From positions 248,001-312,000 of the forward strand of contig NZ_VFJB01000004.1 of assembly GCF_008362905.1 (NCBI RefSeq): 64,000 nucleotides of DNA, given 5' to 3'. The translations under genes were made by a program, and so were the position numbers. This DNA comes from Deferribacter autotrophicus. GTDB taxonomy: Bacteria; Chrysiogenota; Deferribacteres; Deferribacterales; Deferribacteraceae. This document shows positions 1-64,000 of the stretch, piece after piece. Positions within the stretch are counted from its first letter, which is position 1, and every line of letters begins with the position of its first letter. Below the pieces are notes generated by a model. The model did no database searches. It was not told where the DNA came from and saw nothing but the letters and a program-made list of their open reading frames with translations.

Positions 1-660
1 AAAATCCTCTCCGGTATCAGCTGTTACCATAAACTCATGAGAAAAAGAACCACCAATCGCTCCTGAATCTGCTTCAACCACTTTATATTTCAAACCACAT
101 GCCTCAAATATTTTACAGTATGCATCATACATTTTTTGATAGCTAGCTTCTGCCCCAGCATCATCCACATCAAAAGAGTAAGCATCTTTCATAATGAATT
201 CTCGCCCTCTCATTAAACCAAATCTAGGTCTTACTTCATCTCTAAATTTTGTCTGAATCTGATAAAGATTTAAAGGCAGTTGCTTATAAGATTTTACCTC
301 ATTTCTCACTATATCAGTAACCACTTCTTCATGGGTAGGCCCTATGCAAAAATCTCTATCGTGTCTGTCTTTCAATCTTAATAATTCTTTACCATAAACA
401 TTCCATCTACCGCTTTCCATCCAAAGCTCGGCAGGGACAACAGCTGGCATTAAAACCTCAATGGCCCCAGCCTCATTCATATACTTTCTAACAATATTTT
501 CCACTTTCTTAATAACTTTCAATCCTGCAGGCAGATAATTATAAATACCGGCAGCCACCTTCCTTATCATACCGGCTCTAAGCATATATTTATGGCTTAC
601 AACTTCAGCTTCACTTGGATTTTCCCTTAAAGTTGGCAAAAAATAATTTTTTAATCTCAT
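1..660 (-). CDS. proS: Prolyl-tRNA synthetase, N-terminal part (runs off window)
   Basis: This is the first 220 codons of prolyl-tRNA synthetase, which charges tRNA-Pro in the cytoplasm; the frame stays open to base 1, so the 3' part lies outside the window. The translation starts [19 protein letters not shown] and carries the class II core: the motif 2 region [25 protein letters not shown] and the TxE loop [15 protein letters not shown] are clear. ATG at 660 follows a GGGGG ribosome-binding site. It is divergent from the TRAP genes. The family call is secure; whether the editing insertion is present cannot be seen. Confidence 0.95.
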
Positions 661-781
661 CTAAACCCCCAATTTTTTATTTTACTTTATCAAACTAATA
701 ATAAATTTTCAATTATTAAAAAACTACCCTAATGACATAGTTCGTTAACTTTATTCAGCATTGTTTAACCAATTTTAAATC

Positions 782-814
782 TTGACTGTTATAAAAAAAA
801 AGCGTATATGCGCT
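782..814 (+). promoter_or_regulatory. Promoter with overlapping operator-like palindrome for dctQM
   Basis: TTGACT (782-787) and TATATG (805-810) are separated by 17 bp, a good sigma-70-type promoter. The -10 lies inside AGCGTATATGCGCT (801-814), whose outer 4 bp AGCG/CGCT form an inverted repeat. A repressor bound there would block the promoter; that role is inferred. Confidence 0.55.
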
Positions 815-839
815 AAAAAATCAATCCCAGGAGGTTAAC

Positions 840-1373
840 TTGAAGTTAATCGCTAAAATCATGAAAATCATCGATATGTTTAATGAGTGGTTTGGTAATA
901 TTGTAATCTGGATTTCTACTTTAATGGTACTTGTGGTTTGTTATGATGTAACCACAAGATATGTTTTTAACAAAAGTTCTGTTGCCGTGCAAGAGCTTGA
1001 ATGGCACCTTTTCGGTTTTCTTTTCCTTTTGGGCGCTGCTTACACTTTAAAACATGACAGACATGTAAGAGTGGACGTATTTTACGATAAGTTAACTGAA
1101 AAAAAGAAAGCTGTAATTGATATCATCGGAACACTTCTGTTTTTAATACCTTTTTCAATTTTAGTAATTTACACATCTAAAAATTTCGTCATCAACTCTT
1201 TTCTTATTAAAGAAGGATCTCCTAACCCCGGCGGATTACCTTACAGGTTCATTTTAAAAAGTGCCATCCCTGTAGGGTTCTTTCTTGTTCTACTTCAGGG
1301 AATATCATTACTTATTCGCAACTTCTTAATATTAACAGGTAAAAAAGAATATCTAGAAGGGAGTCAAAAATGA
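840..1373 (+). CDS. dctQ: TRAP transporter small permease (DctQ family)
   Basis: Small membrane subunit of a TRAP transporter, 177 residues with four hydrophobic segments, as is normal for DctQ. The stretch RYVFNKSSVAVQELEWHLFGFLFLLGAAYTL, holding the conserved (Q/E)ExxxHLF pattern, is diagnostic. It starts with TTG at 840, placed 5 nt after AGGAGG (829-834); no upstream ATG fits. The stop overlaps the dctM start by 4 nt, so the two are translationally coupled. A DctP binding protein is not encoded next to them, so the substrate (usually an organic acid) cannot be inferred. Confidence 0.9.
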   Translation: MKLIAKIMKIIDMFNEWFGNIVIWISTLMVLVVCYDVTTRYVFNKSSVAVQELEWHLFGFLFLLGAAYTLKHDRHVRVDVFYDKLTEKKKAVIDIIGTLLFLIPFSILVIYTSKNFVINSFLIKEGSPNPGGLPYRFILKSAIPVGFFLVLLQGISLLIRNFLILTGKKEYLEGSQK

Positions 1374-2689
1374 CAGAAGCTATGCCTCTGATTCTATTTA
1401 TAACTGTTTTCGGTCTTTTACTACTCGGTTATCCCGTTGCATTCACTTTAGGTGGTGTTTCTTTATTTTTTGGTCTTGCTACTTTCGGTTTAGATTTTTT
1501 TAATTTACTCCCTTTAAGAATCTGGGGACGTATTACCAATGTGGTTTTAATTGCTGTTCCTCTTTTTGTTTATATGGGGGTAATGCTTGAAAAATCAGGT
1601 CTTGCTGAAGAGTTGTTGGAAACAATGGCTCTACTTTTCGGTAAATTAAGAGGCGGTCTTGCCATCTCAGTTGTGGTGGTTGGTGCTCTACTTGCAGCCT
1701 CCACAGGAATAGTTGGTGCCACTGTGGTAACTATGGGGCTTTTAAGTTTACCTACTATGCTCAAAAGGAACTACTCACCTGAACTTGCCACAGGGACTAT
1801 ATCAGCATCAGGTACTTTAGGACAAATTATTCCTCCAAGTATCGTCCTTGTTCTTCTTGGCTCAATCTTGAATGTGGATATCGGCTCCATGTTTATTGGC
1901 GCTGTTGTACCCGGCTTGATGCTTGTGATCTTATACATCATCTATATAGTAATCATGGCCATCGTAAAACCTGAATCATGTCCGGCCATGCCAAAAGAAG
2001 AATTGGACGCCTTTCACAAAGATGGAATGTACAAAAAAATAATTACTGCATTTTTAATGCCCTTTGGCTTGATCCTTGCAGTTTTGGGTTCCATTTTCGC
2101 TGGAATTGCTTCCCCAACCGAAGCTGCAGCAGTTGGAGCTTTTTTTGCAACTGTTTTAACGGCACTAAAAGGTAGATTAAATTTCAACACTCTAAAAGCA
2201 GTAATGAAAGAAACCACCTATCTTACATGTATGGTGTTTATCCTCCTTGTAGGCGCCACAGCCTTTGGTCTTGTTTTTAGAGGTATGGGTGGCGATGCAT
2301 ACATTAGAGACCTGGTTATCAATGCGAATTTAAGCAAAGGTATGTTTACCTTCCTTGTCATGTTTGTAGTATTTATTGCAGGTTTCTTCATAGATTTTAT
2401 CGAAATTACATTTATTTTAGTCCCTGTTGTTGCTCCTATTTTTGAACATTTTGGGGTAAATCTTCTTTGGCTTGGAATTCTTTTTGCCGTTAACCTTCAA
2501 ACATCTTTTCTAACTCCACCATTCGGATTTTCACTATTTTACCTTAAAGGTGTAGCTCCACCAGAAGTAACCACAATGCACATCTATAAAGGGATTATTC
2601 CGTACATTATTATCCAGCTAATAGTTCTAGCAATGGTTGCTTTCTGGCCAGAAAGTGTCCTCTGGCTTCCAAAAATTATCAGTTATTAA
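1370..2689 (+). CDS. dctM: TRAP transporter large permease (DctM family)
   Basis: Large membrane subunit of the TRAP transporter, 439 residues and about 12 hydrophobic segments, matching the usual DctM length of about 430. It carries the typical loops GTLGQIIPPSIVLVLLG and SPTEAAAVGAF and ends with the family's PLPFGFSLFYLKG-like stretch (here TPPFGFSLFYLKGVAPPEV). It is coupled to dctQ by an ATGA overlap and followed at once by a strong terminator, so the operon is only these two genes. The missing receptor must be encoded elsewhere or shared with another system. Confidence 0.93.
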   Translation: MTEAMPLILFITVFGLLLLGYPVAFTLGGVSLFFGLATFGLDFFNLLPLRIWGRITNVVLIAVPLFVYMGVMLEKSGLAEELLETMALLFGKLRGGLAISVVVVGALLAASTGIVGATVVTMGLLSLPTMLKRNYSPELATGTISASGTLGQIIPPSIVLVLLGSILNVDIGSMFIGAVVPGLMLVILYIIYIVIMAIVKPESCPAMPKEELDAFHKDGMYKKIITAFLMPFGLILAVLGSIFAGIASPTEAAAVGAFFATVLTALKGRLNFNTLKAVMKETTYLTCMVFILLVGATAFGLVFRGMGGDAYIRDLVINANLSKGMFTFLVMFVVFIAGFFIDFIEITFILVPVVAPIFEHFGVNLLWLGILFAVNLQTSFLTPPFGFSLFYLKGVAPPEVTTMHIYKGIIPYIIIQLIVLAMVAFWPESVLWLPKIISY

Positions 2690-2715
2690 AAAGAGGCTTC
2701 GGCCTCTTTTTTTTT
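2688..2715 (+). terminator. Rho-independent terminator after dctM
   Basis: AAGAGGC (2691-2697), a TTCG tetraloop and GCCTCTT (2702-2708) form a stable hairpin followed by a T tract to 2715. It starts at the dctM stop codon. Confidence 0.92.
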
Positions 2716-2776
2716 ACCTATTAATCATTAACTGATATAATCAATTTCTTCCAATTTGAATAAACCCTAATAATTC

Positions 2777-2805
2777 TTGATTTTATCTTAACATTGTTTT
2801 ATTAT
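2777..2805 (+). promoter_or_regulatory. Promoter of the acyl-CoA/mutase operon
   Basis: TTGATT (2777-2782) and TATTAT (2800-2805) are 17 bp apart, 43 nt before the first ATG. GAGG at 2836-2839 is the ribosome-binding site, 8 nt before the start. Confidence 0.6.
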
Positions 2806-2847
2806 TGCTAAAATTTGTCAAGCATGCATTCAATCGAGGTTTAAGGA

Positions 2848-3633
2848 ATGGATATTACAAAAGAAAAAATAAAACGCATTGGCAAAATTATTTTCAAAAA
2901 CAATTCTTATTTAACGACTGATAACCTCAAAGATTTGTACCACATAATAAATGAATTTGAAAATGATATAGAAGTTGATCTCATTACTTTTAGCAGTGAA
3001 ACAGATTCTTTTTGCAAAGGTGTAAACATAGAAGAATTAGTAAATTACAATGAAGCAGAATCAAAAATTTTTTCCTTTTTAGGTCAGAGACTAATTAAAC
3101 GAATGAGAAATTTGAAAAAAATTATTATCTCCCTAGTGAATGGTAATGCTCTAGGTGCCGGTTTTGAGATAGTTTTAGCTTCAGATGTTATTTTTGCTAC
3201 AAAAAGAAGTATGTTTGGCTTTCCAGAAACAAATTTTGGCATAATACCCGGATTTGGTGGGACTCAACTTATGTCTCGCAAAATTTATGAAACATTTACC
3301 AAATATCTTGTTTTTACCGGAGAAAAAGTAACCGCTGATAATCTTTTTGAAAAAGGAATAATTACCAAACTGTTTGATAACAACGATGAAATGACTAATT
3401 TCTTTGAAGAGTTTGCCGAAAAATTAAAACAAAGGAGTGTTTTTGCCATAGGTCTTGCTAAAGAGGTAATTAACAACGGTATCGAGATAGATCTCGAAAA
3501 AGCGTTATTACTAGAGCAAAACGCATTCACAGTAGCCTTTGCAAGTAATGATAAAAGAGAGGGAATGAGCGCATTTATTGAAAAAAGAAAACCTAAGTTT
3601 ACAGATAGATGGGAAGAGTTTAAAAAACTTTAG
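2848..3633 (+). CDS. Enoyl-CoA hydratase/isomerase (crotonase) family protein
   Basis: A full-length crotonase-fold enzyme (261 residues) acting on an acyl-CoA thioester. The oxyanion-hole segment [16 protein letters not shown] and the downstream [17 protein letters not shown] are present. Both glutamates that activate water in rat mitochondrial enoyl-CoA hydratase are kept (GFE and PET). The C-terminus [14 protein letters not shown] is the usual crotonase tail. First gene of the operon, ending 10 nt before the B12-binding subunit. Hydratase activity is plausible; because of the mutase and MeaB neighbours, a methylmalonyl-CoA decarboxylase role like E. coli ScpB is also possible. The substrate is not determined. 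Confidence 0.85.
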
Positions 3634-3643
3634 GGAGGATGTG

Positions 3644-4048
3644 ATGGGAAAGATAAGAATTTTAATAGCAAAACCAGGGCTTGATGGTCACGACAGAGGA
3701 GCAAAAGTAGTGGCAAGGGCTTTAAGGGATGCAGGATTTGAAGTAATTTACACTGGACTTAGACAAACTCCTGAAGCAATAGTAAACACTGCTATTCAGG
3801 AAGATGTGGATGCCATAGGGATAAGCATCCTTTCCGGGGCACATAATACTGTTTTTCCAAAAATTATTCAACTTCTTAAAGAAAAAGGAGCTGATGATAT
3901 TATCGTGTTTGGTGGTGGAGTTATCCCTGAAGATGATATCCCATTTCTTCTATCCAAAGGCGTAAAAAGAATTTTCACGCCAGGGACTCCAACCTCAGAA
4001 ATTATAGACTTTATAAAAGAAACGATAAAACCAAAAGATGCTGCATGA
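3644..4048 (+). CDS. B12-binding subunit of an acyl-CoA mutase (methylmalonyl-CoA mutase C-terminal domain)
   Basis: A 134-residue free-standing cobalamin-binding domain. The base-off/His-on signature is complete: DGHDRG at 16-21, SILSG, and the GGG turn near residue 90. This length matches separate small subunits of methylmalonyl-CoA mutase or of 2-hydroxyisobutyryl-CoA mutase, not the fused form. I chose ATG 3644 because GGGAGG (3633-3638) sits just before it; a longer reading from 3578 would overlap the previous gene. The stop overlaps the next gene (ATGA). The catalytic large subunit is absent from the window, so substrate specificity cannot be assigned. Confidence 0.92.
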
Positions 4049-4686
4049 TAAAATTAGATATTGACGGCGAAGTAGCTTATTTAACACTAACTCCTGAAGA
4101 GAAATTTAATATATTAAATACTGATACTTTAAAAAATTTAATAGAAAATATTAAGAAACTTTTTGATGCACCTGCAAAAATTTTAAGAATATTTGGAGAA
4201 GGTGGCTCCTTTGCTGTAGGTGCAAATATTAAAACCATGCTCTCCTATTCAGGTTATGATGCAAAAGGGTTTTCGATACTTGGCAACAGACTATTCAACC
4301 TTATGCAGGAACTACCACAGGTAGTAATAGCAGAAATCGATGGTTTCTGTATGGGTGGTGGAATGGACTTTGCTGCAGCATCTGACTTTAGATTTGCCAC
4401 AAAAAAAAGTAAATTTGCACATCCCGGTTCAAAGCTTGGTATAATCACAGGCTTTGGCGGCACCCAAAGAATACCTAGAGTAATGAGACATAGTCACTAC
4501 CAGCAACTGTTTTTACTTGGTGACATGTTTTACGCAGATTTTTTGAAAGATGGTGGCTTTCTATTGGAAATATTCGAAACCAAAGGAGAAATGAGAGATT
4601 ATGTAACTCAATTTTGTGAAAAAATAATTAATAAAAATAGATTACACCTTTATTATTTAAAACAAATGATTAACAGAATGAGGTAA
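4045..4686 (+). CDS. Short crotonase-family protein with altered catalytic glutamates
   Basis: A second crotonase-fold protein, only 213 residues against about 260 for the family; the C-terminal helical region is shortened. The core [16 protein letters not shown] and [14 protein letters not shown] are recognisable. The two hydratase glutamates are replaced: the first is Asp (GGGMDF) and the second is Gly (HPGSKLG). It is therefore unlikely to be a hydratase. Crotonase-fold decarboxylases and isomerases lack one or both of these residues, so a decarboxylase or isomerase acting on the mutase product is one reading. It overlaps the B12 subunit by 4 nt and precedes meaB by 2 nt. Confidence 0.8.
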
Positions 4687-4688
4687 AA

Positions 4689-5597
4689 ATGCTCTATCAA
4701 AAAGTATTAAACGGAGATAAGCGTAGTCTTGCAAGACTAATGAGATTTGTAGATGACAGAATCGACGGCTATGAAAAAGAGATGAAAGAGATTCTACCAA
4801 AATGTGGTAAAGCTCACTTCATTGGCATAACGGGCTCTCCAGGAGCTGGAAAATCCACTCTTACCAACGAAATTATCAAACACTATAGAAACCTTGGGAA
4901 AAAGGTTGGTGTAGTGGCCATTGACCCCACAAGCCCATTTTCCGAAGGAGCAATTTTAGGTGATAGAATACGAATGGCCGAACACTCACAGGATGAAGGT
5001 GTTTTCATAAGAAGTGTGGCCACTAGGGGGCATCTTGGTGGATTATCAAGTTCTGCTATAGAAATCGCTATGATTCTTGATGCTGCTGGTTATGATGTAA
5101 TAATTATTGAAACAGTAGGTGTAGGCCAAGATGAAGTGGAGATTTCCACAGTCTCAGACACATGTATAGTTGTAACAGTCCCAGGACTAGGTGATGATAT
5201 CCAGGCTATAAAAGCAGGTATTTTGGAAATTGCTGATATATTTGTAGTAAACAAAGCTGACAAAGATGAAGCTCACCGAACAGCAAGAGATTTGGAAATG
5301 ATGTTGGAGCTATCGCAGAAGAAAGATTGGACCCCACCAATTGTTAAAACTGTGGCTACTAGAGGTGAAGGGGTTGCAGAGCTAGTTGAAAAAATAGAAA
5401 GTCACAGAATTAAATTTAATTCAAAACACTCCGAAAGACTTTTTTTTATTGCAAAACAATATCTAATAGAAAAAATTGAAAAAAATATCTTTTCTTATGA
5501 AAAAATTATAGCTAAACTAAACCTTAATGGGGACCCATACTCCCTGGTAGAAGAAATGTTTAACTCTTTAACTAATGGAATAAATATTAGGGATTAA
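4689..5597 (+). CDS. meaB: MeaB/ArgK-type G3E GTPase, B12-mutase chaperone
   Basis: A 302-residue GTPase that loads and protects adenosylcobalamin in acyl-CoA mutases. Walker A is GSPGAGKS at residues 49-56, the switch region is IIETVGVGQDEVEIS around 139-153, and the base-recognition motif NKAD is at 188-191. Length and motif order match MeaB. Two bases separate it from the preceding crotonase, so the two are cotranscribed. Its presence supports a real B12 mutase system although the large subunit is not here. E. coli has the same association (scpA, argK, scpB). Confidence 0.94.
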   Translation: MLYQKVLNGDKRSLARLMRFVDDRIDGYEKEMKEILPKCGKAHFIGITGSPGAGKSTLTNEIIKHYRNLGKKVGVVAIDPTSPFSEGAILGDRIRMAEHSQDEGVFIRSVATRGHLGGLSSSAIEIAMILDAAGYDVIIIETVGVGQDEVEISTVSDTCIVVTVPGLGDDIQAIKAGILEIADIFVVNKADKDEAHRTARDLEMMLELSQKKDWTPPIVKTVATRGEGVAELVEKIESHRIKFNSKHSERLFFIAKQYLIEKIEKNIFSYEKIIAKLNLNGDPYSLVEEMFNSLTNGINIRD

Positions 5598-5637
5598 ACT
5601 CCGATGAATATAAAATACACAAAGTGAGGAGGATATA

Positions 5638-7281
5638 ATGGCACACAATATGGAAAACTATGATGAAACGGTAAAGAATTTCAAATTGGATGTTCCAGTT
5701 TACTATAATTTTGGTTTTGATGTTATAGACAAATGGGCAGAGGATAGAAGTAAACTTGCGTTAATATGGGTAGATACAGACGGAGATACTCATCAAAAAT
5801 ACACCTTCTTTGATTTAAAGAAGATGTCAAATCAGTTTGCAAATGTATTAATTTCGAAAGGATTTAAAAAAGGAGATAAACTTTATGTAATGGTGCCCAG
5901 AATACCTGATTGGTATTCTATAATGCTTGGCTGCTTCAAAGTGGGTGTAATACCTATGCCTGCTCCAAAAATCCTGCAACCAAAAGATATTAAATACAGG
6001 ATCGATGCAGCTGAGGCAAAAGGTGCAATTGTTCATATTGAAAGCATTGAAAAGTTTGATGAACTAGAACTTCCTTCCCTCACAGAAAAAATAGTTGTTG
6101 GTGGAAAATATGAAGGGTGGGATAGTTTTGAAGAACTTATGGCAAAAGCTTCTTACAAATTGTCCCGTGAAGATGTTGAACCTACAAAAAGTACTGATCC
6201 AATGATTATATATTTTACAAGTGGAACCACCAAATTTCCAAAAATGGTTATGCATGAACACTCTTATGCTCTCGCCCACCTAATCACCGCAAAATTCTGG
6301 CAAGATCTCACACCAAAAGATCTCCACTGGACGTTGAGTGATACTGGTTGGGGTAAAGCAGTTTGGGGTAAAATGTTTGGACAATGGATAATTGGTACTA
6401 CCGTTTTAATGCACAATGCAGCTGATAAATTTGATCCTGAAAAGCATCTTTATATTATGGAAAAATATGGTGTAACAACCTTCTGTGCACCACCTACTGC
6501 CTATAGAATGCTGATCTTACAAGATTTGAAAAAATACGATTTTTCTGCACTCAGACACTCCATCAGTGCAGGCGAACCTTTAAATCCTGAAGTGATTAGA
6601 ATCTGGAAAGAACATACCGGTACAACAATTTATGATGGTTATGGTCAGACAGAAACGGTTAATACCATTGCCAACTTCCCATGTTTAAAAATAAAACCAG
6701 GCTCTATGGGCAAACCTACTCCTGGTTTTCATGTGGATGTAGTAGATGATGATGGCAATCCTTTGCCAACTGGCGAAGTAGGTCATATCGCAATAAAAGT
6801 AAAACCTAATCATCCTATTGGAGTATTTAAAGGATACTATAAAAATGAAGAAGCCACAAAAGAAGCCTTTAGAGGTGACTGGTACTTCACCGGAGATAAG
6901 GCTTATAAAGATGAAGATGGTTATTTCTGGTTTGTAGGAAGAGCCGATGATGTAATTAAAGCAAGTGGCTACAGGATTGGCCCTTTTGAGGTGGAAAGTG
7001 CACTTCAAAGTCACCCAGCTGTAGCAGAAAGTGCTGTAGTGGGCTCACCTGATAAAATACGTGGCACCATTGTAAAGGCTTTTATCGTTTTAAAGCCAGG
7101 CGTTGAACCAAGTGATGACTTGATAAAAGAGTTGCAGGAGCATGTTAAAAAGGAAACCGCTCCCTACAAATATCCTCGTGAAATTGAATTTGTAAAAGAG
7201 CTTCCAAAAACTGTAAGTGGTAAAATCAGAAGGGTTGAACTCAGAAAAATGGAGGAAGAAAAAAAACTTGGTAAAAATTAA
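5638..7281 (+). CDS. AMP-forming acyl-CoA synthetase, medium-chain/acetyl-CoA synthetase-like
   Basis: A 547-residue member of the ANL adenylate-forming family that activates a carboxylate to its CoA thioester. The phosphate loop is YFTSGTTKFPK near residues 192-202, with Lys where Gly is usual. Later come DGYGQTET, WYFTGDKAYKDEDGYFWFVGRADDVIKASGYR, and the catalytic lysine in PKTVSGK (Lys529). SDTGWGKAVWGKMFGQW places it with the medium-chain (ACSM/MACS-like) group. GAGGAGG precedes ATG 5638. Last gene of the operon; it probably makes the acyl-CoA that the crotonases and mutase use. The substrate (propionate, isobutyrate or another short acid) is not readable from sequence. Confidence 0.9.
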   Translation: MAHNMENYDETVKNFKLDVPVYYNFGFDVIDKWAEDRSKLALIWVDTDGDTHQKYTFFDLKKMSNQFANVLISKGFKKGDKLYVMVPRIPDWYSIMLGCFKVGVIPMPAPKILQPKDIKYRIDAAEAKGAIVHIESIEKFDELELPSLTEKIVVGGKYEGWDSFEELMAKASYKLSREDVEPTKSTDPMIIYFTSGTTKFPKMVMHEHSYALAHLITAKFWQDLTPKDLHWTLSDTGWGKAVWGKMFGQWIIGTTVLMHNAADKFDPEKHLYIMEKYGVTTFCAPPTAYRMLILQDLKKYDFSALRHSISAGEPLNPEVIRIWKEHTGTTIYDGYGQTETVNTIANFPCLKIKPGSMGKPTPGFHVDVVDDDGNPLPTGEVGHIAIKVKPNHPIGVFKGYYKNEEATKEAFRGDWYFTGDKAYKDEDGYFWFVGRADDVIKASGYRIGPFEVESALQSHPAVAESAVVGSPDKIRGTIVKAFIVLKPGVEPSDDLIKELQEHVKKETAPYKYPREIEFVKELPKTVSGKIRRVELRKMEEEKKLGKN

Positions 7282-7304
7282 TGATAATAATAAACAAAAA
7301 CAGC

Positions 7305-7344
7305 GCCCCTTTGGACCAAAATCTTTGTTATGGTTCAAAGGGGC
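7305..7344. terminator. Long hairpin after the acyl-CoA operon
   Basis: Two 14-base arms (7305-7318 and 7331-7344) pair with one G-T wobble around a 12-nt loop. The following sequence is only moderately T-rich, so termination is likely but not textbook. The rest of 7345-7504 shows no gene. Confidence 0.55.
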
Positions 7345-7504
7345 TTGCACCTATTCTTTTTATTTCTCTGAAGTTAATAGAAAAAACTATCTTAGAAATG
7401 AAGTGCAACTATTTCAAAGACGTTCAGGATAACAACATTAGGGCACTCATTCGTTATGATTATGTATGTCATCATTTATCAAAAATAAATATTAGAAATA
7501 CGCA

Positions 7505-8341
7505 ATGATAAATCAAAACTATACCTTTGAAAAATTAAGAAAAGAAAATCTTCTCTACCTCTCAGATATAAATCAACTTTCTTACGCAGAAAAAGAGAAA
7601 ATATACTCTCATTTCATCCCTGAAAAACTTTATCAGATACTTGGGATAAAAAACTTTGATGAGTTAAAAAATAAATATTATTTCAGACTGTTTTGTGAAC
7701 CTGGCACAGACTTTGTAAAAATCGAAATAAAAATAGACAAAAATCAGAAAGACTGGATTTTCCTTCTTGAAATTGCCGATACCATTTACTACCAACTTGA
7801 ACTGTCTTTAATTGTCATTGGGGACCCAAATGCTCCTTTTTTTGATGTCTACCACGACAGATTCGGACATAGAAATTACTTTGCCACAGCTGAAAGAAAT
7901 ATTGAAGAAGAAACAAAAGCCTTGAAAGCTGGACTATACCCTCATCAATCAAGAAAAGGTTTAAATCTTTTTGATAATTTACTAGAAAACCTTGAGTCCT
8001 TTTGCAGATACACTGAAAAACATCTCATTGAAACAGACCCTCTTGGTTATGCCAGTGCCATTTTTTATGAAAAAAAGGGGTTTGGATATATTGATGGCAA
8101 AAAACTTATGCTTAAAATTGATAAGGAATTTTATCCAGAAGGTCTTTTATATAAGAAATTGGATAACTCCAATATCTTCAGAAAACAGGAATATTGGAAC
8201 AATGTATGGGGTAGAAGTTGGGCAATACATGATGGAGTACTGAAAGAAGCTTTAGGGGTTGAATTCAATCATATAAAAATGTATAAACCAATAGATAAAA
8301 AATTGCAGGTCAATACATTTATGACACAAGGAGTCATATGA
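7505..8341 (+). CDS. Conserved-looking protein of unknown function
   Basis: A soluble 278-residue protein with no signal peptide or membrane segment. I do not recognise a family with confidence. The centre holds VIGDPNAPFFDVYHDRFGHRNYFATAERNIEEE with several His, Asp and Arg residues that could be an active site. A later segment YASAIFYEKKGFGYIDGKKLMLKI resembles the end of a GNAT acyltransferase fold, but that is weak. The C-terminal part has WNNVWGRSWAIHDG. The stop overlaps the start of the aminopeptidase (ATGA), so the two are coupled and probably act together. Confidence 0.75.
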   Translation: MINQNYTFEKLRKENLLYLSDINQLSYAEKEKIYSHFIPEKLYQILGIKNFDELKNKYYFRLFCEPGTDFVKIEIKIDKNQKDWIFLLEIADTIYYQLELSLIVIGDPNAPFFDVYHDRFGHRNYFATAERNIEEETKALKAGLYPHQSRKGLNLFDNLLENLESFCRYTEKHLIETDPLGYASAIFYEKKGFGYIDGKKLMLKIDKEFYPEGLLYKKLDNSNIFRKQEYWNNVWGRSWAIHDGVLKEALGVEFNHIKMYKPIDKKLQVNTFMTQGVI

Positions 8342-9831
8342 TGAAAATAGTATGTAGGAAAAAAACCGCTCTTGGAAGTAAAAAAGAAGCCATTCTTATC
8401 CCAGTATTCAGAAATATTGAAACATTAAAGCCTCTCACTGGTAAAAAACTAGACGAAGAGATAAAAAAGATTTTAGATTCTGACTTTTTCAATTTTGAAG
8501 AGACAGAGATTAAAAGTTTTTATCTTGAAATCAATAAAAAGCTAAAAAAAATCTACCTCATGAGTATCCCAAAAGAAATTGAAGAATATAGAGAGTACAT
8601 GAAACTTGGTAACAAATTTGCAGAGATTGTTAAAAAAGATAAGATATACACCTTTTCTATGCTTGCATTTGAAGACCTTTATAGTGAAAGGAAAGATTTT
8701 AACTACACCAAATCATTTGTAGAAGGAATATATTTTGGTCTTTATGAGTTTGATAAATACAAAAGCGATAGCAATGATTATGAACTTGAAGAGATTGAAA
8801 TAATCACCAATAGCAATAAAACCAAAAAAATCTTCGATAGCGAACTTCCATTATTGGATACTATCTTTAAAAACATTTATATAGTAAGAGACCTTGTAAA
8901 TACTCCCCATTCAGATCTATATCCCGAAAAGTTTGCACAGTTTATCAAAAGCTTTGAAACTGATAGATTAAAAGTAACAATCCTTAATTATGAAGATTTG
9001 GTTAAGGAAGAATTCAATCTGATTGTGGCTGTGGGTAAAGGTGGAGCAAATAAACCATGCCTGGTAAAAATCGAATATAAAGGTCGACCCGAGAGTAAGG
9101 ATAATATAGCTCTTGTAGGCAAAGGGGTTACTTTCGATTCTGGTGGAATGAATTTAAAACCCACTGGCCATATTGAGACAATGAAAACAGACATGGCAGG
9201 TGCTGCCACAGTTTTTGGAATTGTTAAAACGTTACACGACCTTGAGGAAAAAGTAAATGTTTACTGCTATCTCCCACTTGTGGAAAATATAATAAGCAAT
9301 AATTCTTACAAACCTGGCGATATAATAAAATCCAAATCCGGTAAAACTGTTGAAATATTAAATACCGATGCAGAGGGAAGATTGATTTTGGCTGATGCCC
9401 TTTATGAAGCTACACAAACCGACCCTGATGTAATAATTGATATGGCTACCCTCACTGGTGCCTGTGTTGTAGCACTTGGCTCTTACTGTGCAGGATTATT
9501 TTCAAACAGACGTTTCCTAGCCAAAAACATTTTAGATCTCTCTTATGACCTAGCTGAAGACATATGGGAACTGCCTCTTTTTGAAGATTATGAAAAAAGG
9601 ATAAAAGGGGATATATCAGACCTTATCAATATTGCAAAAAAAAGAGGCGAAGCTGGCTCTATCATAGCTGCTCTTTTCCTTCAGCAGTTTGTAGATAATT
9701 ATCCATGGATACATCTGGACATTGCAGGACCTGCTTATATTGAAGATAAACATCATATATTTGGAAAAGGAGCCACAGGATTTGGATTAAGGCTTGTGTA
9801 TCAATTTATAAAGAAATATTACACACAATAA
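8338..9831 (+). CDS. pepA: Leucyl aminopeptidase, M17 family
   Basis: A cytosolic two-metal aminopeptidase removing N-terminal residues from peptides, 497 residues. The M17 signature NTDAEGRL is at 342-349. Metal ligands can be aligned with E. coli PepA: Lys262, Asp267 and Asp285, then Asp344 and Glu346. The N-terminal domain is divergent, as is usual. ATG 8338 overlaps the stop of the upstream unknown gene. PepA proteins of enterobacteria also bind DNA, but nothing here tests that. Followed by about 115 bp of AT-rich spacer with inverted repeats. Confidence 0.95.
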   Translation: MMKIVCRKKTALGSKKEAILIPVFRNIETLKPLTGKKLDEEIKKILDSDFFNFEETEIKSFYLEINKKLKKIYLMSIPKEIEEYREYMKLGNKFAEIVKKDKIYTFSMLAFEDLYSERKDFNYTKSFVEGIYFGLYEFDKYKSDSNDYELEEIEIITNSNKTKKIFDSELPLLDTIFKNIYIVRDLVNTPHSDLYPEKFAQFIKSFETDRLKVTILNYEDLVKEEFNLIVAVGKGGANKPCLVKIEYKGRPESKDNIALVGKGVTFDSGGMNLKPTGHIETMKTDMAGAATVFGIVKTLHDLEEKVNVYCYLPLVENIISNNSYKPGDIIKSKSGKTVEILNTDAEGRLILADALYEATQTDPDVIIDMATLTGACVVALGSYCAGLFSNRRFLAKNILDLSYDLAEDIWELPLFEDYEKRIKGDISDLINIAKKRGEAGSIIAALFLQQFVDNYPWIHLDIAGPAYIEDKHHIFGKGATGFGLRLVYQFIKKYYTQ

Positions 9832-9845
9832 AAATCTTAATATTT

Positions 9846-9883
9846 CGTTAAACGTAAGTCTTATTTAACACTAATGTTTACGT
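9846..9883 (+). promoter_or_regulatory. Inverted repeats upstream of the LysR gene
   Basis: CGTTAAACG (9846-9854) is a short palindrome. It overlaps ACGTAA (9852-9857), which is mirrored by TTACGT at 9878-9883. A TTGATT at 9894-9899 may be the -35 element. LysR proteins bind such dyads upstream of their own gene, so autoregulation is a plausible reading. Confidence 0.4.
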
Positions 9884-9970
9884 CATTTTACTATTGATTT
9901 TTTCTATAATATTTTTAATAATATTTGTAAGTATTATAAAAATAACTTGAAGAGAGGAAGAGAGGATTTT

Positions 9971-10864
9971 ATGGATTTCAAACAGATAGAAGCATTTGTA
10001 TTTGTTGCAAAATATAAAAGCTTTTCAAGAGCGGCAGAAAAATTACTACTTAGCCAGCCTACAGTATCCACACACATCAACTCCCTAGAAGAAGAGTTGG
10101 GTGTCAAACTATTCGAAAGATTATCAAAAGAAGTTTTGCTCACTGAAGCTGGTGAAATATTTTACCCCTACGCCGTGGATATGCTTGACTTGAGGGAAAG
10201 AGCCTACGAAGCAATCAAAGAATTCTTACATGAAATCAGTGGACATATTAGAATAGGTTCTAGTACAATCCTTTCAGAATTTATCCTTCCTACAGCCATA
10301 AAGCAGTTTAAAGAAAAACATCCAAAAACTTATTTTACTATCGATGTTGGCAATTCCCAAACTATTGTTCAAAGAGTTTTTGATGGAATACTAGATTTTG
10401 CTCTTGTTTCAAGAAAAATTCCAAAAAAAGGGCTAGAATACACCCCATATTTGAAAGACAATATCATTCTTGCTGTTCATAAAGAACATCCTTTTTACAC
10501 CAGAGACAGCATCTTCCTAGAGGAAATTTTAAATGAGAATTTTATTATAAGAGAACTTGGTTCTGGTACAAGAGCAGCAGTGGAACACGCTTTGAAAAGA
10601 AAGGGTTACGATTTCGATTCCTTAAATGTGGTTGCAACAGTAAGCACAACCCATGCTGTATTACATAGTGTAAAAAGGAAACTTGGGATCGGCTTTATGA
10701 GCGAATACGCTTTAAAAAATGAAATATGCAGCGATGAGGTTATTGGTGTACCTATTGTAGATCTTGTAGTTGAAAAAGATATCTACCTTGTTCACAGTAA
10801 AAAGAAAACCCTTAGAAACTCTGTAAAGCAATTTCTTGAAATTTTAAAACACCTCAAGAAATAA
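9971..10864 (+). CDS. LysR-type regulator linked to selenium metabolism
   Basis: A 297-residue LysR regulator: winged helix-turn-helix at 1-60 (FVAKYKSFSRAAEKLLLSQPTVSTHINSLEEELG), then a periplasmic-binding-like effector domain starting near HIRIGSSTILSEFILP. ATG 9971 is preceded by AGAGG at 5 nt; an in-frame TTG at 9947 would add eight residues with no better signal. The stop shares one base with the start of selU (TAATG). LysR proteins next to selenium genes form a known subgroup, so it probably responds to selenium or sulfur status. The effector is unknown. Confidence 0.88.
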   Translation: MDFKQIEAFVFVAKYKSFSRAAEKLLLSQPTVSTHINSLEEELGVKLFERLSKEVLLTEAGEIFYPYAVDMLDLRERAYEAIKEFLHEISGHIRIGSSTILSEFILPTAIKQFKEKHPKTYFTIDVGNSQTIVQRVFDGILDFALVSRKIPKKGLEYTPYLKDNIILAVHKEHPFYTRDSIFLEEILNENFIIRELGSGTRAAVEHALKRKGYDFDSLNVVATVSTTHAVLHSVKRKLGIGFMSEYALKNEICSDEVIGVPIVDLVVEKDIYLVHSKKKTLRNSVKQFLEILKHLKK

Positions 10865-11946
10865 TGCTATATATTGAGGAAGTTATACTTGAAGATGTCT
10901 TAAATAAGGGGCTATCAAATTTTAATCTTATTGATGTAAGATCACCTTCAGAATTTTTAGAAGACCACCTTCCTAATGCAGTCAATATCCCTATACTTGA
11001 TGATGAAGAAAGGGCAATAATTGGTACTATTTACAAGAAAGAAGGAGCCCATACAGCAAAATTTAAGGGGATCGAAATTGTAAGCCCAAAACTACCTACC
11101 CTGATGAATCAAGTAAAAGATATAGTTACCAAGAATAACAAAAACACAATCATGTATTGCTGGCGCGGTGGAGATAGAAGCGAAGCTATGGTAGCCTTTT
11201 CAAAGCTTTCAGGCTTAAACGTAAGTAAACTAAAAGGTGGTTATAAGACTTTTAGGAAGTTTGTTTTTAACTTTTTTGAATATCAACTTGGTTCATCATA
11301 CAAACCAAAAACCATAGTAATCTATGGTCCCACAGGTTCAGCAAAAACTACTATTTTAAGAACATTAAAATCAGAAGATTTCCCCATCATAGACCTTGAA
11401 GGTGGGGCTGCCCATAAAGGCTCATCATTTGGTTTTATAGGAGAACCAGAATTTCCTCATATTACGCAAAAATATTTTGAAACAAAAATATGGAAAGATT
11501 TTTATGACTCAAATTACAATAATTTTGTTATACTTGAGGGAGAAAGTAAAAAAATCGGCAAAGTCACAATACCAAATTCTTTATTTAACATGATGAATAC
11601 AGGAATAAGCATTCTTGTAAATCCCAGTATCGATTTTAGAGTAAAATACACCCTTGATAATTATCTCCCATACTCTGACGAAAATTCAATATCCATAGCT
11701 CTTTCTAAAATTAAAAAATACCTAGGTCAGCAAAAAGTAAGTGAGCTTTTTGAATATTATAAACAAAAGCGATACTCTGACTTTGTCTACAATCTCCTTG
11801 TGAATTACTATGACCCTCTTTATAAAAAATCTTTGCCTGCTAAAATTGACTATATAATTACCTATGAAAGTATTGAAGAAGGACTTAAAAATGTCAAAGA
11901 AATATACAGTACTATTTGTGGTAGCTGCTCTACTTCTTCTATTTAA
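10864..11946 (+). CDS. selU: tRNA 2-selenouridine synthase (SelU/MnmH)
   Basis: Converts 2-thiouridine to 2-selenouridine at the wobble position of tRNAs for Lys, Glu and Gln, using selenophosphate. The N-terminal rhodanese domain carries [22 protein letters not shown] and the catalytic Cys99 in [11 protein letters not shown]-loop GPTGSAKT lies at 155-162. The length of 360 residues is normal. It is directly coupled to the LysR gene. A selenophosphate synthetase must exist elsewhere in the genome. The last 56 nt overlap the rlpA start. Confidence 0.94.
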
Positions 11947-12616
11947 CGGTTGTGCAAAAAAACACCGCCCTCCACGCTATAACGCAAAAGGAGTTTATTA
12001 CGGTAAGCCATATATAATACGGGGAAAAATCTACTATCCATATACCAAAGTTAAAGATTTTGAACAGGTGGGGATAGCCTCATGGTATGGTATAGAAGAA
12101 CATGGCAAACTTACTGCAAGTGGTGAAAGATTTAATATGTATAGTTTAACAGCAGCTCACAAGTTACTCCCTTTAGGGAGCATTGTTCATGTGAAAAACC
12201 TTGAAAATGGCAAAGAAGTAACCGTAAGAATCAATGACAGAGGACCATTCGTCTCTGGAAGAATCATAGATTTGTCATATGCAGCAGCTAAAAAGATAGG
12301 CATTGTAGGAAAAGGAACAGCAAAAGTAAAAATTACTTTACTGTCAGAAAGTCCTGATTTTTATCAAGTTAAAGGGAAAAGAATAGACTTTGATAAAGGT
12401 GATTTTGCAATACAGATTGGTTCATTCAAAAGTTATGAGAATGCTTTAAGATTAAAAAATAAGTTCAAAAATGCAAAAATTCTCACAGCTTATATTAGAG
12501 GTGTAAAATTCTACAGAGTATGGCTTACTGGTTTTAATTCTCTAGATAAAGCCAACAAGTATTTAGCTAAAATCAGGTACAAATACCACGGGGCTTTTAT
12601 CACCTCACTGAAATAA
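11891..12616 (+). CDS. rlpA: RlpA-like lipoprotein with SPOR domain
   Basis: A septal-ring-type lipoprotein that binds denuded peptidoglycan and, in some bacteria, cuts it as a lytic transglycosylase. The lipobox LFNGC puts the lipidated Cys at residue 21. The double-psi beta-barrel follows ([22 protein letters not shown] ... [17 protein letters not shown]), and a SPOR domain closes the protein ([14 protein letters not shown] ... FYRVWLTGF). I chose ATG 11891, after AAGGA at about 8 nt; an in-frame ATG at 11864 would put nine charged residues before the signal peptide. It overlaps selU by 56 nt in another frame. Confidence 0.92.
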
Positions 12617-12634
12617 CAAATCTTTATTTTTCAA

Positions 12635-12946
12635 GAGACTAGGGCATTAAATTCTTTTTTAAAATATCTGGACAATTTCGAAGAAATTTTCATAGCCACA
12701 ACCAACAGAATAAATTTACTGGACACATTATTAATCCTCCGCTTAAATCTCAAAGTATAATTCGAACAACCTGCTGAAAAAACGAGAAAAGAAATGTTAA
12801 AAGCATTATTATCAGATGTGCCTGCAACAATAATTGAAGAAATTGCTGCATGTCAACTTTCATATTCTCAAATAAACAGCTTGGCTCATTTTTATAAAAC
12901 CTGTATGATGGAAAACGAAAAAAATTTGATTAATCAATCTTATTAA
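12635..12946 (+). pseudogene. Decayed AAA ATPase remnant (C-terminal part)
   Basis: One reading frame translates as ETRALNSFLKYLDNFEEIF, then IATTNRINLLDTLLILRLN, the sensor-1 and arginine-finger region of a small AAA ATPase. The normal RRFD is degraded to LRLN. An in-frame TAA at 12758-12760 interrupts it, then the frame continues with FEQPAEKTRKEMLKALLSD and ends at 12946. There is no start codon, Walker A or Walker B upstream. This is a truncated, stop-containing relic. It occupies most of the 388-bp gap between rlpA and the DUF4143 gene. Confidence 0.72.
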
Positions 12947-13004
12947 TATGGTAATTTAGATAACCAAAAAAATAAGCGCAGTGAGTAGGATTACTCTCTG
13001 TAAT

Positions 13005-14219
13005 TTATAGAAAAATATTAATAGGAACTGCATAAAGGTTTTTCCCGAAGGGAACTACCGAATCCCCTATATACAAAACAATTCCGATAGTACCAGGATC
13101 TATATGTTTTTGAAAATCTACGATATGTTTAAAATCCTCAGTGTAAACTGTTTGTGCAGCCTTCACCTCTATGGCAATCTTTTGACCGTAAGATTCAAGA
13201 ATAAAATCAATTTCCTTTTTATCATGAGTCCTGTAAAACCAAAGGTCAATTATTCTATCAGAATAAGATATATGTTTTATTATCTCGGAAAAAACAAATG
13301 TTTCAAAAACGGCTCCTTTGTAATCCGATTTTAAAAGATCCTCTTTTGTCCTGATGCCAATAATATGACAAAAAATTCCGGAATCGGTTACATATATTTT
13401 AGGTGTTTTTACAAACCTCTTACTTACATTTGCAAAATACGGCCTCAATAAAGCAATCTGATAAACTTTCTCAAGTAAGGAAATATAATTTTCCACGGTT
13501 TCCATATTCAAGCTGGTTAACTTGGCAATTTCCGATTTATTCAGCAAAGTAGCACTGCGAGGGAATAACACATTGTAAAATCTAATAAAATTGTCTAAAT
13601 CTCTTAATTCTCCAATTGTTCTTATATCTCTCTCAATATAGGTGCTTATATAAGAATTAAACCAGATAAACCGATCCTCTGCAGAATCTTTGAAAAAAGA
13701 TAAGGGATAACCTCCTTCTAAAATAAATTTATACAACAAATCTGTCGTACCATTAACTTCAATCTCTGTGATATTGCTATCAAATAGTTGTAAAATAGGA
13801 TTTTCATCAGGTTTGCGATTTTTTTCTTTTGCACTAAAAGGAAATAAAGTTAATTCTACCATTCTTCCAGCTAAAGTTTCCTGATTATTTTTTAAATTCA
13901 ATACATTGGCAGAACCTGTTAAAAGAAAATCTCCGAAGACACCATGCTTATCAACAAACAGCTTGATAGAAGAGAGTAAAAAGGAAGCTTTTTGAATTTC
14001 ATCCAGAGTAACCGGTTTTTTTATTGAGTTGATATAACCGATAGGGTCATTAATAGCCGCATTAAGCTGCAAGACATCATCAAAAACAATGTAATTTCTA
14101 TCAAGATTCCTCACAAGCGTGGTTTTGCCAACCTGCCTTGCTCCAACCAGTAAAACCACGGGAGATAAATCCAGCGCTTTCATCAATTTTTGAGTCAATG
14201 TTCTTTTAATCAATCTCAT
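13005..14219 (-). CDS. AAA ATPase with DUF4143 domain
   Basis: A 404-residue protein of the AAA_14/DUF4143 family. The N-terminal ATPase has Walker A LLVGARQVGKTTLVR at about 26-40 and VTLDEIQKASF as Walker B. A winged-helix segment follows (LNKSEIAKLTSLNMETVENYISLLEKVYQI). The C-terminal part has IDLWFYRTHDKKEIDFILE and KIAIEVKAAQ, which fits a PD-(D/E)xK nuclease-like fold. The cellular role of this family is unknown; members are patchily distributed and often sit in accessory regions. It is isolated and faces the AAA relic. ATG 14219 is the only good start. Confidence 0.9.
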   Translation of the reverse strand: MRLIKRTLTQKLMKALDLSPVVLLVGARQVGKTTLVRNLDRNYIVFDDVLQLNAAINDPIGYINSIKKPVTLDEIQKASFLLSSIKLFVDKHGVFGDFLLTGSANVLNLKNNQETLAGRMVELTLFPFSAKEKNRKPDENPILQLFDSNITEIEVNGTTDLLYKFILEGGYPLSFFKDSAEDRFIWFNSYISTYIERDIRTIGELRDLDNFIRFYNVLFPRSATLLNKSEIAKLTSLNMETVENYISLLEKVYQIALLRPYFANVSKRFVKTPKIYVTDSGIFCHIIGIRTKEDLLKSDYKGAVFETFVFSEIIKHISYSDRIIDLWFYRTHDKKEIDFILESYGQKIAIEVKAAQTVYTEDFKHIVDFQKHIDPGTIGIVLYIGDSVVPFGKNLYAVPINIFL

Positions 14220-14220
14220 A

Positions 14221-14271
14221 TTTCATATTATAATATTTTCATACTAAAATACAAGAAAATTTCATATTATA
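14221..14271 (-). repeat. 12-bp direct repeats in front of the DUF4143 gene
   Basis: TTTCATATTATA occurs at 14221-14232 and again at 14260-14271. Read on the minus strand each copy contains a TATAAT hexamer, so the pair overlaps the probable promoter and could be an operator for autoregulation. Confidence 0.45.
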
Positions 14272-14272
14272 G

Positions 14273-14606
14273 CAAGAATATTTACAAAAACATCTTATCA
14301 ACAGAATTTAAAACTACAAAACACATTATTAAATTTAACCCAAAAATGAAAATATAATAAGATAGTTGTAAGACGTCCCTTATTTTTTTAAGGCTTTTCA
14401 GGGTGTACAGGGTGAAGTTTTCCCCTTGCGATATAAAAGGTATGGAGGTATCCCCATACAATATGTTCAAAAGAAATTTTCAGTAGAAATTAGCTGCTGT
14501 GTTCAGCCATTAATTAAAAAATGAAAGAAAAACTAGAAAATTTGACAACTGATTTTTGTGCAATATCCTTGAAATTTATTTCCTTAACCTCAACCTCTCT
14601 TAAACT
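14273..14606. other. Gene-free stretch with one hairpin and a half inverted repeat
   Basis: No coding region is convincing here. A short bulged hairpin spans 14440-14459. The 15-mer TTGTGCAATATCCTT at 14556-14570 is identical to the right terminal repeat of the element at 51101-51302, so this may be a fragment of that element. Nothing else is recognised. Confidence 0.4.
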
Positions 14607-14648
14607 TTGAACATTGAACATTGAACCTTGAACTTTGAACGTTGAACA
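14607..14648 (+). repeat. Six tandem 7-bp repeats (TTGAACN)
   Basis: TTGAAC starts at 14607, 14614, 14621, 14628, 14635 and 14642, exactly every 7 bases; the seventh base varies (A, A, C, T, G, A). It is not coding in a convincing frame. It lies just inside the partial foldback element ending at 14719. Confidence 0.9.
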
Positions 14649-14719
14649 TTTACAACCCTTATACCCATTGACAACTATAAAAAAATCCTTCAACTCATAA
14701 AAAATTAGGGTGACTCCAG
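14649..14719 (+). repeat. Right end of a foldback/MITE family copy (partial)
   Basis: The segment ends in GGGTGACTCCAG (14708-14719) and shares the spaced pattern CATTGACAAC-ATAA-AATC-TCATAAAAAAT with the right ends at 21106, 26976 and 34661. No left end with the CTGGNGTCAC terminus was found upstream, so only half of the copy is recognisable. Confidence 0.65.
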
Positions 14720-14771
14720 TTTTAAGTAACACCTCTTTTAAAAAATTTTTTGAAAATCCAACCAAAATGAC

Positions 14772-14811
14772 TTGACATATTGTTTTAAAAATCATATATA
14801 TTGTCGACAAT
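14772..14811 (+). promoter_or_regulatory. GntR promoter with adjoining operator palindrome
   Basis: TTGACA (14772-14777) and TATATA (14795-14800) are 17 bp apart, a near-consensus promoter. ATTGTCGACAAT (14800-14811) is a perfect 12-bp palindrome touching the -10 element, followed by a second half site TGTTGACAA (14817-14825). This is where a FadR-type GntR dimer would bind, so autorepression is the likely mode. Confidence 0.7.
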
Positions 14812-14832
14812 CGACTGTTGACAAGGTGGTTT

Positions 14833-15474
14833 ATGTTAGATAGAGAAACGTATAAAGATAAAGTTAAGAAATTTATTTACGATATGATCTTAAAAGGAGA
14901 GTACTCTCCTGGTGACCAAATCAAAGAAAGTACCATAGCAGAGATTTTAAATATCAGCAGAGCTCCCGTAAGGGAAGCATTGAGGGAACTGATAGTAGAC
15001 AGAATCCTTGAATATATCCCTCACAAAGGAACTTTTCTTCGTAAATTAACACCAAAAGAGATTATAAATATTTACACTACACGAGGTGTCTTAGAAGGGT
15101 TTGCAGTTGCAGAATCTATGTTCAAGCTCACTGATGAAGATATTGAAACTTTGAAAAATCTTACACTCACCATGTTCACGTCTGCAAAAAATAATGAAAA
15201 TGAAGTCTTAATCGAAGCCGGCGATAAATTTCATGAACTGCTTTTTTCAAAATGCGACAACGCACTCCTTGTTCATGAAACAAAAAAACTGAGCTTTCGT
15301 TCCCACATACTTTTTTCTCAAAACTGGACTGAAATATACACACCAGATGAGATCAAAAAGAGACATGATTTAATCATAAAATCCCTTTTAAGTGAAAACA
15401 GAAAGTTAGTGGAAGAGGTTATTAGGGAACATTATTTTGAAACAGGAAAAAAGATAGCACTCTTCATCATATAA
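14833..15474 (+). CDS. GntR-family regulator, FadR subfamily (FCD domain)
   Basis: A 213-residue regulator with an N-terminal winged helix (LKGEYSPGDQIKESTIAEILNISRAPVREALRELIVDRILEYIPHKGTF) and a C-terminal all-helical FCD effector domain. Metal or ligand residues of FCD are visible (Asp in AGDKFHELLF, a late His in EHYFETG). I chose ATG 14833, after AAGGTGG; an in-frame TTG at 14818 lies in the operator. It ends 15 nt before the ATP-grasp gene, so it is cotranscribed with the pathway it presumably controls. The effector is probably an amino acid or a derivative. Confidence 0.9.
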   Translation: MLDRETYKDKVKKFIYDMILKGEYSPGDQIKESTIAEILNISRAPVREALRELIVDRILEYIPHKGTFLRKLTPKEIINIYTTRGVLEGFAVAESMFKLTDEDIETLKNLTLTMFTSAKNNENEVLIEAGDKFHELLFSKCDNALLVHETKKLSFRSHILFSQNWTEIYTPDEIKKRHDLIIKSLLSENRKLVEEVIREHYFETGKKIALFII

Positions 15475-15489
15475 TTCTGGGAGACCATC

Positions 15490-16875
15490 ATGGAACATGT
15501 CTTATTTACCAATTTTGAATATGATCCCAACAAGCACTATTTTCTATATGTTGGAGAACTTAAAACCTATGGAATCAATTTATTTTTCAAAGAAGCTCTC
15601 CAAAAACTCTTTCCCGATAAAGAAATAGATTTTTTCGCCATTGTCCCTGATGTATTTGAACAGTATGATTATGATAATATAATTGTAATAAATCCAGTAG
15701 TTGAAAATTACATCAAAAGATCTCACAACAAGAGAAAAATCAGTTCAAGAATTACCTCAAGAGAATTTTACACAGCAGTTTCACATAATGAATATGTCCA
15801 CTCATTGATAAACAAGATTATTGAAAACCAAAAAGAACTCTACGTATATATGTTTGAAAGCTCACCTTATTTAACATTAATTGAGAGAGACAATGTCCAT
15901 CTGATAGGTCCAGATCCATTTTTAGTAGAAAAATTTAACAATAAAATCTTCCAGTACACCCTTTTGAAAGATTTAATACCAGTAGTTGAGCATAAAATCT
16001 GTAATACTTTCACACAGCTTATCGAAGAAACAGAAAGTTTACGTGATGAATGGGATGAAGGTATTTTTGTTACTTTGGAATACAGCGCCGGTGGTGCAAA
16101 TAGTGTGGTTTCTTACACAAAAAGAGATTTATTCAATAAATACAAAGGCTTTGACACCAACTACCTCATGTCTAGATATATTCCTCATCAGTACGATCCC
16201 ACAGTGTTAGGTGTGGTAGGAAATGAAAACGATATTTATATTGCTGGTGTTGCAGACCAAAGAATTGTGGATGGGACAAGATTCACTGGCTCCACTTATC
16301 CTTCTGTTTTACCAGATGATATCATCGATAAACTCTATGAATATACCAGAACTATTGGCAAAATTTTAGGAAAATATGGCTACCGTGGAATTTTTGGCTG
16401 TGATTATATAGTGGATGATTCTCAAAATATCTACTTTGTAGAAATCAATGCAAGAAAGCAGGGAACAACTTTGGAATTTTGCTGTACTTTGGAAAATTGC
16501 CTTCCAAAGGATGCACCCAACCTGCCGGAATTGGAACTTTATGCAGTTTTGCACAACAAATTCCCTGAAAACACTGTGGAAAAAAGAGACTGTAAAGATA
16601 TCCATTGGGGAACTTATAATTTTAAAGTACCTTCCAATACCGTCACAGATGGCTATATCCCGCAATTTAAAGATGAAAGAGAAGTATTTAAGAAAGTTGC
16701 TCAAGGAAAATTGAAAAAAGATTATGTGGTATTGGAGCATATCGGAAATGATTTCATCATTACCTCAGGAACATTTTTGGCAAGGATCGTCTCTGTAGCC
16801 CAAAACAGGGAAGATATGGCCGAAGGTATCGATTTTGGGAAAAAACTTGTAGAAAATACAATTTTTATACTTTGA
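15490..16875 (+). CDS. ATP-grasp domain ligase of unknown specificity
   Basis: A 461-residue ATP-grasp enzyme, the class that joins a carboxylate to an amine or thiol through an acyl phosphate. The ATP-grasp core runs from about residue 150 (GPDPFLVEKFNNKIFQYTLLKDL) through TLEYSAGGANSVV to the metal-binding end YGYRGIFGCDYIVDD and IYFVEINARKQGTTLEF. No biotin, CPSase or D-Ala ligase signature is present. It sits between the GntR regulator and a KamA-family aminomutase (stop 12 nt before ATG 16887). An amide ligase using an amino acid or beta-amino acid is the natural inference; the product is unknown. Confidence 0.85.
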   Translation: MEHVLFTNFEYDPNKHYFLYVGELKTYGINLFFKEALQKLFPDKEIDFFAIVPDVFEQYDYDNIIVINPVVENYIKRSHNKRKISSRITSREFYTAVSHNEYVHSLINKIIENQKELYVYMFESSPYLTLIERDNVHLIGPDPFLVEKFNNKIFQYTLLKDLIPVVEHKICNTFTQLIEETESLRDEWDEGIFVTLEYSAGGANSVVSYTKRDLFNKYKGFDTNYLMSRYIPHQYDPTVLGVVGNENDIYIAGVADQRIVDGTRFTGSTYPSVLPDDIIDKLYEYTRTIGKILGKYGYRGIFGCDYIVDDSQNIYFVEINARKQGTTLEFCCTLENCLPKDAPNLPELELYAVLHNKFPENTVEKRDCKDIHWGTYNFKVPSNTVTDGYIPQFKDEREVFKKVAQGKLKKDYVVLEHIGNDFIITSGTFLARIVSVAQNREDMAEGIDFGKKLVENTIFIL

Positions 16876-16886
16876 AGGAGGAAAAA

Positions 16887-18443
16887 ATGAATTTTCAAGA
16901 TTCGTTTACCAAGGAGCTTTTTGAAAAACTTTTTAGTGGAGAAAAAAAGTCTGTTTACAATTTCCTAAAAATTGAAATTGATGAACTTTATAAGAAAGCT
17001 AAGGAAGAAAATTTTACAGGTCCTATCGTAGAGCTTTTTAGAAAATTGTTAAAATACAGAGAAATGGATAATATTTCTGCCGAATCCTTCGGCTTTACAA
17101 AAGAACAACTGTTTGAATTGGCAGAAAAACATCGTCAAATTGATGAGCACGGCGTTACTGTTGGAGGTAGAGTTCTTAGAGCATTGCCTATTGTAGAAGA
17201 AGCAAACAGCAGAGTTGCAGAATATCTTGCAAAAAAAGATACAGAAGCTCCAAGCGGTATAGAACTTTGGGATCAAATTGTTGAAAACAAGAAAAAAATA
17301 CAAGAGATATTAGGAATATCAAATGAAGAATGGAACACTTATTCAGGACAATTGAAATACGCCATTGAAGATGTGGAAACTTTATCAAAGATAATCGACT
17401 TGCCCGCAAAAGCTATAAAAGATGTCCTTCGAGTTACTCAAAACTATAGAATGAGACTCACCCCATACTATGCAAGTTTAATAATGCCAGGTAACATAAA
17501 TGATCCAGTTCTCCTGCAGTCAGTTCCAACAGGTGAGATGGTGGACAATGTCGGTGTAGAAATACCTCCAGTAGCAGCTGACCACTCACCCGCAAGACTC
17601 ATCGACCAATTTTATCCAAGAGTTGTAACCATTAAATCCACAAATATGTGTGCAATGTACTGTACTCACTGTCTAAGAATTGCCCATATTGGCAAAAAAG
17701 ACAGAATTTATAATAAACAGGCTTACGAAGAAGCACTGAATTATATAAGGAATAATAAGTACATCAGAGATGTCCTTGTCACAGGTGGAGACGCATTTGT
17801 ACTGCCCAATAAGCTTTTAAAATGGCTTTTGGATGAACTTGATAGTATTGAACATGTAAAAATGAAAAGAATTGGGACAAGAATTCCTGTTACAACACCA
17901 CAAAGAATTGATGATGAATTGCTTGATATTTTAGAAGAAAGTAATGATAAAAAACCTCTCAGAGTAGTTACACAGATTAATACTGCACAAGAAATTACTC
18001 CAGTTTCAAGAGAAGCATTTAAACAGATTTCAAAGAGAGTTTCTGCTGTATTAAATCAGGCAGTGCTTCTCAAAGGAATCAATGATACAAAAGTAAAAAT
18101 GTGGAAACTTTGTGAAACAATTCAGGAAGCATATGTAAGGCCATATTATGTATTTAACTGTAGTTATAGAAACCCACAATTTGCTCATATGAGAGTGCCA
18201 ATAGAAGTGGGACAGGATATTATTGAAGGTATGTACGGAAATATTTCAGGTGATGCCATCCCAAGATATATAGCCACAGCAGGTGGAAAAATACCTCTTC
18301 ATAGGACAAATGTTGTAGATAGAGTTAATGGTGAAATTATTCTGAGAAAACCTTGGAGCGGTGAAGAAGTGAAATATCCTGACGCAAATCCTGATATGTA
18401 TTACAATGACGATAAATTTGCATTCAAGAAATATTATGAATAG
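16887..18443 (+). CDS. KamA-family radical SAM, PLP-dependent aminomutase
   Basis: A 518-residue relative of lysine and glutamate 2,3-aminomutases, which move an alpha-amino group to the beta carbon. The cluster-binding CxxxCxxC is C255, C259, C262 (MCAMYCTHCLR). TGGDAF follows, and the PLP lysine aligns with Lys468 in ATAGGKIPL. It has about 100 extra N-terminal residues compared with Clostridium KamA. ATG 16887 has AAGGAGG at 5 nt; a TTG at 16872 is rejected. The usual KamA lysine-binding aspartates cannot be aligned by eye, so the substrate could be lysine, glutamate, arginine or a peptide. Confidence 0.87.
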   Translation: MNFQDSFTKELFEKLFSGEKKSVYNFLKIEIDELYKKAKEENFTGPIVELFRKLLKYREMDNISAESFGFTKEQLFELAEKHRQIDEHGVTVGGRVLRALPIVEEANSRVAEYLAKKDTEAPSGIELWDQIVENKKKIQEILGISNEEWNTYSGQLKYAIEDVETLSKIIDLPAKAIKDVLRVTQNYRMRLTPYYASLIMPGNINDPVLLQSVPTGEMVDNVGVEIPPVAADHSPARLIDQFYPRVVTIKSTNMCAMYCTHCLRIAHIGKKDRIYNKQAYEEALNYIRNNKYIRDVLVTGGDAFVLPNKLLKWLLDELDSIEHVKMKRIGTRIPVTTPQRIDDELLDILEESNDKKPLRVVTQINTAQEITPVSREAFKQISKRVSAVLNQAVLLKGINDTKVKMWKLCETIQEAYVRPYYVFNCSYRNPQFAHMRVPIEVGQDIIEGMYGNISGDAIPRYIATAGGKIPLHRTNVVDRVNGEIILRKPWSGEEVKYPDANPDMYYNDDKFAFKKYYE

Positions 18444-19575
18444 AGAACAATTTGAAAAATTTTACACGGAGCATGAGCAGGAAATGCTCATGCTCTTTCA
18501 ACAATTAGTGGAAACGAATTCTTACAGTTATAATTCTACCGGAATTAAAACCTGTCTTGATTTATTTGGACAGACTGCTTCACCTTTTCTTGAAACAACA
18601 CACTTGGAAAACAATTGTCTTTTACTTTACAATAAAAAGGTTGAGAAGAATTATGTTCTCTTAATGGGCCATATGGACACCGTTTTCCCGGAAAGTTCTC
18701 ACTTTCAAAATTTTATCATTGATGGAAATTTGATTAAAGGTCCAGGCACCTATGACATGAAAGGCGGACTTATTGTTGTCCTTTATGCTTTAAAATTTTT
18801 ACATAATATGGACTTATTAAATGATATTCCGGTTCGTTTTCTAATAAACTCTGATGAAGAGATCGGTTCATTAAATTCTAAAAAAATCATTCAAGAAATG
18901 GCAAAAGACGCTCTGTTTGCCTTTGTATTTGAAGGCGGAGGAATAAACGGTGAAATAGTTACGGGAAGAAAAGGTAAAATAGGCCTAAAAGGAATTACTC
19001 AAGGAGAAGCAGGACATGCTGCTTTTATAATTGAAGGTAAAAAGTCCGCAGTCCTAGAAATGGCTTACAAAATTATACAATTTGAACACCTTAATGATTC
19101 CCAAAAAAACATCTCATGTAATGTAGGAAAAATAACAGGTGGAACAGGTGCCAACACCGTGCCGGATTACTGTGAAATCCTTATTGATATTAGATACACC
19201 TGTAATGAAGATGCAAAGGCGTTGAATGAAAAAATAAAAGATATTGCAAGAACAACCCATGTAGAAGGCGTAAAATTTCAACTGATAAAAACATCTGAGC
19301 GCCCTTGTATGGAAAGAAAAAACAATATTGGACTATTTCAAATTGTTACAGAAGCTACAACAGATATAAAAATGAAAGTCAAAGAAGAATTTCGCAATGG
19401 CGTATCCGATGCAAACTTTATTGCAGAAGTAGGTACGCCCGTTTTGGATGGCTTTGGCCCCATCGGTGGCAATGATCACAGCGATAAAGAATACATCTTA
19501 AAGGATTCTTTAAAAGATAGAATCTTACTTACCGCAAACGCTCTTTTAAAATGCTATAGTAACTTAAAACAATAA
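18436..19575 (+). CDS. M20-family metallo-hydrolase (carboxypeptidase G2/ArgE-like)
   Basis: A 379-residue zinc amidohydrolase. Metal and catalytic residues are in place: LMGHMDTVFP (His, Asp), GPGTYDMKGG (bridging Asp), NSDEEIGS (general base and ligand Glu), VFEGGG, and GGNDHSDKEYI (last His). The arrangement EGGGINGEIVTGRKGKIGL resembles carboxypeptidase G2, which releases glutamate from amides. ATG 18436 overlaps the aminomutase by 8 nt. An upstream in-frame ATG (18406) is less likely. It may remove or trim the amide product of the ATP-grasp enzyme. Its 5' end contains a perfect hairpin at 18469-18495. Confidence 0.87.
   Translation: MNREQFEKFYTEHEQEMLMLFQQLVETNSYSYNSTGIKTCLDLFGQTASPFLETTHLENNCLLLYNKKVEKNYVLLMGHMDTVFPESSHFQNFIIDGNLIKGPGTYDMKGGLIVVLYALKFLHNMDLLNDIPVRFLINSDEEIGSLNSKKIIQEMAKDALFAFVFEGGGINGEIVTGRKGKIGLKGITQGEAGHAAFIIEGKKSAVLEMAYKIIQFEHLNDSQKNISCNVGKITGGTGANTVPDYCEILIDIRYTCNEDAKALNEKIKDIARTTHVEGVKFQLIKTSERPCMERKNNIGLFQIVTEATTDIKMKVKEEFRNGVSDANFIAEVGTPVLDGFGPIGGNDHSDKEYILKDSLKDRILLTANALLKCYSNLKQ
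18469..18495 (+). other. Hairpin inside the start of the M20 gene
   Basis: GAGCATGAGCA (18469-18479) and TGCTCATGCTC (18485-18495) form an 11-bp perfect stem with a 5-nt loop, about 34 nt after the start codon. It could damp translation or mark an RNA processing site. Confidence 0.5.
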
Positions 19576-19755
19576 AAGTTTTCAACAATTTGTTAACTGG
19601 CGTCACCCCATTTTTTGCAAGAACCTTAATTTAATAAGTTTAGAAAAAACATTTTTCGGGTTCAAGTTCCCATAAAACCGCCATGGACGGCGGTTTTAGA
19701 GGAACTTGCCTCGGAACAAAACTGGACGTTTTGTGAGAATGTTCCGTGTTAATTG

Positions 19756-20769
19756 TCAACCATTTTCTGTAACCTCTGTTAAATTTTTTAAATATTCTGG
19801 ATCATATGGCCTACCGTTTTTTAATACACCAAATATTTGCCTTATCAATTTATTCGCTACTGCTATTATCGCCAATTTCTTCGCTTTACCTGATGATAAA
19901 AGCCTTCTATACAAATTTGAACAAAATTTATTATACCGTATCGCTGACAATGAACATACAAACAATATCTTCCTTATATAAGCATTTCCTCTCCTTGATA
20001 TATGTCCCCTTCCCCTTACAGATGTCCCAGATTCCCTAATAGAAGGACACAAACCTATATAACTAACAACCTCCTTCGCCCTCTTGAAATTACGAAAACA
20101 CTCCAATTTGCCCAACACTATCGACGCTAACTTCATACCTACTCCAGGAATACTCATAACTAACTCATATTCCTCTCTATAACGACTTTTCAACAAAACC
20201 TCTAGTTCCTGCTCCAATTTCTTAATCTTGCTCTTATAGGCGGAAATTACATCTTTATAACACGATATAACCTCTTCTTGTTCATATGGCAATTGGCTAA
20301 ATCCCTCTATCTGATTATTCAATCTATTTATCTGAGATTGAAAATCCTCTATTGCTTTTAAACGACTATCTATCTCATAATATAATTCATCCTTAGGTTT
20401 AAATCTCCATTTATAACCATATTCCAGCCCATATTCCGCTATCAATTTGGAATCCGATTTGTCTGTCTTTGCCTTCCTTAAATTCATATCTGAATATTTC
20501 TTTATTGACATCGGATTAGCTACACTTACTTCGTAACCTAACTCCCTACTCAAATGGGTGGCTAATTTTAAATGATATACTCCTGTACTTTCCATCATAA
20601 AAAGTACTTTCGACCAATCTACTCCTTTTACTTTCTTAAGAAAATCTTTAGTAAAAGATCTTACACTATTGCTCGTCTCGTAATACTTGTGCGTAGATCC
20701 ATCATAAAAACTTATTGACAATGTCGACTTTGATACATCAATACCTACCACATTTTCAAATCTTCTCAT
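19756..20769 (-). CDS. IS110-family transposase (DEDD recombinase), copy 1
   Basis: A 337-residue RNA-guided type recombinase. The N-terminal RuvC-like domain shows VVGIDVSKSTLSI, FMMESTGVYHLKLATHL and KTDKSDSKLIAEYG (the DEDD acidic set). A coiled-coil linker follows (about 120-190). The C-terminal Transposase_20 domain has MSIPGVGMKLASIVLGKL and YIGLCPSIRESGTSVRGRGHISRRGNAYIRK, with the catalytic serine in SGTSVRG. GGAGA lies 10 nt before the ATG. The protein is identical to the one at 33312-34325, so transposition was recent or the copies were converted. Confidence 0.95.
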   Translation of the reverse strand: MRRFENVVGIDVSKSTLSISFYDGSTHKYYETSNSVRSFTKDFLKKVKGVDWSKVLFMMESTGVYHLKLATHLSRELGYEVSVANPMSIKKYSDMNLRKAKTDKSDSKLIAEYGLEYGYKWRFKPKDELYYEIDSRLKAIEDFQSQINRLNNQIEGFSQLPYEQEEVISCYKDVISAYKSKIKKLEQELEVLLKSRYREEYELVMSIPGVGMKLASIVLGKLECFRNFKRAKEVVSYIGLCPSIRESGTSVRGRGHISRRGNAYIRKILFVCSLSAIRYNKFCSNLYRRLLSSGKAKKLAIIAVANKLIRQIFGVLKNGRPYDPEYLKNLTEVTENG

Positions 20770-20831
20770 TTTATAATGTCTCCTATATTTTTTCTTGAGC
20801 TTTGCTTCCCTTTATACTATCATCGCAACAT

Positions 20832-20944
20832 AATACAGGCTCGTAGCCTAATGTTCCGTCCAGTATTTGGAAAGCTGAAGGTGGGGACAACATTCTCAAC
20901 GGTTTCTTACAACCAATGAGAAAAATGTCCTTGTTCACCTTCAG
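20832..20944 (-). ncRNA. Candidate bridge RNA of IS110, copy 1
   Basis: Two hairpins lie upstream of the transposase on its strand. The first (20875-20944) has 9-bp outer arms CTGAAGGTG/CACCTTCAG and an inner loop. One loop strand, read on the minus strand, is ACATTTTTCTCA, complementary to the reconstructed uninserted target TGAGAAAAATGT. The second (20832-20867) has stem AATAC+AGGCT/AGCCT+GTATT and a 13-nt bulge whose bases 20850-20859 (AATGTTCCGT) equal the element's own end at 19738-19747. Target loop first and donor loop second is the known bridge-RNA order. No expression evidence is available. Confidence 0.6.
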
Positions 20945-21130
20945 TGCTCCATACATTACATAACCTTTTTTTAACTCTTTGTTAATTGTTTATTCCATAT
21001 TTCTAATATACGATGAGAAAAATGTTTTTCCTAAACTATTACACTATAACTAATTGATAAATTAAAATAATCTTCTTTTAATTCATAAAAAATGGGGTGA
21101 CGCCAGTTTGTTAAAGATGTTTTTCCATAC

Positions 21131-22939
21131 TTAAGATTTATTTCTTACAAAATCGATTATTTTTTCCGCAATCTTTTGAGGAATTTTACACTTGTTTATC
21201 AAATCTTCTGAAGAAATATTTTTATTAACATATATATCAGGAAAAGCTTTTAAAACTTTTTTTGCTGTTTTTTCTCCAACTCCTTCTATTGTTATTAAAG
21301 GTGATTCTTTAATATTCTTCAGCATTAACTTTCTTTGATATTCAATGGCAAACCTATGAGCTTCATCCCTTAATTTCTGCACAAAAAGAAGTATACTGTC
21401 ATCCCTTTGAAATGTAATCGGATTTTTTCTTTCGGGCAAAAACACTTCTTCTTTTGAAACCAGACTTTTTAAATCTTCTTTTTTTGACCTACCCTTAGCG
21501 ATTGCGATAAAATTTCCTTGCACTCCCGCATCTTCAAATCCTCTTATGGCACTTGAAAGCTGCCCTTTTCCTCCATCAATTATATACAAATCAGCTAAAG
21601 GTTCTTTTCCTTCTTTAATTCTAAGCCCCTTCCTGTAAAAAAGCTCATACATTGCTGCAAAATCATCATTTTCTACAGTTTTGATTTTATATCTTCTATA
21701 TCCACTTTTATTAAATTTTCCATTTTCATAGGCGATAGAAACACCTACCGTATACTCTCCACCTAAATGTGAAATATCAGCACATTCAATTAAGTTGGGA
21801 ACTTTTGACAAACTAAACCTTTTAGCTAACCTATTTAATAAATCTTTATCAGTTAACTTTGCTTCATAAAAGTTTTTGAAAGCAACCTCAATATTTCTTT
21901 CAGCAAAACCTATTATCTCTCTTTTTATTCTCTTCATCATCTTTATTTTGCTATCTTCAAAAAGTGATTTCATTGCAGATTCTAAGACATCAGAATAAAC
22001 CACCTCATTATTGAAAATAACTACAAACTTCTCAGGTTTGCTCCATTTTTTGTAATAGTATTGACTCACAAAACTTATAATATCATCCTCTTCCAAATTC
22101 TCCTCTAAAAAATTCTTATCAACTCCAATAATCTTTCCCCCTCTTACAAAAATATACGCTATTCCAAATATATTTTCTTTCATGTTTTTAAAATAAAAAA
22201 TATCAATATTTACATTCTCATTTAGAACAGCAATCTGTTTCACTGATAATTTTTTTAGCCCTTCAATTCTATCTCTCAACTCAGCCGCCTTCTCAAATTC
22301 AAGCTTTTTTGACGCCTTAAGCATTTCTTCCCGTAAATAATCTTCTACTTCTTTTATTTGCCCACTAAAAACCTTAACTATATTCTCCACATTCTTCAGA
22401 TAATCACTTTTAGATATAAGTTTCTCGCAAGGGCCACTACACCTTTTAATTTGATAATTTATGCATATTTTACCCTTTTTAAACGTTGCCTCACTACATG
22501 TCCTTATGGGAAAAAGCTTTAATATTTCTTTGAGTAACCCTCTAACATCGCCCACATTTACAAATGGACCAATATATTTACCATCTTTATCAATTTTTCT
22601 TGAAATAATAATTTTTGGATATTCATGAGTTGTAATTTTCAAATATGGATAACTCTTTGAATCCTTTAATAAAATATTATATTTTGGTTTTTCATTTTTA
22701 ATGAGATTTGCCTCAAGTAGTAATGCCTCTACTTCATTGGATGTAACAATAAATTTTAAATCTTTTGCCTTTTCTAACATCAGTTTAGTTTTTATAGTCT
22801 GGGTTCCTTTAGTAAAATAAGAGCTCACTCTCTTTTTGATATTTCTAGCTTTACCCACATAAATAGGTTGGTTCTTTTCATCAAGAAAAATATACACACC
22901 AGGCAGTGCAGGAATAACATCTAATTTTATTTTTTTCAT
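21131..22939 (-). CDS. uvrC: Excinuclease ABC subunit C
   Basis: UvrC makes the two incisions around a DNA lesion handed over by UvrAB. The GIY-YIG nuclease domain opens the protein (GVYIFLDEKNQPIYVGKARNIKKRVSSYF). A Cys-containing region (KICINYQIKRCSGPC) and the UVR motif (KKLEFEKAAELRDRIEGLKKL) follow. The RNase H-like domain (LIECADISHLGGEYTVGVSIAYENG) and the C-terminal helix-hairpin-helix pair (PLITIEGVGEKTAKKVLKAF) complete it. ATG 22939 gives 602 residues and the usual N-terminus; a TTG at 22957 would add six. The gene is monocistronic and ends 17 nt from the repeat next to the foldback element. Confidence 0.95.
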   Translation of the reverse strand: MKKIKLDVIPALPGVYIFLDEKNQPIYVGKARNIKKRVSSYFTKGTQTIKTKLMLEKAKDLKFIVTSNEVEALLLEANLIKNEKPKYNILLKDSKSYPYLKITTHEYPKIIISRKIDKDGKYIGPFVNVGDVRGLLKEILKLFPIRTCSEATFKKGKICINYQIKRCSGPCEKLISKSDYLKNVENIVKVFSGQIKEVEDYLREEMLKASKKLEFEKAAELRDRIEGLKKLSVKQIAVLNENVNIDIFYFKNMKENIFGIAYIFVRGGKIIGVDKNFLEENLEEDDIISFVSQYYYKKWSKPEKFVVIFNNEVVYSDVLESAMKSLFEDSKIKMMKRIKREIIGFAERNIEVAFKNFYEAKLTDKDLLNRLAKRFSLSKVPNLIECADISHLGGEYTVGVSIAYENGKFNKSGYRRYKIKTVENDDFAAMYELFYRKGLRIKEGKEPLADLYIIDGGKGQLSSAIRGFEDAGVQGNFIAIAKGRSKKEDLKSLVSKEEVFLPERKNPITFQRDDSILLFVQKLRDEAHRFAIEYQRKLMLKNIKESPLITIEGVGEKTAKKVLKAFPDIYVNKNISSEDLINKCKIPQKIAEKIIDFVRNKS

Positions 22940-23076
22940 AGCGTTAAAAACTAACAAAATTTCTTAAAAAGTAAATATTAACTTTTTTTGTTCGGCCCTA
23001 CTTTGGCAATTCTCTTTATTTATTAGGTATTTCAAGATACTGAAATTTGTTCATTTTACCTATGGTTAACACCAAC

Positions 23077-23104
23077 TTGACAATCAAACAAAATTATGTA
23101 TATT
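23077..23104 (+). promoter_or_regulatory. Promoter of the TAXI-TRAP operon
   Basis: TTGACA (23077-23082) and TATATT (23099-23104) are 16 bp apart, 27 nt before the start codon region. GGAGG precedes ATG 23132. Confidence 0.6.
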
Positions 23105-23131
23105 GATTTCAAAATTCCCATGGAGGTAGGT

Positions 23132-24127
23132 ATGAAAAAACTTTTATCAATTATTGCAATTTTTCTATTTGTTGCATCACTTTCACCAGATGCTTTCAGT
23201 AGGATGAAATTTGTGACAATCGGGACCGGTGGTGTAACTGGGGTTTACTACCCTACAGGTGGCGCTATTGGTCGTATTGTTAACAAAAAGTCTAAAGTTT
23301 ATGGTCTTAAAGTAACCGTTGAGTCCACTGGTGGCTCAGTTTACAACATCAACGCTGTATTAAGCGGCGACCTTGAATTCGGTATCGCACAGTCTGACAG
23401 ACAGTATCAAGCTTGGTATGGACTTGCTGAATGGAAAGACAAAGGTCCACAAAAAGCTTTAAGAAGTGTTTTCTCTATTCACCCAGAATCTATTACATTA
23501 ATTGCTAGAGCTGATGCAGGAATTAATTCACCTGCAGATCTTAAAGGTAAAAGAGTAAACATTGGTAACCCAGGTTCTGGTCAGCTTCAAAACTCAAAAG
23601 ACGTTCTTGCAGCTTTTGGTCTTAGTGAAAATGATATAAAAGCTGAATACGCAAAAGCTGTTGAAGCACCAGGTCTTCTTCAAGACGAAAGAATCGATGC
23701 TTTCTTCTACACAGTTGGTCATCCAAACGGTAATATTAAAGAAGCTACATCCGGTAGAATTAAGGTAAAACTAGTTCCAATCGCAGGGGAAGGTGCTGAA
23801 AAACTTGTTACTAAGTATCCTTACTATGCAAAATCAATAATCCCTGTAAAATTCTATCCAAATGCTGTTAATAAAGAAGATGTACCATCTGTTGGTGTTA
23901 AAGCTACATTCGTAACATCAAAGGATGTTGACGCTAAAATAGTTTATGCTATCACTAAAGAAGTTTTCGATAACCTTGATAAGTTTAAAAAACTTCACCC
24001 AGCATACTCTGTGCTTACAAAAGAAAACATGCTTCAAGGTTTAACAGCTCCTATTCACAAAGGTGCTTTAAAATACTACAAAGAAGCTGGTTTAATAAAA
24101 TACATCAGAAAAGACCTCATTCAGTAG
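23132..24127 (+). CDS. TAXI-family TRAP solute-binding protein
   Basis: Periplasmic receptor of a TRAP transporter, 331 residues. An N-terminal signal peptide (MKKLLSIIAIFLFVASLSPDAFS) is followed by the TAXI signature MKFVTIGTGGVTGVYYPTGGAIGRIVNKK. Later come VESTGGSVYNINAVLSGDLEFGIAQSD and LKGKRVNIGNPGSG. ATG 23132 follows GGAGG directly; an in-frame ATG at 23096 would put 12 residues before the signal peptide. Substrates of this group are often glutamate or C4-dicarboxylates, but none is proven. Codon use looks optimised, in line with abundant expression. Confidence 0.94.
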   Translation: MKKLLSIIAIFLFVASLSPDAFSRMKFVTIGTGGVTGVYYPTGGAIGRIVNKKSKVYGLKVTVESTGGSVYNINAVLSGDLEFGIAQSDRQYQAWYGLAEWKDKGPQKALRSVFSIHPESITLIARADAGINSPADLKGKRVNIGNPGSGQLQNSKDVLAAFGLSENDIKAEYAKAVEAPGLLQDERIDAFFYTVGHPNGNIKEATSGRIKVKLVPIAGEGAEKLVTKYPYYAKSIIPVKFYPNAVNKEDVPSVGVKATFVTSKDVDAKIVYAITKEVFDNLDKFKKLHPAYSVLTKENMLQGLTAPIHKGALKYYKEAGLIKYIRKDLIQ

Positions 24128-24154
24128 TATCATCAAGTTTTTGCCAAAAATACA

Positions 24155-24182
24155 CAGGAGAGGGTAAACCCCTCTCCTATTT
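24155..24182 (+). terminator. Partial terminator between receptor and permease genes
   Basis: AGGAGAGGG (24155-24163) pairs with CCCTCTCCT (24169-24177) around TAAAC, then ATTTTTAT. It probably stops most transcripts after the receptor gene so that the receptor is made in excess over the permease. Confidence 0.75.
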
Positions 24183-24203
24183 TTATGTATAAATGGGGGT
24201 ACC

Positions 24204-26237
24204 ATGAGCTCAGAAAATATAAAAAAAGCACAAGAAATATTAAAAGAAGAAACAGGTGAGTTAAGGGAATTTAGACCTCACGAAAAAATAATTTTTGACT
24301 CAATAGCTATTGGATGGGCTTTTTTCCAGCTAGCTTTAGCTAGTTTTTTAATATTAAATAGCACCTACGTTAGAGCTATACATTTGGCATTTGCTTTAGC
24401 TTTAGTATTTCTTTCAATACCTTTTTTCAAAAAACCTAAAAAAGTACTAAGATTTTTAAGTGTCACTGATAAAATACCTCTCATTGACTATATTTTTACA
24501 ATTGCAGGTATCATTGCTGCTCTATACATAGTTATCGATTATAATGGTATAGCAATGAGAGCAGGTAGCCCCCTTACCAGAGATGTTGTATTTGGCTTAC
24601 TTTTAATAATTTTACTTTTAGAAGCCACTAGACGTTCTATCGGGCCTGCTCTATCAATGATTGCAATAGCTTTCTCCCTTTATGCTTTTTTGGGCCCTTA
24701 CATGCCGGAAGTACTTGCTTATAAAGGAGTCTCACTTACCAAATATGTAAACCAGATATCATTATCAACCGAAGGAATTTTTGGAATTCCTCTAGGAGTA
24801 TCCGCTTCTATAGTTTATTTATTCGTTCTTTTAGGCTCGATGCTTGACAAAGCAGGAGCAGGTAAATTTTTTATCGATTTAGCAGTTTCTCTTCTCGGTA
24901 AATATAAGGGCGGACCTGCAAAAGCTGCCATTGTTTCCAGTGCTTTAACAGGTTTAGTTTCAGGTTCTAGTATTGCTAACATTGTTACCACAGGTACGTT
25001 TACTATTCCTCTTATGAAAAGTGTTGGCTATCCGGCTAAAAAAGCCGCAGCCACAGAAGTAGCTGCAAGTACTGATGGTCAGCTTATGCCTCCAATTATG
25101 GGCGCAGCAGCCTTTATTATCGCCGAATATGTAAATGTACCATATATCGAGGTTGTCAAAGCTGCAGCTATACCAGCTTTTGTTTCATATTTCGCCCTAT
25201 TTTTCGTTACACATCTTGAAGCAAGTAAGCTCGGTTTAAAAGGATTACCAAAAGAACAATTGCCTAACTTTTTTAAAACATTAAAAAACGGTATACACTA
25301 CACCATACCTATCGGTATGCTTGTATATGAACTAGTTGTATTAAGACATTCACCCGAACTTGCAGCATTTAGAGCTATCATTGTTCTTACAGTGATGATT
25401 TTTATTCAAGAATTTTTCAGATCTAGAAGTAAAGATAGTCAAGATAAAAATTGGCTTAAAAATGCATTGAATATAATTAAAAGTGGTTTTGTAGGTGGCT
25501 CAAGAAACATGGTATCAGTTGCCCTTGCTACTGCTTCAGCAGGCATCATCGTGGGGCTTGTTAATACAGGTATCGGTAGTATGATTACCGAGATTGTTGA
25601 AAACCTTTCACAAGGGAATATTTTCTTACTATTAGCAATTACTGCTATAGCAAGTTTGCTTTTAGGTATGGGACTTCCAACTACTGCTACATATATAGTT
25701 ATGGCATCACTAACAGCACCTATTATAGTAGAAGTCGGTGCTAAATACGGATTCTTCGTACCATTAATGGCTGCACATCTTTTCTGTTTCTACTTTGGTA
25801 TTCTCGCTGACGATACACCACCTGTGGGACTTGCATCATACGCAGCAGCTGCTTTAGCAGATTCTGAACCTATTCCAACAGGTTTGCAAGGATTCCTTTA
25901 TGATATGAGAACAGCTATTATACCTTTTATGTTTGTGTTTAACCCAGATCTTATCTTACACCAAGTTTATAGCTGGCCATTAGGTATTTTAATCTTTGTT
26001 ATGGCCGTATTTGCTGCTTTTGCATTTACCAGTGTACTTCAAGGATGGCTTATTACAAGTAATAAATGGTTTGAAATTCCATTTTTACTTGCATCAGCAT
26101 TAATCCTTTTTAATCCAGAAATACTTGTTCACTATTTAAAGTTAAGCCCAGCTTATAAGTATTATATGTATATTCCAGGGCTTGCACTCTTTATGTTTGT
26201 AGTAATAGAGCAAAAAATTAGAGAAAAATTAGCATAA
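24204..26237 (+). CDS. Fused TRAP transporter permease (4TM/12TM)
   Basis: A 677-residue membrane protein in which the DctQ-like and DctM-like subunits are fused, as in most TAXI systems. The first 150 residues hold the small-subunit helices; the DctM part begins near GLLLIILLLEATRRSIGPALSMIAIAF. Typical loops are VSGSSIANIVTTGTFTIPLMK, STDGQLMPPIMGAAAFIIAEY and LLLGMGLPTTATYIVMASL. It works with the receptor 76 nt upstream, using the sodium gradient in known systems. A strong terminator follows. Confidence 0.94.
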   Translation: MSSENIKKAQEILKEETGELREFRPHEKIIFDSIAIGWAFFQLALASFLILNSTYVRAIHLAFALALVFLSIPFFKKPKKVLRFLSVTDKIPLIDYIFTIAGIIAALYIVIDYNGIAMRAGSPLTRDVVFGLLLIILLLEATRRSIGPALSMIAIAFSLYAFLGPYMPEVLAYKGVSLTKYVNQISLSTEGIFGIPLGVSASIVYLFVLLGSMLDKAGAGKFFIDLAVSLLGKYKGGPAKAAIVSSALTGLVSGSSIANIVTTGTFTIPLMKSVGYPAKKAAATEVAASTDGQLMPPIMGAAAFIIAEYVNVPYIEVVKAAAIPAFVSYFALFFVTHLEASKLGLKGLPKEQLPNFFKTLKNGIHYTIPIGMLVYELVVLRHSPELAAFRAIIVLTVMIFIQEFFRSRSKDSQDKNWLKNALNIIKSGFVGGSRNMVSVALATASAGIIVGLVNTGIGSMITEIVENLSQGNIFLLLAITAIASLLLGMGLPTTATYIVMASLTAPIIVEVGAKYGFFVPLMAAHLFCFYFGILADDTPPVGLASYAAAALADSEPIPTGLQGFLYDMRTAIIPFMFVFNPDLILHQVYSWPLGILIFVMAVFAAFAFTSVLQGWLITSNKWFEIPFLLASALILFNPEILVHYLKLSPAYKYYMYIPGLALFMFVVIEQKIREKLA

Positions 26238-26240
26238 AAA

Positions 26241-26270
26241 AAGGGTGGTTACAAACCACCCTTTTTTTTT
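26241..26270 (+). terminator. Rho-independent terminator after TRAP permease
   Basis: AAGGGTGGTT (26241-26250) and AACCACCCTT (26254-26263) form a 10-bp stem with a 3-nt loop and a T tract to 26271. The A-rich left side could also serve the convergent uspA gene. Confidence 0.92.
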
Positions 26271-26289
26271 TATCTACAAATATCCAATA

Positions 26290-26742
26290 CTACTGTTTTA
26301 TTCTTGTTACCAAGACACTTATAGGGGCTCTTCTAGCAATCTTCTCTGCTGTACTTCCATAAAAAAACTTTTTAATACTTGTTTTACCATGTGAACCTAT
26401 AACAACTAAATCGTAGTCCCCTTTTTCAATTTCCAACAACCCTTCCACATAAGGGATGCCCCTACGTATCACATGTTTTGCATTCAACTCATCAAGTGCT
26501 GGAACTTCCTTATGAATTTCCTGTAACTGTTCTTCGATTTCTATATCAATTTTTTCTCTTACTTTCTCATACTCAGAAGTATTTAAATACAGCTTTATCT
26601 GACTTTCATCATGAGCTACATGTAAAATTGTAATTTTGCTGCCACAAAATTTCGCAATATTTGCTGCTACCCTCACAGCATTCAATGAATCTTCACTGAA
26701 ATCTGTCATAACCAAAATATGTTTATAAATACATTCTGTCAT
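26290..26742 (-). CDS. Universal stress protein, UspA family
   Basis: A 150-residue single-domain Usp. The N-terminus YKHILVMTDFSEDSLNAVRVAANIAKFCGSKITILHVAH and the ATP-binding end DLVVIGSHGKTSIKKFFYGSTAEKIARRAPISVLV (G-2x-G-9x-GS/T pattern) are clear. The ATP-binding subclass is therefore likely. GGAGGTG lies 4 nt before ATG 26742. It is convergent with the TRAP operon; the product may help in stress or starvation survival, but its partner is unknown. Confidence 0.93.
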   Translation of the reverse strand: MTECIYKHILVMTDFSEDSLNAVRVAANIAKFCGSKITILHVAHDESQIKLYLNTSEYEKVREKIDIEIEEQLQEIHKEVPALDELNAKHVIRRGIPYVEGLLEIEKGDYDLVVIGSHGKTSIKKFFYGSTAEKIARRAPISVLVTRIKQ

Positions 26743-26783
26743 ATAACACCTCCAATTTACTTATAATATAACATATTATCTTT

Positions 26784-26976
26784 CTGGCGTCACCACAATT
26801 TTCGCTAACAACCCTATTCACATAAGTTGAGGAAAAGTAAAGGAATAGGAAAATGGGAAGTAGGAAATATTCAAACATACTCTACTTCCCTATCTCCCTT
26901 TTTACCATTACAACTCTTACTTCCATTGACAACCATAATATAATCCCCCAGCTAATAAAAAGTGGGGTGACTCCAA
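26784..26976 (+). mobile_element. Non-autonomous foldback element of the same family (193 bp)
   Basis: The left end is CTGGCGTCACCACA and the right end is AGTGGGGTGACTCCA, matching the family termini with a few changes (the final G is A). Subterminal sequences ATAAGTTGAGGAAAA and CATTGACAACCATAA resemble the other copies. The core is unrelated to copies 1 and 2 and has its own hairpin GGGAAGTAG/CTACTTCCC. There is no gene and no clear target duplication. The right end abuts the 3' end of the pyrophosphatase gene. Confidence 0.75.
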
Positions 26977-26978
26977 AA

Positions 26979-28640
26979 TTATTTTTTCATTGACAAATGA
27001 TATTCTTCTAATGCTCTAAGCAACTCAGGTAAGAGCTGCTTCTTTCTAGAAAGCACTTTAGGAAGATAAAATGTATTATCGATAATCTTCCTATAAATCA
27101 TTAATTTTTCTACCGGTTCAAAACCTGTTGATAAAAGATAGCTGTTTTCACTTACTATATCAGTAACAAGTAACATTGCCCAATCTAGCCTTTTATCATT
27201 CTTTGTTTTTTCTAGTTCATTTAATAAATCACGATATACCTCTTTATAGTCTTCCAGTGTAACCACTTCCACCTGTCCAATACCAAATTTTACACCAAAC
27301 TCATTATAAACCTTAAAGTCCGCATTAATAACCTCTTTAAAATCCCTTGTTTTAAGACTCTCTGCTACAGAAAATATTTCCTGACCATAAGAACTTATAT
27401 CTAATCCAGCAATTTGAGCTAAATTATTTGCTGCATCGATATCCCATTTTGTGGTGGTAGGTGATTTCAAAATTACAGTATCTGACAGAATCCCTGACAG
27501 AAGAAGGACAGCTATATTTTCATCAATTTTTATGCCATAATGCTTATAAAGTTCGTAAACAAGGGTACAAGTACTACCAAGTGGCTTTGCATAAAAGAAA
27601 ATAGGAGTATTCGTTTTAATAGTGCCAAGCCTGTGGTGATCAATAATTTCCAAAATATCAGCAGTTTCAGCACCATCTATTGCCTGCTCAAGTTCATTAT
27701 GATCCATCAGTATCAGTTTGTTTTTATATTTTTTCAACATATCAGACCTAGTAATTATCCCTATCAATCTCTTTTCACTGTCAACGACTGGCAAACCTCT
27801 TCTATTTTCATTAATTAGAACGTCCTTTGCCTCTTCAAGATACGTATCAGATGACAAAACAGGAAACTCTCTACTCATTACAAACTTCGCAGGTACACTC
27901 ATTAACAATCTTCTCAACGTTTCGGCAGTGTCATGATAAGACATATAAACAAACCCTTTATAATCTCCCAAATCAATGCCTGCCATCTCATCTTTACTCT
28001 TTAAACCTGTAACAATAATAGCTGGCACACCTTTTTCTGCCGCATACTCAATTATATCAACCCTTCTACCCACAATAAGGGTAATTTTATCTAAGTCCAT
28101 CTTATCAAAGCGCTCTTTGAATCTGTCAAATGGCATAGCTCCCACAATTAAATAGGATAGGAACTCATCTTTATCCCCATCTTGAATCGTTTCACCCTTA
28201 ACTATTTGCTTAATATTTTCACATCTCAAAAGATACGATGGCCTTTTATCAATATCCTCCTCACCCATATAATAATCTGTCATTTCAAGAATACTTACTA
28301 TACCGCTCAACTTTCTATTGTTATCTAATACAGGAGTTAGCCTAATCTTCAATTTGTTAATATTCATCATTACATTGTAAATAGGGTCATTTTCTAAAGA
28401 ATAAATAACATTCTTTGTCATCACATCAGAAACCTTTGGATAAACATCTTTTAAAAATATAGGTGGCTCGATATTAAGCTTTTCAAAAATATACTTCGTC
28501 TGTTTATTCAAATTACCACATCTTGCAGCAATATATTTAAATTGCTTATCAATCTGATTTTTTAAATTAGCGTAACAGTAAGCAGAACATATTGAATCCG
28601 TATCAGGATTCTTATGACCAATCACATATACTTTTTCCAT
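26979..28640 (-). CDS. ppaC: Manganese-dependent inorganic pyrophosphatase with CBS and DRTGG domains
   Basis: Hydrolyses pyrophosphate to drive biosynthesis. It is a family II (DHH) enzyme of 553 residues, far longer than the 310 of the basic type because of inserted regulatory domains. Order: DHH part 1 (VYVIGHKNPDTDSICSAYCY), CBS 1 (VSDVMTKNVIYSLENDP), DRTGG, CBS 2 (FPVLSSDTYLEEAKDVLINENRRGLPVVD), then DIIDHHRLGTIKTNTP and the DHHA2 end. CBS-DRTGG enzymes are inhibited by AMP and activated by diadenosine polyphosphates. ATG 28640 has AGGAGG at 5 nt; GTG 28646 is rejected. Confidence 0.94.
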   Translation of the reverse strand: MEKVYVIGHKNPDTDSICSAYCYANLKNQIDKQFKYIAARCGNLNKQTKYIFEKLNIEPPIFLKDVYPKVSDVMTKNVIYSLENDPIYNVMMNINKLKIRLTPVLDNNRKLSGIVSILEMTDYYMGEEDIDKRPSYLLRCENIKQIVKGETIQDGDKDEFLSYLIVGAMPFDRFKERFDKMDLDKITLIVGRRVDIIEYAAEKGVPAIIVTGLKSKDEMAGIDLGDYKGFVYMSYHDTAETLRRLLMSVPAKFVMSREFPVLSSDTYLEEAKDVLINENRRGLPVVDSEKRLIGIITRSDMLKKYKNKLILMDHNELEQAIDGAETADILEIIDHHRLGTIKTNTPIFFYAKPLGSTCTLVYELYKHYGIKIDENIAVLLLSGILSDTVILKSPTTTKWDIDAANNLAQIAGLDISSYGQEIFSVAESLKTRDFKEVINADFKVYNEFGVKFGIGQVEVVTLEDYKEVYRDLLNELEKTKNDKRLDWAMLLVTDIVSENSYLLSTGFEPVEKLMIYRKIIDNTFYLPKVLSRKKQLLPELLRALEEYHLSMKK

Positions 28641-28707
28641 ACACACCTCCTAAATAATCTATATTAATTCATTTTAGCTTCACGCGCAACTACATGACTA
28701 ATTAATA

Positions 28708-28736
28708 TTGAATATTGTACTATAAACTGATATAAT
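28708..28736 (+). promoter_or_regulatory. Promoter of the STAS/anti-sigma kinase pair
   Basis: TTGAAT (28708-28713) and TATAAT (28731-28736) are 17 bp apart. AAGGAG sits just before ATG 28777. Confidence 0.65.
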
Positions 28737-28776
28737 TATTGATAGTTAAACAAAAAGTTACAAAAAGGAGCATTCT

Positions 28777-29121
28777 ATGAAAATTAGCAAAGAAGTAAAG
28801 AATGATCTTATCATTTATAAAATAAATACCTTTAGAATAGACTCAACAAATGTAAACGATTTAAAGGATAAAATAGTACCTGATATTAAAGAAGGAGCCA
28901 AAATACTTCTTGATTTAAGTTCAGTGGATTATATGGATAGTACCTCATTAAGTGTTTTGGTGTTCTTTCACAAAGAAGCTTTAAAGAAAAATGCGAAGTT
29001 CAGAATTGTGACTAATAACGAAAAAGTATTATCCATTTTTATTACCACAGGATTGATAAGAGCCCTTGAGATTTCTAAAGATTTAACAGAAGCAATCAAC
29101 GAATTAAGTAATGCAACCTAA
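28777..29121 (+). CDS. Anti-sigma factor antagonist, STAS domain
   Basis: A 114-residue single STAS domain protein of the SpoIIAA/RsbV type. The segment LLDLSSVDYMDSTSLSVLVFFH contains the DS motif whose serine is phosphorylated by the partner kinase. It overlaps the kinase gene by 11 nt, which supports a partner-switch module. No sigma factor or PP2C phosphatase gene is adjacent, so the target sigma factor or response regulator is unknown. Confidence 0.9.
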   Translation: MKISKEVKNDLIIYKINTFRIDSTNVNDLKDKIVPDIKEGAKILLDLSSVDYMDSTSLSVLVFFHKEALKKNAKFRIVTNNEKVLSIFITTGLIRALEISKDLTEAINELSNAT

Positions 29122-29548
29122 TTTACTGGCTAATGTCTCTATACAATCAGATTTAAATCTTTTACAAGAAACTATCATTTATATTACAACTATTTTAAAG
29201 AAAAAAAATATTTATAAGACTCCAGAGGAATATTTCTATTTAGAACTTGTTCTATCCGAGCTAGTAAGTAATGCTATAATTCATGGTAATAATAATGACA
29301 AAAATAAAACTGTCGATATAACAGTTCATCTACACAATAACATTTTAATTATCGAAGTGTCTGACGAAGGAGAAATTTTTGACATAAAACTCCCTGAGAA
29401 ATTAAATCCTCTTACGGAATGTGGTAAGGGGCTGTATCTTGTAAAACAGCTTGTAGATGAACTTTATATAAAAAAAGATGAACGCAAAAAAGTTATTATC
29501 AAAAAAAATATTAAAAACTCCAAACCTCCTATTAAAAATTGTAATTAG
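29111..29548 (+). CDS. Anti-sigma factor serine kinase, RsbW/SpoIIAB-like
   Basis: A 145-residue GHKL ATPase. The N box is LVLSELVSNAIIHGNNN, the G1 box is VSDEGEIFD, and the G2 box is TECGKGLYLVKQLVDEL. These match RsbW-type kinases that bind a sigma factor and phosphorylate the STAS partner. It is coupled to the upstream STAS gene. The C-terminus is short and basic. A general stress or envelope response role is inferred from the family only. Confidence 0.88.
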   Translation: MQPNLLANVSIQSDLNLLQETIIYITTILKKKNIYKTPEEYFYLELVLSELVSNAIIHGNNNDKNKTVDITVHLHNNILIIEVSDEGEIFDIKLPEKLNPLTECGKGLYLVKQLVDELYIKKDERKKVIIKKNIKNSKPPIKNCN

Positions 29549-29572
29549 TTAGCACTTTTCAGTGCTAACTAA
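29545..29572 (+). terminator. Hairpin at the end of the anti-sigma kinase gene
   Basis: TTAGTTAGCACT (29545-29556) and AGTGCTAACTAA (29561-29572) are a perfect 12-bp stem with a TTTC loop, covering the stop codon. There is no T tract. The rest of the gap to 29766 holds a smaller hairpin (AAGACGG/CCGTCTT) and no gene. Confidence 0.5.
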
Positions 29573-29766
29573 TCACTAAATAAGTATTTCACCAAAAAAT
29601 AAAGATAAAATTCCACCAGCAATTTTTCAGTGTCCAACATTCCAACCATCGTCGAACAAGCTGGTCGGATGGATTCAGCCAATCACGCTCAAAGACGGCA
29701 AAGTCTCTCCGTCTTGCCAGTTGACAAACCCAGCAGCCGACAAACAAAAGGAGTTTTCAAAAACAA

Positions 29767-31110
29767 CTAAATTAATGTCAAAATATCATTTGCAGCAATT
29801 ATACCTGATGCATTAGCTTGGATAATACCTCTTGTGATACCTGCACCATCTCCAACACAGTATAAATTATCAATATTGAGCGATCTCATATTTTTATCCA
29901 CTTTAATCCTAAGAGAATAAAACTTCACTTCCACACCATACATCAGTGTATTAGGATCAGCCATTCCTGGCATTACTTTATCAAGCTGTAAGATTGTCTC
30001 TTTCAAATCTGTAATATATCTGTACGGCAGGACAAATGATAAGTCACCAGGCATTGCATTTTCCAATGTAGGAGTCACAAAGTTTTTCTCAATTCGTTTG
30101 TGGGTGGATCTTCTTCCTCTCATAAGATCCCCAAAACGCTGCACAATAACACTTCCTCCACTTAGCATATTGGCTAGATTTGCAATATAACGTCCATATT
30201 TCACAGGTTCTCTGAAAGGCTCAGTAAACTTTGTGGAAACAAGAAGAGCAAAGTTTGTATTGTTGCTCTTTTTATTTTTATAGGAGTGTCCATTCACTGT
30301 CAAAATATTTCCATCATTTCTCTCAATTGCTACAAAACCTCCTGGATTTACACAAAATGTCCTTACCTCATCTTCAAACTCAGAAGTGTAATATTTGATT
30401 TTAAATTCATATAGGTAATTAGTAAAATGGTCAGTGACAGCCCTTGGGACCTCTACTCTTACCCCTATATCTACAGGATTAATATCAGAGTCAATACCGT
30501 ATTTTTCTGCAATCTGCTGCATCCATGCATTTCCACTTCTACCTACAGCGACAATAATTTTATCATAAAACCTTTTCTCACCTTTATCCGTAACAAGCCC
30601 CACAACCTTATCTTTTTCCACAATCAAATCTGCCACAGGAGATTCACAGTACAAATTTACATTTTCAGCATTTTCAAAAACTTCAAATATTTTTTTAATA
30701 GCCAAAAGACAGTTATCAGTGCCAAGATGCCTTATTTTTGCAGCATAAAGTCTAAGTTTATTTCTACTACACTGATACTCAAGATCTTTTATCTTTTCAT
30801 AATCTCTTTTTGTATCAAGCTCAGTCACACCGCTAAACTTAACCCATATATCGTCTGCCTCATCAATGAGTTTCTCAAGCTCTGTTTCACTGATATAATC
30901 AGTAAGCCAGCCACCAAATTCTGTGGTAAGAGTTAGTTTGCCATCAGAAAATGCACCGGCACCCCCAAAACCACTCATAACATCTTTTCGTGTTCTTTCA
31001 ACAATACTTTTACCTTTTTCATAAATATCTATTGTTATATTTTTATTTTGCATCAATTTGTAAGCCGCAAACATACCGGCGCTTCCAGCACCAATGATAG
31101 CTACTTTCAT
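29767..31110 (-). CDS. FAD-dependent oxidoreductase (COG2509-like)
   Basis: A 447-residue flavoprotein. The N-terminal dinucleotide fold is KVAIIGAGSAGMFAAYKLMQ. A GFGGAGAFSDGKLTL segment and the C-terminal FAD-binding NLYCVGDGAGITRGIIQANASGIIAANDIL are typical of this uncharacterised group. No Cys pair for disulfide chemistry or iron-sulfur motif is obvious. It is followed 10 nt away, in the same orientation, by the phosphodiesterase upstream (31121-31603), so the two form a small operon. The substrate is unknown. Confidence 0.88.
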   Translation of the reverse strand: MKVAIIGAGSAGMFAAYKLMQNKNITIDIYEKGKSIVERTRKDVMSGFGGAGAFSDGKLTLTTEFGGWLTDYISETELEKLIDEADDIWVKFSGVTELDTKRDYEKIKDLEYQCSRNKLRLYAAKIRHLGTDNCLLAIKKIFEVFENAENVNLYCESPVADLIVEKDKVVGLVTDKGEKRFYDKIIVAVGRSGNAWMQQIAEKYGIDSDINPVDIGVRVEVPRAVTDHFTNYLYEFKIKYYTSEFEDEVRTFCVNPGGFVAIERNDGNILTVNGHSYKNKKSNNTNFALLVSTKFTEPFREPVKYGRYIANLANMLSGGSVIVQRFGDLMRGRRSTHKRIEKNFVTPTLENAMPGDLSFVLPYRYITDLKETILQLDKVMPGMADPNTLMYGVEVKFYSLRIKVDKNMRSLNIDNLYCVGDGAGITRGIIQANASGIIAANDILTLI

Positions 31111-31120
31111 TATTTGCCTC

Positions 31121-31603
31121 CTAAATTTGAACTATTTTTGCATCAAAGTTTTTACCTTCTATGAAAAGAAGGGCATACGAATTAAATAATGTATAACGAT
31201 TATTAGTTGAACTGCCTGGGTTTAAAAAGTGAACATCACCCAAAACACCCCAAAAAGGTTTATGAGTATGACCATAAACAATAATATCCACATCCTCAAA
31301 TTCATACAAAAGTCTATTTTCTAAACCAAAAGGTGCTCCATATCCATGAATAAGTCCCACATTCACCTCATCAAACTTAATTACCCTCTTTTTAGGTAAC
31401 AGCTTCTCATCAAAAAAAGGATCCATATTCCCTTTTACAGCGTATACATTTGGATTTATATGCTCAATTTGATGTATAAGTCTATACCCCACAATATCTC
31501 CAGCATGCAATATGGCATCAGCATCGTTAAATTCGGTAATCAACGCCGATGGCAGTTTACCAATATCATCCGTATGCGTATCCGAAATCACCACAATTTT
31601 CAT
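31121..31603 (-). CDS. YfcE-type metallophosphodiesterase
   Basis: A 160-residue calcineurin-like phosphodiesterase of the YfcE/MJ0936 group. Metal-binding motifs are all present: VISDTHTDD (D-x-H), ADAILHAGDIVG (GD), VKGNMD (GN(H/M)D), GLIHGYG and VYGHTHKPFW (GHTH). MJ0936 hydrolyses phosphodiester bonds, but the natural substrate is not known. It lies upstream of the flavoprotein gene and is divergent from the CCA-adding enzyme, with a 61-bp shared promoter region. Confidence 0.92.
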   Translation of the reverse strand: MKIVVISDTHTDDIGKLPSALITEFNDADAILHAGDIVGYRLIHQIEHINPNVYAVKGNMDPFFDEKLLPKKRVIKFDEVNVGLIHGYGAPFGLENRLLYEFEDVDIIVYGHTHKPFWGVLGDVHFLNPGSSTNNRYTLFNSYALLFIEGKNFDAKIVQI

Positions 31604-31664
31604 ATAAAAGTATTATATATACTCAACCATTGAAATCAATCGCTTTTTGGTTTAAAAAATCAAA

Positions 31665-32981
31665 ATGAATTTAAATAAATTCCTTAATGACAACTTAATT
31701 TATCAAATAATTTCATTTTCCAAAAAAATCAACATAGATATTTATTTCGTGGGAGGATGTGTCAGAGATACGATTTTAGGCATTAAATCGCATGATATCG
31801 ATATCGTCCCTTTTGGAATCGATTACAGAGAATTTTCAAAGATTTTGAAGAAAAAACTAAATGCATCTGCAGTACCTTTTAAAGATAATGTCAGACTTTA
31901 TGTTAATAATACTGTTATTGATGTATCAAAGCCAAGAGGAGAAACCATATCAGATGATTTACAAAAAAGAGATTTCACCATTAACAACCTGGCAATGGAT
32001 AAAAATGGCAATATCATCGGAGATACAACAGATATTGATAAGAGATTGATTAAACATGTGTATGAAGAAGTTTTCCAAGATGACCCCATAAGAATTTTAA
32101 GAGCTTTCAGGTTTGCCTCACAGCTCGGTTTTCAAATTGATATAGAAACTTTGAACAAAATATATCATGAAAAAGAGCTTCTTAAAAATGCACCGAATGA
32201 ACGAATTTATGACGAAATAATTAAACTATTAAAAAGAAATTATAATTTCAACGCCTTGAAAATGATGCAACAGAGCGAAGTTCTATTTATTCTTTACCCG
32301 GAGTTTAAAAAAATCGAAGGTTTACCCCAAGGGAAATACCATAAAGATTGCGCTCTTACACATACATTTAAAGTAGTAGAATTAATGCAATTTATGGCTG
32401 AAAAATTGAATCTTTCTGACCAAACAAAGAATATTCTCCTACTTACTGCCTTGTTTCATGACGTAGGAAAAGGGTTTACCGGTGAAAAAAACAACTATAA
32501 AAATTTTATTGGACATGAAATAGAAAGCGTTAAAATAGCAAAAAAGTATTTAACAAAATACCCCATCAATAAAAATCAGATTAACACAATATTACTTCTA
32601 ATTGAAAACCACACAAAAATAAGAATCTATTCCACTGAAACTGCAAGAGACAACACCCTGAAAAAATTTATTTATAAACATTATCCATATTTGGAAGAAT
32701 TGATACTTTTCACATTGGCAGATAACCTTACCAAAGGAAAATCCATGGAACCGATTTATCAAACTATTATCAGAATTCGAGAGTTTGCAAAACTGATGCA
32801 CTGGGAAAGGAAAAATTTAATTACAGGGCACGATTTGATGCAACTACCTATAGAAGACAAAAAAATGTTTTCAACCATCCTAAATGATGTTCATGAAAAA
32901 CTGGTAATAGGTGTTTTAAATAGCAAAGATGAAGCAATAAAATATATTAAATCTCAATATATTATACAAAAACAATCTTGA
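31665..32981 (+). CDS. cca: CCA-adding enzyme / poly(A) polymerase family with HD domain
   Basis: A 438-residue class II tRNA nucleotidyltransferase. The head has FVGGCVRDTILGIKSHDIDIVPFG with the catalytic DxD, and the neck has the usual DDPIRILRAFRFASQLGFQIDIET. The C-terminal HD phosphohydrolase domain shows LTALFHDVGKG and GHEIESV. HD-containing members complete or repair the tRNA 3' CCA end; some bacteria split CC- and A-adding between two proteins, which sequence alone does not settle. No ribosome-binding site is strong. Confidence 0.9.
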   Translation: MNLNKFLNDNLIYQIISFSKKINIDIYFVGGCVRDTILGIKSHDIDIVPFGIDYREFSKILKKKLNASAVPFKDNVRLYVNNTVIDVSKPRGETISDDLQKRDFTINNLAMDKNGNIIGDTTDIDKRLIKHVYEEVFQDDPIRILRAFRFASQLGFQIDIETLNKIYHEKELLKNAPNERIYDEIIKLLKRNYNFNALKMMQQSEVLFILYPEFKKIEGLPQGKYHKDCALTHTFKVVELMQFMAEKLNLSDQTKNILLLTALFHDVGKGFTGEKNNYKNFIGHEIESVKIAKKYLTKYPINKNQINTILLLIENHTKIRIYSTETARDNTLKKFIYKHYPYLEELILFTLADNLTKGKSMEPIYQTIIRIREFAKLMHWERKNLITGHDLMQLPIEDKKMFSTILNDVHEKLVIGVLNSKDEAIKYIKSQYIIQKQS

Positions 32982-33029
32982 ATACCGAATGCTTACGTTG
33001 TACATTTTGGTCGATGCACTCTGTTCCCT

Positions 33030-33113
33030 GAGATTGCTTCGTCGCTCACTTTCGTTCGCTCCTCGCAATGACTATCCGTATTCCGTCATTGCGAGCGTTA
33101 GCGAAGCAATCTC
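33030..33113 (+). repeat. Repetitive palindrome, copy A
   Basis: The arm from 33030 (GAGATTGCTTCGTCGCTCAC...) and the arm 33085-33113 (GTCATTGCGAG...GAAGCAATCTC) pair as a long imperfect hairpin ending in GTCATTGCGAG/CTCGCAATGAC. The same palindrome occurs at 51171-51247. This kind of GTCATTGCGAG repeat is scattered in the genomes of many bacteria. It is more GC-rich than its surroundings. Confidence 0.8.
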
Positions 33114-33311
33114 AATTGTTGCTTTTAAAGATTGCTTTTGTATTAGCGGATACTGGAGTCACCCCATTTTTTGCAAAATCCTAATTCTATAGAGTTTAGG
33201 AAAAACATTTTTCGGCTTCAGGTTTCCAAAAAATCGCCATGGATGGCGATTTTTGAGAAACCTGCCTCGGAGCAAAACGGGACGTTTTGCGAGAATGTTC
33301 CGTGTTAATTG

Positions 33312-34325
33312 TCAACCATTTTCTGTAACCTCTGTTAAATTTTTTAAATATTCTGGATCATATGGCCTACCGTTTTTTAATACACCAAATATTTGCCTTA
33401 TCAATTTATTCGCTACTGCTATTATCGCCAATTTCTTCGCTTTACCTGATGATAAAAGCCTTCTATACAAATTTGAACAAAATTTATTATACCGTATCGC
33501 TGACAATGAACATACAAACAATATCTTCCTTATATAAGCATTTCCTCTCCTTGATATATGTCCCCTTCCCCTTACAGATGTCCCAGATTCCCTAATAGAA
33601 GGACACAAACCTATATAACTAACAACCTCCTTCGCCCTCTTGAAATTACGAAAACACTCCAATTTGCCCAACACTATCGACGCTAACTTCATACCTACTC
33701 CAGGAATACTCATAACTAACTCATATTCCTCTCTATAACGACTTTTCAACAAAACCTCTAGTTCCTGCTCCAATTTCTTAATCTTGCTCTTATAGGCGGA
33801 AATTACATCTTTATAACACGATATAACCTCTTCTTGTTCATATGGCAATTGGCTAAATCCCTCTATCTGATTATTCAATCTATTTATCTGAGATTGAAAA
33901 TCCTCTATTGCTTTTAAACGACTATCTATCTCATAATATAATTCATCCTTAGGTTTAAATCTCCATTTATAACCATATTCCAGCCCATATTCCGCTATCA
34001 ATTTGGAATCCGATTTGTCTGTCTTTGCCTTCCTTAAATTCATATCTGAATATTTCTTTATTGACATCGGATTAGCTACACTTACTTCGTAACCTAACTC
34101 CCTACTCAAATGGGTGGCTAATTTTAAATGATATACTCCTGTACTTTCCATCATAAAAAGTACTTTCGACCAATCTACTCCTTTTACTTTCTTAAGAAAA
34201 TCTTTAGTAAAAGATCTTACACTATTGCTCGTCTCGTAATACTTGTGCGTAGATCCATCATAAAAACTTATTGACAATGTCGACTTTGATACATCAATAC
34301 CTACCACATTTTCAAATCTTCTCAT
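33312..34325 (-). CDS. IS110-family transposase (DEDD recombinase), copy 2
   Basis: The 337-residue product is identical to copy 1, with the same RuvC-like acidic residues (VGIDVSK, MESTG, KTDKSD) and the C-terminal SGTSVRGRGHISRRG serine motif. The reading frame is intact, so the element is probably active. The start and GGAGA ribosome-binding site are as in copy 1. Confidence 0.95.
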   Translation of the reverse strand: MRRFENVVGIDVSKSTLSISFYDGSTHKYYETSNSVRSFTKDFLKKVKGVDWSKVLFMMESTGVYHLKLATHLSRELGYEVSVANPMSIKKYSDMNLRKAKTDKSDSKLIAEYGLEYGYKWRFKPKDELYYEIDSRLKAIEDFQSQINRLNNQIEGFSQLPYEQEEVISCYKDVISAYKSKIKKLEQELEVLLKSRYREEYELVMSIPGVGMKLASIVLGKLECFRNFKRAKEVVSYIGLCPSIRESGTSVRGRGHISRRGNAYIRKILFVCSLSAIRYNKFCSNLYRRLLSSGKAKKLAIIAVANKLIRQIFGVLKNGRPYDPEYLKNLTEVTENG

Positions 34326-34387
34326 TTTATAATGTCTCCTATATTTTTTCTTGAGCTTTGCTTCCCTTTATACTATCATCGCAACAT

Positions 34388-34500
34388 AATACAGGCTCGT
34401 AGCCTAATGTTCCGTCCAGTATTTGGAAAGCTGAAGGTGGGGACAACATTCTCAACGGTTTCTTACAACCAATGAGAAAAATGTCCTTGTTCACCTTCAG
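34388..34500 (-). ncRNA. Candidate bridge RNA of IS110, copy 2
   Basis: Same two-hairpin structure as in copy 1: donor-loop match AATGTTCCGT at 34406-34415 and target-loop hairpin 34431-34500 with arms CTGAAGGTG/CACCTTCAG. At this site the reconstructed target reads GCGAGAAAAATGT, so 11 bases match the guide. Confidence 0.6.
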
Positions 34501-34697
34501 TGCTCCATACATTACATAACCTTTTTTTAACTCTTTGTTAATTGTTTATTCCATATTTCTAATATACGATGAGAAAAATGTTTTTCCTAAACTAAGTAAG
34601 TATAACTACCTTATAATGAAAAACAATTTTCTATAAGCTTAAAAAAATGGGGTGACTCCAGTAGCGGAGAAGCTTGAAAATAAATCTGTTATAAATA

Positions 34698-34727
34698 ATA
34701 AAAAAGCCCCTTTCGGGGCTTTTTTTA
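34698..34727 (-). terminator. Terminator of the RND efflux operon
   Basis: AGCCCC (34705-34710), TTTC and GGGGCT (34715-34720) form a hairpin with T/A tracts on both sides, so it can work in either direction. It overlaps the end of the DUF2892 gene. Confidence 0.92.
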
Positions 34728-34916
34728 TTCTTCTGGGATACCAAGTTTGATAAGAATTTTCTCCAAAGGACAAAAGTTTGTAAATCCAGACTGAAATAGA
34801 TTCAAACCAACAAATAAGGTAAAAGCAAACCACCACTTATTTACCGTAAGTCCTAAAATTACACTAATTGTAACAAATAACCCTGGGATAATTCTCATAA
34901 GTCTTTTAACAGTCAT
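34725..34916 (-). CDS. DUF2892 small inner-membrane protein
   Basis: A 63-residue protein with two hydrophobic helices. MRIIPGLFVTISVILGLTVNKWWFAFTLFVGLNLFQSGFTNFCPLEKILIKLG is typical of DUF2892, the same unit found at the end of the YgaP rhodanese. The motif NLFQSxFTxFCPxEKIL with its single Cys is conserved in the family. It is the last gene of the efflux operon, 3 nt after the RND gene. Its function is unknown; such proteins often sit with sulfur or metal genes. Confidence 0.88.
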   Translation of the reverse strand: MTVKRLMRIIPGLFVTISVILGLTVNKWWFAFTLFVGLNLFQSGFTNFCPLEKILIKLGIPEE

Positions 34917-34919
34917 TTT

Positions 34920-37900
34920 TTATACCTCCGCTTTTTTTATAAATCTTTCAAACACTTTATAGTAAAAGTAATAGGTAAGTGGTATAATTACAAGAGTCAA
35001 TACTGTGGATACCACAGCACCTGTAATCAGAGAAACCCCAAGCCCAGCAAAGATTGGGTCAGGCAACATAAACAGTGCACCTGTAATAACTGCCACTGTG
35101 GTAAGCACCACAGGCCTTGTTCTGATGGCTCCTGCCTGCACCACCGCTTCCTTTATATTCTTTCCTTTCTCCAAGGCTGCCTCAGTAAAGTCGATGAGCA
35201 ACACAGCATTTCTTACCATAATACCGGCAAGAGCAATGAATCCTATCATACTTGTAGCTGTAAAGAACTCTCCAAAAAGGTAATGTCCTGGAATTATACC
35301 AAGCAAACTCAAAGGAATAGGTATCATCATAATTATTGGAGTCATAAATGACTTAAACCATGCCACAAGTACAAAATACATAATTATCAGTACTGCAGCA
35401 AATGCAAGTCCCAGATCTCTAAACACTTCATAAGTAATCTGCCATTCTCCATCCCATTTAATACTTACATGATCTGTAGTCTCAGGTTGATGTGTCCAAA
35501 GCAATTTAACCTGCTCTCCATTGTAAGTAATATTTTTGATATCCTTATTCATCTTTAAAATCGCATAAACAGGGCTCTCTTCTTTTCCTGCCACATCTCC
35601 TGTAACATAAACCACAGGCTGAAGATTTTTATGATATATGGCTTTATCTTTTATTTTCTCTTTCAAATGAACAAGCTCAATTAATGGCACGGGTTTTCCT
35701 GCCATTGAAATTAAATTAATATTTTTAATATTTTCCAGAATATTTTTCTCACTCTCAGGTAATTTCAATACAATATCCACATCTTCTCTATCAAAACCGG
35801 TATGGATTCTGCCCACTTTCATCCCTTTCAATGCCATATACATTGTCTTTGCAATCATTTCCGTAGAAATACCTGTTAAAGCAGCCTTTTCTTTATCCAC
35901 TTCAAAGACATACTCCTTCATATCATCTTCCACATACCAGTCCACATCCACCACGCCTTCGGTCTTCTCGAAAATCTCTTTCACTTTTTTAGCTACCTCA
36001 AGCCTTGCCTTTTCATTTGGTCCATAAACTTCTGCTACTAAAGTAGATAACACTGGAGGACCAGGTGGAATTTCCGCAATTTTCACATTTGCATTGTATT
36101 TCTTGGCAATCCTTTGAATAGGCTCACGTATGAGTTTCGCAAGGTCATGGCTTTTTAATTTCCTTGCAGTTTTATCCACAAAATTTACCTGAATATCCGC
36201 TACATTGTTGCCTCGTCTTAAAAAGTAATGTCTTACAAGACCGTTGAAATTGTATGGAGCGGCAATACCGGCATAAATTTCATAATTTTCCACTTCTTTT
36301 ACCGTTGCAAGATAATTACCAATCTCTGATGCCACCCTTGTTGTTTCCTCAAGAGGTGTTCCTTCAGGCATATCGATAATTACTTGTAGTTCATTTTTAT
36401 TATCAAACGGAAGCATTTTCATTACCACAAGCTTTGTTGGGATAAACATAAATGCACCGATAAAAAGTCCAATCATCACAAACGCTAACAAAATCCTCAA
36501 AGAAAGTTTATCTATCAATGGTACAAGTATGTTACTGTAAATTTTATACAGCTTTGTGGTCTTGATATATTCTTCTTCGTCCACATCCTTTTCTACTTTG
36601 GTATGGCCTGCTAGAAGTTTGTACGATAGCCATGGAGTGATGATAAGAGCCACAAGCAGTGAGAAAATCATTGCCAATGATGCTCCAATAGGCATAGGTT
36701 TCATATATGGTCCCATCAAACCTCTAACAAAAGCCATTGGATAAATGGCCACAATTACTGTGATTGTTGCAAGAATTGTAGGGTTACCCACTTCTCCAAC
36801 AGCTAATATTGCCCGTTTTAACAGATTAGTCTTTGATATCTTAAAGTGCCGTTCCATATTTTCCACAACGATAATGGCGTCATCCACCACCAAACCAGCT
36901 ACAAATATAAGAGCAAAAAGAGTTACTCTATTCAATGTATAGTCAAACATATAGTAAACAAACAAGGTAAGAGCAAAAGTCACAGGCAATGCCACAAACA
37001 CAACTAACCCTGCTCGCCACCCCATAGTAATGGTCATTACTATAATAACCGCTAAAATAGCTCCAAGCAGGTGTTCAATAAGGGTTTTCACCTTATCATA
37101 AGCTGTTTCACCGTAGTTCCTTGTTATTGTTACATTTACACTTTCAGGAATAATTGTCTTTTTAAGACCTTCGAGCTTTTTCAATATATGCTCAGCTACA
37201 ACAACCGAGTCACTCCCTTTTCTCTTAGAAATTGATATTGTTACTGCATTATAAAGGTTAGGAGATATTTTTTCATTAAAACCGATTAATACGTAATTTT
37301 CAGGCACTTCAGGAGCATCCATTACTTTAGCTACATCCTTCAGATAAACCGGTTTCCCCTGATAAACACCCACTACAAGATTTTTTACATCTTCCACATC
37401 TTTGAAAAAACCACCTGCTTTAATATAAAAGGTTTTGTTATTGTGAGTGATTTCGCCTGAGTTTAAAGACTGATTTGACATATTGAGAGCACCATACAAT
37501 CTAAACAGATCAAGATTGTATGATTTGAGTGCTACAATATCAGGCTCAATTCTTACAACCCTTTTGTATCCACCTATAATCGTCGTTTCTGATATATCAG
37601 GAATCTCTTTTAGCTGCTGCTCCACCTCCACAGCAATTCTTCTAAGTGTATAAGAATCATACTCCTTTGACCACAAAGTCAATGCCACCTGAGGCACATC
37701 ATCAATGGAGCGTTTTTTAATGATAGGTGGCATTACCCCTTGCGGCATCCTGTCCATGTTGTAATCTATTTTAGTTTTTAGTTTTGTAATACTTTTTTCT
37801 TCATCTTCACCCACTTTAAACCTTACAACCACCATACCCACATCATTCATTGCAGTGCCATATACATACTCAACACCAGGAATTTCCCACATCAGCTTTT

Positions 37901-38195
37901 CAAGGGGTTCTACCACAACCTTTTCCACATCCTTTGCATTAGCTCCTGGATATGGCACAAATATATCTACCATGGGTACCACAATTTGTGGTTCTTCTTC
38001 TTTAGGAGTAAAAATTACAGATACAATCCCTATAAACAATGCAGCAATTACAAGCAAAGGGGTAATTTTAGAACGTAAAAATGCTTTTGCTACCCTCTCT
38101 GCAATTCCATACTTTAACTCTTCAATTTCTTCTTCCACATCTATTTCACAGGCTTCTACTTCACTATTTTTCAACTCTTTATCTTTTTTCTCCAT
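34920..38195 (-). CDS. RND efflux transporter permease (AcrB/CzcA superfamily)
   Basis: A 1,091-residue proton-driven inner-membrane pump. The TM4 aspartates of the proton relay are in VAGLVVDDAIIVVENMERHF. A large periplasmic loop follows, including AEIPPGPPVLSTLVAEVYGP, then a second half with IGFIALAGIMVRNAVLLIDF. There are about 12 membrane helices and a long charged N-terminal extension of about 45 residues. ATG 38195 comes 1 nt after the stop of the fusion-protein gene with GGAGGGG just before; a start at 38222 would overlap it. The substrate is unknown; ArsR control hints at a metal, metalloid or sulfur compound. Confidence 0.93.
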   Translation of the reverse strand: MEKKDKELKNSEVEACEIDVEEEIEELKYGIAERVAKAFLRSKITPLLVIAALFIGIVSVIFTPKEEEPQIVVPMVDIFVPYPGANAKDVEKVVVEPLEKLMWEIPGVEYVYGTAMNDVGMVVVRFKVGEDEEKSITKLKTKIDYNMDRMPQGVMPPIIKKRSIDDVPQVALTLWSKEYDSYTLRRIAVEVEQQLKEIPDISETTIIGGYKRVVRIEPDIVALKSYNLDLFRLYGALNMSNQSLNSGEITHNNKTFYIKAGGFFKDVEDVKNLVVGVYQGKPVYLKDVAKVMDAPEVPENYVLIGFNEKISPNLYNAVTISISKRKGSDSVVVAEHILKKLEGLKKTIIPESVNVTITRNYGETAYDKVKTLIEHLLGAILAVIIVMTITMGWRAGLVVFVALPVTFALTLFVYYMFDYTLNRVTLFALIFVAGLVVDDAIIVVENMERHFKISKTNLLKRAILAVGEVGNPTILATITVIVAIYPMAFVRGLMGPYMKPMPIGASLAMIFSLLVALIITPWLSYKLLAGHTKVEKDVDEEEYIKTTKLYKIYSNILVPLIDKLSLRILLAFVMIGLFIGAFMFIPTKLVVMKMLPFDNKNELQVIIDMPEGTPLEETTRVASEIGNYLATVKEVENYEIYAGIAAPYNFNGLVRHYFLRRGNNVADIQVNFVDKTARKLKSHDLAKLIREPIQRIAKKYNANVKIAEIPPGPPVLSTLVAEVYGPNEKARLEVAKKVKEIFEKTEGVVDVDWYVEDDMKEYVFEVDKEKAALTGISTEMIAKTMYMALKGMKVGRIHTGFDREDVDIVLKLPESEKNILENIKNINLISMAGKPVPLIELVHLKEKIKDKAIYHKNLQPVVYVTGDVAGKEESPVYAILKMNKDIKNITYNGEQVKLLWTHQPETTDHVSIKWDGEWQITYEVFRDLGLAFAAVLIIMYFVLVAWFKSFMTPIIMMIPIPLSLLGIIPGHYLFGEFFTATSMIGFIALAGIMVRNAVLLIDFTEAALEKGKNIKEAVVQAGAIRTRPVVLTTVAVITGALFMLPDPIFAGLGVSLITGAVVSTVLTLVIIPLTYYFYYKVFERFIKKAEV

Positions 38196-38196
38196 A

Positions 38197-39372
38197 TTAC
38201 CCCTCCAGGATATCTCCTGCATTTAGTTTATCAGCATTCTCTATCACAATTTTCTCACCTTCACTCAACCCACTAAGAATTTCTACTTTGTCCTGGAATC
38301 TTCTACCCGTTTTTACAATACGCAACTCAGCTCTTCCATTTTTATCCACAAAAACTATTTCAAGCTGTCCTCTAACCACCACTGACTGTTTTGGTACAAG
38401 CAATATATTTTCTTTTGCACCTGTAATATTTATTTTGGCATACATACCTGGAGTTGCATTAATATTTCCAGTCAATTTTACTTTAAAATTTCTCGTAGCT
38501 GGATCTACATCTGGGCTTATTTCTAAAACTTTTGCAGTGTAGCGTATGCCAACAGATGGAATTTCTACCTCTACTTCACTACCTACCTTAAATTTGCCTG
38601 TAGCACTCTCATTTACAAAGGCATAAACCACATTATCGAGACTTCCAATTTTCAAAATAGGTTGACCAGGTGCAGCCAAATTACCCACATCTGATTTCTT
38701 TTCTAAGACTATTCCATCAAAAGGTGCCACAATCTTTGTATAAGATAAATATGTATTTACTTCCGATAACGCAGCCAATGCTTGTTTCCTCTTAATTTTC
38801 ACCTGATTCAGCTTTTCTTCTGCAAGTTTCACATTCCTTTCAGCAAGCTCATAAGCTGCCTTGGCCATTTTATATTTAGCTTCCACTTCATCAAACTCTT
38901 GTTTGCTTACACTTTCATTTGCAATGAGGTTTTGAAATCTTTTATAAGTTTTTTCAGCAAGCTCAAAAGCTGCCTTAGCCTGTTGATATTGCTGCTTTGC
39001 CATTGCAATACCAAGCTCTGCCTGCTTTAACCCATTTTCAGCTTCTTTAACAGCAGCCTTTGCAAATTCCCTTTTATCCTCCAACTCTTTACTTTTAATC
39101 TTTACAAGCAAATCGCCTTTTTTAAACCTCTCCCCTTCTTTTGCATAAATCTTTTCAATATATCCAACTACCTTGGGCATAAGGTATGTGGTGGTATTAC
39201 TAAAAACCGTTCCACTATAGGTGATGGCAGTATTTACCATCTCTTTTTTTAATATCTCCGTTTTCACTTTAACCCTTTTTGGAGTTTCCAATTGTTCTGC
39301 CATTTTCTTTTTTTCACCTGATGAACAAGCTACAAAAAAGAATAATGACAAAATGGCTAACCACTTTTTCAT
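38197..39372 (-). CDS. RND periplasmic adaptor (membrane fusion) lipoprotein
   Basis: A 391-residue adaptor linking the RND pump to the outer-membrane channel. The lipobox FVACSS anchors it to the inner membrane. The biotinyl-lipoyl-like hairpin (PKVVGYIEKIYAKEGERFKKGDLLVKI) is followed by a long alanine- and lysine-rich coiled coil (about 95-205) and the second lipoyl half (TKIVAPFDGIVLEKKSDVGNLAAPGQPILKI). A beta-barrel domain ends it. It is placed between the TolC-like and pump genes. Confidence 0.94.
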   Translation of the reverse strand: MKKWLAILSLFFFVACSSGEKKKMAEQLETPKRVKVKTEILKKEMVNTAITYSGTVFSNTTTYLMPKVVGYIEKIYAKEGERFKKGDLLVKIKSKELEDKREFAKAAVKEAENGLKQAELGIAMAKQQYQQAKAAFELAEKTYKRFQNLIANESVSKQEFDEVEAKYKMAKAAYELAERNVKLAEEKLNQVKIKRKQALAALSEVNTYLSYTKIVAPFDGIVLEKKSDVGNLAAPGQPILKIGSLDNVVYAFVNESATGKFKVGSEVEVEIPSVGIRYTAKVLEISPDVDPATRNFKVKLTGNINATPGMYAKINITGAKENILLVPKQSVVVRGQLEIVFVDKNGRAELRIVKTGRRFQDKVEILSGLSEGEKIVIENADKLNAGDILEG

Positions 39373-39394
39373 AAATCTATCCTCCTGATTTTTT

Positions 39395-40702
39395 TTATTT
39401 CAATAATCCAGCAGCAAGCATCAATCTTGCCTTATCAACTATCAAATCATATTCTGCCATATACAGTTTTAATTCTGCTTCTTTTACTTCCACTTCCCTG
39501 TCAAGAAGCTCAGTTACTTTTGCAAGCCCTTCCTTAAACCTGTTTTCAGTAATCTTTAAAGCTTCATAAGCTTTTTCAACCTGGATTTTTGCAGTCTCCA
39601 CCTTTTTTTCACTTGCAAGTATGGAGTAATATGCTTCTTTTACCTCACTCTTAATTTGATATTTCAAATCGGTAATTTTATTTAGAAGTGAGAGGTATTT
39701 ACTTCTTGATTCCCTTACCTTATTATAATCAGAAAAACCGTTAAACAGGTTCAGTTTCACATAGGCTCCTACCGTAAAACCATTCCCCTCATCTCCAAGA
39801 AACTTATCATCGTTTTGTTTATAATTTGCAAAAAGTGCGACCTCAGGCAAAAACAAGCTCTTTGCCTTTTTCACTTCATAATCATTAATCTTTAAATACT
39901 TCTCATAGGCCTTCAAATCTTCTCTATTACTCATAGCGAGAACTAAATATTCATCTAACTTCTTATTCACATTCAGATCCACATCACTCCAAACAATTTC
40001 AATATCTTCATCAGAATTTAAAAGTCGTTGCAAAAAGCTCTTAGAAACTTCCACCTGCTTTTCTGCATCTCTTACAGCTGCTTCATTCATCAGAAGATAA
40101 TTTTCAGCAACAAGCAGGTCACTTTTGACAATCATCCCATTTTCGTAGAAATCTTTTGCCATTTCATAATATCTTTTAGTCCGCTCATAAGATTTTTTTG
40201 TTACATCAAGAGCTTTTTCCGACAACCCCACTGCATAAAAAGACCTATACGTGTTATAAATCAAAGTCTCTTTGACCCTTGATAATTTTAAATTTGCAGC
40301 TTGCTCCATCTCTTTTGCCTGTTTTATTCCAAAGAAAATTTTACCATTCATAAAAATAGGTTGTATTATCTCGATCTTGCTTTCAAAATTCGACACATTT
40401 TCAGGATTGCTCATTTGAGTCAAAAAATATGGCATGTCAAATTTACCTTGAGCCATTTTAATAAATGCCGCTGTTGCAGGCTCATCTGTTCTCATATACG
40501 TTTCTGAGATATTGAGCTTTGGAAGATAAGCACCCTTTGCTTGATACAATTGATACTTCGCTGCTTTTGCTTCCTCTTCATAAGCCTTAATCACACTATT
40601 GTTCTCCAAAACCATCTTTTTGGCTTCAGTAAACGTAAGTGGCTTAGCAAAAGCTAAACTACTAAAAAGTAAAAGCAGCCCGGAAAATTTTAATATTCTC
40701 AT
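39395..40702 (-). CDS. TolC-like outer-membrane efflux protein
   Basis: A 435-residue outer-membrane factor with a signal peptide (MRILKFSGLLLLFSSLAFA) and two OEP repeats, giving the helical barrel with coiled-coil stretches (EAKAAKYQLYQAKGAYLPKLNISETY and KKAKSLFLPEVALFANYKQ). It ends with TELLDREVEVKEAELKLYMAEYDLIVDKARL. It forms the exit duct for the RND pump. The start overlaps the stop of the arsR gene by 4 nt (ATGA), so regulator and pump are one transcript. Confidence 0.93.
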   Translation of the reverse strand: MRILKFSGLLLLFSSLAFAKPLTFTEAKKMVLENNSVIKAYEEEAKAAKYQLYQAKGAYLPKLNISETYMRTDEPATAAFIKMAQGKFDMPYFLTQMSNPENVSNFESKIEIIQPIFMNGKIFFGIKQAKEMEQAANLKLSRVKETLIYNTYRSFYAVGLSEKALDVTKKSYERTKRYYEMAKDFYENGMIVKSDLLVAENYLLMNEAAVRDAEKQVEVSKSFLQRLLNSDEDIEIVWSDVDLNVNKKLDEYLVLAMSNREDLKAYEKYLKINDYEVKKAKSLFLPEVALFANYKQNDDKFLGDEGNGFTVGAYVKLNLFNGFSDYNKVRESRSKYLSLLNKITDLKYQIKSEVKEAYYSILASEKKVETAKIQVEKAYEALKITENRFKEGLAKVTELLDREVEVKEAELKLYMAEYDLIVDKARLMLAAGLLK

Positions 40703-40974
40703 TCTTCTTCCTCCATAAGTATATCCACGATTTTTCTTATTTTTTCATCAATTACTTTATAACAAATAACATTTTTATCTCTTTCCCCCTCTACAATCCC
40801 GGCATTTTTCAAAAGACTCAAGTGTCTGCTTATTATTGCTTGAGGTATACTCATCATCTCTGAAATCTTTGTTACATTGCATTCCTTCTTTGATAAACCA
40901 TGAACAAGCTGTAATCTAATCGGATGACCTAAGACTTTTAGCTTTTCAGCATATATATCATAAATATTCATCAT
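40699..40974 (-). CDS. ArsR/SmtB-family repressor of the efflux operon
   Basis: A 91-residue winged-helix repressor: LKVLGHPIRLQLVHGLSKKECNVTKISEMMSIPQAIISRHLSLLKNAGIVEGERDKNVICYKV. The ATG at 40974 (or 40971) follows GGAGG; the reading from 41022 adds an unlikely Tyr-rich leader. Cysteines in KKECNV and VICYK could sense a metal or an oxidant or sulfur species, but they do not form the classical ArsR CxC. It resembles the regulator at 60040-60336 and has the same operator-like motif in front. It probably represses its own operon. Confidence 0.9.
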   Translation of the reverse strand: MMNIYDIYAEKLKVLGHPIRLQLVHGLSKKECNVTKISEMMSIPQAIISRHLSLLKNAGIVEGERDKNVICYKVIDEKIRKIVDILMEEEE

Positions 40975-40988
40975 AACACCTCCACAGT

Positions 40989-41014
40989 ATATGCATACAT
41001 ATAAATATATGTAT
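40989..41014 (-). promoter_or_regulatory. ArsR operator candidate
   Basis: ATACATAT (40995-41002) and ATATGTAT (41007-41014) are perfect inverted arms around AAAT. The 20-base pattern ATATGCANNNATATAAATAT (40989-41008) recurs at 60356-60375 in front of the second arsR gene. It lies 15 nt upstream of the start codon, so it overlaps the probable promoter. Confidence 0.6.
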
Positions 41015-41191
41015 ATTTGCATTTGTCAATAGTTATATTACACTCTATAAAATACTTAAAATCAAAAAAGCAATCAAACAACAAATAAATAGCTTGTAGC
41101 TTATAATTCTTGAACTTTAAAATACAAATTTTACTTTTAATTATAGATGGTGGGCATAGTATCCAAATTTATCTATAATATTTTTTGCTCC

Positions 41192-41704
41192 TCACTTAAA
41201 CCTTATTCTATTTTTTATCTCTTCAAAAAGAGCTTTATATTCTTTCACGTCATTTTCATCAGCCAAAAAGAAAAACTTTAGTACCAGCCCCCTTGTAAAA
41301 AGCAATATAAGTTTTGAATACACCCTCACCCCTTCAACATCAACTGCATATTCGATCTCTTTTGCATAAATGTTATCAACAATTGTATTTGTCTCTTTCA
41401 TTTTAACAAAGGATGGATATTTCTTTTTTACTCCTTTGATTGCATTAAACAGATAAAACTCAACATTAGTGTTATTGCCAACATATTCTTCATTCACTAC
41501 CACCCTTTCTCTAAATTGATCTCCATCATTAGCCGGTGCATATGCGATCATTGTTGCACCTTTATCTTTTTCAACTAAAACCCAACCTATAGGAAATGTT
41601 ATTTCATAACCACCATCATTAGGTTTATAGGTCAACGTTCCCGCAAAAATGTTTTGCACTATAAAAATGATCAAAGATGTTAAAAAAAATATCTCTCTTC
41701 CCAT
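41192..41704 (-). CDS. Secreted PsbP/DcrB-like protein
   Basis: A 170-residue protein with a signal peptide (MGREIFFLTSLIIFIVQNIFAG). The mature part has the compact beta-rich pattern of PsbP-like and DUF1795 proteins: GYEITFPIGWVLVEKDKGATMIAYAP near its start and KALFEEIKNRIRF at the end. The cell function is unknown. It is a lone gene, convergent with nothing, and stands between the arsR promoter and rpsB. Confidence 0.7.
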   Translation of the reverse strand: MGREIFFLTSLIIFIVQNIFAGTLTYKPNDGGYEITFPIGWVLVEKDKGATMIAYAPANDGDQFRERVVVNEEYVGNNTNVEFYLFNAIKGVKKKYPSFVKMKETNTIVDNIYAKEIEYAVDVEGVRVYSKLILLFTRGLVLKFFFLADENDVKEYKALFEEIKNRIRFK

Positions 41705-41751
41705 AGACTGCCTCCAATCCCTTTATTATAACATATTTTTCAAACTTTTTA

Positions 41752-41856
41752 TTGATTTATCGAAAACTATATGTTAATAGATTTTCCCCAATACACACGC
41801 CCACTTTTCAAGACACTAGGCACGTGTCAGCTATTGCTGATGCCTATGTCTTGGGC
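41752..41856 (+). promoter_or_regulatory. rpsB promoter and structured leader
   Basis: TTGATT (41752-41757) and TAATAG (41775-41780) are 17 bp apart. The leader then folds into a long hairpin: GCCCA/TGGGC (41799-41803/41852-41856), AAGACA/TGTCTT (41810-41815/41847-41852, sharing one base with the first), TAGGCA/TGCCTA (41817-41822/41841-41846) and TCAGC/GCTGA (41827-41831/41836-41840). There is no T tract, so it is not a terminator. An S2-binding autoregulatory site is a plausible role. Confidence 0.6.
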
Positions 41857-41882
41857 GGAGGAAAAACAAATAAGGAGGAAAC

Positions 41883-42701
41883 ATGTCGTACATCTCAATC
41901 AAAAACCTTTTAGAAGCCGGTGTGCATTTTGGCCATCAAACAAAAAGATGGAACCCAAAGATGGAAAAATATGTCTTTGGGAAGAAAAACGGTATCTATA
42001 TTATCGACCTTCAAAAAACTGTACAATGCTTTAACCAGGCCTATGAATTCGTTAGAGATATGGTAAAAAACGGTTCTACAGTTCTTTTTGTAGGAACAAA
42101 AAAGCAGGCTCAAGAAGCTATTAAAGAAGCAGCTGAAAAGTGCCAAAGCTTTTATGTAAACAACAGATGGCTTGGCGGTACCTTAACTAACTTCCAAACC
42201 ATTAAAACAAGAATCCAAAGACTTAAAGAATTGGAAGAAATGTTCAACTCAGGGTACATAAAAAATTATTCTAAAAAAGAAGCTGCTAGATTGAAAAAAG
42301 AATATGAAAAGCTTAAAAAGAACCTTTATGGTATCAAAGACATGGAAGATATCCCTGATATACTTTTTATCATTGATATAAAAAGAGAAATGAATGCTGT
42401 ATTAGAAGCAAAAAAACTTGGACTTCCAATTGTAGCAATTGTTGATACAAACTGTGATCCTGACTTAGTTGATTTCCCAATTCCAGGAAATGATGATGCT
42501 ATAAGAGCTTGTCAGCTTATTGCTGGCAAAATTGCTGATGCAGTTCTTGAAGGAAAACAACTCAGAGAAGAAGAACTGCTTGAAGAAATTAGAGCAGCTA
42601 GTGAACAAAAAGAAGAAGATGAAGATATCCCTGTTGATGAAATAGTAGAAAGTGAAGAAACAACCGAAGAAGAAAAAGAAGAAGTTAAGGAGGAAAAATA
42701 A
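41883..42701 (+). CDS. rpsB: 30S ribosomal protein S2
   Basis: A 272-residue S2: [43 protein letters not shown] at the start, [19 protein letters not shown] and [30 protein letters not shown] further on. The last 45 residues form a strongly acidic tail (EEEL...[15 protein letters not shown]), longer than in E. coli. AAGGAGGAA precedes the ATG. The stop TAA shares its last base with the tsf ATG, so EF-Ts is translationally coupled, as is common. Confidence 0.97.
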
Positions 42702-43357
42702 TGGCACAAATTACCGCAGCAATGGTTAAAGAGCTTAGAGAAAAAACTGGCGCAGGGATGATGGACTGCAAAAAAGCTTTACAGGAAACAAATGGTGATA
42801 TTGAAAAAGCTGTAGAATTTTTAAGAAAAAAAGGGCTTGCTGATGCTGCTAAAAAATCCGGTAGAATTGCAGCAGAAGGGCTTGTAGTTTCATATATTCA
42901 TGGTGGTGGTAAAATCGGAGTATTGGTTGAAGTAAACTGTGAAACAGACTTTGTTGCAAGAACCGATGAATTTAAAGAATTATGCCACGATATTGCTATG
43001 CATATCTGTGCATCAAATCCTCTTTATGTATCAAAAGATGAAGTTCCACAAGAAGTTATTGAAAAAGAAAAAGAAATTTATGTAGCTAAAGCAAAAGAAC
43101 AGGGCAAACCTGATCATATAATTGAAAAAATAGTAGAAGGACAGATTAAAAAATACTTAGAAAGTATATGTCTCCTTGATCAGCCTTTTGTAAAAAATCC
43201 AGATGTAACCATTTCTCAGTATATTGCTGAAAAAATCGCTAAAATTGGTGAAAACATAAAAGTTAGAAGATTTGTTAGATACCAGCTTGGTGAGGGTATC
43301 GAAAAAAAGCAGGAAAACTTTGTGGAAGAAGTGATGAAACAGGTGAGGGGGGCTTAA
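42701..43357 (+). CDS. tsf: Elongation factor Ts
   Basis: Guanine nucleotide exchange factor for EF-Tu, 218 residues. The UBA-like N-terminus [40 protein letters not shown] contains the TDFV-adjacent core ([16 protein letters not shown]). It is shorter than the E. coli form of about 280 residues but near the compact Thermus type, with one exchange subdomain. It is followed by a clear terminator. Confidence 0.97.
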
Positions 43358-43408
43358 ACTACTGCCCTCTAGAAGTATCTTTAAGAGTTTTAAGCAAACT
43401 GAAAAGGT

Positions 43409-43438
43409 AAGCCGCAAGCTTGTCTTGCGGCTTTTTTT
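43409..43438 (+). terminator. Terminator after tsf
   Basis: GCCGCAAG (43411-43418) and CTTGCGGC (43424-43431) form an 8-bp stem, followed by a run of seven T. Confidence 0.93.
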
Positions 43439-43444
43439 ATAATT

Positions 43445-43993
43445 ATGAATTTTCTTGTACATATTTATCTCTCAAAAGATAGAGAAGACACTCTTGTTGG
43501 TAATTTTTTAGGCGATTACCTGAAAGGTGATATTAACAAATTTCCTCCTTTCTTAAGAACAGGTATTATTTTTCACAGAAAAATCGACTCCTTCTCCAAC
43601 TCACATAAAAGCCATATTAAAAATAGCAATATTCTCAAAACACTCTTCGGTAGATTTGCTCCCATTGCTGTTGATATATTGGCAGATATATATCTTTTTG
43701 AATCTTTTCACCTTTTTGAAAAGCAAGACAGAGTCACATTTTTTAACAACATTCGGAGCAAACTTCTTGAAAAAAGTAAAACCCTTGATTTTCCAATTTT
43801 ACAAACTTTAAGAAGAAGGAATTGGTTTTTAGAATATCGAGAAAACAATGCACTCTTTTTTATTCATAGACGTCTTCATAACTATCTTGAAATAAAACCA
43901 GATGACTTTCTTAAACTGTATAACGATAACAAAGAAGTTTTATTTAACAACTACTTCATTTTAATCAACGATCTAAAAAAATTTTTTCAATAA
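43445..43993 (+). CDS. acpH: Acyl carrier protein phosphodiesterase (AcpH/DUF479)
   Basis: Removes the phosphopantetheine arm from holo-ACP. The 182-residue protein has the family pattern MNFLVHIYLS...DTLVGNFLGDYLKG, then FPPFLRTGIIFHRKIDSFSNSH and APIAVDILADIYLFESF, where the H-R-x-x-D and D residues bind the metal. The ATG begins only 7 nt after the tsf terminator T tract, so it must have its own promoter within the terminator or upstream read-through. No other ACP gene is nearby. Confidence 0.87.
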   Translation: MNFLVHIYLSKDREDTLVGNFLGDYLKGDINKFPPFLRTGIIFHRKIDSFSNSHKSHIKNSNILKTLFGRFAPIAVDILADIYLFESFHLFEKQDRVTFFNNIRSKLLEKSKTLDFPILQTLRRRNWFLEYRENNALFFIHRRLHNYLEIKPDDFLKLYNDNKEVLFNNYFILINDLKKFFQ

Positions 43994-43998
43994 AACTA

Positions 43999-44039
43999 TT
44001 GACACCTTTTGGTGTTACTGATAACAAATATCGTAACAC
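43999..44039 (+). promoter_or_regulatory. nik promoter with NikR-type operator
   Basis: GTGTTAC (44012-44018) and GTAACAC (44033-44039) are perfect inverted half-sites separated by 14 bp, the form described for NikR sites in deltaproteobacteria and relatives. TTGACA (43999-44004) with TAACAA at 44022-44027 (17 bp) gives a promoter whose -10 is within the operator. Nickel-NikR would therefore shut off uptake when nickel is plentiful. Confidence 0.75.
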
Positions 44040-44056
44040 TGAAAGGGAGGTTCGAT

Positions 44057-44818
44057 ATGAAAAAATTTATTTCACTTTCTTTAATAATCTTGTTTTTATC
44101 AATTGGAAACGTCTTTGCTCATTTTCAAATGATTATACCTGATACCGATGTTGTAACATCAAACAAACACTTGAATTTAAAGCTCAAATATATTTTTATG
44201 CATCCATTTGAACAAAATTATATGAATATGGAAGAACCCATTGAAGCAGGCGTATATTTTAATGGGAAAAAACAAATTTTCACAAAATCACTGAAATCTT
44301 ATAAAATTAATAATCTATCAGCTTGGAAATCAACCTATAAAATCAAAAGACCTGGTGATTATATATTTTATGTAATACCAAAGCCTTACTTTGAACCTGC
44401 AGAAGAAAAATTCATCCAGCATATAACAAAAGTTGTAGTCAATGCTTTTTATCTGGAAAATGGTTGGGATAATAAGATAGGTTTAAAAGCTGAAATTGTA
44501 CCTCTCACCAGACCGTACGGAGTATGGAAAGGGAATACTTTCAGAGGGGTAGTTTTAAAAGATGGTAAACCTGTTCCTTTTGCAGAAATTGAAGTGGAAC
44601 TTTTCAATGATAAGGGAATAAAAGCACCAAACGATACATTTATTACCCAGGTAATAAAAGCTGATGCAAACGGTGTATTTACATATAGTTTTCCATTTGC
44701 CGGTTGGTGGGGCTTTGCTGCACTAATGGAAGATGACAAAATGATCGAAAAAGATGGCAAGAAATATCCGGTAGAACTTGGTGCAGTTTTCTGGCTCAAA
44801 GTTTACGACACAAAATAA
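44057..44818 (+). CDS. nikK: DUF4198 secreted component of nickel ECF transporter (NikK)
   Basis: A 253-residue secreted protein of the DUF4198 family (NikK/CbiK-associated). The signal peptide ends in GNVFA and the predicted mature protein begins [10 protein letters not shown], with His at or near the N-terminus, a feature seen in the group. A C-terminal beta-sandwich part shows [15 protein letters not shown] and [14 protein letters not shown] 44057 follows GGGAGG; the start at 44009 is inside the operator. It probably captures nickel in the periplasm for NikM. It is the first gene of nikKMLQO. Confidence 0.85.
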
Positions 44819-44829
44819 GAGTAGATTTT

Positions 44830-45396
44830 ATGCACATAGCAGACGGAATTTTAAATGTAAAAGTAGTTATCGGAGCCGACATAGTAGCTGCGGCTCCGCT
44901 TATCTATTCAATTTATAAACTCTCTTATAAAGAGTTACCGAAAACAGCACTCATGTCTACTCTTTTCTTCGTAGCATCTTTTATTCACGTCCCTTTTGGC
45001 CCTACATCTATTCATCTAATACTTAACGGAATCTTAGGTATAATATTAGGAATTCATTCTATTTCGGCAATTTTTGTGGCTCTGCTTTTGCAATTCTTGC
45101 TTTTCGGATACGGAGGTTTAACCACACTTGGATTAAATACCTTAAACATGTTTGCAGGTGCCATGGTAGCTAATTATATCTATAAAGGGACAAAAATCAG
45201 TGCTTTTCTATCAGGTTTTCTTGCAGTATTCATTTCCGCCATTTTTCTATCATTGTCACTTGCATTAAGTGGAAAAAAATTTATCGAAGTGGCTTATGCT
45301 TCATTCTTTGCTCATTTACCACTAATGATAATCGAAGGTATAGTAACAATGTTTATTGTGGAATATTTAAACAAACTATGGGGTGAAGTAAAATGA
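44830..45396 (+). CDS. nikM: Nickel ECF transporter substrate-binding membrane component (NikM/CbiM)
   Basis: A 188-residue integral membrane S component. The N-terminus MHIADGI carries the invariant His2 that ligates the metal in NikM/CbiM. LPKTALMSTLFFVASFIHVPFGPTSIHLILNGILGIILG contains the conserved metal-site histidines. It has about six helices. The family cannot separate nickel from cobalt by itself; the NikR-type operator makes nickel the better choice. The stop overlaps the next start (ATGA). Confidence 0.9.
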   Translation: MHIADGILNVKVVIGADIVAAAPLIYSIYKLSYKELPKTALMSTLFFVASFIHVPFGPTSIHLILNGILGIILGIHSISAIFVALLLQFLLFGYGGLTTLGLNTLNMFAGAMVANYIYKGTKISAFLSGFLAVFISAIFLSLSLALSGKKFIEVAYASFFAHLPLMIIEGIVTMFIVEYLNKLWGEVK

Positions 45397-45872
45397 AAAA
45401 ACTAATTATAGTTTTATTTTTTTTATTAATTCTTACAATGAGTTCTTTCGCTCATAAATTAAATATTTTTGCTTATACGGAAAATGGTAAAATTTTTGTT
45501 AGCACATATTTTGTAGATGGTACTCCTTGCAAAAACTGCACATTAACATTGTATAAAGAAGACAATGAAATTTTAAATGCCAAGACTGACAACAATGGGG
45601 AATTTTCCACTGACCTGAAATGGGAAGAACCTATAAAGATCGTAGTGGAAGAAACTCTTGGTCATAAGGGAGAATTTATACTGGAAGGTGACAAACTGAC
45701 TGACAGCCAAAAAGAAACCTCTTCAAAAACAACTGAGACGTTCAATAAAGAAATGTTGCAAAAATTAATTGATGAAGAATTAAATAAGAAACTTAAATTT
45801 ATTAAAATCTATATTGGAGTAGCTACCCTTTTAGGGATTTTTGGAATTATCGCCTTATTAAAGAATAGATAG
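45393..45872 (+). CDS. nikL: NikL-like auxiliary component of nickel transporter
   Basis: A 159-residue protein with a signal peptide (MKKLIIVLFFLLILTMSSFA), a periplasmic beta domain and one C-terminal membrane helix (YIGVATLLGIFGIIALLKNR). The predicted mature N-terminus is HKLNIFAYTENGKIFVSTYF. It contains a CKNC pair (VDGTPCKNCTL). The position between nikM and nikQ and the topology match NikL/CbiN-type helper subunits. The spacing is 4 nt overlap to nikM and 1 nt gap to nikQ. Confidence 0.8.
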   Translation: MKKLIIVLFFLLILTMSSFAHKLNIFAYTENGKIFVSTYFVDGTPCKNCTLTLYKEDNEILNAKTDNNGEFSTDLKWEEPIKIVVEETLGHKGEFILEGDKLTDSQKETSSKTTETFNKEMLQKLIDEELNKKLKFIKIYIGVATLLGIFGIIALLKNR

Positions 45873-45873
45873 A

Positions 45874-46530
45874 ATGAATTTTAACTTCCTTTTCCTATCC
45901 CTAATTTTTTACGCGTTTTCCATTGCCTTTAAAAGTAATTTTACGTTTATTGATATTATACCAATTTTTATCCTGTTTATTTTTAGTATTAGAAAAATAG
46001 AGTTTTTAAAATTTGTAGTTTATCTTTTGAAGTTAAACATATTCATTTTCTTTCTTATCATGACGATTTACCTTTTCCATCGTGACTTTTATTCTATTAA
46101 ATTAATTCTTATTAGAGTAAATTTAATAATCATATTTAATTTGCTTGTAATACTCTCCCATCAAAAACATGAAATTTTCAACTCATTAGTCCATTTAAAA
46201 ATTCCATGGAAAATTAAGGCTTTGCTGATTTTCTCTTTTAAATATATTGACATATTTTTTTCAGAAAAAGATAAATTATTAGAAACTTTAAAGATTAGAA
46301 ACTTTAAATCAAAAACTAATTTATTAACATACAAAACCATTGCATCAATAATAGGAGCACTGATTCATCGAGCTTTTCTAAAGGCTCAAGCTTTACAGGA
46401 TGCACTTATTACAAGAAACTTTAATGGCAAATTTTACACTCTCTCAAAACCTTCAATAAGCTTAAATGATTACCTTTTACTTATTGCAACAATTATAATA
46501 TTTAGTTACAATCTGTTAAACGGTATGTGA
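45874..46530 (+). CDS. nikQ: ECF transporter transmembrane component (NikQ/CbiQ)
   Basis: A 218-residue membrane protein of the EcfT/CbiQ family that links the S component to the ATPase. The coupling motifs are LKIRNFK (near residue 150) and ALITRNFNG, matching the A-R-G-type coupling helices, here with R-N-F. It has about five hydrophobic segments. It is the third gene of the nik operon with tight spacing. The sequence is strongly AT-rich, like the rest of the operon. Confidence 0.88.
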   Translation: MNFNFLFLSLIFYAFSIAFKSNFTFIDIIPIFILFIFSIRKIEFLKFVVYLLKLNIFIFFLIMTIYLFHRDFYSIKLILIRVNLIIIFNLLVILSHQKHEIFNSLVHLKIPWKIKALLIFSFKYIDIFFSEKDKLLETLKIRNFKSKTNLLTYKTIASIIGALIHRAFLKAQALQDALITRNFNGKFYTLSKPSISLNDYLLLIATIIIFSYNLLNGM

Positions 46531-46533
46531 AAT

Positions 46534-47193
46534 ATGAGTTGCTCACTTCATTTAAAAAACATCTCTTACATAGCAGAAGATAACACACTTATTTTTGAAA
46601 ATGTAAACCTTCATATTAAACATAAAGATAAAATAGCCATTATAGGACCAAACGGTATTGGTAAAACAACCCTTTTAAAAATAATCAGTGGGCTTAAAAA
46701 ACCAAAAACAGGTGAAATTTACGTATTTGATAATAGGATTGAGACTGATGACGATTATGAAAAAGTACGTAAAAAAATTGGATTTCTTTTTCAAAACTCC
46801 GATGATCAATTTATATTCCCCACTGTAAAAGATGATATTGCCTTTGGACTTTTCAATCTTGGTATGAAAAAATCTGAAGTGGAAAAAAAGGTAAAAAATA
46901 TTCTGGATGACTTAGAAATAGCCCACCTTGCTGAAAAATCCCCTTTCAAGCTCTCTGGCGGGGAGAAAAAGCTTGTTGCCCTTGCAGGGATCCTCGTCTG
47001 CGAACCAGAAATCTTACTTCTTGATGAACCAACAACAGCACTTGATGATAATGCTATTAACAAAATTATCAAAATATTAACATCATTAGATAAAACTATA
47101 TTAATCGTTTCTCATAATATAGAATTTGTTAAAAAAGTTACCTTTTTTCAATACAGATTAAAAAAAGATGGTCTTCACCATTTAAAGACATAA
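46534..47193 (+). CDS. nikO: ECF transporter ATPase (NikO/CbiO)
   Basis: A 219-residue ABC ATPase. Walker A is GPNGIGKTTLLK, the Q loop is GFLFQNSDDQFIFPTV, the signature is LSGGEKKLVALAGIL, Walker B is ILLLDEPTTALD, and the switch is IVSHNIEFV. The short length and the Q-loop sequence are typical of the CbiO/NikO ECF group. It powers nickel uptake through NikQ and NikM. Last gene of the operon. The 155-bp gap after it contains two perfect palindromes (CGCC/GGCG and AACAAGCTTGTT, 47212-47236) of unknown role. Confidence 0.92.
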   Translation: MSCSLHLKNISYIAEDNTLIFENVNLHIKHKDKIAIIGPNGIGKTTLLKIISGLKKPKTGEIYVFDNRIETDDDYEKVRKKIGFLFQNSDDQFIFPTVKDDIAFGLFNLGMKKSEVEKKVKNILDDLEIAHLAEKSPFKLSGGEKKLVALAGILVCEPEILLLDEPTTALDDNAINKIIKILTSLDKTILIVSHNIEFVKKVTFFQYRLKKDGLHHLKT

Positions 47194-47348
47194 ATGTAGA
47201 AGTGTCACTCTCGCCCAATTGGCGAACAAGCTTGTTTGCTTTTAGGCGGATTGAACCCAACATGACAAAACCATTTTATTCGCCTTTCAAATGATAATTT
47301 GAAGTTTTTAAAAAAATAATATTTTTATTCTCAATTTAGTGTTTTAGG

Positions 47349-48011
47349 TTAACCGAAAAATTTATAAAGAATACCTTTATCTACTTTTTTTATCTGCTTT
47401 TTTGTATATAAATGGATTTTTAATACATTATATACCCGATTTACTTCAGATTTGAGATGTTCTAAATCCTTTGAATTATCAATAATAAAATTAGCATATT
47501 TAACTTTTTCTTCATAAGGCATTTGGGATGCGATAATCTTTTCAGCCAGCTCTTTATCTATTCCATCTCTTTTTAATAATCTTTCTAACTGACTTTTTCT
47601 ATCCACATAAACTAAAATAATCCCATCAAACCTATCAAAACTTTTCTTTTCAATAATTAACGCCGCCTGAGTTAAAATAATCGCCTGGGAATCTCTCCCC
47701 TTTATTTCTGAAACTAATTTTCTCTCATAATCCCTTATGGCAGGATGAACAATCTGTTCTAATACAACCCTTTTTGAATCATCATTGAAAACAATCTCTT
47801 TTAATTTCCCTCTATCAATCTCACCGTTCTCATCAAGTATCTTCTCACCAAAAGCTTCAATAATTTTGAAATAAGCTTTCTCCCCCTTTTTCATCACAAT
47901 TCTGCTTATTTCATCAGCATCAATGGTATAACAACCTAAAGATTCAAACATCTTTGCTACTGTTGATTTACCTGAAGCAATGTTACCAGTAAGACCTAAA
48001 TATAAACTCAT
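47349..48011 (-). CDS. coaE: Dephospho-CoA kinase
   Basis: Last step of CoA synthesis: phosphorylates the 3' hydroxyl of dephospho-CoA. The P-loop is LTGNIASGKSTVAKMF at the start, with the family pattern DADEISRIVMKKGEKAY and HPAIRDYERKL. The 220-residue length is normal, with a short basic C-terminal extension. It overlaps the upstream YkgJ-like gene by 4 nt. It is the distal gene of a five-gene operon with pcm and pncB-like genes. Confidence 0.93.
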   Translation of the reverse strand: MSLYLGLTGNIASGKSTVAKMFESLGCYTIDADEISRIVMKKGEKAYFKIIEAFGEKILDENGEIDRGKLKEIVFNDDSKRVVLEQIVHPAIRDYERKLVSEIKGRDSQAIILTQAALIIEKKSFDRFDGIILVYVDRKSQLERLLKRDGIDKELAEKIIASQMPYEEKVKYANFIIDNSKDLEHLKSEVNRVYNVLKIHLYTKKQIKKVDKGILYKFFG

Positions 48012-48256
48012 TCTATACCGTATACCTTTTTCATTACTTTTATTTTATCTTCAAAGGATAAAGTGGAAATGAGCACACAAATCTCATCCGGTTGAAAATC
48101 TCTACAAACAGCAGGGCGATTTTCATAGTCCTTACACTTTCCATCTTCTCCAAGATGCTTACAGGGTGACAACGCAGGTTTTTTCAAAGTGGAAATATCA
48201 AAAAAATAACAACAAACCCCACACTTCAAACAATCAATTTTATCCTTTACTGACAT
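48008..48256 (-). CDS. YkgJ-family cysteine-cluster protein
   Basis: An 82-residue protein with the cysteine pattern CLKCGVCC (positions 10-17), [19 protein letters not shown]. This is the UPF0153/YkgJ zinc or iron-sulfur binding signature (CxxCxxCC-type). Members are usually about 85-130 residues. It overlaps coaE by 4 nt and the FAH gene by 17 nt, so it belongs to the operon. The function of the family is unknown. Confidence 0.87.
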
Positions 48257-49001
48257 AGTTTCTAAGCTTACCTACACCTTCCACTTCAACCTCTACTACA
48301 TCTCCAGGTTTGAGCTCACCCACACCTTCCGGAGTCCCTGTAGCTATGACATCACCAGGATACAGTGTCATAACTTTAGATATAAAAGAGATTAAGTATG
48401 GAACTTTAAAAATCATATCTTTCGTATTCCCATTTTGCCTTAATTCACCATTCACATAACTCTTGACGAATAATCCATCGAAATTTTCAAATTCAGTCTC
48501 TATAAAAGGTCCCATGGGTGCAAAAGTATCAAACGATTTTCCTCTCGTAAATTTATTCTCTTTTTTCTGAATATCCCTTGCTGTCACATCATTGAAACAG
48601 GTATAACCCAATACATAATCAAGTGCTTCATCTTCGCTCACATCTTTACATCTTTTTTTGATCACAACGGCAAGTTCAGCTTCATAATCCACACGATTTG
48701 ACTGCTCAGGATATATGATAATCCCCTCGTGATGATTGAGGGCAGAATTTGGTTTTAGAAAAATAAGGGGCTCTTCTGGTACTGCATTTCCTAATTCCTT
48801 GGCATGATCCGCATAATTTCTGCCAATACAAACTATCTTTGAAGGAATCACTGGTGGTAACAAATGTATCTCATCAAGTTCATAAACCTCATCAATAATG
48901 GTAAAACTATCAAAAAAAGACCCCAACACTCGTCTAACTTTTCCATCAATGAAAACGCCCTTTTTTTCTACTTCTCCTGTCTTAAATCTAAGCAACTTCA
49001 C
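48240..49001 (-). CDS. Fumarylacetoacetate hydrolase-family protein
   Basis: A 253-residue FAH-superfamily enzyme (2-keto-3-deoxy acid or acylpyruvate hydrolase type). The metal site is in [18 protein letters not shown] (E-x-E) with a later Asp ([33 protein letters not shown]). The start of the core is [17 protein letters not shown] and the end is [17 protein letters not shown]. Substrate candidates include acylpyruvates or oxaloacetate; sequence cannot choose. In the operon, 12 nt downstream of pcm. Confidence 0.88.
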
Positions 49002-49013
49002 AGCTTCCTCCCT

Positions 49014-49661
49014 CTATTCTTTAAACCCTTTTTCGCCTCTTAGAGGAACAAAAACACAACCAAAATATACCTCTTTAACTATTTCATTGTTTATCTTTTC
49101 ATATTTTACAAGCTGCTGTGTATATCTTGGTCCTTCAGGTGCTACAATACACCCACCATCTTTTAATTGATCAAATAACTCTAAAGGAACCTCTTCTATG
49201 GCCGCAGTAATTACAATCTTATCATAAGGAGCAAATTCCTCCAAACCGATACTACCATCCCCACAAATAACTTCCACATTATCTATTCCTGCTTTCTCTA
49301 GATTATTCCTTGCAAACTCTGCAAGTTCTGGTACCAACTCAACGGAATAAACAAACTTGCATAATCTTGAAGCAATGGCCGCCTGATATCCTGAGCCACT
49401 TCCAATTTCCAGCAAAATATCATTTTTATGAAGGTTAAGAATCTCTGTCATTTTAGCTACCATATAAGGCTGGGATATGGTTTGACCATAACCTATAGGC
49501 AGGGGCGAATCATCATAAGCACTATATCTATATTTCTCAAGAACAAAAAGCTCTCTCGGTATTTGCAAAAAGGTTTCAAGGACCTTCTCATCCCTTACAT
49601 CCCTGCCAGCTAACTGCACCTCAACCATTTCTTGGCGTAACTTTTTAAAATCCACCGTCAC
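49014..49661 (-). CDS. pcm: Protein-L-isoaspartate O-methyltransferase
   Basis: A 215-residue repair methyltransferase that labels isoaspartyl residues for repair. The AdoMet motif I is ILLEIGSGSGYQAAIASRL, motif II PYDKIVITAAIEEVPLELF, and the substrate region YDDSPLPIGYGQTISQPYMVAKMTE is present, with PLPIGYGQTIS diagnostic. The start overlaps the pncB-like gene stop by 4 nt. Confidence 0.95.
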   Translation of the reverse strand: MTVDFKKLRQEMVEVQLAGRDVRDEKVLETFLQIPRELFVLEKYRYSAYDDSPLPIGYGQTISQPYMVAKMTEILNLHKNDILLEIGSGSGYQAAIASRLCKFVYSVELVPELAEFARNNLEKAGIDNVEVICGDGSIGLEEFAPYDKIVITAAIEEVPLELFDQLKDGGCIVAPEGPRYTQQLVKYEKINNEIVKEVYFGCVFVPLRGEKGFKE

Positions 49662-50821
49662 GTTAAAAACCTTCTCAATCCTTCATATTGTGACAAAACT
49701 CTATTTCTAATATCCTCAATATCCTCCTTAATCAATATTTTACCATTTTCCATCACCTTTTTTGTAATCATTTTCATTTTCTCGCCACAATCACAAAACA
49801 ATTCTATGTCCTTTTTCATAGAATAGGTCTGATTTAAACATCTATCACACTGATACACATATTTAAAACCAGACATTTTACCCTTTTTACTTAAAGGCTT
49901 GCCATCAACTTCCACAATATCCATAGAATAATCCATAACCTTGGCATTGGAAATACTTGTCCCCACCCCAAAGCCATCTACAACAGATTTTAAATCTTTA
50001 ATATTTTCTTCATCCAGTCCACCACTTGCAAAAAGTTTCACATGATTATAGCCTCTAATGTCCAATTCCCACCTTATCTCTTCAGCAATTTTCTTTAAAC
50101 TCCCCCTCCTTGAGCTAGGGGTATCAAGACGTACACCATATAATCTTTCTTTCAAATATTCAGCCACCCTTAGTGTTTCAAATCTCTCATCACCAAAGGT
50201 ATCTACCAATGCAATCCTTTTCACATCCTTATCAATATAAGCATCAAAGAGCTTCATCGTCTCTAGATTATCTCCAATTAGTATAATTAAAGCATGAGGA
50301 ACAGTCCCTGAAGCCTCTTTACCGATCAGTTTCTCAGCAAAAACAACAGAAAATCCATCACAACCACCAATATAAGCATATTTATCTACCATACCCGAAA
50401 TGGCAGGATGGACCCTTCTTGCTCCAAAACTCAATACAATTTTATCCTCTGCAGCAATCTTACACTTTGCTGCCTTCGTGGTAATACCTGATGAGTGACA
50501 TATAAACCCCAATATAGCAGTCTCATATATTCCAAAATCAAGATAATTTCCTACTATCGTCATAACAGGAGTATTCTCAAAAAACACATTCCCTTCAGGA
50601 ATGGCATACACATCCAAAGGTTTACCTTCTAATAATTTTAAAACATTATAAAGACCTGTAAATAACCCAAAAGGATATTCCTTTGGCATCCCTTTCTGTG
50701 CTACTTCCATTGCAACTTTCTTGTTAATGTTACATTTTCTTAATACCTCTTCGGTTCTCAAAAAATACACATCAGTGGTAAGCCCATTTAGAATATTCTC
50801 TTTTGTTGGTATATCAAACAT
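49658..50821 (-). CDS. pncB: Nicotinate phosphoribosyltransferase
   Basis: Converts nicotinate and PRPP to nicotinate mononucleotide in NAD salvage. The 387-residue protein is of the archaeal/[16 protein letters not shown] type: GLTTDVYFLRTEEVLRK, LSFGARRVHPAISGMVDKYAYIGGCDG, TVPHALIILIGD and GVRLDTPSSRRGSLKKI are typical. A C-terminal zinc-finger-like segment (YQCDRCLNQTYSMKKD with CDCGEKM) ends the protein. ATG 50821 follows AAGGAGT; a TTG at 50827 is too close to it. First gene of the five-gene operon. Confidence 0.9.
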   Translation of the reverse strand: MFDIPTKENILNGLTTDVYFLRTEEVLRKCNINKKVAMEVAQKGMPKEYPFGLFTGLYNVLKLLEGKPLDVYAIPEGNVFFENTPVMTIVGNYLDFGIYETAILGFICHSSGITTKAAKCKIAAEDKIVLSFGARRVHPAISGMVDKYAYIGGCDGFSVVFAEKLIGKEASGTVPHALIILIGDNLETMKLFDAYIDKDVKRIALVDTFGDERFETLRVAEYLKERLYGVRLDTPSSRRGSLKKIAEEIRWELDIRGYNHVKLFASGGLDEENIKDLKSVVDGFGVGTSISNAKVMDYSMDIVEVDGKPLSKKGKMSGFKYVYQCDRCLNQTYSMKKDIELFCDCGEKMKMITKKVMENGKILIKEDIEDIRNRVLSQYEGLRRFLT

Positions 50822-50880
50822 AACCAATACTCCTTTCCTAATAAATTATATACTAAATTTGGAATTTGTGAATTATAAAA

Positions 50881-50917
50881 TAAAATAGTTGCCACTGAAA
50901 AAGTGGCAACTATTTTA
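50881..50917. terminator. Bidirectional hairpin terminator-like element
   Basis: TAAAATAGTTGCCACT (50881-50896) and AGTGGCAACTATTTTA (50902-50917) are a perfect 16-bp stem around GAAAA. It lies upstream of pncB, facing away from any gene end, so its role is uncertain. Confidence 0.6.
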
Positions 50918-51045
50918 TAATAATTAATTTATTTCAATTTCATCATAAAAATTCCCCTAGTTTTTGAATACTTTTCAGAACATAAAGGTGGCCCCCTTTA
51001 AAACTCCCCAAAAAAAGATAAAAACCTATTTATTATTTTTTGTAC

Positions 51046-51076
51046 AACTTAGTTTTCTCTGTCAGAAAACTAAGTT
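51046..51076 (+). repeat. Perfect hairpin in the gap
   Basis: AACTTAGTTTTCT (51046-51058) and AGAAAACTAAGTT (51064-51076) pair over 13 bp with a 5-nt loop. It belongs to a run of four hairpins in the 590-bp gene-free gap between pncB and the glycosyltransferase. Confidence 0.6.
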
Positions 51077-51100
51077 AATGGATGAAAATTATAAAACATC

Positions 51101-51302
51101 AAGGATGTTGCACAATACACAAACAAATATACTGAAGATTAACTATATACTTAATATATTGATAATAAAAAGATTGCTTCGCTTACGCTCCTCGTAATGA
51201 CAATAACATAAACGTCATTGCGAGGAGCGTAAGCGACGAAGCAATCTCTTTGTTTTTCAATGTGTTACAAAAATAAATGAACTCCTGTTGTGCAATATCC
51301 TT
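51101..51302 (+). mobile_element. MITE-like element with 15-bp terminal repeats
   Basis: AAGGATGTTGCACAA (51101-51115) and TTGTGCAATATCCTT (51288-51302) are inverted with one mismatch. The 202-bp element contains the repetitive palindrome at 51171-51247 and no gene. An identical right-end 15-mer is at 14556-14570. Confidence 0.6.
51171..51247 (+). repeat. Repetitive palindrome, copy B
   Basis: AGATTGCTTCGCTTACGCTC... (51171-51201) pairs with GTCATTGCGAGGAGCGTAAG... (51214-51247). It is the same family as 33030-33113. It is GC-rich within an AT-rich gap. Confidence 0.8.
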
Positions 51303-51314
51303 AACATCATTAAT

Positions 51315-51343
51315 AATTAGTTCTCACTTCTTCAGTGAGAACT
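51315..51343 (+). repeat. Hairpin upstream of the glycosyltransferase
   Basis: TTAGTTCTCAC (51315-51325) and GTGAGAACTAA (51333-51343) form an 11-bp stem with a 7-nt loop. TTGAAT (51351-51356) with TATCTT (51373-51378) after it may be the promoter of the glycosyltransferase gene. Confidence 0.5.
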
Positions 51344-51411
51344 AAAATAGTGTTGAATTTTACTACTATTTTAATATCTTATTTACCGCAACCACATTAG
51401 GAGGGGAATAA

Positions 51412-52551
51412 ATGAGAGTAGGTTTTATATCTACCTATCCTCCTATTGAATGTGGAATTGCTACTTACACCCAGTATTTAACCAATGCATTGGCAAAATT
51501 AAATACGGATATTTACATAATTTCTCATTATGGAGCAAACGGTAAAAACGTATTCCCTACCTTTGATTACAACGATCCAGATTTTGCAACAAAAACCTAT
51601 TCCATGATGGTAAGATTCACTCCAGACATTGTGCATATTCAACATGAATTTGCTCTTTACAGTGGTAAATTTGGAACAAATGTTATTCCATTAATTCTAA
51701 ACTTTAAATTATCAGAGATACCCGTTGTCACTACAATGCACACAGTTTATTCAGATATGTCAAAGGAACATAAAATCATAACAGAAGCTATACTGTACAG
51801 CTCTGATAAAATAATTGTTCATGAAAATTATCAAAAAGAAACCATCGAACAACTTTTTAATATTGACCTTTCAAAAAAGGTAGTTGTTATTCCTCATGGG
51901 GCAAGAAACATTGAACTTATTGTCAATGCAAAAAAAGAACTGCACCTTCCAGAAGATAAAATCGCTCTTCTGCAAATAGGTTATTTTAGACCTTCAAAAA
52001 ATTTTGAAATAACAATTGAAGTTTTCAACCAATTAGCGGAAAAATATAAAAACATAATACTGATAATTGCAGGTAAAGTCCGCGGAATCGAACATAAAGA
52101 TTACAGAGATAAACTTTTTAATCTCATTGAGCAGTCACCATTCAAGGATAGAATTTATCTTATAAGAGGTCAGCTATCCCAGAAAGCATTTGATACCGTA
52201 CTATCAGCATCCGATATTGTAATTCTACCTTACAAAATAAACTCGCAAAGTGGGATACTCGCACACTGTTTAGCATTTGGAAAACCGGTTATCACAAGCC
52301 AGACCCCTTCCATGGTTCAGACCCTTGCAAAATCAAAGTCTGGATTTGCTTGCAACAGTTTTGAAGAATACCTTGAAAAAACTTCAATGTTAATTGATAA
52401 TGAGCAATTAAGAAAAGATATGTCAAAAAATGCAAAAGACTATGTGAAAAATCATATTTCATGGGATATAATTGCAAAACTCCACTTAGACCTTTACGAA
52501 TCACTTACAAGAACACCTATTCACCATCCTCACATAATTACACTTGATTAG
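51412..52551 (+). CDS. GT4-family glycosyltransferase
   Basis: A 379-residue GT-B enzyme. The N-terminal part begins GFISTYPPIECGIATYTQYLTNAL with DIVHIQHEFALYSG. The donor-binding half shows LLQIGYFRPSKNF, IIAGKVRG, YLIRGQLSQKAFDTVLSASDIVILPYKINSQSGILAHCLAFGKPVI (E/S-x7-E-like region). The substrate sugar is probably mannose or glucose by family, but that is not shown. It is coupled to a GH130 phosphorylase just downstream, which suggests synthesis and turnover of the same oligosaccharide. Confidence 0.9.
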   Translation: MRVGFISTYPPIECGIATYTQYLTNALAKLNTDIYIISHYGANGKNVFPTFDYNDPDFATKTYSMMVRFTPDIVHIQHEFALYSGKFGTNVIPLILNFKLSEIPVVTTMHTVYSDMSKEHKIITEAILYSSDKIIVHENYQKETIEQLFNIDLSKKVVVIPHGARNIELIVNAKKELHLPEDKIALLQIGYFRPSKNFEITIEVFNQLAEKYKNIILIIAGKVRGIEHKDYRDKLFNLIEQSPFKDRIYLIRGQLSQKAFDTVLSASDIVILPYKINSQSGILAHCLAFGKPVITSQTPSMVQTLAKSKSGFACNSFEEYLEKTSMLIDNEQLRKDMSKNAKDYVKNHISWDIIAKLHLDLYESLTRTPIHHPHIITLD

Positions 52552-52561
52552 GAGGCATACC

Positions 52562-53497
52562 ATGGGAAAATTTGATATTTTCAAAAGGTATGAAAACAAT
52601 CCGATTATTACAAGGGATCACATACCATACAGATGCAATACAGTGTTTAACGCTGCAGCATGCGAATTTAACGGTAAAATCGTTTTACTGCTCAGAGTTG
52701 AAGATGTAAATGGTCACAGTCATCTTACTCTTGCCTACTCTGACGACGGTTACAATTTTAAGGTGGAAGATAATCCATGGATTCTACCAAGCGATGAAGA
52801 ACCTTTTGCCATATATGAAAAATATGGTGTTGAAGATCCAAGAATCACAAAAATAGGAGACACCTATTACATTACATATGTTGCTTTTGGCCCTTATGGG
52901 CCTCGTATCGGTATAGGTTTTACCAAAGATTTTACAACCTTTACAAGAATCGGTTTTGCTTCTGAAACGGATAATAAAGATGGTGTTCTCTTTCCTGAAA
53001 AAATAAATGGCAAATATTATCTTATAGATAGACCTGGAGGAATGGCTGGTGCCGGTGGTTCCCTATGGATAACTGAATCTCCAGATTTAATTCACTGGGG
53101 AAATGCAAAAGTTTTGATATCACCTGAGCCTGGGTGGGGAAATTACAAGCTAGGTGCATCAACTCCACCTATCAAAACTGAGAAGGGGTGGCTCCTTCTC
53201 TACCACGGAGTAAGAAAAACTGCAGGAGGGAATTTATACAGAGTGGGAGCATTACTGTTAGATTTAGAAAAACCATGGGAAGTTGTTAGATATACTCCCC
53301 ATTTTATTTTTGCTCCAAGAGAATTGTATGAAAGGATTGGGGATGTGCCAAATGTTGTATTCCCATGCGGCTGGATTGTAAAAAACGATAAAGTATTGAT
53401 ATACTACGGTGCAGCTGACACATATATATGTGTTGCAGAGACACAACTAGAAAAAATAGTGGAAAATTGTACAGCTGTCCCAAAGGAGTGTTACTGA
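52562..53497 (+). CDS. GH130-family mannoside phosphorylase-like glycosidase
   Basis: A 311-residue five-bladed beta-propeller of the GH130 family (beta-mannoside or mannosylglucose phosphorylase). The motif EKYGVEDPRITKIGDTYYITY contains the proton-donor Asp. VLLLRVEDVNGHSHLTLAYSDDGYNF and GWLLLYHGVRK are also typical. ATG 52562 has AGGAGG at 52550-52555; a start at 52544 would overlap the previous gene. GH130 enzymes cut beta-1,4-mannosyl bonds with phosphate; whether this one is a phosphorylase or hydrolase cannot be told. Confidence 0.9.
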   Translation: MGKFDIFKRYENNPIITRDHIPYRCNTVFNAAACEFNGKIVLLLRVEDVNGHSHLTLAYSDDGYNFKVEDNPWILPSDEEPFAIYEKYGVEDPRITKIGDTYYITYVAFGPYGPRIGIGFTKDFTTFTRIGFASETDNKDGVLFPEKINGKYYLIDRPGGMAGAGGSLWITESPDLIHWGNAKVLISPEPGWGNYKLGASTPPIKTEKGWLLLYHGVRKTAGGNLYRVGALLLDLEKPWEVVRYTPHFIFAPRELYERIGDVPNVVFPCGWIVKNDKVLIYYGAADTYICVAETQLEKIVENCTAVPKECY

Positions 53498-53664
53498 TGG
53501 ATGAAAAAACCAAAGCAGAAATATTAAGAAAAAAATACCTCTACAAAGAACTTTTATTAAAAGGAAAAATTAAAAATATTTCCATAGAAAATGCAAAAAA
53601 ACTTGCAGGTGTTGATACTGCCTATCACTTATACCAGAATCTAAACATAAAAAAAAGCCCTTAA
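53497..53664 (+). CDS. Small protein of unknown function (55 aa)
   Basis: A 55-residue protein: the first 40 residues are lysine- and leucine-rich helical (TKAEILRKKYLYKELLLKGK), followed by NAKKLAGVDTAYHLYQNL. Its ATG overlaps the GH130 stop (TGATG) and is preceded by AAAGGAG, so translation is likely. I do not recognise it. It ends in a terminator that also serves rpsU. Confidence 0.65.
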   Translation: MDEKTKAEILRKKYLYKELLLKGKIKNISIENAKKLAGVDTAYHLYQNLNIKKSP

Positions 53665-53680
53665 AAAAGGGCTTTTTTTT
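53651..53680. terminator. Bidirectional terminator between the GH130 operon and rpsU
   Basis: GCCCTT (53657-53662) and AAGGGC (53667-53672) form a hairpin with A and T tracts on both sides. It lies at the end of two convergent transcripts. Confidence 0.93.
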
Positions 53681-53897
53681 AATAGTACTTATATTTCTCT
53701 TTGAGCTTTCTGATAAGCTTTTGCTGCTTCCTTCTTGCCTTGAGAAGCTTCTTTCTTCTTACTTCTGTTGGTTTTTCATAATAAGTATGGCGTTTAATTT
53801 CACGAATCAGACCTTCTCTTTCAACCTTCTTTTTAAGAAGCTTCAAGGCAGAATCGATATTATCGCCATCAACCTTAACAATAGCGTTTACAGCCAA
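53679..53897 (-). CDS. rpsU: 30S ribosomal protein S21
   Basis: A 72-residue basic S21: VNAIVKVDGDNIDSALKLLKKKVEREGLIREIKRHTYYEKPTEVRRKKLLKARRK, the classic sequence. The start is TTG at 53897 with GGGGTGAT upstream; there is no ATG in range. The last bases overlap the terminator shared with the GH130 operon. It may influence initiation through the anti-Shine-Dalgarno region. Confidence 0.95.
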   Translation of the reverse strand: MAVNAIVKVDGDNIDSALKLLKKKVEREGLIREIKRHTYYEKPTEVRRKKLLKARRKQQKLIRKLKEKYKYY

Positions 53898-53921
53898 CTA
53901 AATCACCCCTTTTCTTTTATT

Positions 53922-56234
53922 TTATTTTTTTAAAACTAATTTAAATACTTCATCAATATTTTTCACTAAGTGGAAGCGGATATTCTCCTTAACATCAGAC
54001 GGTATATCTGTCAAGTCTTTCTTATTTTCTTCAGGCAAAATTACATCTTTTAGTTTTGCTCTGTGTGCAGCTAGCACCTTCTCTTTGATTCCACCTACTG
54101 GTAACACTTTTCCACGTAATGTAATCTCCCCTGTCATAGCAATTCTACAATTGACAGGTCTATCCGTAAGGGCAGACATAATGGCAGTCGCAATTGTAAT
54201 ACCTGCTGAAGGTCCATCCTTTGGAACAGCACCTTCTGGCACATGTATATGCATATCAAAATCTTTAAACTTATAATCAGGTATACCGTACTTGCCAGCT
54301 CTACTCTTTACAACTGTTAGAGCAGCCTGAGCAGATTCCTGCATAACTTCACCAATTTGACCAGTGATAGTCATTTTACCATTGCCATCAAAAATTGCCA
54401 CTTCTGTCTGTAATATTTCTCCACCATAAGGTGTCCATGCAAGTCCTGTCGCCACTCCTACCTCAAAGTCTTCTTCCACCTCTTCAACTCTAAATTTCTT
54501 TACACCCAGATATTTCTCTATATTTTTTGCACTTATTACCACCTGCTTTAACTTCTCATTACTTACAAGCTTTTTAACCCCTTTCCTAACAAGGGCAGCT
54601 ATTTCCCTCTCCAAATTTCTGACACCTGCTTCCCTTGTGTAATACCAAATCACATTGTAAATGGCTGAATCAGTTATTTTTATTTTTTCATCCTCAATGG
54701 AATGCTCTTTAAGTTGTTTGGGAATCAAAAATTTCTTCGCAATATTAAACTTTTCACTTTCTGTATATCCAGAAATTTGTATCACTTCCATTCTGTCAAG
54801 AAGTGCAGAAGGTATCGTTTCTGTAGTATTTGCTGTTGTTATAAAAAATACCTTTGAGAGATCAAATTCAACTTCGAGGTAATGATCCATAAATGCACTA
54901 TTCTGCTCAGGATCAAGAGCTTCAAGCAGAGCAGAAGCTGGATCTCCTCTAAAATCAGAACCAAGTTTATCAATCTCATCCAAAAGAAAAACAGGATTCA
55001 TACTTTTTGCTTTTCTCATTGACTGAATCAATTTCCCTGGAAGTGCACCGATGTATGTTCTTCTATGCCCTCTTATTTCTGCTTCATCCCTTACACCACC
55101 TAAACTTATACGAACAAATTTACGCCCCAAGGACTCAGCAATCGATTTAGCTAGAGAAGTTTTCCCCACTCCAGGAGGACCAACAAAGCACAGAATTGGA
55201 CCTTTAATATCCGGAGATACCTTTCTAACTGCAAGAAACTCTAATATCCTTTCCTTAACCTTCTCCAAACCATAGTGATCTCTATCTAAAATTTCCTCTG
55301 CTTTCTTAATATCTATTTTATCCTCAGTGTATATCCCCCAAGGCAAACTTGTAAGCCAATCAAGATAATTCCTCACAACTGTTGACTCAGCACTCATCGG
55401 AGGCATTATTTTTAATTTTTTCAACTCACGTTCTGCCTTTTCCCGTACTTCATCAGGCATATCCAGACTTTTAATCTTGGATTCCAATTCTTCCAGATCT
55501 GCCTTTAAATCATCATCTCTACCAAGTTCCTTTTGTATAGCTTTTATTTGCTCATTGAGATAATACTCTCTTTGAGCTTTCGACATCTGTGCCTTAACTC
55601 TGTGTTTTATCCTCTCATCAATCTTTGCAATCTCTATCTCTGTTTGCAATATTTCTATAAGTTTTTCAGCTCGCTCTTCCACAATATTTATATCTAAAAT
55701 AGTTTGCAGCTCATTAAGCCTAAATTGTAAATTTGAAGCAATGAGATACACAAGTTTATTCAGGTCACTAATATCTTTTAAGGTATCATAGATATCAGCT
55801 GGAATTTTCTTGGAAATTTTCATGTATTCTTCAAAAGTTTTTAAAAGTGTTTCCTTCAATGGGGCCAAGACAGATTCATTCAAAACTTCATCTAACAACT
55901 CTTCCACTTCCACAAAAGTTGTTTCATCATCATCTATATAATTTACAATCCTGGCTCTCTTAACCCCTTCGACCAAAATTTTTATGGTATTATCTGGAAG
56001 TTTTAAAACCTGCAGTATTTCAGCAACAACACCAACTTCATATATATCGCCTTTTTTAGGTTTATCTATTTGTGAATCCTTTTGTAATGTTAAAAATATT
56101 CTTTTATCAGTTTCTTCCGCCACCTTTACAGCAGATACTGATTTTGGTCTTCCTACAAAAACAGGGACTATCATATATGGAAAAACAACTAAATCCCTTA
56201 AAGGAATTAAAGGGTACTGTTCAATCTGTGCCAT
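53922..56234 (-). CDS. lon: ATP-dependent Lon protease
   Basis: A 770-residue cytosolic protease that degrades misfolded and regulatory proteins. The N-terminal substrate-binding domain starts [23 protein letters not shown]. The AAA module has Walker [13 protein letters not shown]. The catalytic dyad is Ser676 in [10 protein letters not shown] and Lys719 in GGIKEKV. The length is close to the standard 780. ATG 56234 is followed by the usual start of LonA. It is a separate transcription unit from the clpXP operon, 106 nt downstream of clpX. Confidence 0.97.
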
Positions 56235-56320
56235 ATTTTACCTCTTTTGATTTTTTGAATAAATATCTTAGCAATGAGTTTTTTGACTTTTTTATGAACA
56301 GCAAAATTTGTTTAAGCTTA

Positions 56321-56341
56321 AAGCTGGCTTTATGCCAGCTT
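56321..56341 (-). terminator. Hairpin at the end of clpX
   Basis: AAGCTGGC (56321-56328) and GCCAGCTT (56334-56341) form an 8-bp stem overlapping the clpX stop codon. The following sequence on the minus strand is only weakly T-rich. Confidence 0.5.
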
Positions 56342-57573
56342 TAAGCTGATTCCTGTTTATTTTCAAACATTAGAATTGGCTCTGCCTGCTTATTAATAAC
56401 ATCTTCTGTTATAATACACTCTTGCAACCCTTCCATCGATGGAATTTTATACATCAAATCAAGCATAGCCTCTTCTATAATAGACCTCAACCCTCTTGCA
56501 CCTGTCTTCCTTGCAATAGCCTTTTTGGCAATAGCTCTCAATGCACCTTGGGTGAAAGTAAGTTTCACATTGTCAAACTTAAATATCTCCTGAAACTGCT
56601 TAACAAGTGAATTCTTAGGCTCCACAAGTATCTTAATTAACGCATCTTCATCAAGATCTTGCAATGTAGCAATTACAGGTAATCTGCCCACAAATTCTGG
56701 GATTAAACCATATTTAATCAAATCTTCAGGCTGAACTTCCTTTAAAATCTCATCCCTTGTCATATCACTTGTGCTTTTTATATCAGTACCAAAGCCAAGG
56801 GTCTTCTTACCGATTCTTCTCTTAATCACATCTTCAAGACCAGCAAATGCTCCACCACAAATAAAAAGTATATTTGTAGTATCAATCTGAATATACTCCT
56901 GATGAGGATGCTTCCTTCCACCCTGAGGAGGGATATTTGCCACAGTCCCTTCAATAATTTTTAATAACGCTTGTTGAACACCTTCTCCACTAACATCCCT
57001 CGTAATTGAAGGGCTATCAGTTTTTCTGGATATTTTATCAATCTCATCTATGAAAATTATCCCTTTTGAAGCCCTTTCTACATCATAATCTGCAGCCTGA
57101 ATAAGCTTCAGCACCACATTTTCAACATCCTCACCCACATAACCTGCTTCAGTAAGGGTAGTTGCATCAGCAATGGCAAATGGAACATTTAAAATCTTTG
57201 CAAGTGTTCTAGCAAGAAGTGTTTTACCTGTCCCAGTGGGACCCATCATCAAAATATTTGATTTTTCAATCTCAACATCTGACTTAGCACCAAAAAGTAT
57301 CCTTTTATAATGGTTGTATACAGCTACACTTAAAACCTTCTTAGCATCTTCCTGCCCAACAACATATTCATCAAGCTTAGCTTTGATTTCCTCAGGTCTA
57401 AGAAGCTTTATCTCTTTATCTTTATCTTCTTCAGTTATATCTTCATGTAAAATTTCTGAACACAACTCTACACATTCATCGCAAATATATACATTGGGAC
57501 CTGCAATCAACTTTTTAACTTCATCCTGATGCTTACCACAGAATGAACAATATAAATTTTCCTTGTTTTTCAT
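56341..57573 (-). CDS. clpX: ClpX ATPase subunit of the ClpXP protease
   Basis: A 410-residue AAA unfoldase that feeds substrates to ClpP. The zinc-binding domain [11 protein letters not shown]...CDECVELC opens it. Walker A is [16 protein letters not shown], and [27 protein letters not shown] and RGLRSIIEE are typical of ClpX. The IGF-like ClpP-docking loop is [10 protein letters not shown]. It is in the usual order tig-clpP-clpX on the minus strand, 70 nt after clpP. Confidence 0.97.
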
Positions 57574-57643
57574 AGATTACACCTCATTAATAAGAACTGT
57601 TTTGAAACACTCTAAATAGAAAATAGAGAAAAAAGCTATAATA

Positions 57644-58231
57644 TCAACCCCTTTTTTCTATACATTCGTCAATAAGGCCATATTCTTTAGCCTCAATGGC
57701 ACTCATAAAAAAGTCTCTATCAGAATCCTTGTCTATCTGCTTCTCACTTTTGCCTGTATTTTCGGCTAAGATTCTATTTATCATTTTTTTCATTCTTAAT
57801 ATTTCCTGGGCATGAATTTCAATATCTTTAGCCTGCCCCTGAAATCCACCAAGAGGTTGATGTATCATAATCCTTGCATGTGGTAGAGCAAACCTTTTAC
57901 CTTTCGCTCCACTTGATAAAAGTACAGCAGCCATACTTGCAGCCTGACCGATACAAATTGTAGTTACATCAGGCTTGATATAATTCATTGTATCATAAAT
58001 TGCCAAACCACTAGTAATTACTCCGCCAGGGCTATTTATATAAAGATAAATATCCTTATCTGGATCCTCAGCTTCCAAAAACAACATTTGAGCTATAACA
58101 ACATTCGCCACATTATCATCTATTGTAGTCCCTATAAAAATGATCCTGTCTTTGAGCAATCTTGAGTAAATATCGTAAGCTCTTTCACCTCTACCAGTTT
58201 GCTCAATGACATAAGGAATATAAAAACTCAT
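57644..58231 (-). CDS. clpP: ClpP serine protease subunit
   Basis: A 195-residue protease subunit that forms the tetradecameric chamber. The catalytic serine is in [14 protein letters not shown], the histidine in [11 protein letters not shown], and a later Asp ([13 protein letters not shown]). ATG 58231 is 2 nt after the tig stop; the GTG at 58237 would overlap it. It begins [34 protein letters not shown], the standard N-terminus. Confidence 0.97.
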
Positions 58232-58233
58232 AA

Positions 58234-59601
58234 TCACTCACCTTTACTTTCTTCAGGTTGATTTTTATTTTCCTCTTTTTCTTTATTCATCTTTTCTCTT
58301 TCTTCTTTAGTAATAATCTTTTCTTCAATCTTATTTTTACTAAAAAGGAATTCAAATATCTTATCTGTCAGAATATTATTTTTCAAATTGTTGATTCCAC
58401 CAAATCTCTCAAGCTCTTTTTTGTATTCATCAACATTTCTTTTAAGTTTATTAGCCAACTCTTCAATTTTTTTATCAACTTCTTCATCAGTTACTTCAAT
58501 TTTCTCTTTCTCAGCAATTTTATTTAAAATAAGTGCACTTTTAATCTGCTTTTCAGCGAGATTCCAGTACTCTTCAATAAGTTTATCTTTATTCAATCCA
58601 AGCTGATCAGGGTTTACTCCATACATATATTGATACTGCTGCAGAGTCTGCGTAGCAAGTCTCTCAGCCTGATCCCTAACAAGAGTGTCAGGCACATCAA
58701 AAGGATTTTCTTCTATCAGCTTTTCAATAATTTTGTCATACAGGTTTTCTTTTGCAATTTGCTCAGTTTCTTCTTCAAGATCCTTTCTCACTTTTGCCTT
58801 TAAATCTTCAAGGGTCTCACACTCTTCATCAACATCTTTAGCAAAATCATCATTAAGCTCAGGCTCAACTTTTCTTTTCACTTCTTTAACACTGATTTTA
58901 AAAACTGCCTTTTTCCCAGCAAGACTTTTTTCAAAATAATCTTCAGGGAATGTAACCTCTACTTCAAACTCATCCCCTTTTTTATGGCCAATAATCCCTT
59001 TCTCAAACTCTTCTAGCAATGTCTTTGAGCCCACAACAAAGCTGTAATCCTTAGCACTTCCTCCATCAAAAGGCTCACCATCAATAAACCCTTCAAAATC
59101 TATAACAACCATATCACCATCTTGCACTTCAGCATCATCTGCAGGTTCATATGATATATTTTGCATTCTTAATTTTTCTAAAACTTTATCAACATCCTCA
59201 TCTGCAACTTCATCCTTTTCCTTAACAAACTCATACCCTTCATATTTCTCTACATCATACTCTGGAAAAACATCCACATAAACTTTAAAAGTAATAGGTT
59301 CCCCTTCTTCAAAATTGACATCTCTTACATCTGGAGAATTAAGCGGATTAATTTTATGCTCACTCAAAGCTTGCACAATTGATTCATTTATAACCTTTTC
59401 AAGAGCATTCACACTTATACGATGTTTAAATTGTTTTAAAACTACACTTTTTGGTGCTTTTCCTTTTCTAAAACCAGGGATATTCACCGTAGGTGCAATT
59501 TTTCTATATTCAGCTTCAAAAGCTTCATTATATTTTTCCACAGGAATTTCAATAGATAGTTCTTTTTGTGATTTTTCAGCGTTTTTTACTTCAACTTTCA
59601 T
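58234..59601 (-). CDS. tig: Trigger factor
   Basis: A ribosome-bound chaperone and peptidyl-prolyl isomerase of 455 residues. The N-terminal ribosome-binding signature is [14 protein letters not shown]. The FKBP-like domain ([48 protein letters not shown]) follows, then a helical C-terminal arm domain. The tail is strongly charged ([24 protein letters not shown]), a little longer than in E. coli. It heads the tig-clpP-clpX operon. Confidence 0.97.
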
Positions 59602-59638
59602 AATCTCCCCTTTTCAACAGGATTTTTATATAGAAAAA

Positions 59639-59711
59639 AGCGGGTGACGGGACTCGAACCCGCGACCTCAACCTTGGCAAGGTCACGCTCTACCAACTGA
59701 GCTACACCCGC
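59639..59711 (-). tRNA. tRNA-Gly (GCC)
   Basis: Read on the minus strand the acceptor stem GCGGGTG/CACCCGC is intact. The D arm is GCTCAGTTGGTAGAGC, the anticodon loop TTGCCAA gives GCC, and the T arm is present with TTCGAGTC. The discriminator is U, as usual for tRNA-Gly. CCA is not encoded. Confidence 0.95.
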
Positions 59712-59727
59712 TTAATTCGCACCCTTA

Positions 59728-59809
59728 TGCGAGTGGAGGGACTCGAACCCCCACGCCGGGTGGCACTAGATCCTAAGTCTAGCGCGTCTACCAGTTCCGC
59801 CACACTCGC
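59728..59809 (-). tRNA. tRNA-Leu (UAG)
   Basis: Acceptor stem GCGAGTG/CACTCGC with discriminator A. The anticodon arm CTAGA-CTTAGGA-TCTAG gives UAG. A long variable arm is present, as expected for a class II tRNA-Leu. It is 82 nt; CCA is not encoded. Confidence 0.95.
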
Positions 59810-59824
59810 AAAAAAAATAATAAG

Positions 59825-59898
59825 GGTGAGTGACGGGACTTGAACCCGCGACCGCTGGGGCCACAACCCAGTGCTCTACCAACTGAGCTACACCCACC
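59825..59898 (-). tRNA. tRNA-His (GUG)
   Basis: The acceptor stem is 8 bp (GGTGGGTG with CACTCACC), including the extra G at -1 paired with C73 that marks tRNA-His. The anticodon loop TTGTGGC gives GTG. Confidence 0.95.
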
Positions 59899-59908
59899 AC
59901 AAAAAAAA

Positions 59909-59982
<74 letters not shown>

Positions 59983-60039
59983 ATTGCATTTCGGACTGAT
60001 ATCAATAGCAAAACAAAATAATGTTGTCAACTAAATTTT

Positions 60040-60336
60040 TCATTTACAACTTGGATCGACACCTGTTACTTCGATTAGCTTTTCTACAATAGCTTTTACA
60101 TCCTCATCTACCACATAGTAACAAACTGTAGTTCCTTCTCTTTTACAATCAAGTATCCCTTTATTTTTCAAAGCAATTAGATGTTGACTTGTGGTAGCTT
60201 GAGGGATCTTTAAACCTTCACAAATTTTAGAAACATTACATTCATTATTCAATAAACCAATAACAATCTGCAATCTTACTGGATGTCCAAGTACTTTGAA
60301 TTTTTCTGCATAAGTTTCCAGCCATTTTTTATCCAT
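60040..60336 (-). CDS. ArsR/SmtB-family regulator
   Basis: A 98-residue winged-helix repressor closely similar to the efflux regulator at 40699-40974: FKVLGHPVRLQIVIGLLNNECNVSKICEGLKIPQATTSQHLIALKNKGILDCKREGTTVCYYV. There are five cysteines (NECNV, SKIC, LDC, TVCY and the C-terminal PSCK). A metal or thiol sensor is suggested. The operator-like motif at 60356 is the same as that of the efflux operon, so the two may cross-regulate. It is not linked to a transporter here; tRNA genes follow. Confidence 0.88.
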   Translation of the reverse strand: MDKKWLETYAEKFKVLGHPVRLQIVIGLLNNECNVSKICEGLKIPQATTSQHLIALKNKGILDCKREGTTVCYYVVDEDVKAIVEKLIEVTGVDPSCK

Positions 60337-60355
60337 TTAAACCCCCAACATCTGA

Positions 60356-60386
60356 ATATGCAAGTATATAAATATTAAATATGCAA
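60356..60386 (-). promoter_or_regulatory. ArsR operator candidate in front of the second regulator
   Basis: ATATGCANNNATATAAATAT (60356-60375) matches 40989-41008. ATATGCAA also occurs twice as a direct repeat (60356-60363 and 60379-60386). It lies 20 nt upstream of the start codon. Confidence 0.6.
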
Positions 60387-60414
60387 ATCAATAAAAACTT
60401 ACACACCCATTTGT

Positions 60415-61008
60415 TTAATATGTGCTAATTACCCCTATAATGCCTTCTCTAATATAATGCACGGAGATTGCTGCAAGGATCAAACCAACAACCTTTGTAA
60501 TAACATTTGTAACATTTTTCCCTAAAAGCTCCAAAATTTCTCTTCCAAAATACAATATCAAATAGGTAAAAACAAAAGATATTATACCTGAAATTAACGT
60601 AGGTATCACACCTACTGTCCCTGTCAATACTATCGTAGCGGTAACTACTCCAGGTCCTACCATTAACGGGGTAGCAAATGGCACAACACCAGTCCCTGCG
60701 CTACTATACTGCTTTTCATCATTACCAAAAATAATCTGAATGGAAATCAGCAGAAAAAGCAATCCACCGGCCACTCTAAAATCATGTACATCTATACCAA
60801 AAAGCCATAAGATACTGCTACCGGCAATCGTAAAAATACCAAGTAAAATAAAACCAACCAATACCGATTTATTTAAAAGACTTTTCCTTTCAGAAACCGT
60901 CATCCCACTCGTGAGCGCCATATACACTGGAACAAGTCCAATAGGATCAATCACCAAAAAAAGCGTTGTTATTGATTTAAAATACAAAATTAAAAATTCT
61001 TTCATCAC
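60415..61008 (-). CDS. MarC/SnatA-family membrane protein
   Basis: A 197-residue integral membrane protein with six helices. The starts SITTLFLVIDPIGLVPVYMALTSGMT and GTGVVPFATPLMVGPGVVTATIVLTG are diagnostic of the MarC/YhgN family. Members have been linked to amino acid transport, but the real function is not settled. It overlaps the RseC-like gene by 4 nt, so they are cotranscribed with the M48 protease and DMT genes upstream. Confidence 0.9.
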   Translation of the reverse strand: MMKEFLILYFKSITTLFLVIDPIGLVPVYMALTSGMTVSERKSLLNKSVLVGFILLGIFTIAGSSILWLFGIDVHDFRVAGGLLFLLISIQIIFGNDEKQYSSAGTGVVPFATPLMVGPGVVTATIVLTGTVGVIPTLISGIISFVFTYLILYFGREILELLGKNVTNVITKVVGLILAAISVHYIREGIIGVISTY

Positions 61009-61415
61009 ACCTTCTCTATTTTTATATCTATTTTCTTTTTTCCATAAACCATCTTTAAAAGTATAAAATATATTATCACACCAAAAAGAGAAAAAGCGGG
61101 AGTAAAAATTTCAGAAAAACTAAAAATTTTCGTTATAATACCACCTATAATCGCAAAAACAAGCAAAATAGCAATAGGCAGAATATAAACAAGTAAAGCC
61201 GACTTTAAAACCGTTTTATCCTCTATATAAACCTTTACCGTATCTCCCACATCTATACCATCAATCAAATCAAAATCAAACACATTGGACTCTTCTGTAA
61301 TTCCACAACTATCTTTATGCTCGCAGGCATGGCACCCAAGTTGTTTACCAAACTGTATAAACATTCTTCGATTTTCAATTTTGACAACCGTACCCGTATG
61401 CTCTTTAAACGCCAT
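61005..61415 (-). CDS. RseC/MucC-like membrane protein (SoxR-reducing system family)
   Basis: A 136-residue protein: an N-terminal cytosolic beta-domain with the cysteine cluster CHACEHKDSCG at 28-38, and two C-terminal membrane helices (SALLVYILPIAILLVFAIIGGI and IFTPAFSLFGVIIYFILLKMVYG). This is the RseC/MucC pattern (PF04246), associated with electron transfer (Rnf, Rsx) and sigma-E control in other bacteria. No rnf genes are in the window. It overlaps MarC and the M48 gene. Confidence 0.87.
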   Translation of the reverse strand: MAFKEHTGTVVKIENRRMFIQFGKQLGCHACEHKDSCGITEESNVFDFDLIDGIDVGDTVKVYIEDKTVLKSALLVYILPIAILLVFAIIGGIITKIFSFSEIFTPAFSLFGVIIYFILLKMVYGKKKIDIKIEKV

Positions 61416-62649
61416 ATGATTCTAACCTTTTTATCCTTTCCAACAAGGGTGGATGCGAATAGTTCAAGAAAACATATAATGGGTGGGGAAAAGGGTTTGA
61501 AAGATTATCCTTATGTAACTTTATTAAAGCACTCTTCAAAGTCATCCCACCTTTCAACAATTTTGCAGCAAAACTGTCCGCTTCAAATTCATGTTTTCTT
61601 GAAATACTCATAAAAATTGGTGAAATAATAAATTTAAACGGTGCAAAGAGTAATGTCACAAGGAATAATCCGATAAAAATCGATTTATCAAAGCCAAACC
61701 AGAGATAAATAAAGTCTTTATTTATCACAAAATAGGTAAGTAAAAACGATATTAAAATCATTATAAATGAAATAAATAGATTCTTTAAAATATGTTTCAT
61801 TTTAAAATGACCAAGCTCATGAGCAAGAACTGCCAATAGCTCATCTACGGATAGTTTATCAATAAGAGTATCAAATAACACCACCCTTTTCTTCTTTCCA
61901 AATCCGGAAAAGTATGCATTACTATGAGTGCTTCTTTTAGAAGCATCCATTTTAACAACCTCACTAATATCAAAACCGCTTTTTTCAGATAAATCTTTTA
62001 TACCATCAATTAACTCTTCATCATCGATCGGCTCAAACCTATTAAATAAAGGGGCAATTAATACTGGATAAATATAGTTTAAAAACAGTATAAAAATATA
62101 AGTGAAAATAGATGCTATCAACCACCAACTTCGCGGAAAAATCTCAATAATCTTTATTATGACAAAAAGTAAAATGGAAGAAATAATACCGCCAATTATT
62201 GTACCTAAAAATAAATCCCTGAAGAAAAGAGAAAAAGACATTTTATTAAAACCGTATTTTTCTTCCACCACAAACTGCCTATAAAGAGAAAAAGGTAAAC
62301 TTATTAAACCGGTTATAAGCTGAATACTTCCTAAGAATAAAAGTGCTCTTATGAATTCACTTTCCGTATAATTCATAATTTTAGTTGCATACCATTGTAT
62401 AATACCCGTGATAAAAATCACCAATAAAAAGAAAAGACTAACAAGAGATTCGACTATACCTACTTTGATTTTATCCCATTGGTAGTCAATGCTTCTTTTT
62501 AACTCATCACTTTTTAAAAAATCTGGGATAGCCCTTTTATCCCCATAAACAATTCTTCTTGCATATTTAATATTTACTATCTCAAGAAATATCTCAAAAC
62601 TTTCTAATAAAACTATTATAAACAAAATTAAAAACCCTACACCTGTCAT
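61405..62649 (-). CDS. M48-family (Ste24-like) membrane metalloprotease
   Basis: A 414-residue multi-span zinc metalloprotease of the CAAX prenyl protease 1 (Ste24) type. The zinc motif HELGHFKMKH (H-E-x-x-H) is followed by EFEADSFAAKLLKGG (second zinc ligand E). The Ste24 sequence RSTHSNAYFSGFGKKKRVVLFDTLID is clear, and the N-terminus has several helices. Bacterial members act in envelope protein quality control. It overlaps the RseC-like gene by 11 nt. Confidence 0.92.
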   Translation of the reverse strand: MTGVGFLILFIIVLLESFEIFLEIVNIKYARRIVYGDKRAIPDFLKSDELKRSIDYQWDKIKVGIVESLVSLFFLLVIFITGIIQWYATKIMNYTESEFIRALLFLGSIQLITGLISLPFSLYRQFVVEEKYGFNKMSFSLFFRDLFLGTIIGGIISSILLFVIIKIIEIFPRSWWLIASIFTYIFILFLNYIYPVLIAPLFNRFEPIDDEELIDGIKDLSEKSGFDISEVVKMDASKRSTHSNAYFSGFGKKKRVVLFDTLIDKLSVDELLAVLAHELGHFKMKHILKNLFISFIMILISFLLTYFVINKDFIYLWFGFDKSIFIGLFLVTLLFAPFKFIISPIFMSISRKHEFEADSFAAKLLKGGMTLKSALIKLHKDNLSNPFPHPLYVFLNYSHPPLLERIKRLESYGV

Positions 62650-62652
62650 ATC

Positions 62653-63093
62653 TCACCTGTTATATGTTAAAAAAATCACTCCAAGAAAGATCAATATAAC
62701 CCCAAGAATATTAAAAAACGATACATGAAAAGCCGAAACATCAAAAGGATTGTATTTATCGATAATCAAGCCAAGGATTAACTGTACCGCTATAGTAATA
62801 CTAAGTGCTGCACTGACACCTATTCTCGGCACAGAATAAGTGATAACAAAAACAAAAAATGCTCCCAATACTCCACCACTCAAATACAAAATAGGCACCT
62901 CGGAAATATTTTTGAGATTGCCAAACCCTTTAAAAAAGAGAAATAGAAGTAAGGTCAACGTCCCTACAAAAAAAGAGATAAAAGTACTTTCGAGAAACCC
63001 CGTATATTTGGCAAGTCTTGCATTTAACGATGCCTGTAATGAAACAAACGTCCCTGCAATAAATAACAAAAACATTACAAGATACTTGCTCAT
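62653..63093 (-). CDS. DMT-family transporter-like protein (YdcZ/DUF606)
   Basis: A 146-residue membrane protein with about five hydrophobic segments: FLLFIAGTFVSLQASLNARLAKYTGFLESTFISFFVGTLTLL and LGLIIDKYNPFDVS...ILGVILIFLGVIF. These match the half-size DMT-family protein YdcZ (DUF606). Such proteins may work as homo- or heterodimers. The substrate is unknown. Placed 3 nt upstream of the M48 gene. Confidence 0.83.
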   Translation of the reverse strand: MSKYLVMFLLFIAGTFVSLQASLNARLAKYTGFLESTFISFFVGTLTLLLFLFFKGFGNLKNISEVPILYLSGGVLGAFFVFVITYSVPRIGVSAALSITIAVQLILGLIIDKYNPFDVSAFHVSFFNILGVILIFLGVIFLTYNR

Positions 63094-63118
63094 CTTAAAA
63101 AAATTCCTTTCATATTTA

Positions 63119-64000
63119 TTATTTCACCACTAAAACCGTCAAATCACAAACGTTTGTCCCTGTAGGTCCAGTCTTAATCAATCCACCCACTTTGTCAAAA
63201 AAATGGTAAGAATCACATTTTGTCAAGTAGTTTTCCACATCTATCCCGCTTTCTATAACTTTTTGCCAGACAGAAAAGTCGATTAAAGCACCTGCTGCAT
63301 CAGTGGGACCATCTATGCCATCCGTTCCCACACTTGCAAAAATAGTATGTTTATCAAAAGAAGAAATCGCATGTAAAAATGACAAAACCATATGCTGATT
63401 TCTTCCACCAAGCCCATTCCCCGATACATTTACGGTAGATTCTCCACCAGCTACTACAGCTACGGGACGTTTTAGAGGGAATCCATCTTCAACAATATTT
63501 TTATATATACCTGCAAACATCTGACCTATGGTTTCCGCATCCCCCTGATAATTTGATGTAAGCTTAATAACAGCAAAACCTTCTTTTTCCAACTTATCCG
63601 ATAAAAAATTTAAAGCAATCTTATTGCTACCGATAACAAAATGCTTAACCTTTTTATCAAGAATATTATCTTCCTTTAAAATTAATTTAAGCAGTTTGTC
63701 ATCTAACAATTCATAAAGATTATACTTTTCTACAACTTTTTTTACATCATCTACTGTAGGATAAAGAGGCGCAGAACCGATAAAACCAAGCTCATCCCCC
63801 ACTACGTCGGAAAGAACAAGTGTAACAACTTCACACTTTATATATTTTAGTAATTTCCCCCCTTTAACCTTAGACAGTTTCTTCCTGATACTGTTTAACT
63901 CTTTTATATTCAACCCCAAATCCATCAGTTTTTTTGTTATTAAACTAATCTCTTCAATATCTATACCATCTTCCGGTAGCTCTAGAAGTGCTGATGTGCC
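63119..64000 (-). CDS. Glycerate 2-kinase, MOFRL family (runs off window)
   Basis: This is the C-terminal part of a glycerate kinase of the GckA/TtuD (MOFRL) type; the frame is open to base 64000 and the N-terminus lies beyond. The segment begins GTSALLELPEDGIDIEEIS and continues NIKELNSIRKKLSKVKGGKLLKYI, EVVTLVLSDVVGDELGFIGSAPLYP, VAVVAGGESTVNVSGNGLGGRNQHMVLSF and ASVGTDGIDGPTDAAGALID, which are the MOFRL signature sequences. It phosphorylates glycerate to 2-phosphoglycerate. A DMT-like gene follows 25 nt downstream. Confidence 0.92.
   Translation of the reverse strand, partial: GTSALLELPEDGIDIEEISLITKKLMDLGLNIKELNSIRKKLSKVKGGKLLKYIKCEVVTLVLSDVVGDELGFIGSAPLYPTVDDVKKVVEKYNLYELLDDKLLKLILKEDNILDKKVKHFVIGSNKIALNFLSDKLEKEGFAVIKLTSNYQGDAETIGQMFAGIYKNIVEDGFPLKRPVAVVAGGESTVNVSGNGLGGRNQHMVLSFLHAISSFDKHTIFASVGTDGIDGPTDAAGALIDFSVWQKVIESGIDVENYLTKCDSYHFFDKVGGLIKTGPTGTNVCDLTVLVVK

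Follow-up and report, generated by a model that had tools for sequence, protein, structure and literature searches.

The rpsB leader of Deferribacter autotrophicus as a putative uS2-binding member of the rpsB motif, with a pseudoknot that shows no covariation in its order

Background

Upstream of rpsB, the gene for ribosomal protein uS2, the genome of Deferribacter autotrophicus carries a long structured leader, and the question raised by this locus is whether such an RNA is one more member of a leader family known from other bacteria or arose on its own. The leader lies within a stretch of 64,000 nucleotides of contig NZ_VFJB01000004.1, here called the window, whose numbering is used throughout. 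A first-pass annotation of this DNA described four stacked stems, from GCCCA/TGGGC to TCAGC/GCTGA, ending 26 nt before the rpsB start and followed by no T tract. With reference to the leader through which S2 controls its own operon in gammaproteobacteria, it judged the hairpin to be different in sequence and possibly an independent solution, a proposal which a lack of conservation of the hairpin in relatives would have refuted.

In the available text of Meyer et al. 2009 (PMC2704228), the rpsB motif is reported from most Alpha- and Gammaproteobacteria, a few other Proteobacteria, Cyanobacteria and some Firmicutes, and a pseudoknot between its junction and its 3' extension is described as present in all taxa of the motif. 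The E. coli rpsB leader is the operator of uS2; according to the part of PMC10931766 available, bS1 is required for its function as operator, and the ribosome-binding site lies outside it. No rpsB leader from the phylum of the window appeared among the titles and abstracts surveyed, a scope from which no absence from print is claimed, and the available text of PMC7247131 mentions rpsB only once (Table 1), with no S2 leader retrieved by word search.

Results

Fold and features of the leader

The leader folds with a minimum free energy (MFE) of -30.7 kcal/mol, compared with -18.6 +/- 3.4 for shuffled sequences (n=200); the z-score of the hairpin (41798-41857) is -3.57, and equally good folds were found in 2 of 200 shuffles. 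The basal stem pairs GCCCA 41799-41803 with TGGGC 41852-41856 and gains an extra pair, C41798-G41857. Above it, the MFE fold contains AGACA 41811-41815 with TGTCT 41847-41851, then TAGGCA 41817-41822 with TGCCTA 41841-41846, and finally a top stem, TCAGC 41827-41831 with GCTGA 41836-41840, which encloses the loop TATT. The four stems described at first sight are therefore recovered by the fold, with minor corrections concerning the bulges: one of 7 nt (41804-41810) between the two lower stems, the single C41816, and 4 nt below the top stem. The distance to the ATG at 41883 is indeed 26 nt when counted from 41856, and 25 nt from 41857. The Shine-Dalgarno sequence AGGAGG is single-stranded in the predicted fold and lies outside the stack, and a second GGAGG with an A-rich stretch is found 3' of the stack. 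The features of the locus, read in the frame shared by the leader family (stems A, B and C), are the following:

41790-41797, plus strand: 5' flank AATACACA, running into the first pair at C41798 (motif counts in relatives)
41798-41803, plus strand: stem A, 5' arm, CGCCCA (fold; covariation)
41804-41810, plus strand: asymmetric internal loop of 7 nt, on the 5' side only (fold)
41811-41821, plus strand: stem B, 5' arm, AGACA, bulged C41816 and TAGGC (fold; covariation)
41822-41825, plus strand: junction ACGU (family frame NNGU), corresponding to the 5' strand of the family pseudoknot (leader comparison)
41826-41841, plus strand: stem C hairpin, with wobble G41826-U41841 in the family frame, TCAGC/GCTGA and loop TATT (leader comparison)
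41842-41851, plus strand: stem B, 3' arm (fold; covariation)
41852-41857, plus strand: stem A, 3' arm, TGGGCG (fold; covariation)
41857-41871, plus strand: 3' extension GGAGGAAAAACAAAT, whose AAC(C) is the pseudoknot strand in other bacteria (leader comparison)
41873-41878, plus strand: Shine-Dalgarno sequence AGGAGG (sequence; unpaired in the fold)
41883-42701, plus strand: rpsB, ribosomal protein uS2, 272 aa (Pfam PF00318 Ribosomal_S2, E 4.1e-102)
42701-43357, plus strand: tsf, elongation factor Ts (Pfam PF00889 EF_TS, E 1.1e-45)

The rpsB stop and the tsf start overlap by one base (TAATG). An acidic tail of 29 residues ends the uS2 of the window (42612-42698), and the matches of many relatives outside the phylum stop near residue 226. 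Elsewhere in the window, four tRNA genes are clustered at 59639-59982 on the minus strand. A scan of 41650-41900 for sigma-70-like promoters returned no match.

A stable hairpin in this position could also be a transcription terminator or attenuator acting before rpsB, and a terminator scan did return one terminator-like match, at 41824-41843. Against such a role, this match has the tail CTATGTCTTG, both the sequence and the scan confirm that the hairpin is followed by no T tract, and the 37 aligned leaders of the phylum have an A-rich 3' extension following stem A; this explanation is considered extremely improbable. A conserved leader peptide was considered as well. An open frame of 87 aa crosses the leader, and some frame is open through the hairpin in 38 of 44 leaders; the frame starts and stops at differing places across the 44, so a conserved peptide is not supported.

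Conservation and covariation within the phylum

In the phylum sample, rpsB was located in 45 of 50 genomes (leaders are cited below by L numbers, families and genera by f and g numbers). The structure of the rpsB leader is conserved and stems A, B and C all covary; the A-B-C stack is kept in relatives, and the first-pass proposal is not refuted on this point. Among 30 leaders folded singly, without alignment, and judged by eye, the stack was found in 21, including six from f7 or g8 that the covariance model R1 described below does not detect. The exceptions were L087, with stems B and C and the base shifted, L121-L123, with A and C only, and five leaders which fold differently (L090, L118, L119, L120 and L125). 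L119 and L120, from two genomes of family f9 in the same class, keep GACGGAGGTTTAACAAAT before rpsB while the stack is not evident in their folds, and their leader may be rearranged.

RNAalifold applied to plain MAFFT alignments returned no pairs for 37 leaders of the phylum and seven pairs, of stem A only, for 48 leaders from outside it. This near-failure was read as a consequence of arms lying out of register, and sequence-anchored counts and a model-fitted alignment were consequently used. The anchored counts, based on 36 of the 40 leaders of the window's order (L102, L103, L106 and L111 were dropped) and including some mis-anchored stems (A in L090, L097, L098 and L100; B and C in L105, L112 and L113), gave 107/120 paired cells for stem A, 129/156 for stem B and 81/85 for stem C, compared with maxima of 96, 105 and 73, respectively, in 2000 shuffles; the anchors force pair 1 of stem A and pair 1 (G-U) of stem C and restrict pairs 2 and 3 of the latter, whose unconstrained pairs 4 and 5 are paired in 16/17 and 14/17. 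A separate phylum-wide count for stem A, covering 43 of 45 leaders (all except L120 and L123) with 27 distinct arm pairs and placing the g14 leaders (L102, L103, L105, L106, L111-L113) two bases off, gave 156/189 paired cells against a maximum of 143 in 2000 shuffles. The model-fitted alignment comprises 21 leaders and has 93.5% of its cells paired, compared with 68.3% after shuffling and 34-56% when slid, with the proviso that the rows were hand-picked from the order's best R1-scoring loci, L090 being omitted, and that such an alignment leans towards its own structure.

The junction was delimited with a parser that could read 44 of 45 phylum leaders and, with E. coli counted, 65 of 81 others, and its length is four nucleotides in 24 of 36 distinct phylum leaders, a value which the parser mildly favours. 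A G-U pair closes the apical stem right after GU in 29 of the 36 and in 38 of 64 others, including E. coli; the GU itself is not evidence, since the parser demands it. Two local peculiarities were recorded: leaders of g5 (L089, L091, L093) and g8 (L101, L114-L117) carry an extra short inverted repeat between the 3' extension and the Shine-Dalgarno sequence, which the window is without, and those of genus g8 have GCAAG in place of the usual GGAGG.

Relationship with leaders of other bacteria

R1 was built from 20 of the 80 rpsB leaders collected outside the phylum of the window, all of them from Bacillota according to their record titles. Its best match in the window is 41790-41879 (E 3.6e-6; next 2.9). 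In the 2.5-Mb genome, for which 150 of 963 first-look candidates were scored, no match other than the leader was significant (E 1.4e-4; next 1.93). The E. coli t44/rpsB leader is likewise recognised by R1 (E 0.0043), as are 46 of 60 additional loci from outside the phylum at E <= 0.1. Within the phylum, at E <= 1, R1 matches 24 of the 44 other loci and misses 20, including all of family f7 and genus g8. When R1 was run with stricter filters on the 50 whole genomes, 24 had a match at E <= 1: 21 with E < 0.05, all directly before rpsB, and three (E 0.66-0.86) elsewhere.

The flanks of the leader were compared with those of 80 rpsB loci from outside the phylum. The 5' flank CRCAC[GA] stands at the expected distance in 57/80 outside leaders and in 25/45 of the phylum, the window included, and the looser NCAC in 73/80 and 44/45; in E. 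coli this flank is AACACACACG. Its invariance in the alignments is partly due to selection, because rows were cut at that pattern. On the 3' side, GGAGG occupies the expected place in 54/80 outside leaders and 28/45 phylum leaders, the other 17 of the phylum having GGAAG or GCAAG, and the two flanks CRCAC[GA] and GGAGG occur together in 48/80 and 25/45.

The Rfam model of the E. coli leader, t44 (RF00127), gave no match in the window at the gathering threshold and none at E <= 10 over 41650-42000, with a control score of 83.5 bits on the E. coli leader. None of six rpsB loci from outside the Enterobacteria reached the threshold either, although one of them, from Geobacteraceae, had a sub-threshold match in the same place (24.1 bits, E 0.46). 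This indicates that Rfam t44 captures the rpsB motif only in part.

The first-pass suggestion of a different sequence and an independent solution can be weighed on these data. That a convergent leader controls rpsB, unrelated to the gammaproteobacterial one, would agree with the silence of t44 even at E 10, with stem sequences unlike those of E. coli and with a pseudoknot which, as reported below, is unsupported in the window's order. However, a model made of Bacillota leaders alone finds this leader uniquely in the genome and matches the E. coli leader too, the flanks are similar (5' CACACG, 3' GGAGG...AAC), the order of the stems and the G-U after GU are the same, and the Geobacteraceae match provides a weak bridge to t44. 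Convergence is thus regarded as very unlikely, and the suggestion is not supported; it derived from a comparison with the gammaproteobacterial form alone. The gammaproteobacterial leader and the window leader are members of the same broad motif.

Pseudoknot between junction and 3' extension

The pseudoknot potential of the window leader amounts to GU:AC, i.e. 2 bp. An anchored test was run on 40 leaders of the window's order (29 distinct) and on 66 of 81 others (63 distinct), with some junctions or extensions misassigned (L101-L103, L105, L106, L111-L113; L123): in the order, the mean was 2.48 bp with a leader's own partner and 2.48 with swapped partners, with at least three pairs in 12/29 distinct leaders, whereas outside the phylum the mean was 3.73 consecutive pairs against 2.83 for swapped partners (maximum 3.22 of 1000), with at least three pairs in 55/63 distinct anchored leaders (E. 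coli included). Without the junction anchor, the order scored 4.30 with own and 4.57 with swapped partners, and the outside leaders 4.73 and 4.36 (maximum 4.70 of 200). When another partner of the extension was sought by longest complement, own sequences had no advantage over swapped ones in the window's order. These comparisons support the loss of the pseudoknot in this order, or its reduction to two pairs, a conclusion drawn from 29 related leaders with some of the junctions misassigned.

The extension reads AACAAA in 33 of the 40 leaders of the order, and the junction is variable. It can tentatively be proposed, with rather less than even confidence, that the uS2 leader of this order works without the pseudoknot that is conserved between E. 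coli and Bacillota, with a drifting junction and a nearly frozen extension. Were this true, the pseudoknot would be dispensable for uS2 control and AACAAA would be held for another reason, e.g. A-minor contacts with the stack or a contact with uS2/bS1.

In family f10 of the same phylum, the pairing CCGU:ACGG is possible in 3/3 leaders, of which the anchored test credits L121 only. Retention of the pseudoknot in this family is suggested and goes no further, since the pairing never varies and four-base complements are several in these leaders (2, 6 and 4 in all).

As a separate observation, the 3' strand of the pseudoknot overlaps the Shine-Dalgarno sequence in 15 of 35 leaders with at least four pairs (L006, L011, L016, L017, L018, L022, L025, L029, L031, L038, L048, L057, L064, L075 and L121), e.g. 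CCUGU with the ACAGG of ACAGGAGG. In those 15, the pseudoknot itself could therefore mask the ribosome-binding site; no such overlap is present in E. coli or in several Bacilli.

Discussion

Identity and proposed mechanism

The window leader is, very probably, a putative uS2-binding regulatory leader of rpsB-tsf and a homologous member of the rpsB motif, known as t44 in Enterobacteria. A conserved, covarying leader before rpsB is most simply explained by S2 autoregulation, which is plausible; of the original interpretation, this part is strengthened by covariation, and the independent origin is not supported in the light of the R1 matches.

A conserved structure could nonetheless have a different function: it might stabilise the mRNA, give the 30S subunit a landing site or bind some ligand in place of uS2. 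The Shine-Dalgarno sequence left free, together with the second GGAGG and the A-rich stretch, could serve ribosome loading. Against this, all 21 phylum matches with E < 0.05 adjoin rpsB, and the E. coli leader is a known uS2 operator (PMC10931766, available part); such alternative roles are judged unlikely.

For the uS2-binding leader, we infer by analogy with E. coli that uS2 would be the ligand and bS1 its helper, with translational repression extended to tsf by coupling. The rpsB mRNA would fold into stems A, B and C, with the four-nucleotide junction under C, and uS2 in excess of 30S subunits would bind the folded leader, probably together with bS1. Bound to the stack and junction, uS2 would halt initiation on rpsB without covering the Shine-Dalgarno sequence, and the output of tsf would be lowered along with that of rpsB through coupling, given that the two genes overlap. 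As the Shine-Dalgarno sequence lies outside the stack, the block would not be simple sequestration, in agreement with what the available part of PMC10931766 reports for E. coli.

The picture of rpsB regulation is unchanged by these results, which add to the range of an already described ribosomal-protein leader a phylum that the available text of PMC2704228 does not name. The leader family itself is already known; the new part is the pseudoknot without covariation in the window's order, and a natural variant with a reduced pseudoknot is a way to ask whether uS2 control needs this element.

Comparison with known systems

The rpsB motif, as depicted in the available text of PMC2704228, shares with the window leader its position before rpsB, a long paired lower part, a short junction, an apical stem and a 3' extension. 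It differs in its P2, which is absent in the window, in its pseudoknot, which is unsupported in the window's order, and in its range, the taxon of the window not being among those named there; its long P1 would correspond to stems A and B, a mapping derived from the text.

The E. coli rpsB-tsf leader (t44, RF00127) has the same architecture, the 5' CACACACG, the 3' GGAGG...AAC and the G-U at the base of the apical stem, and both leaders are matched by R1. In contrast to the window leader, it can form a 5-bp pseudoknot (GGGGU/ACCCC), and its Rfam model has no match in the window. The rpsB leaders L002-L081, from Bacillota and other bacteria, are alike in flanks and stems for the larger part, and differ in the frequency of a pseudoknot of at least three pairs (55/63 distinct leaders, vs 12/29 in the window's order).

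The window leader adjoins rpsB, has a junction between a long basal stem and an apical stem that both covary, and is matched by a model from outside its phylum, while the pseudoknot reported for all taxa of the motif is not supported in its order; for this last reason, it is filed as a variant of the rpsB motif rather than as a standard member.
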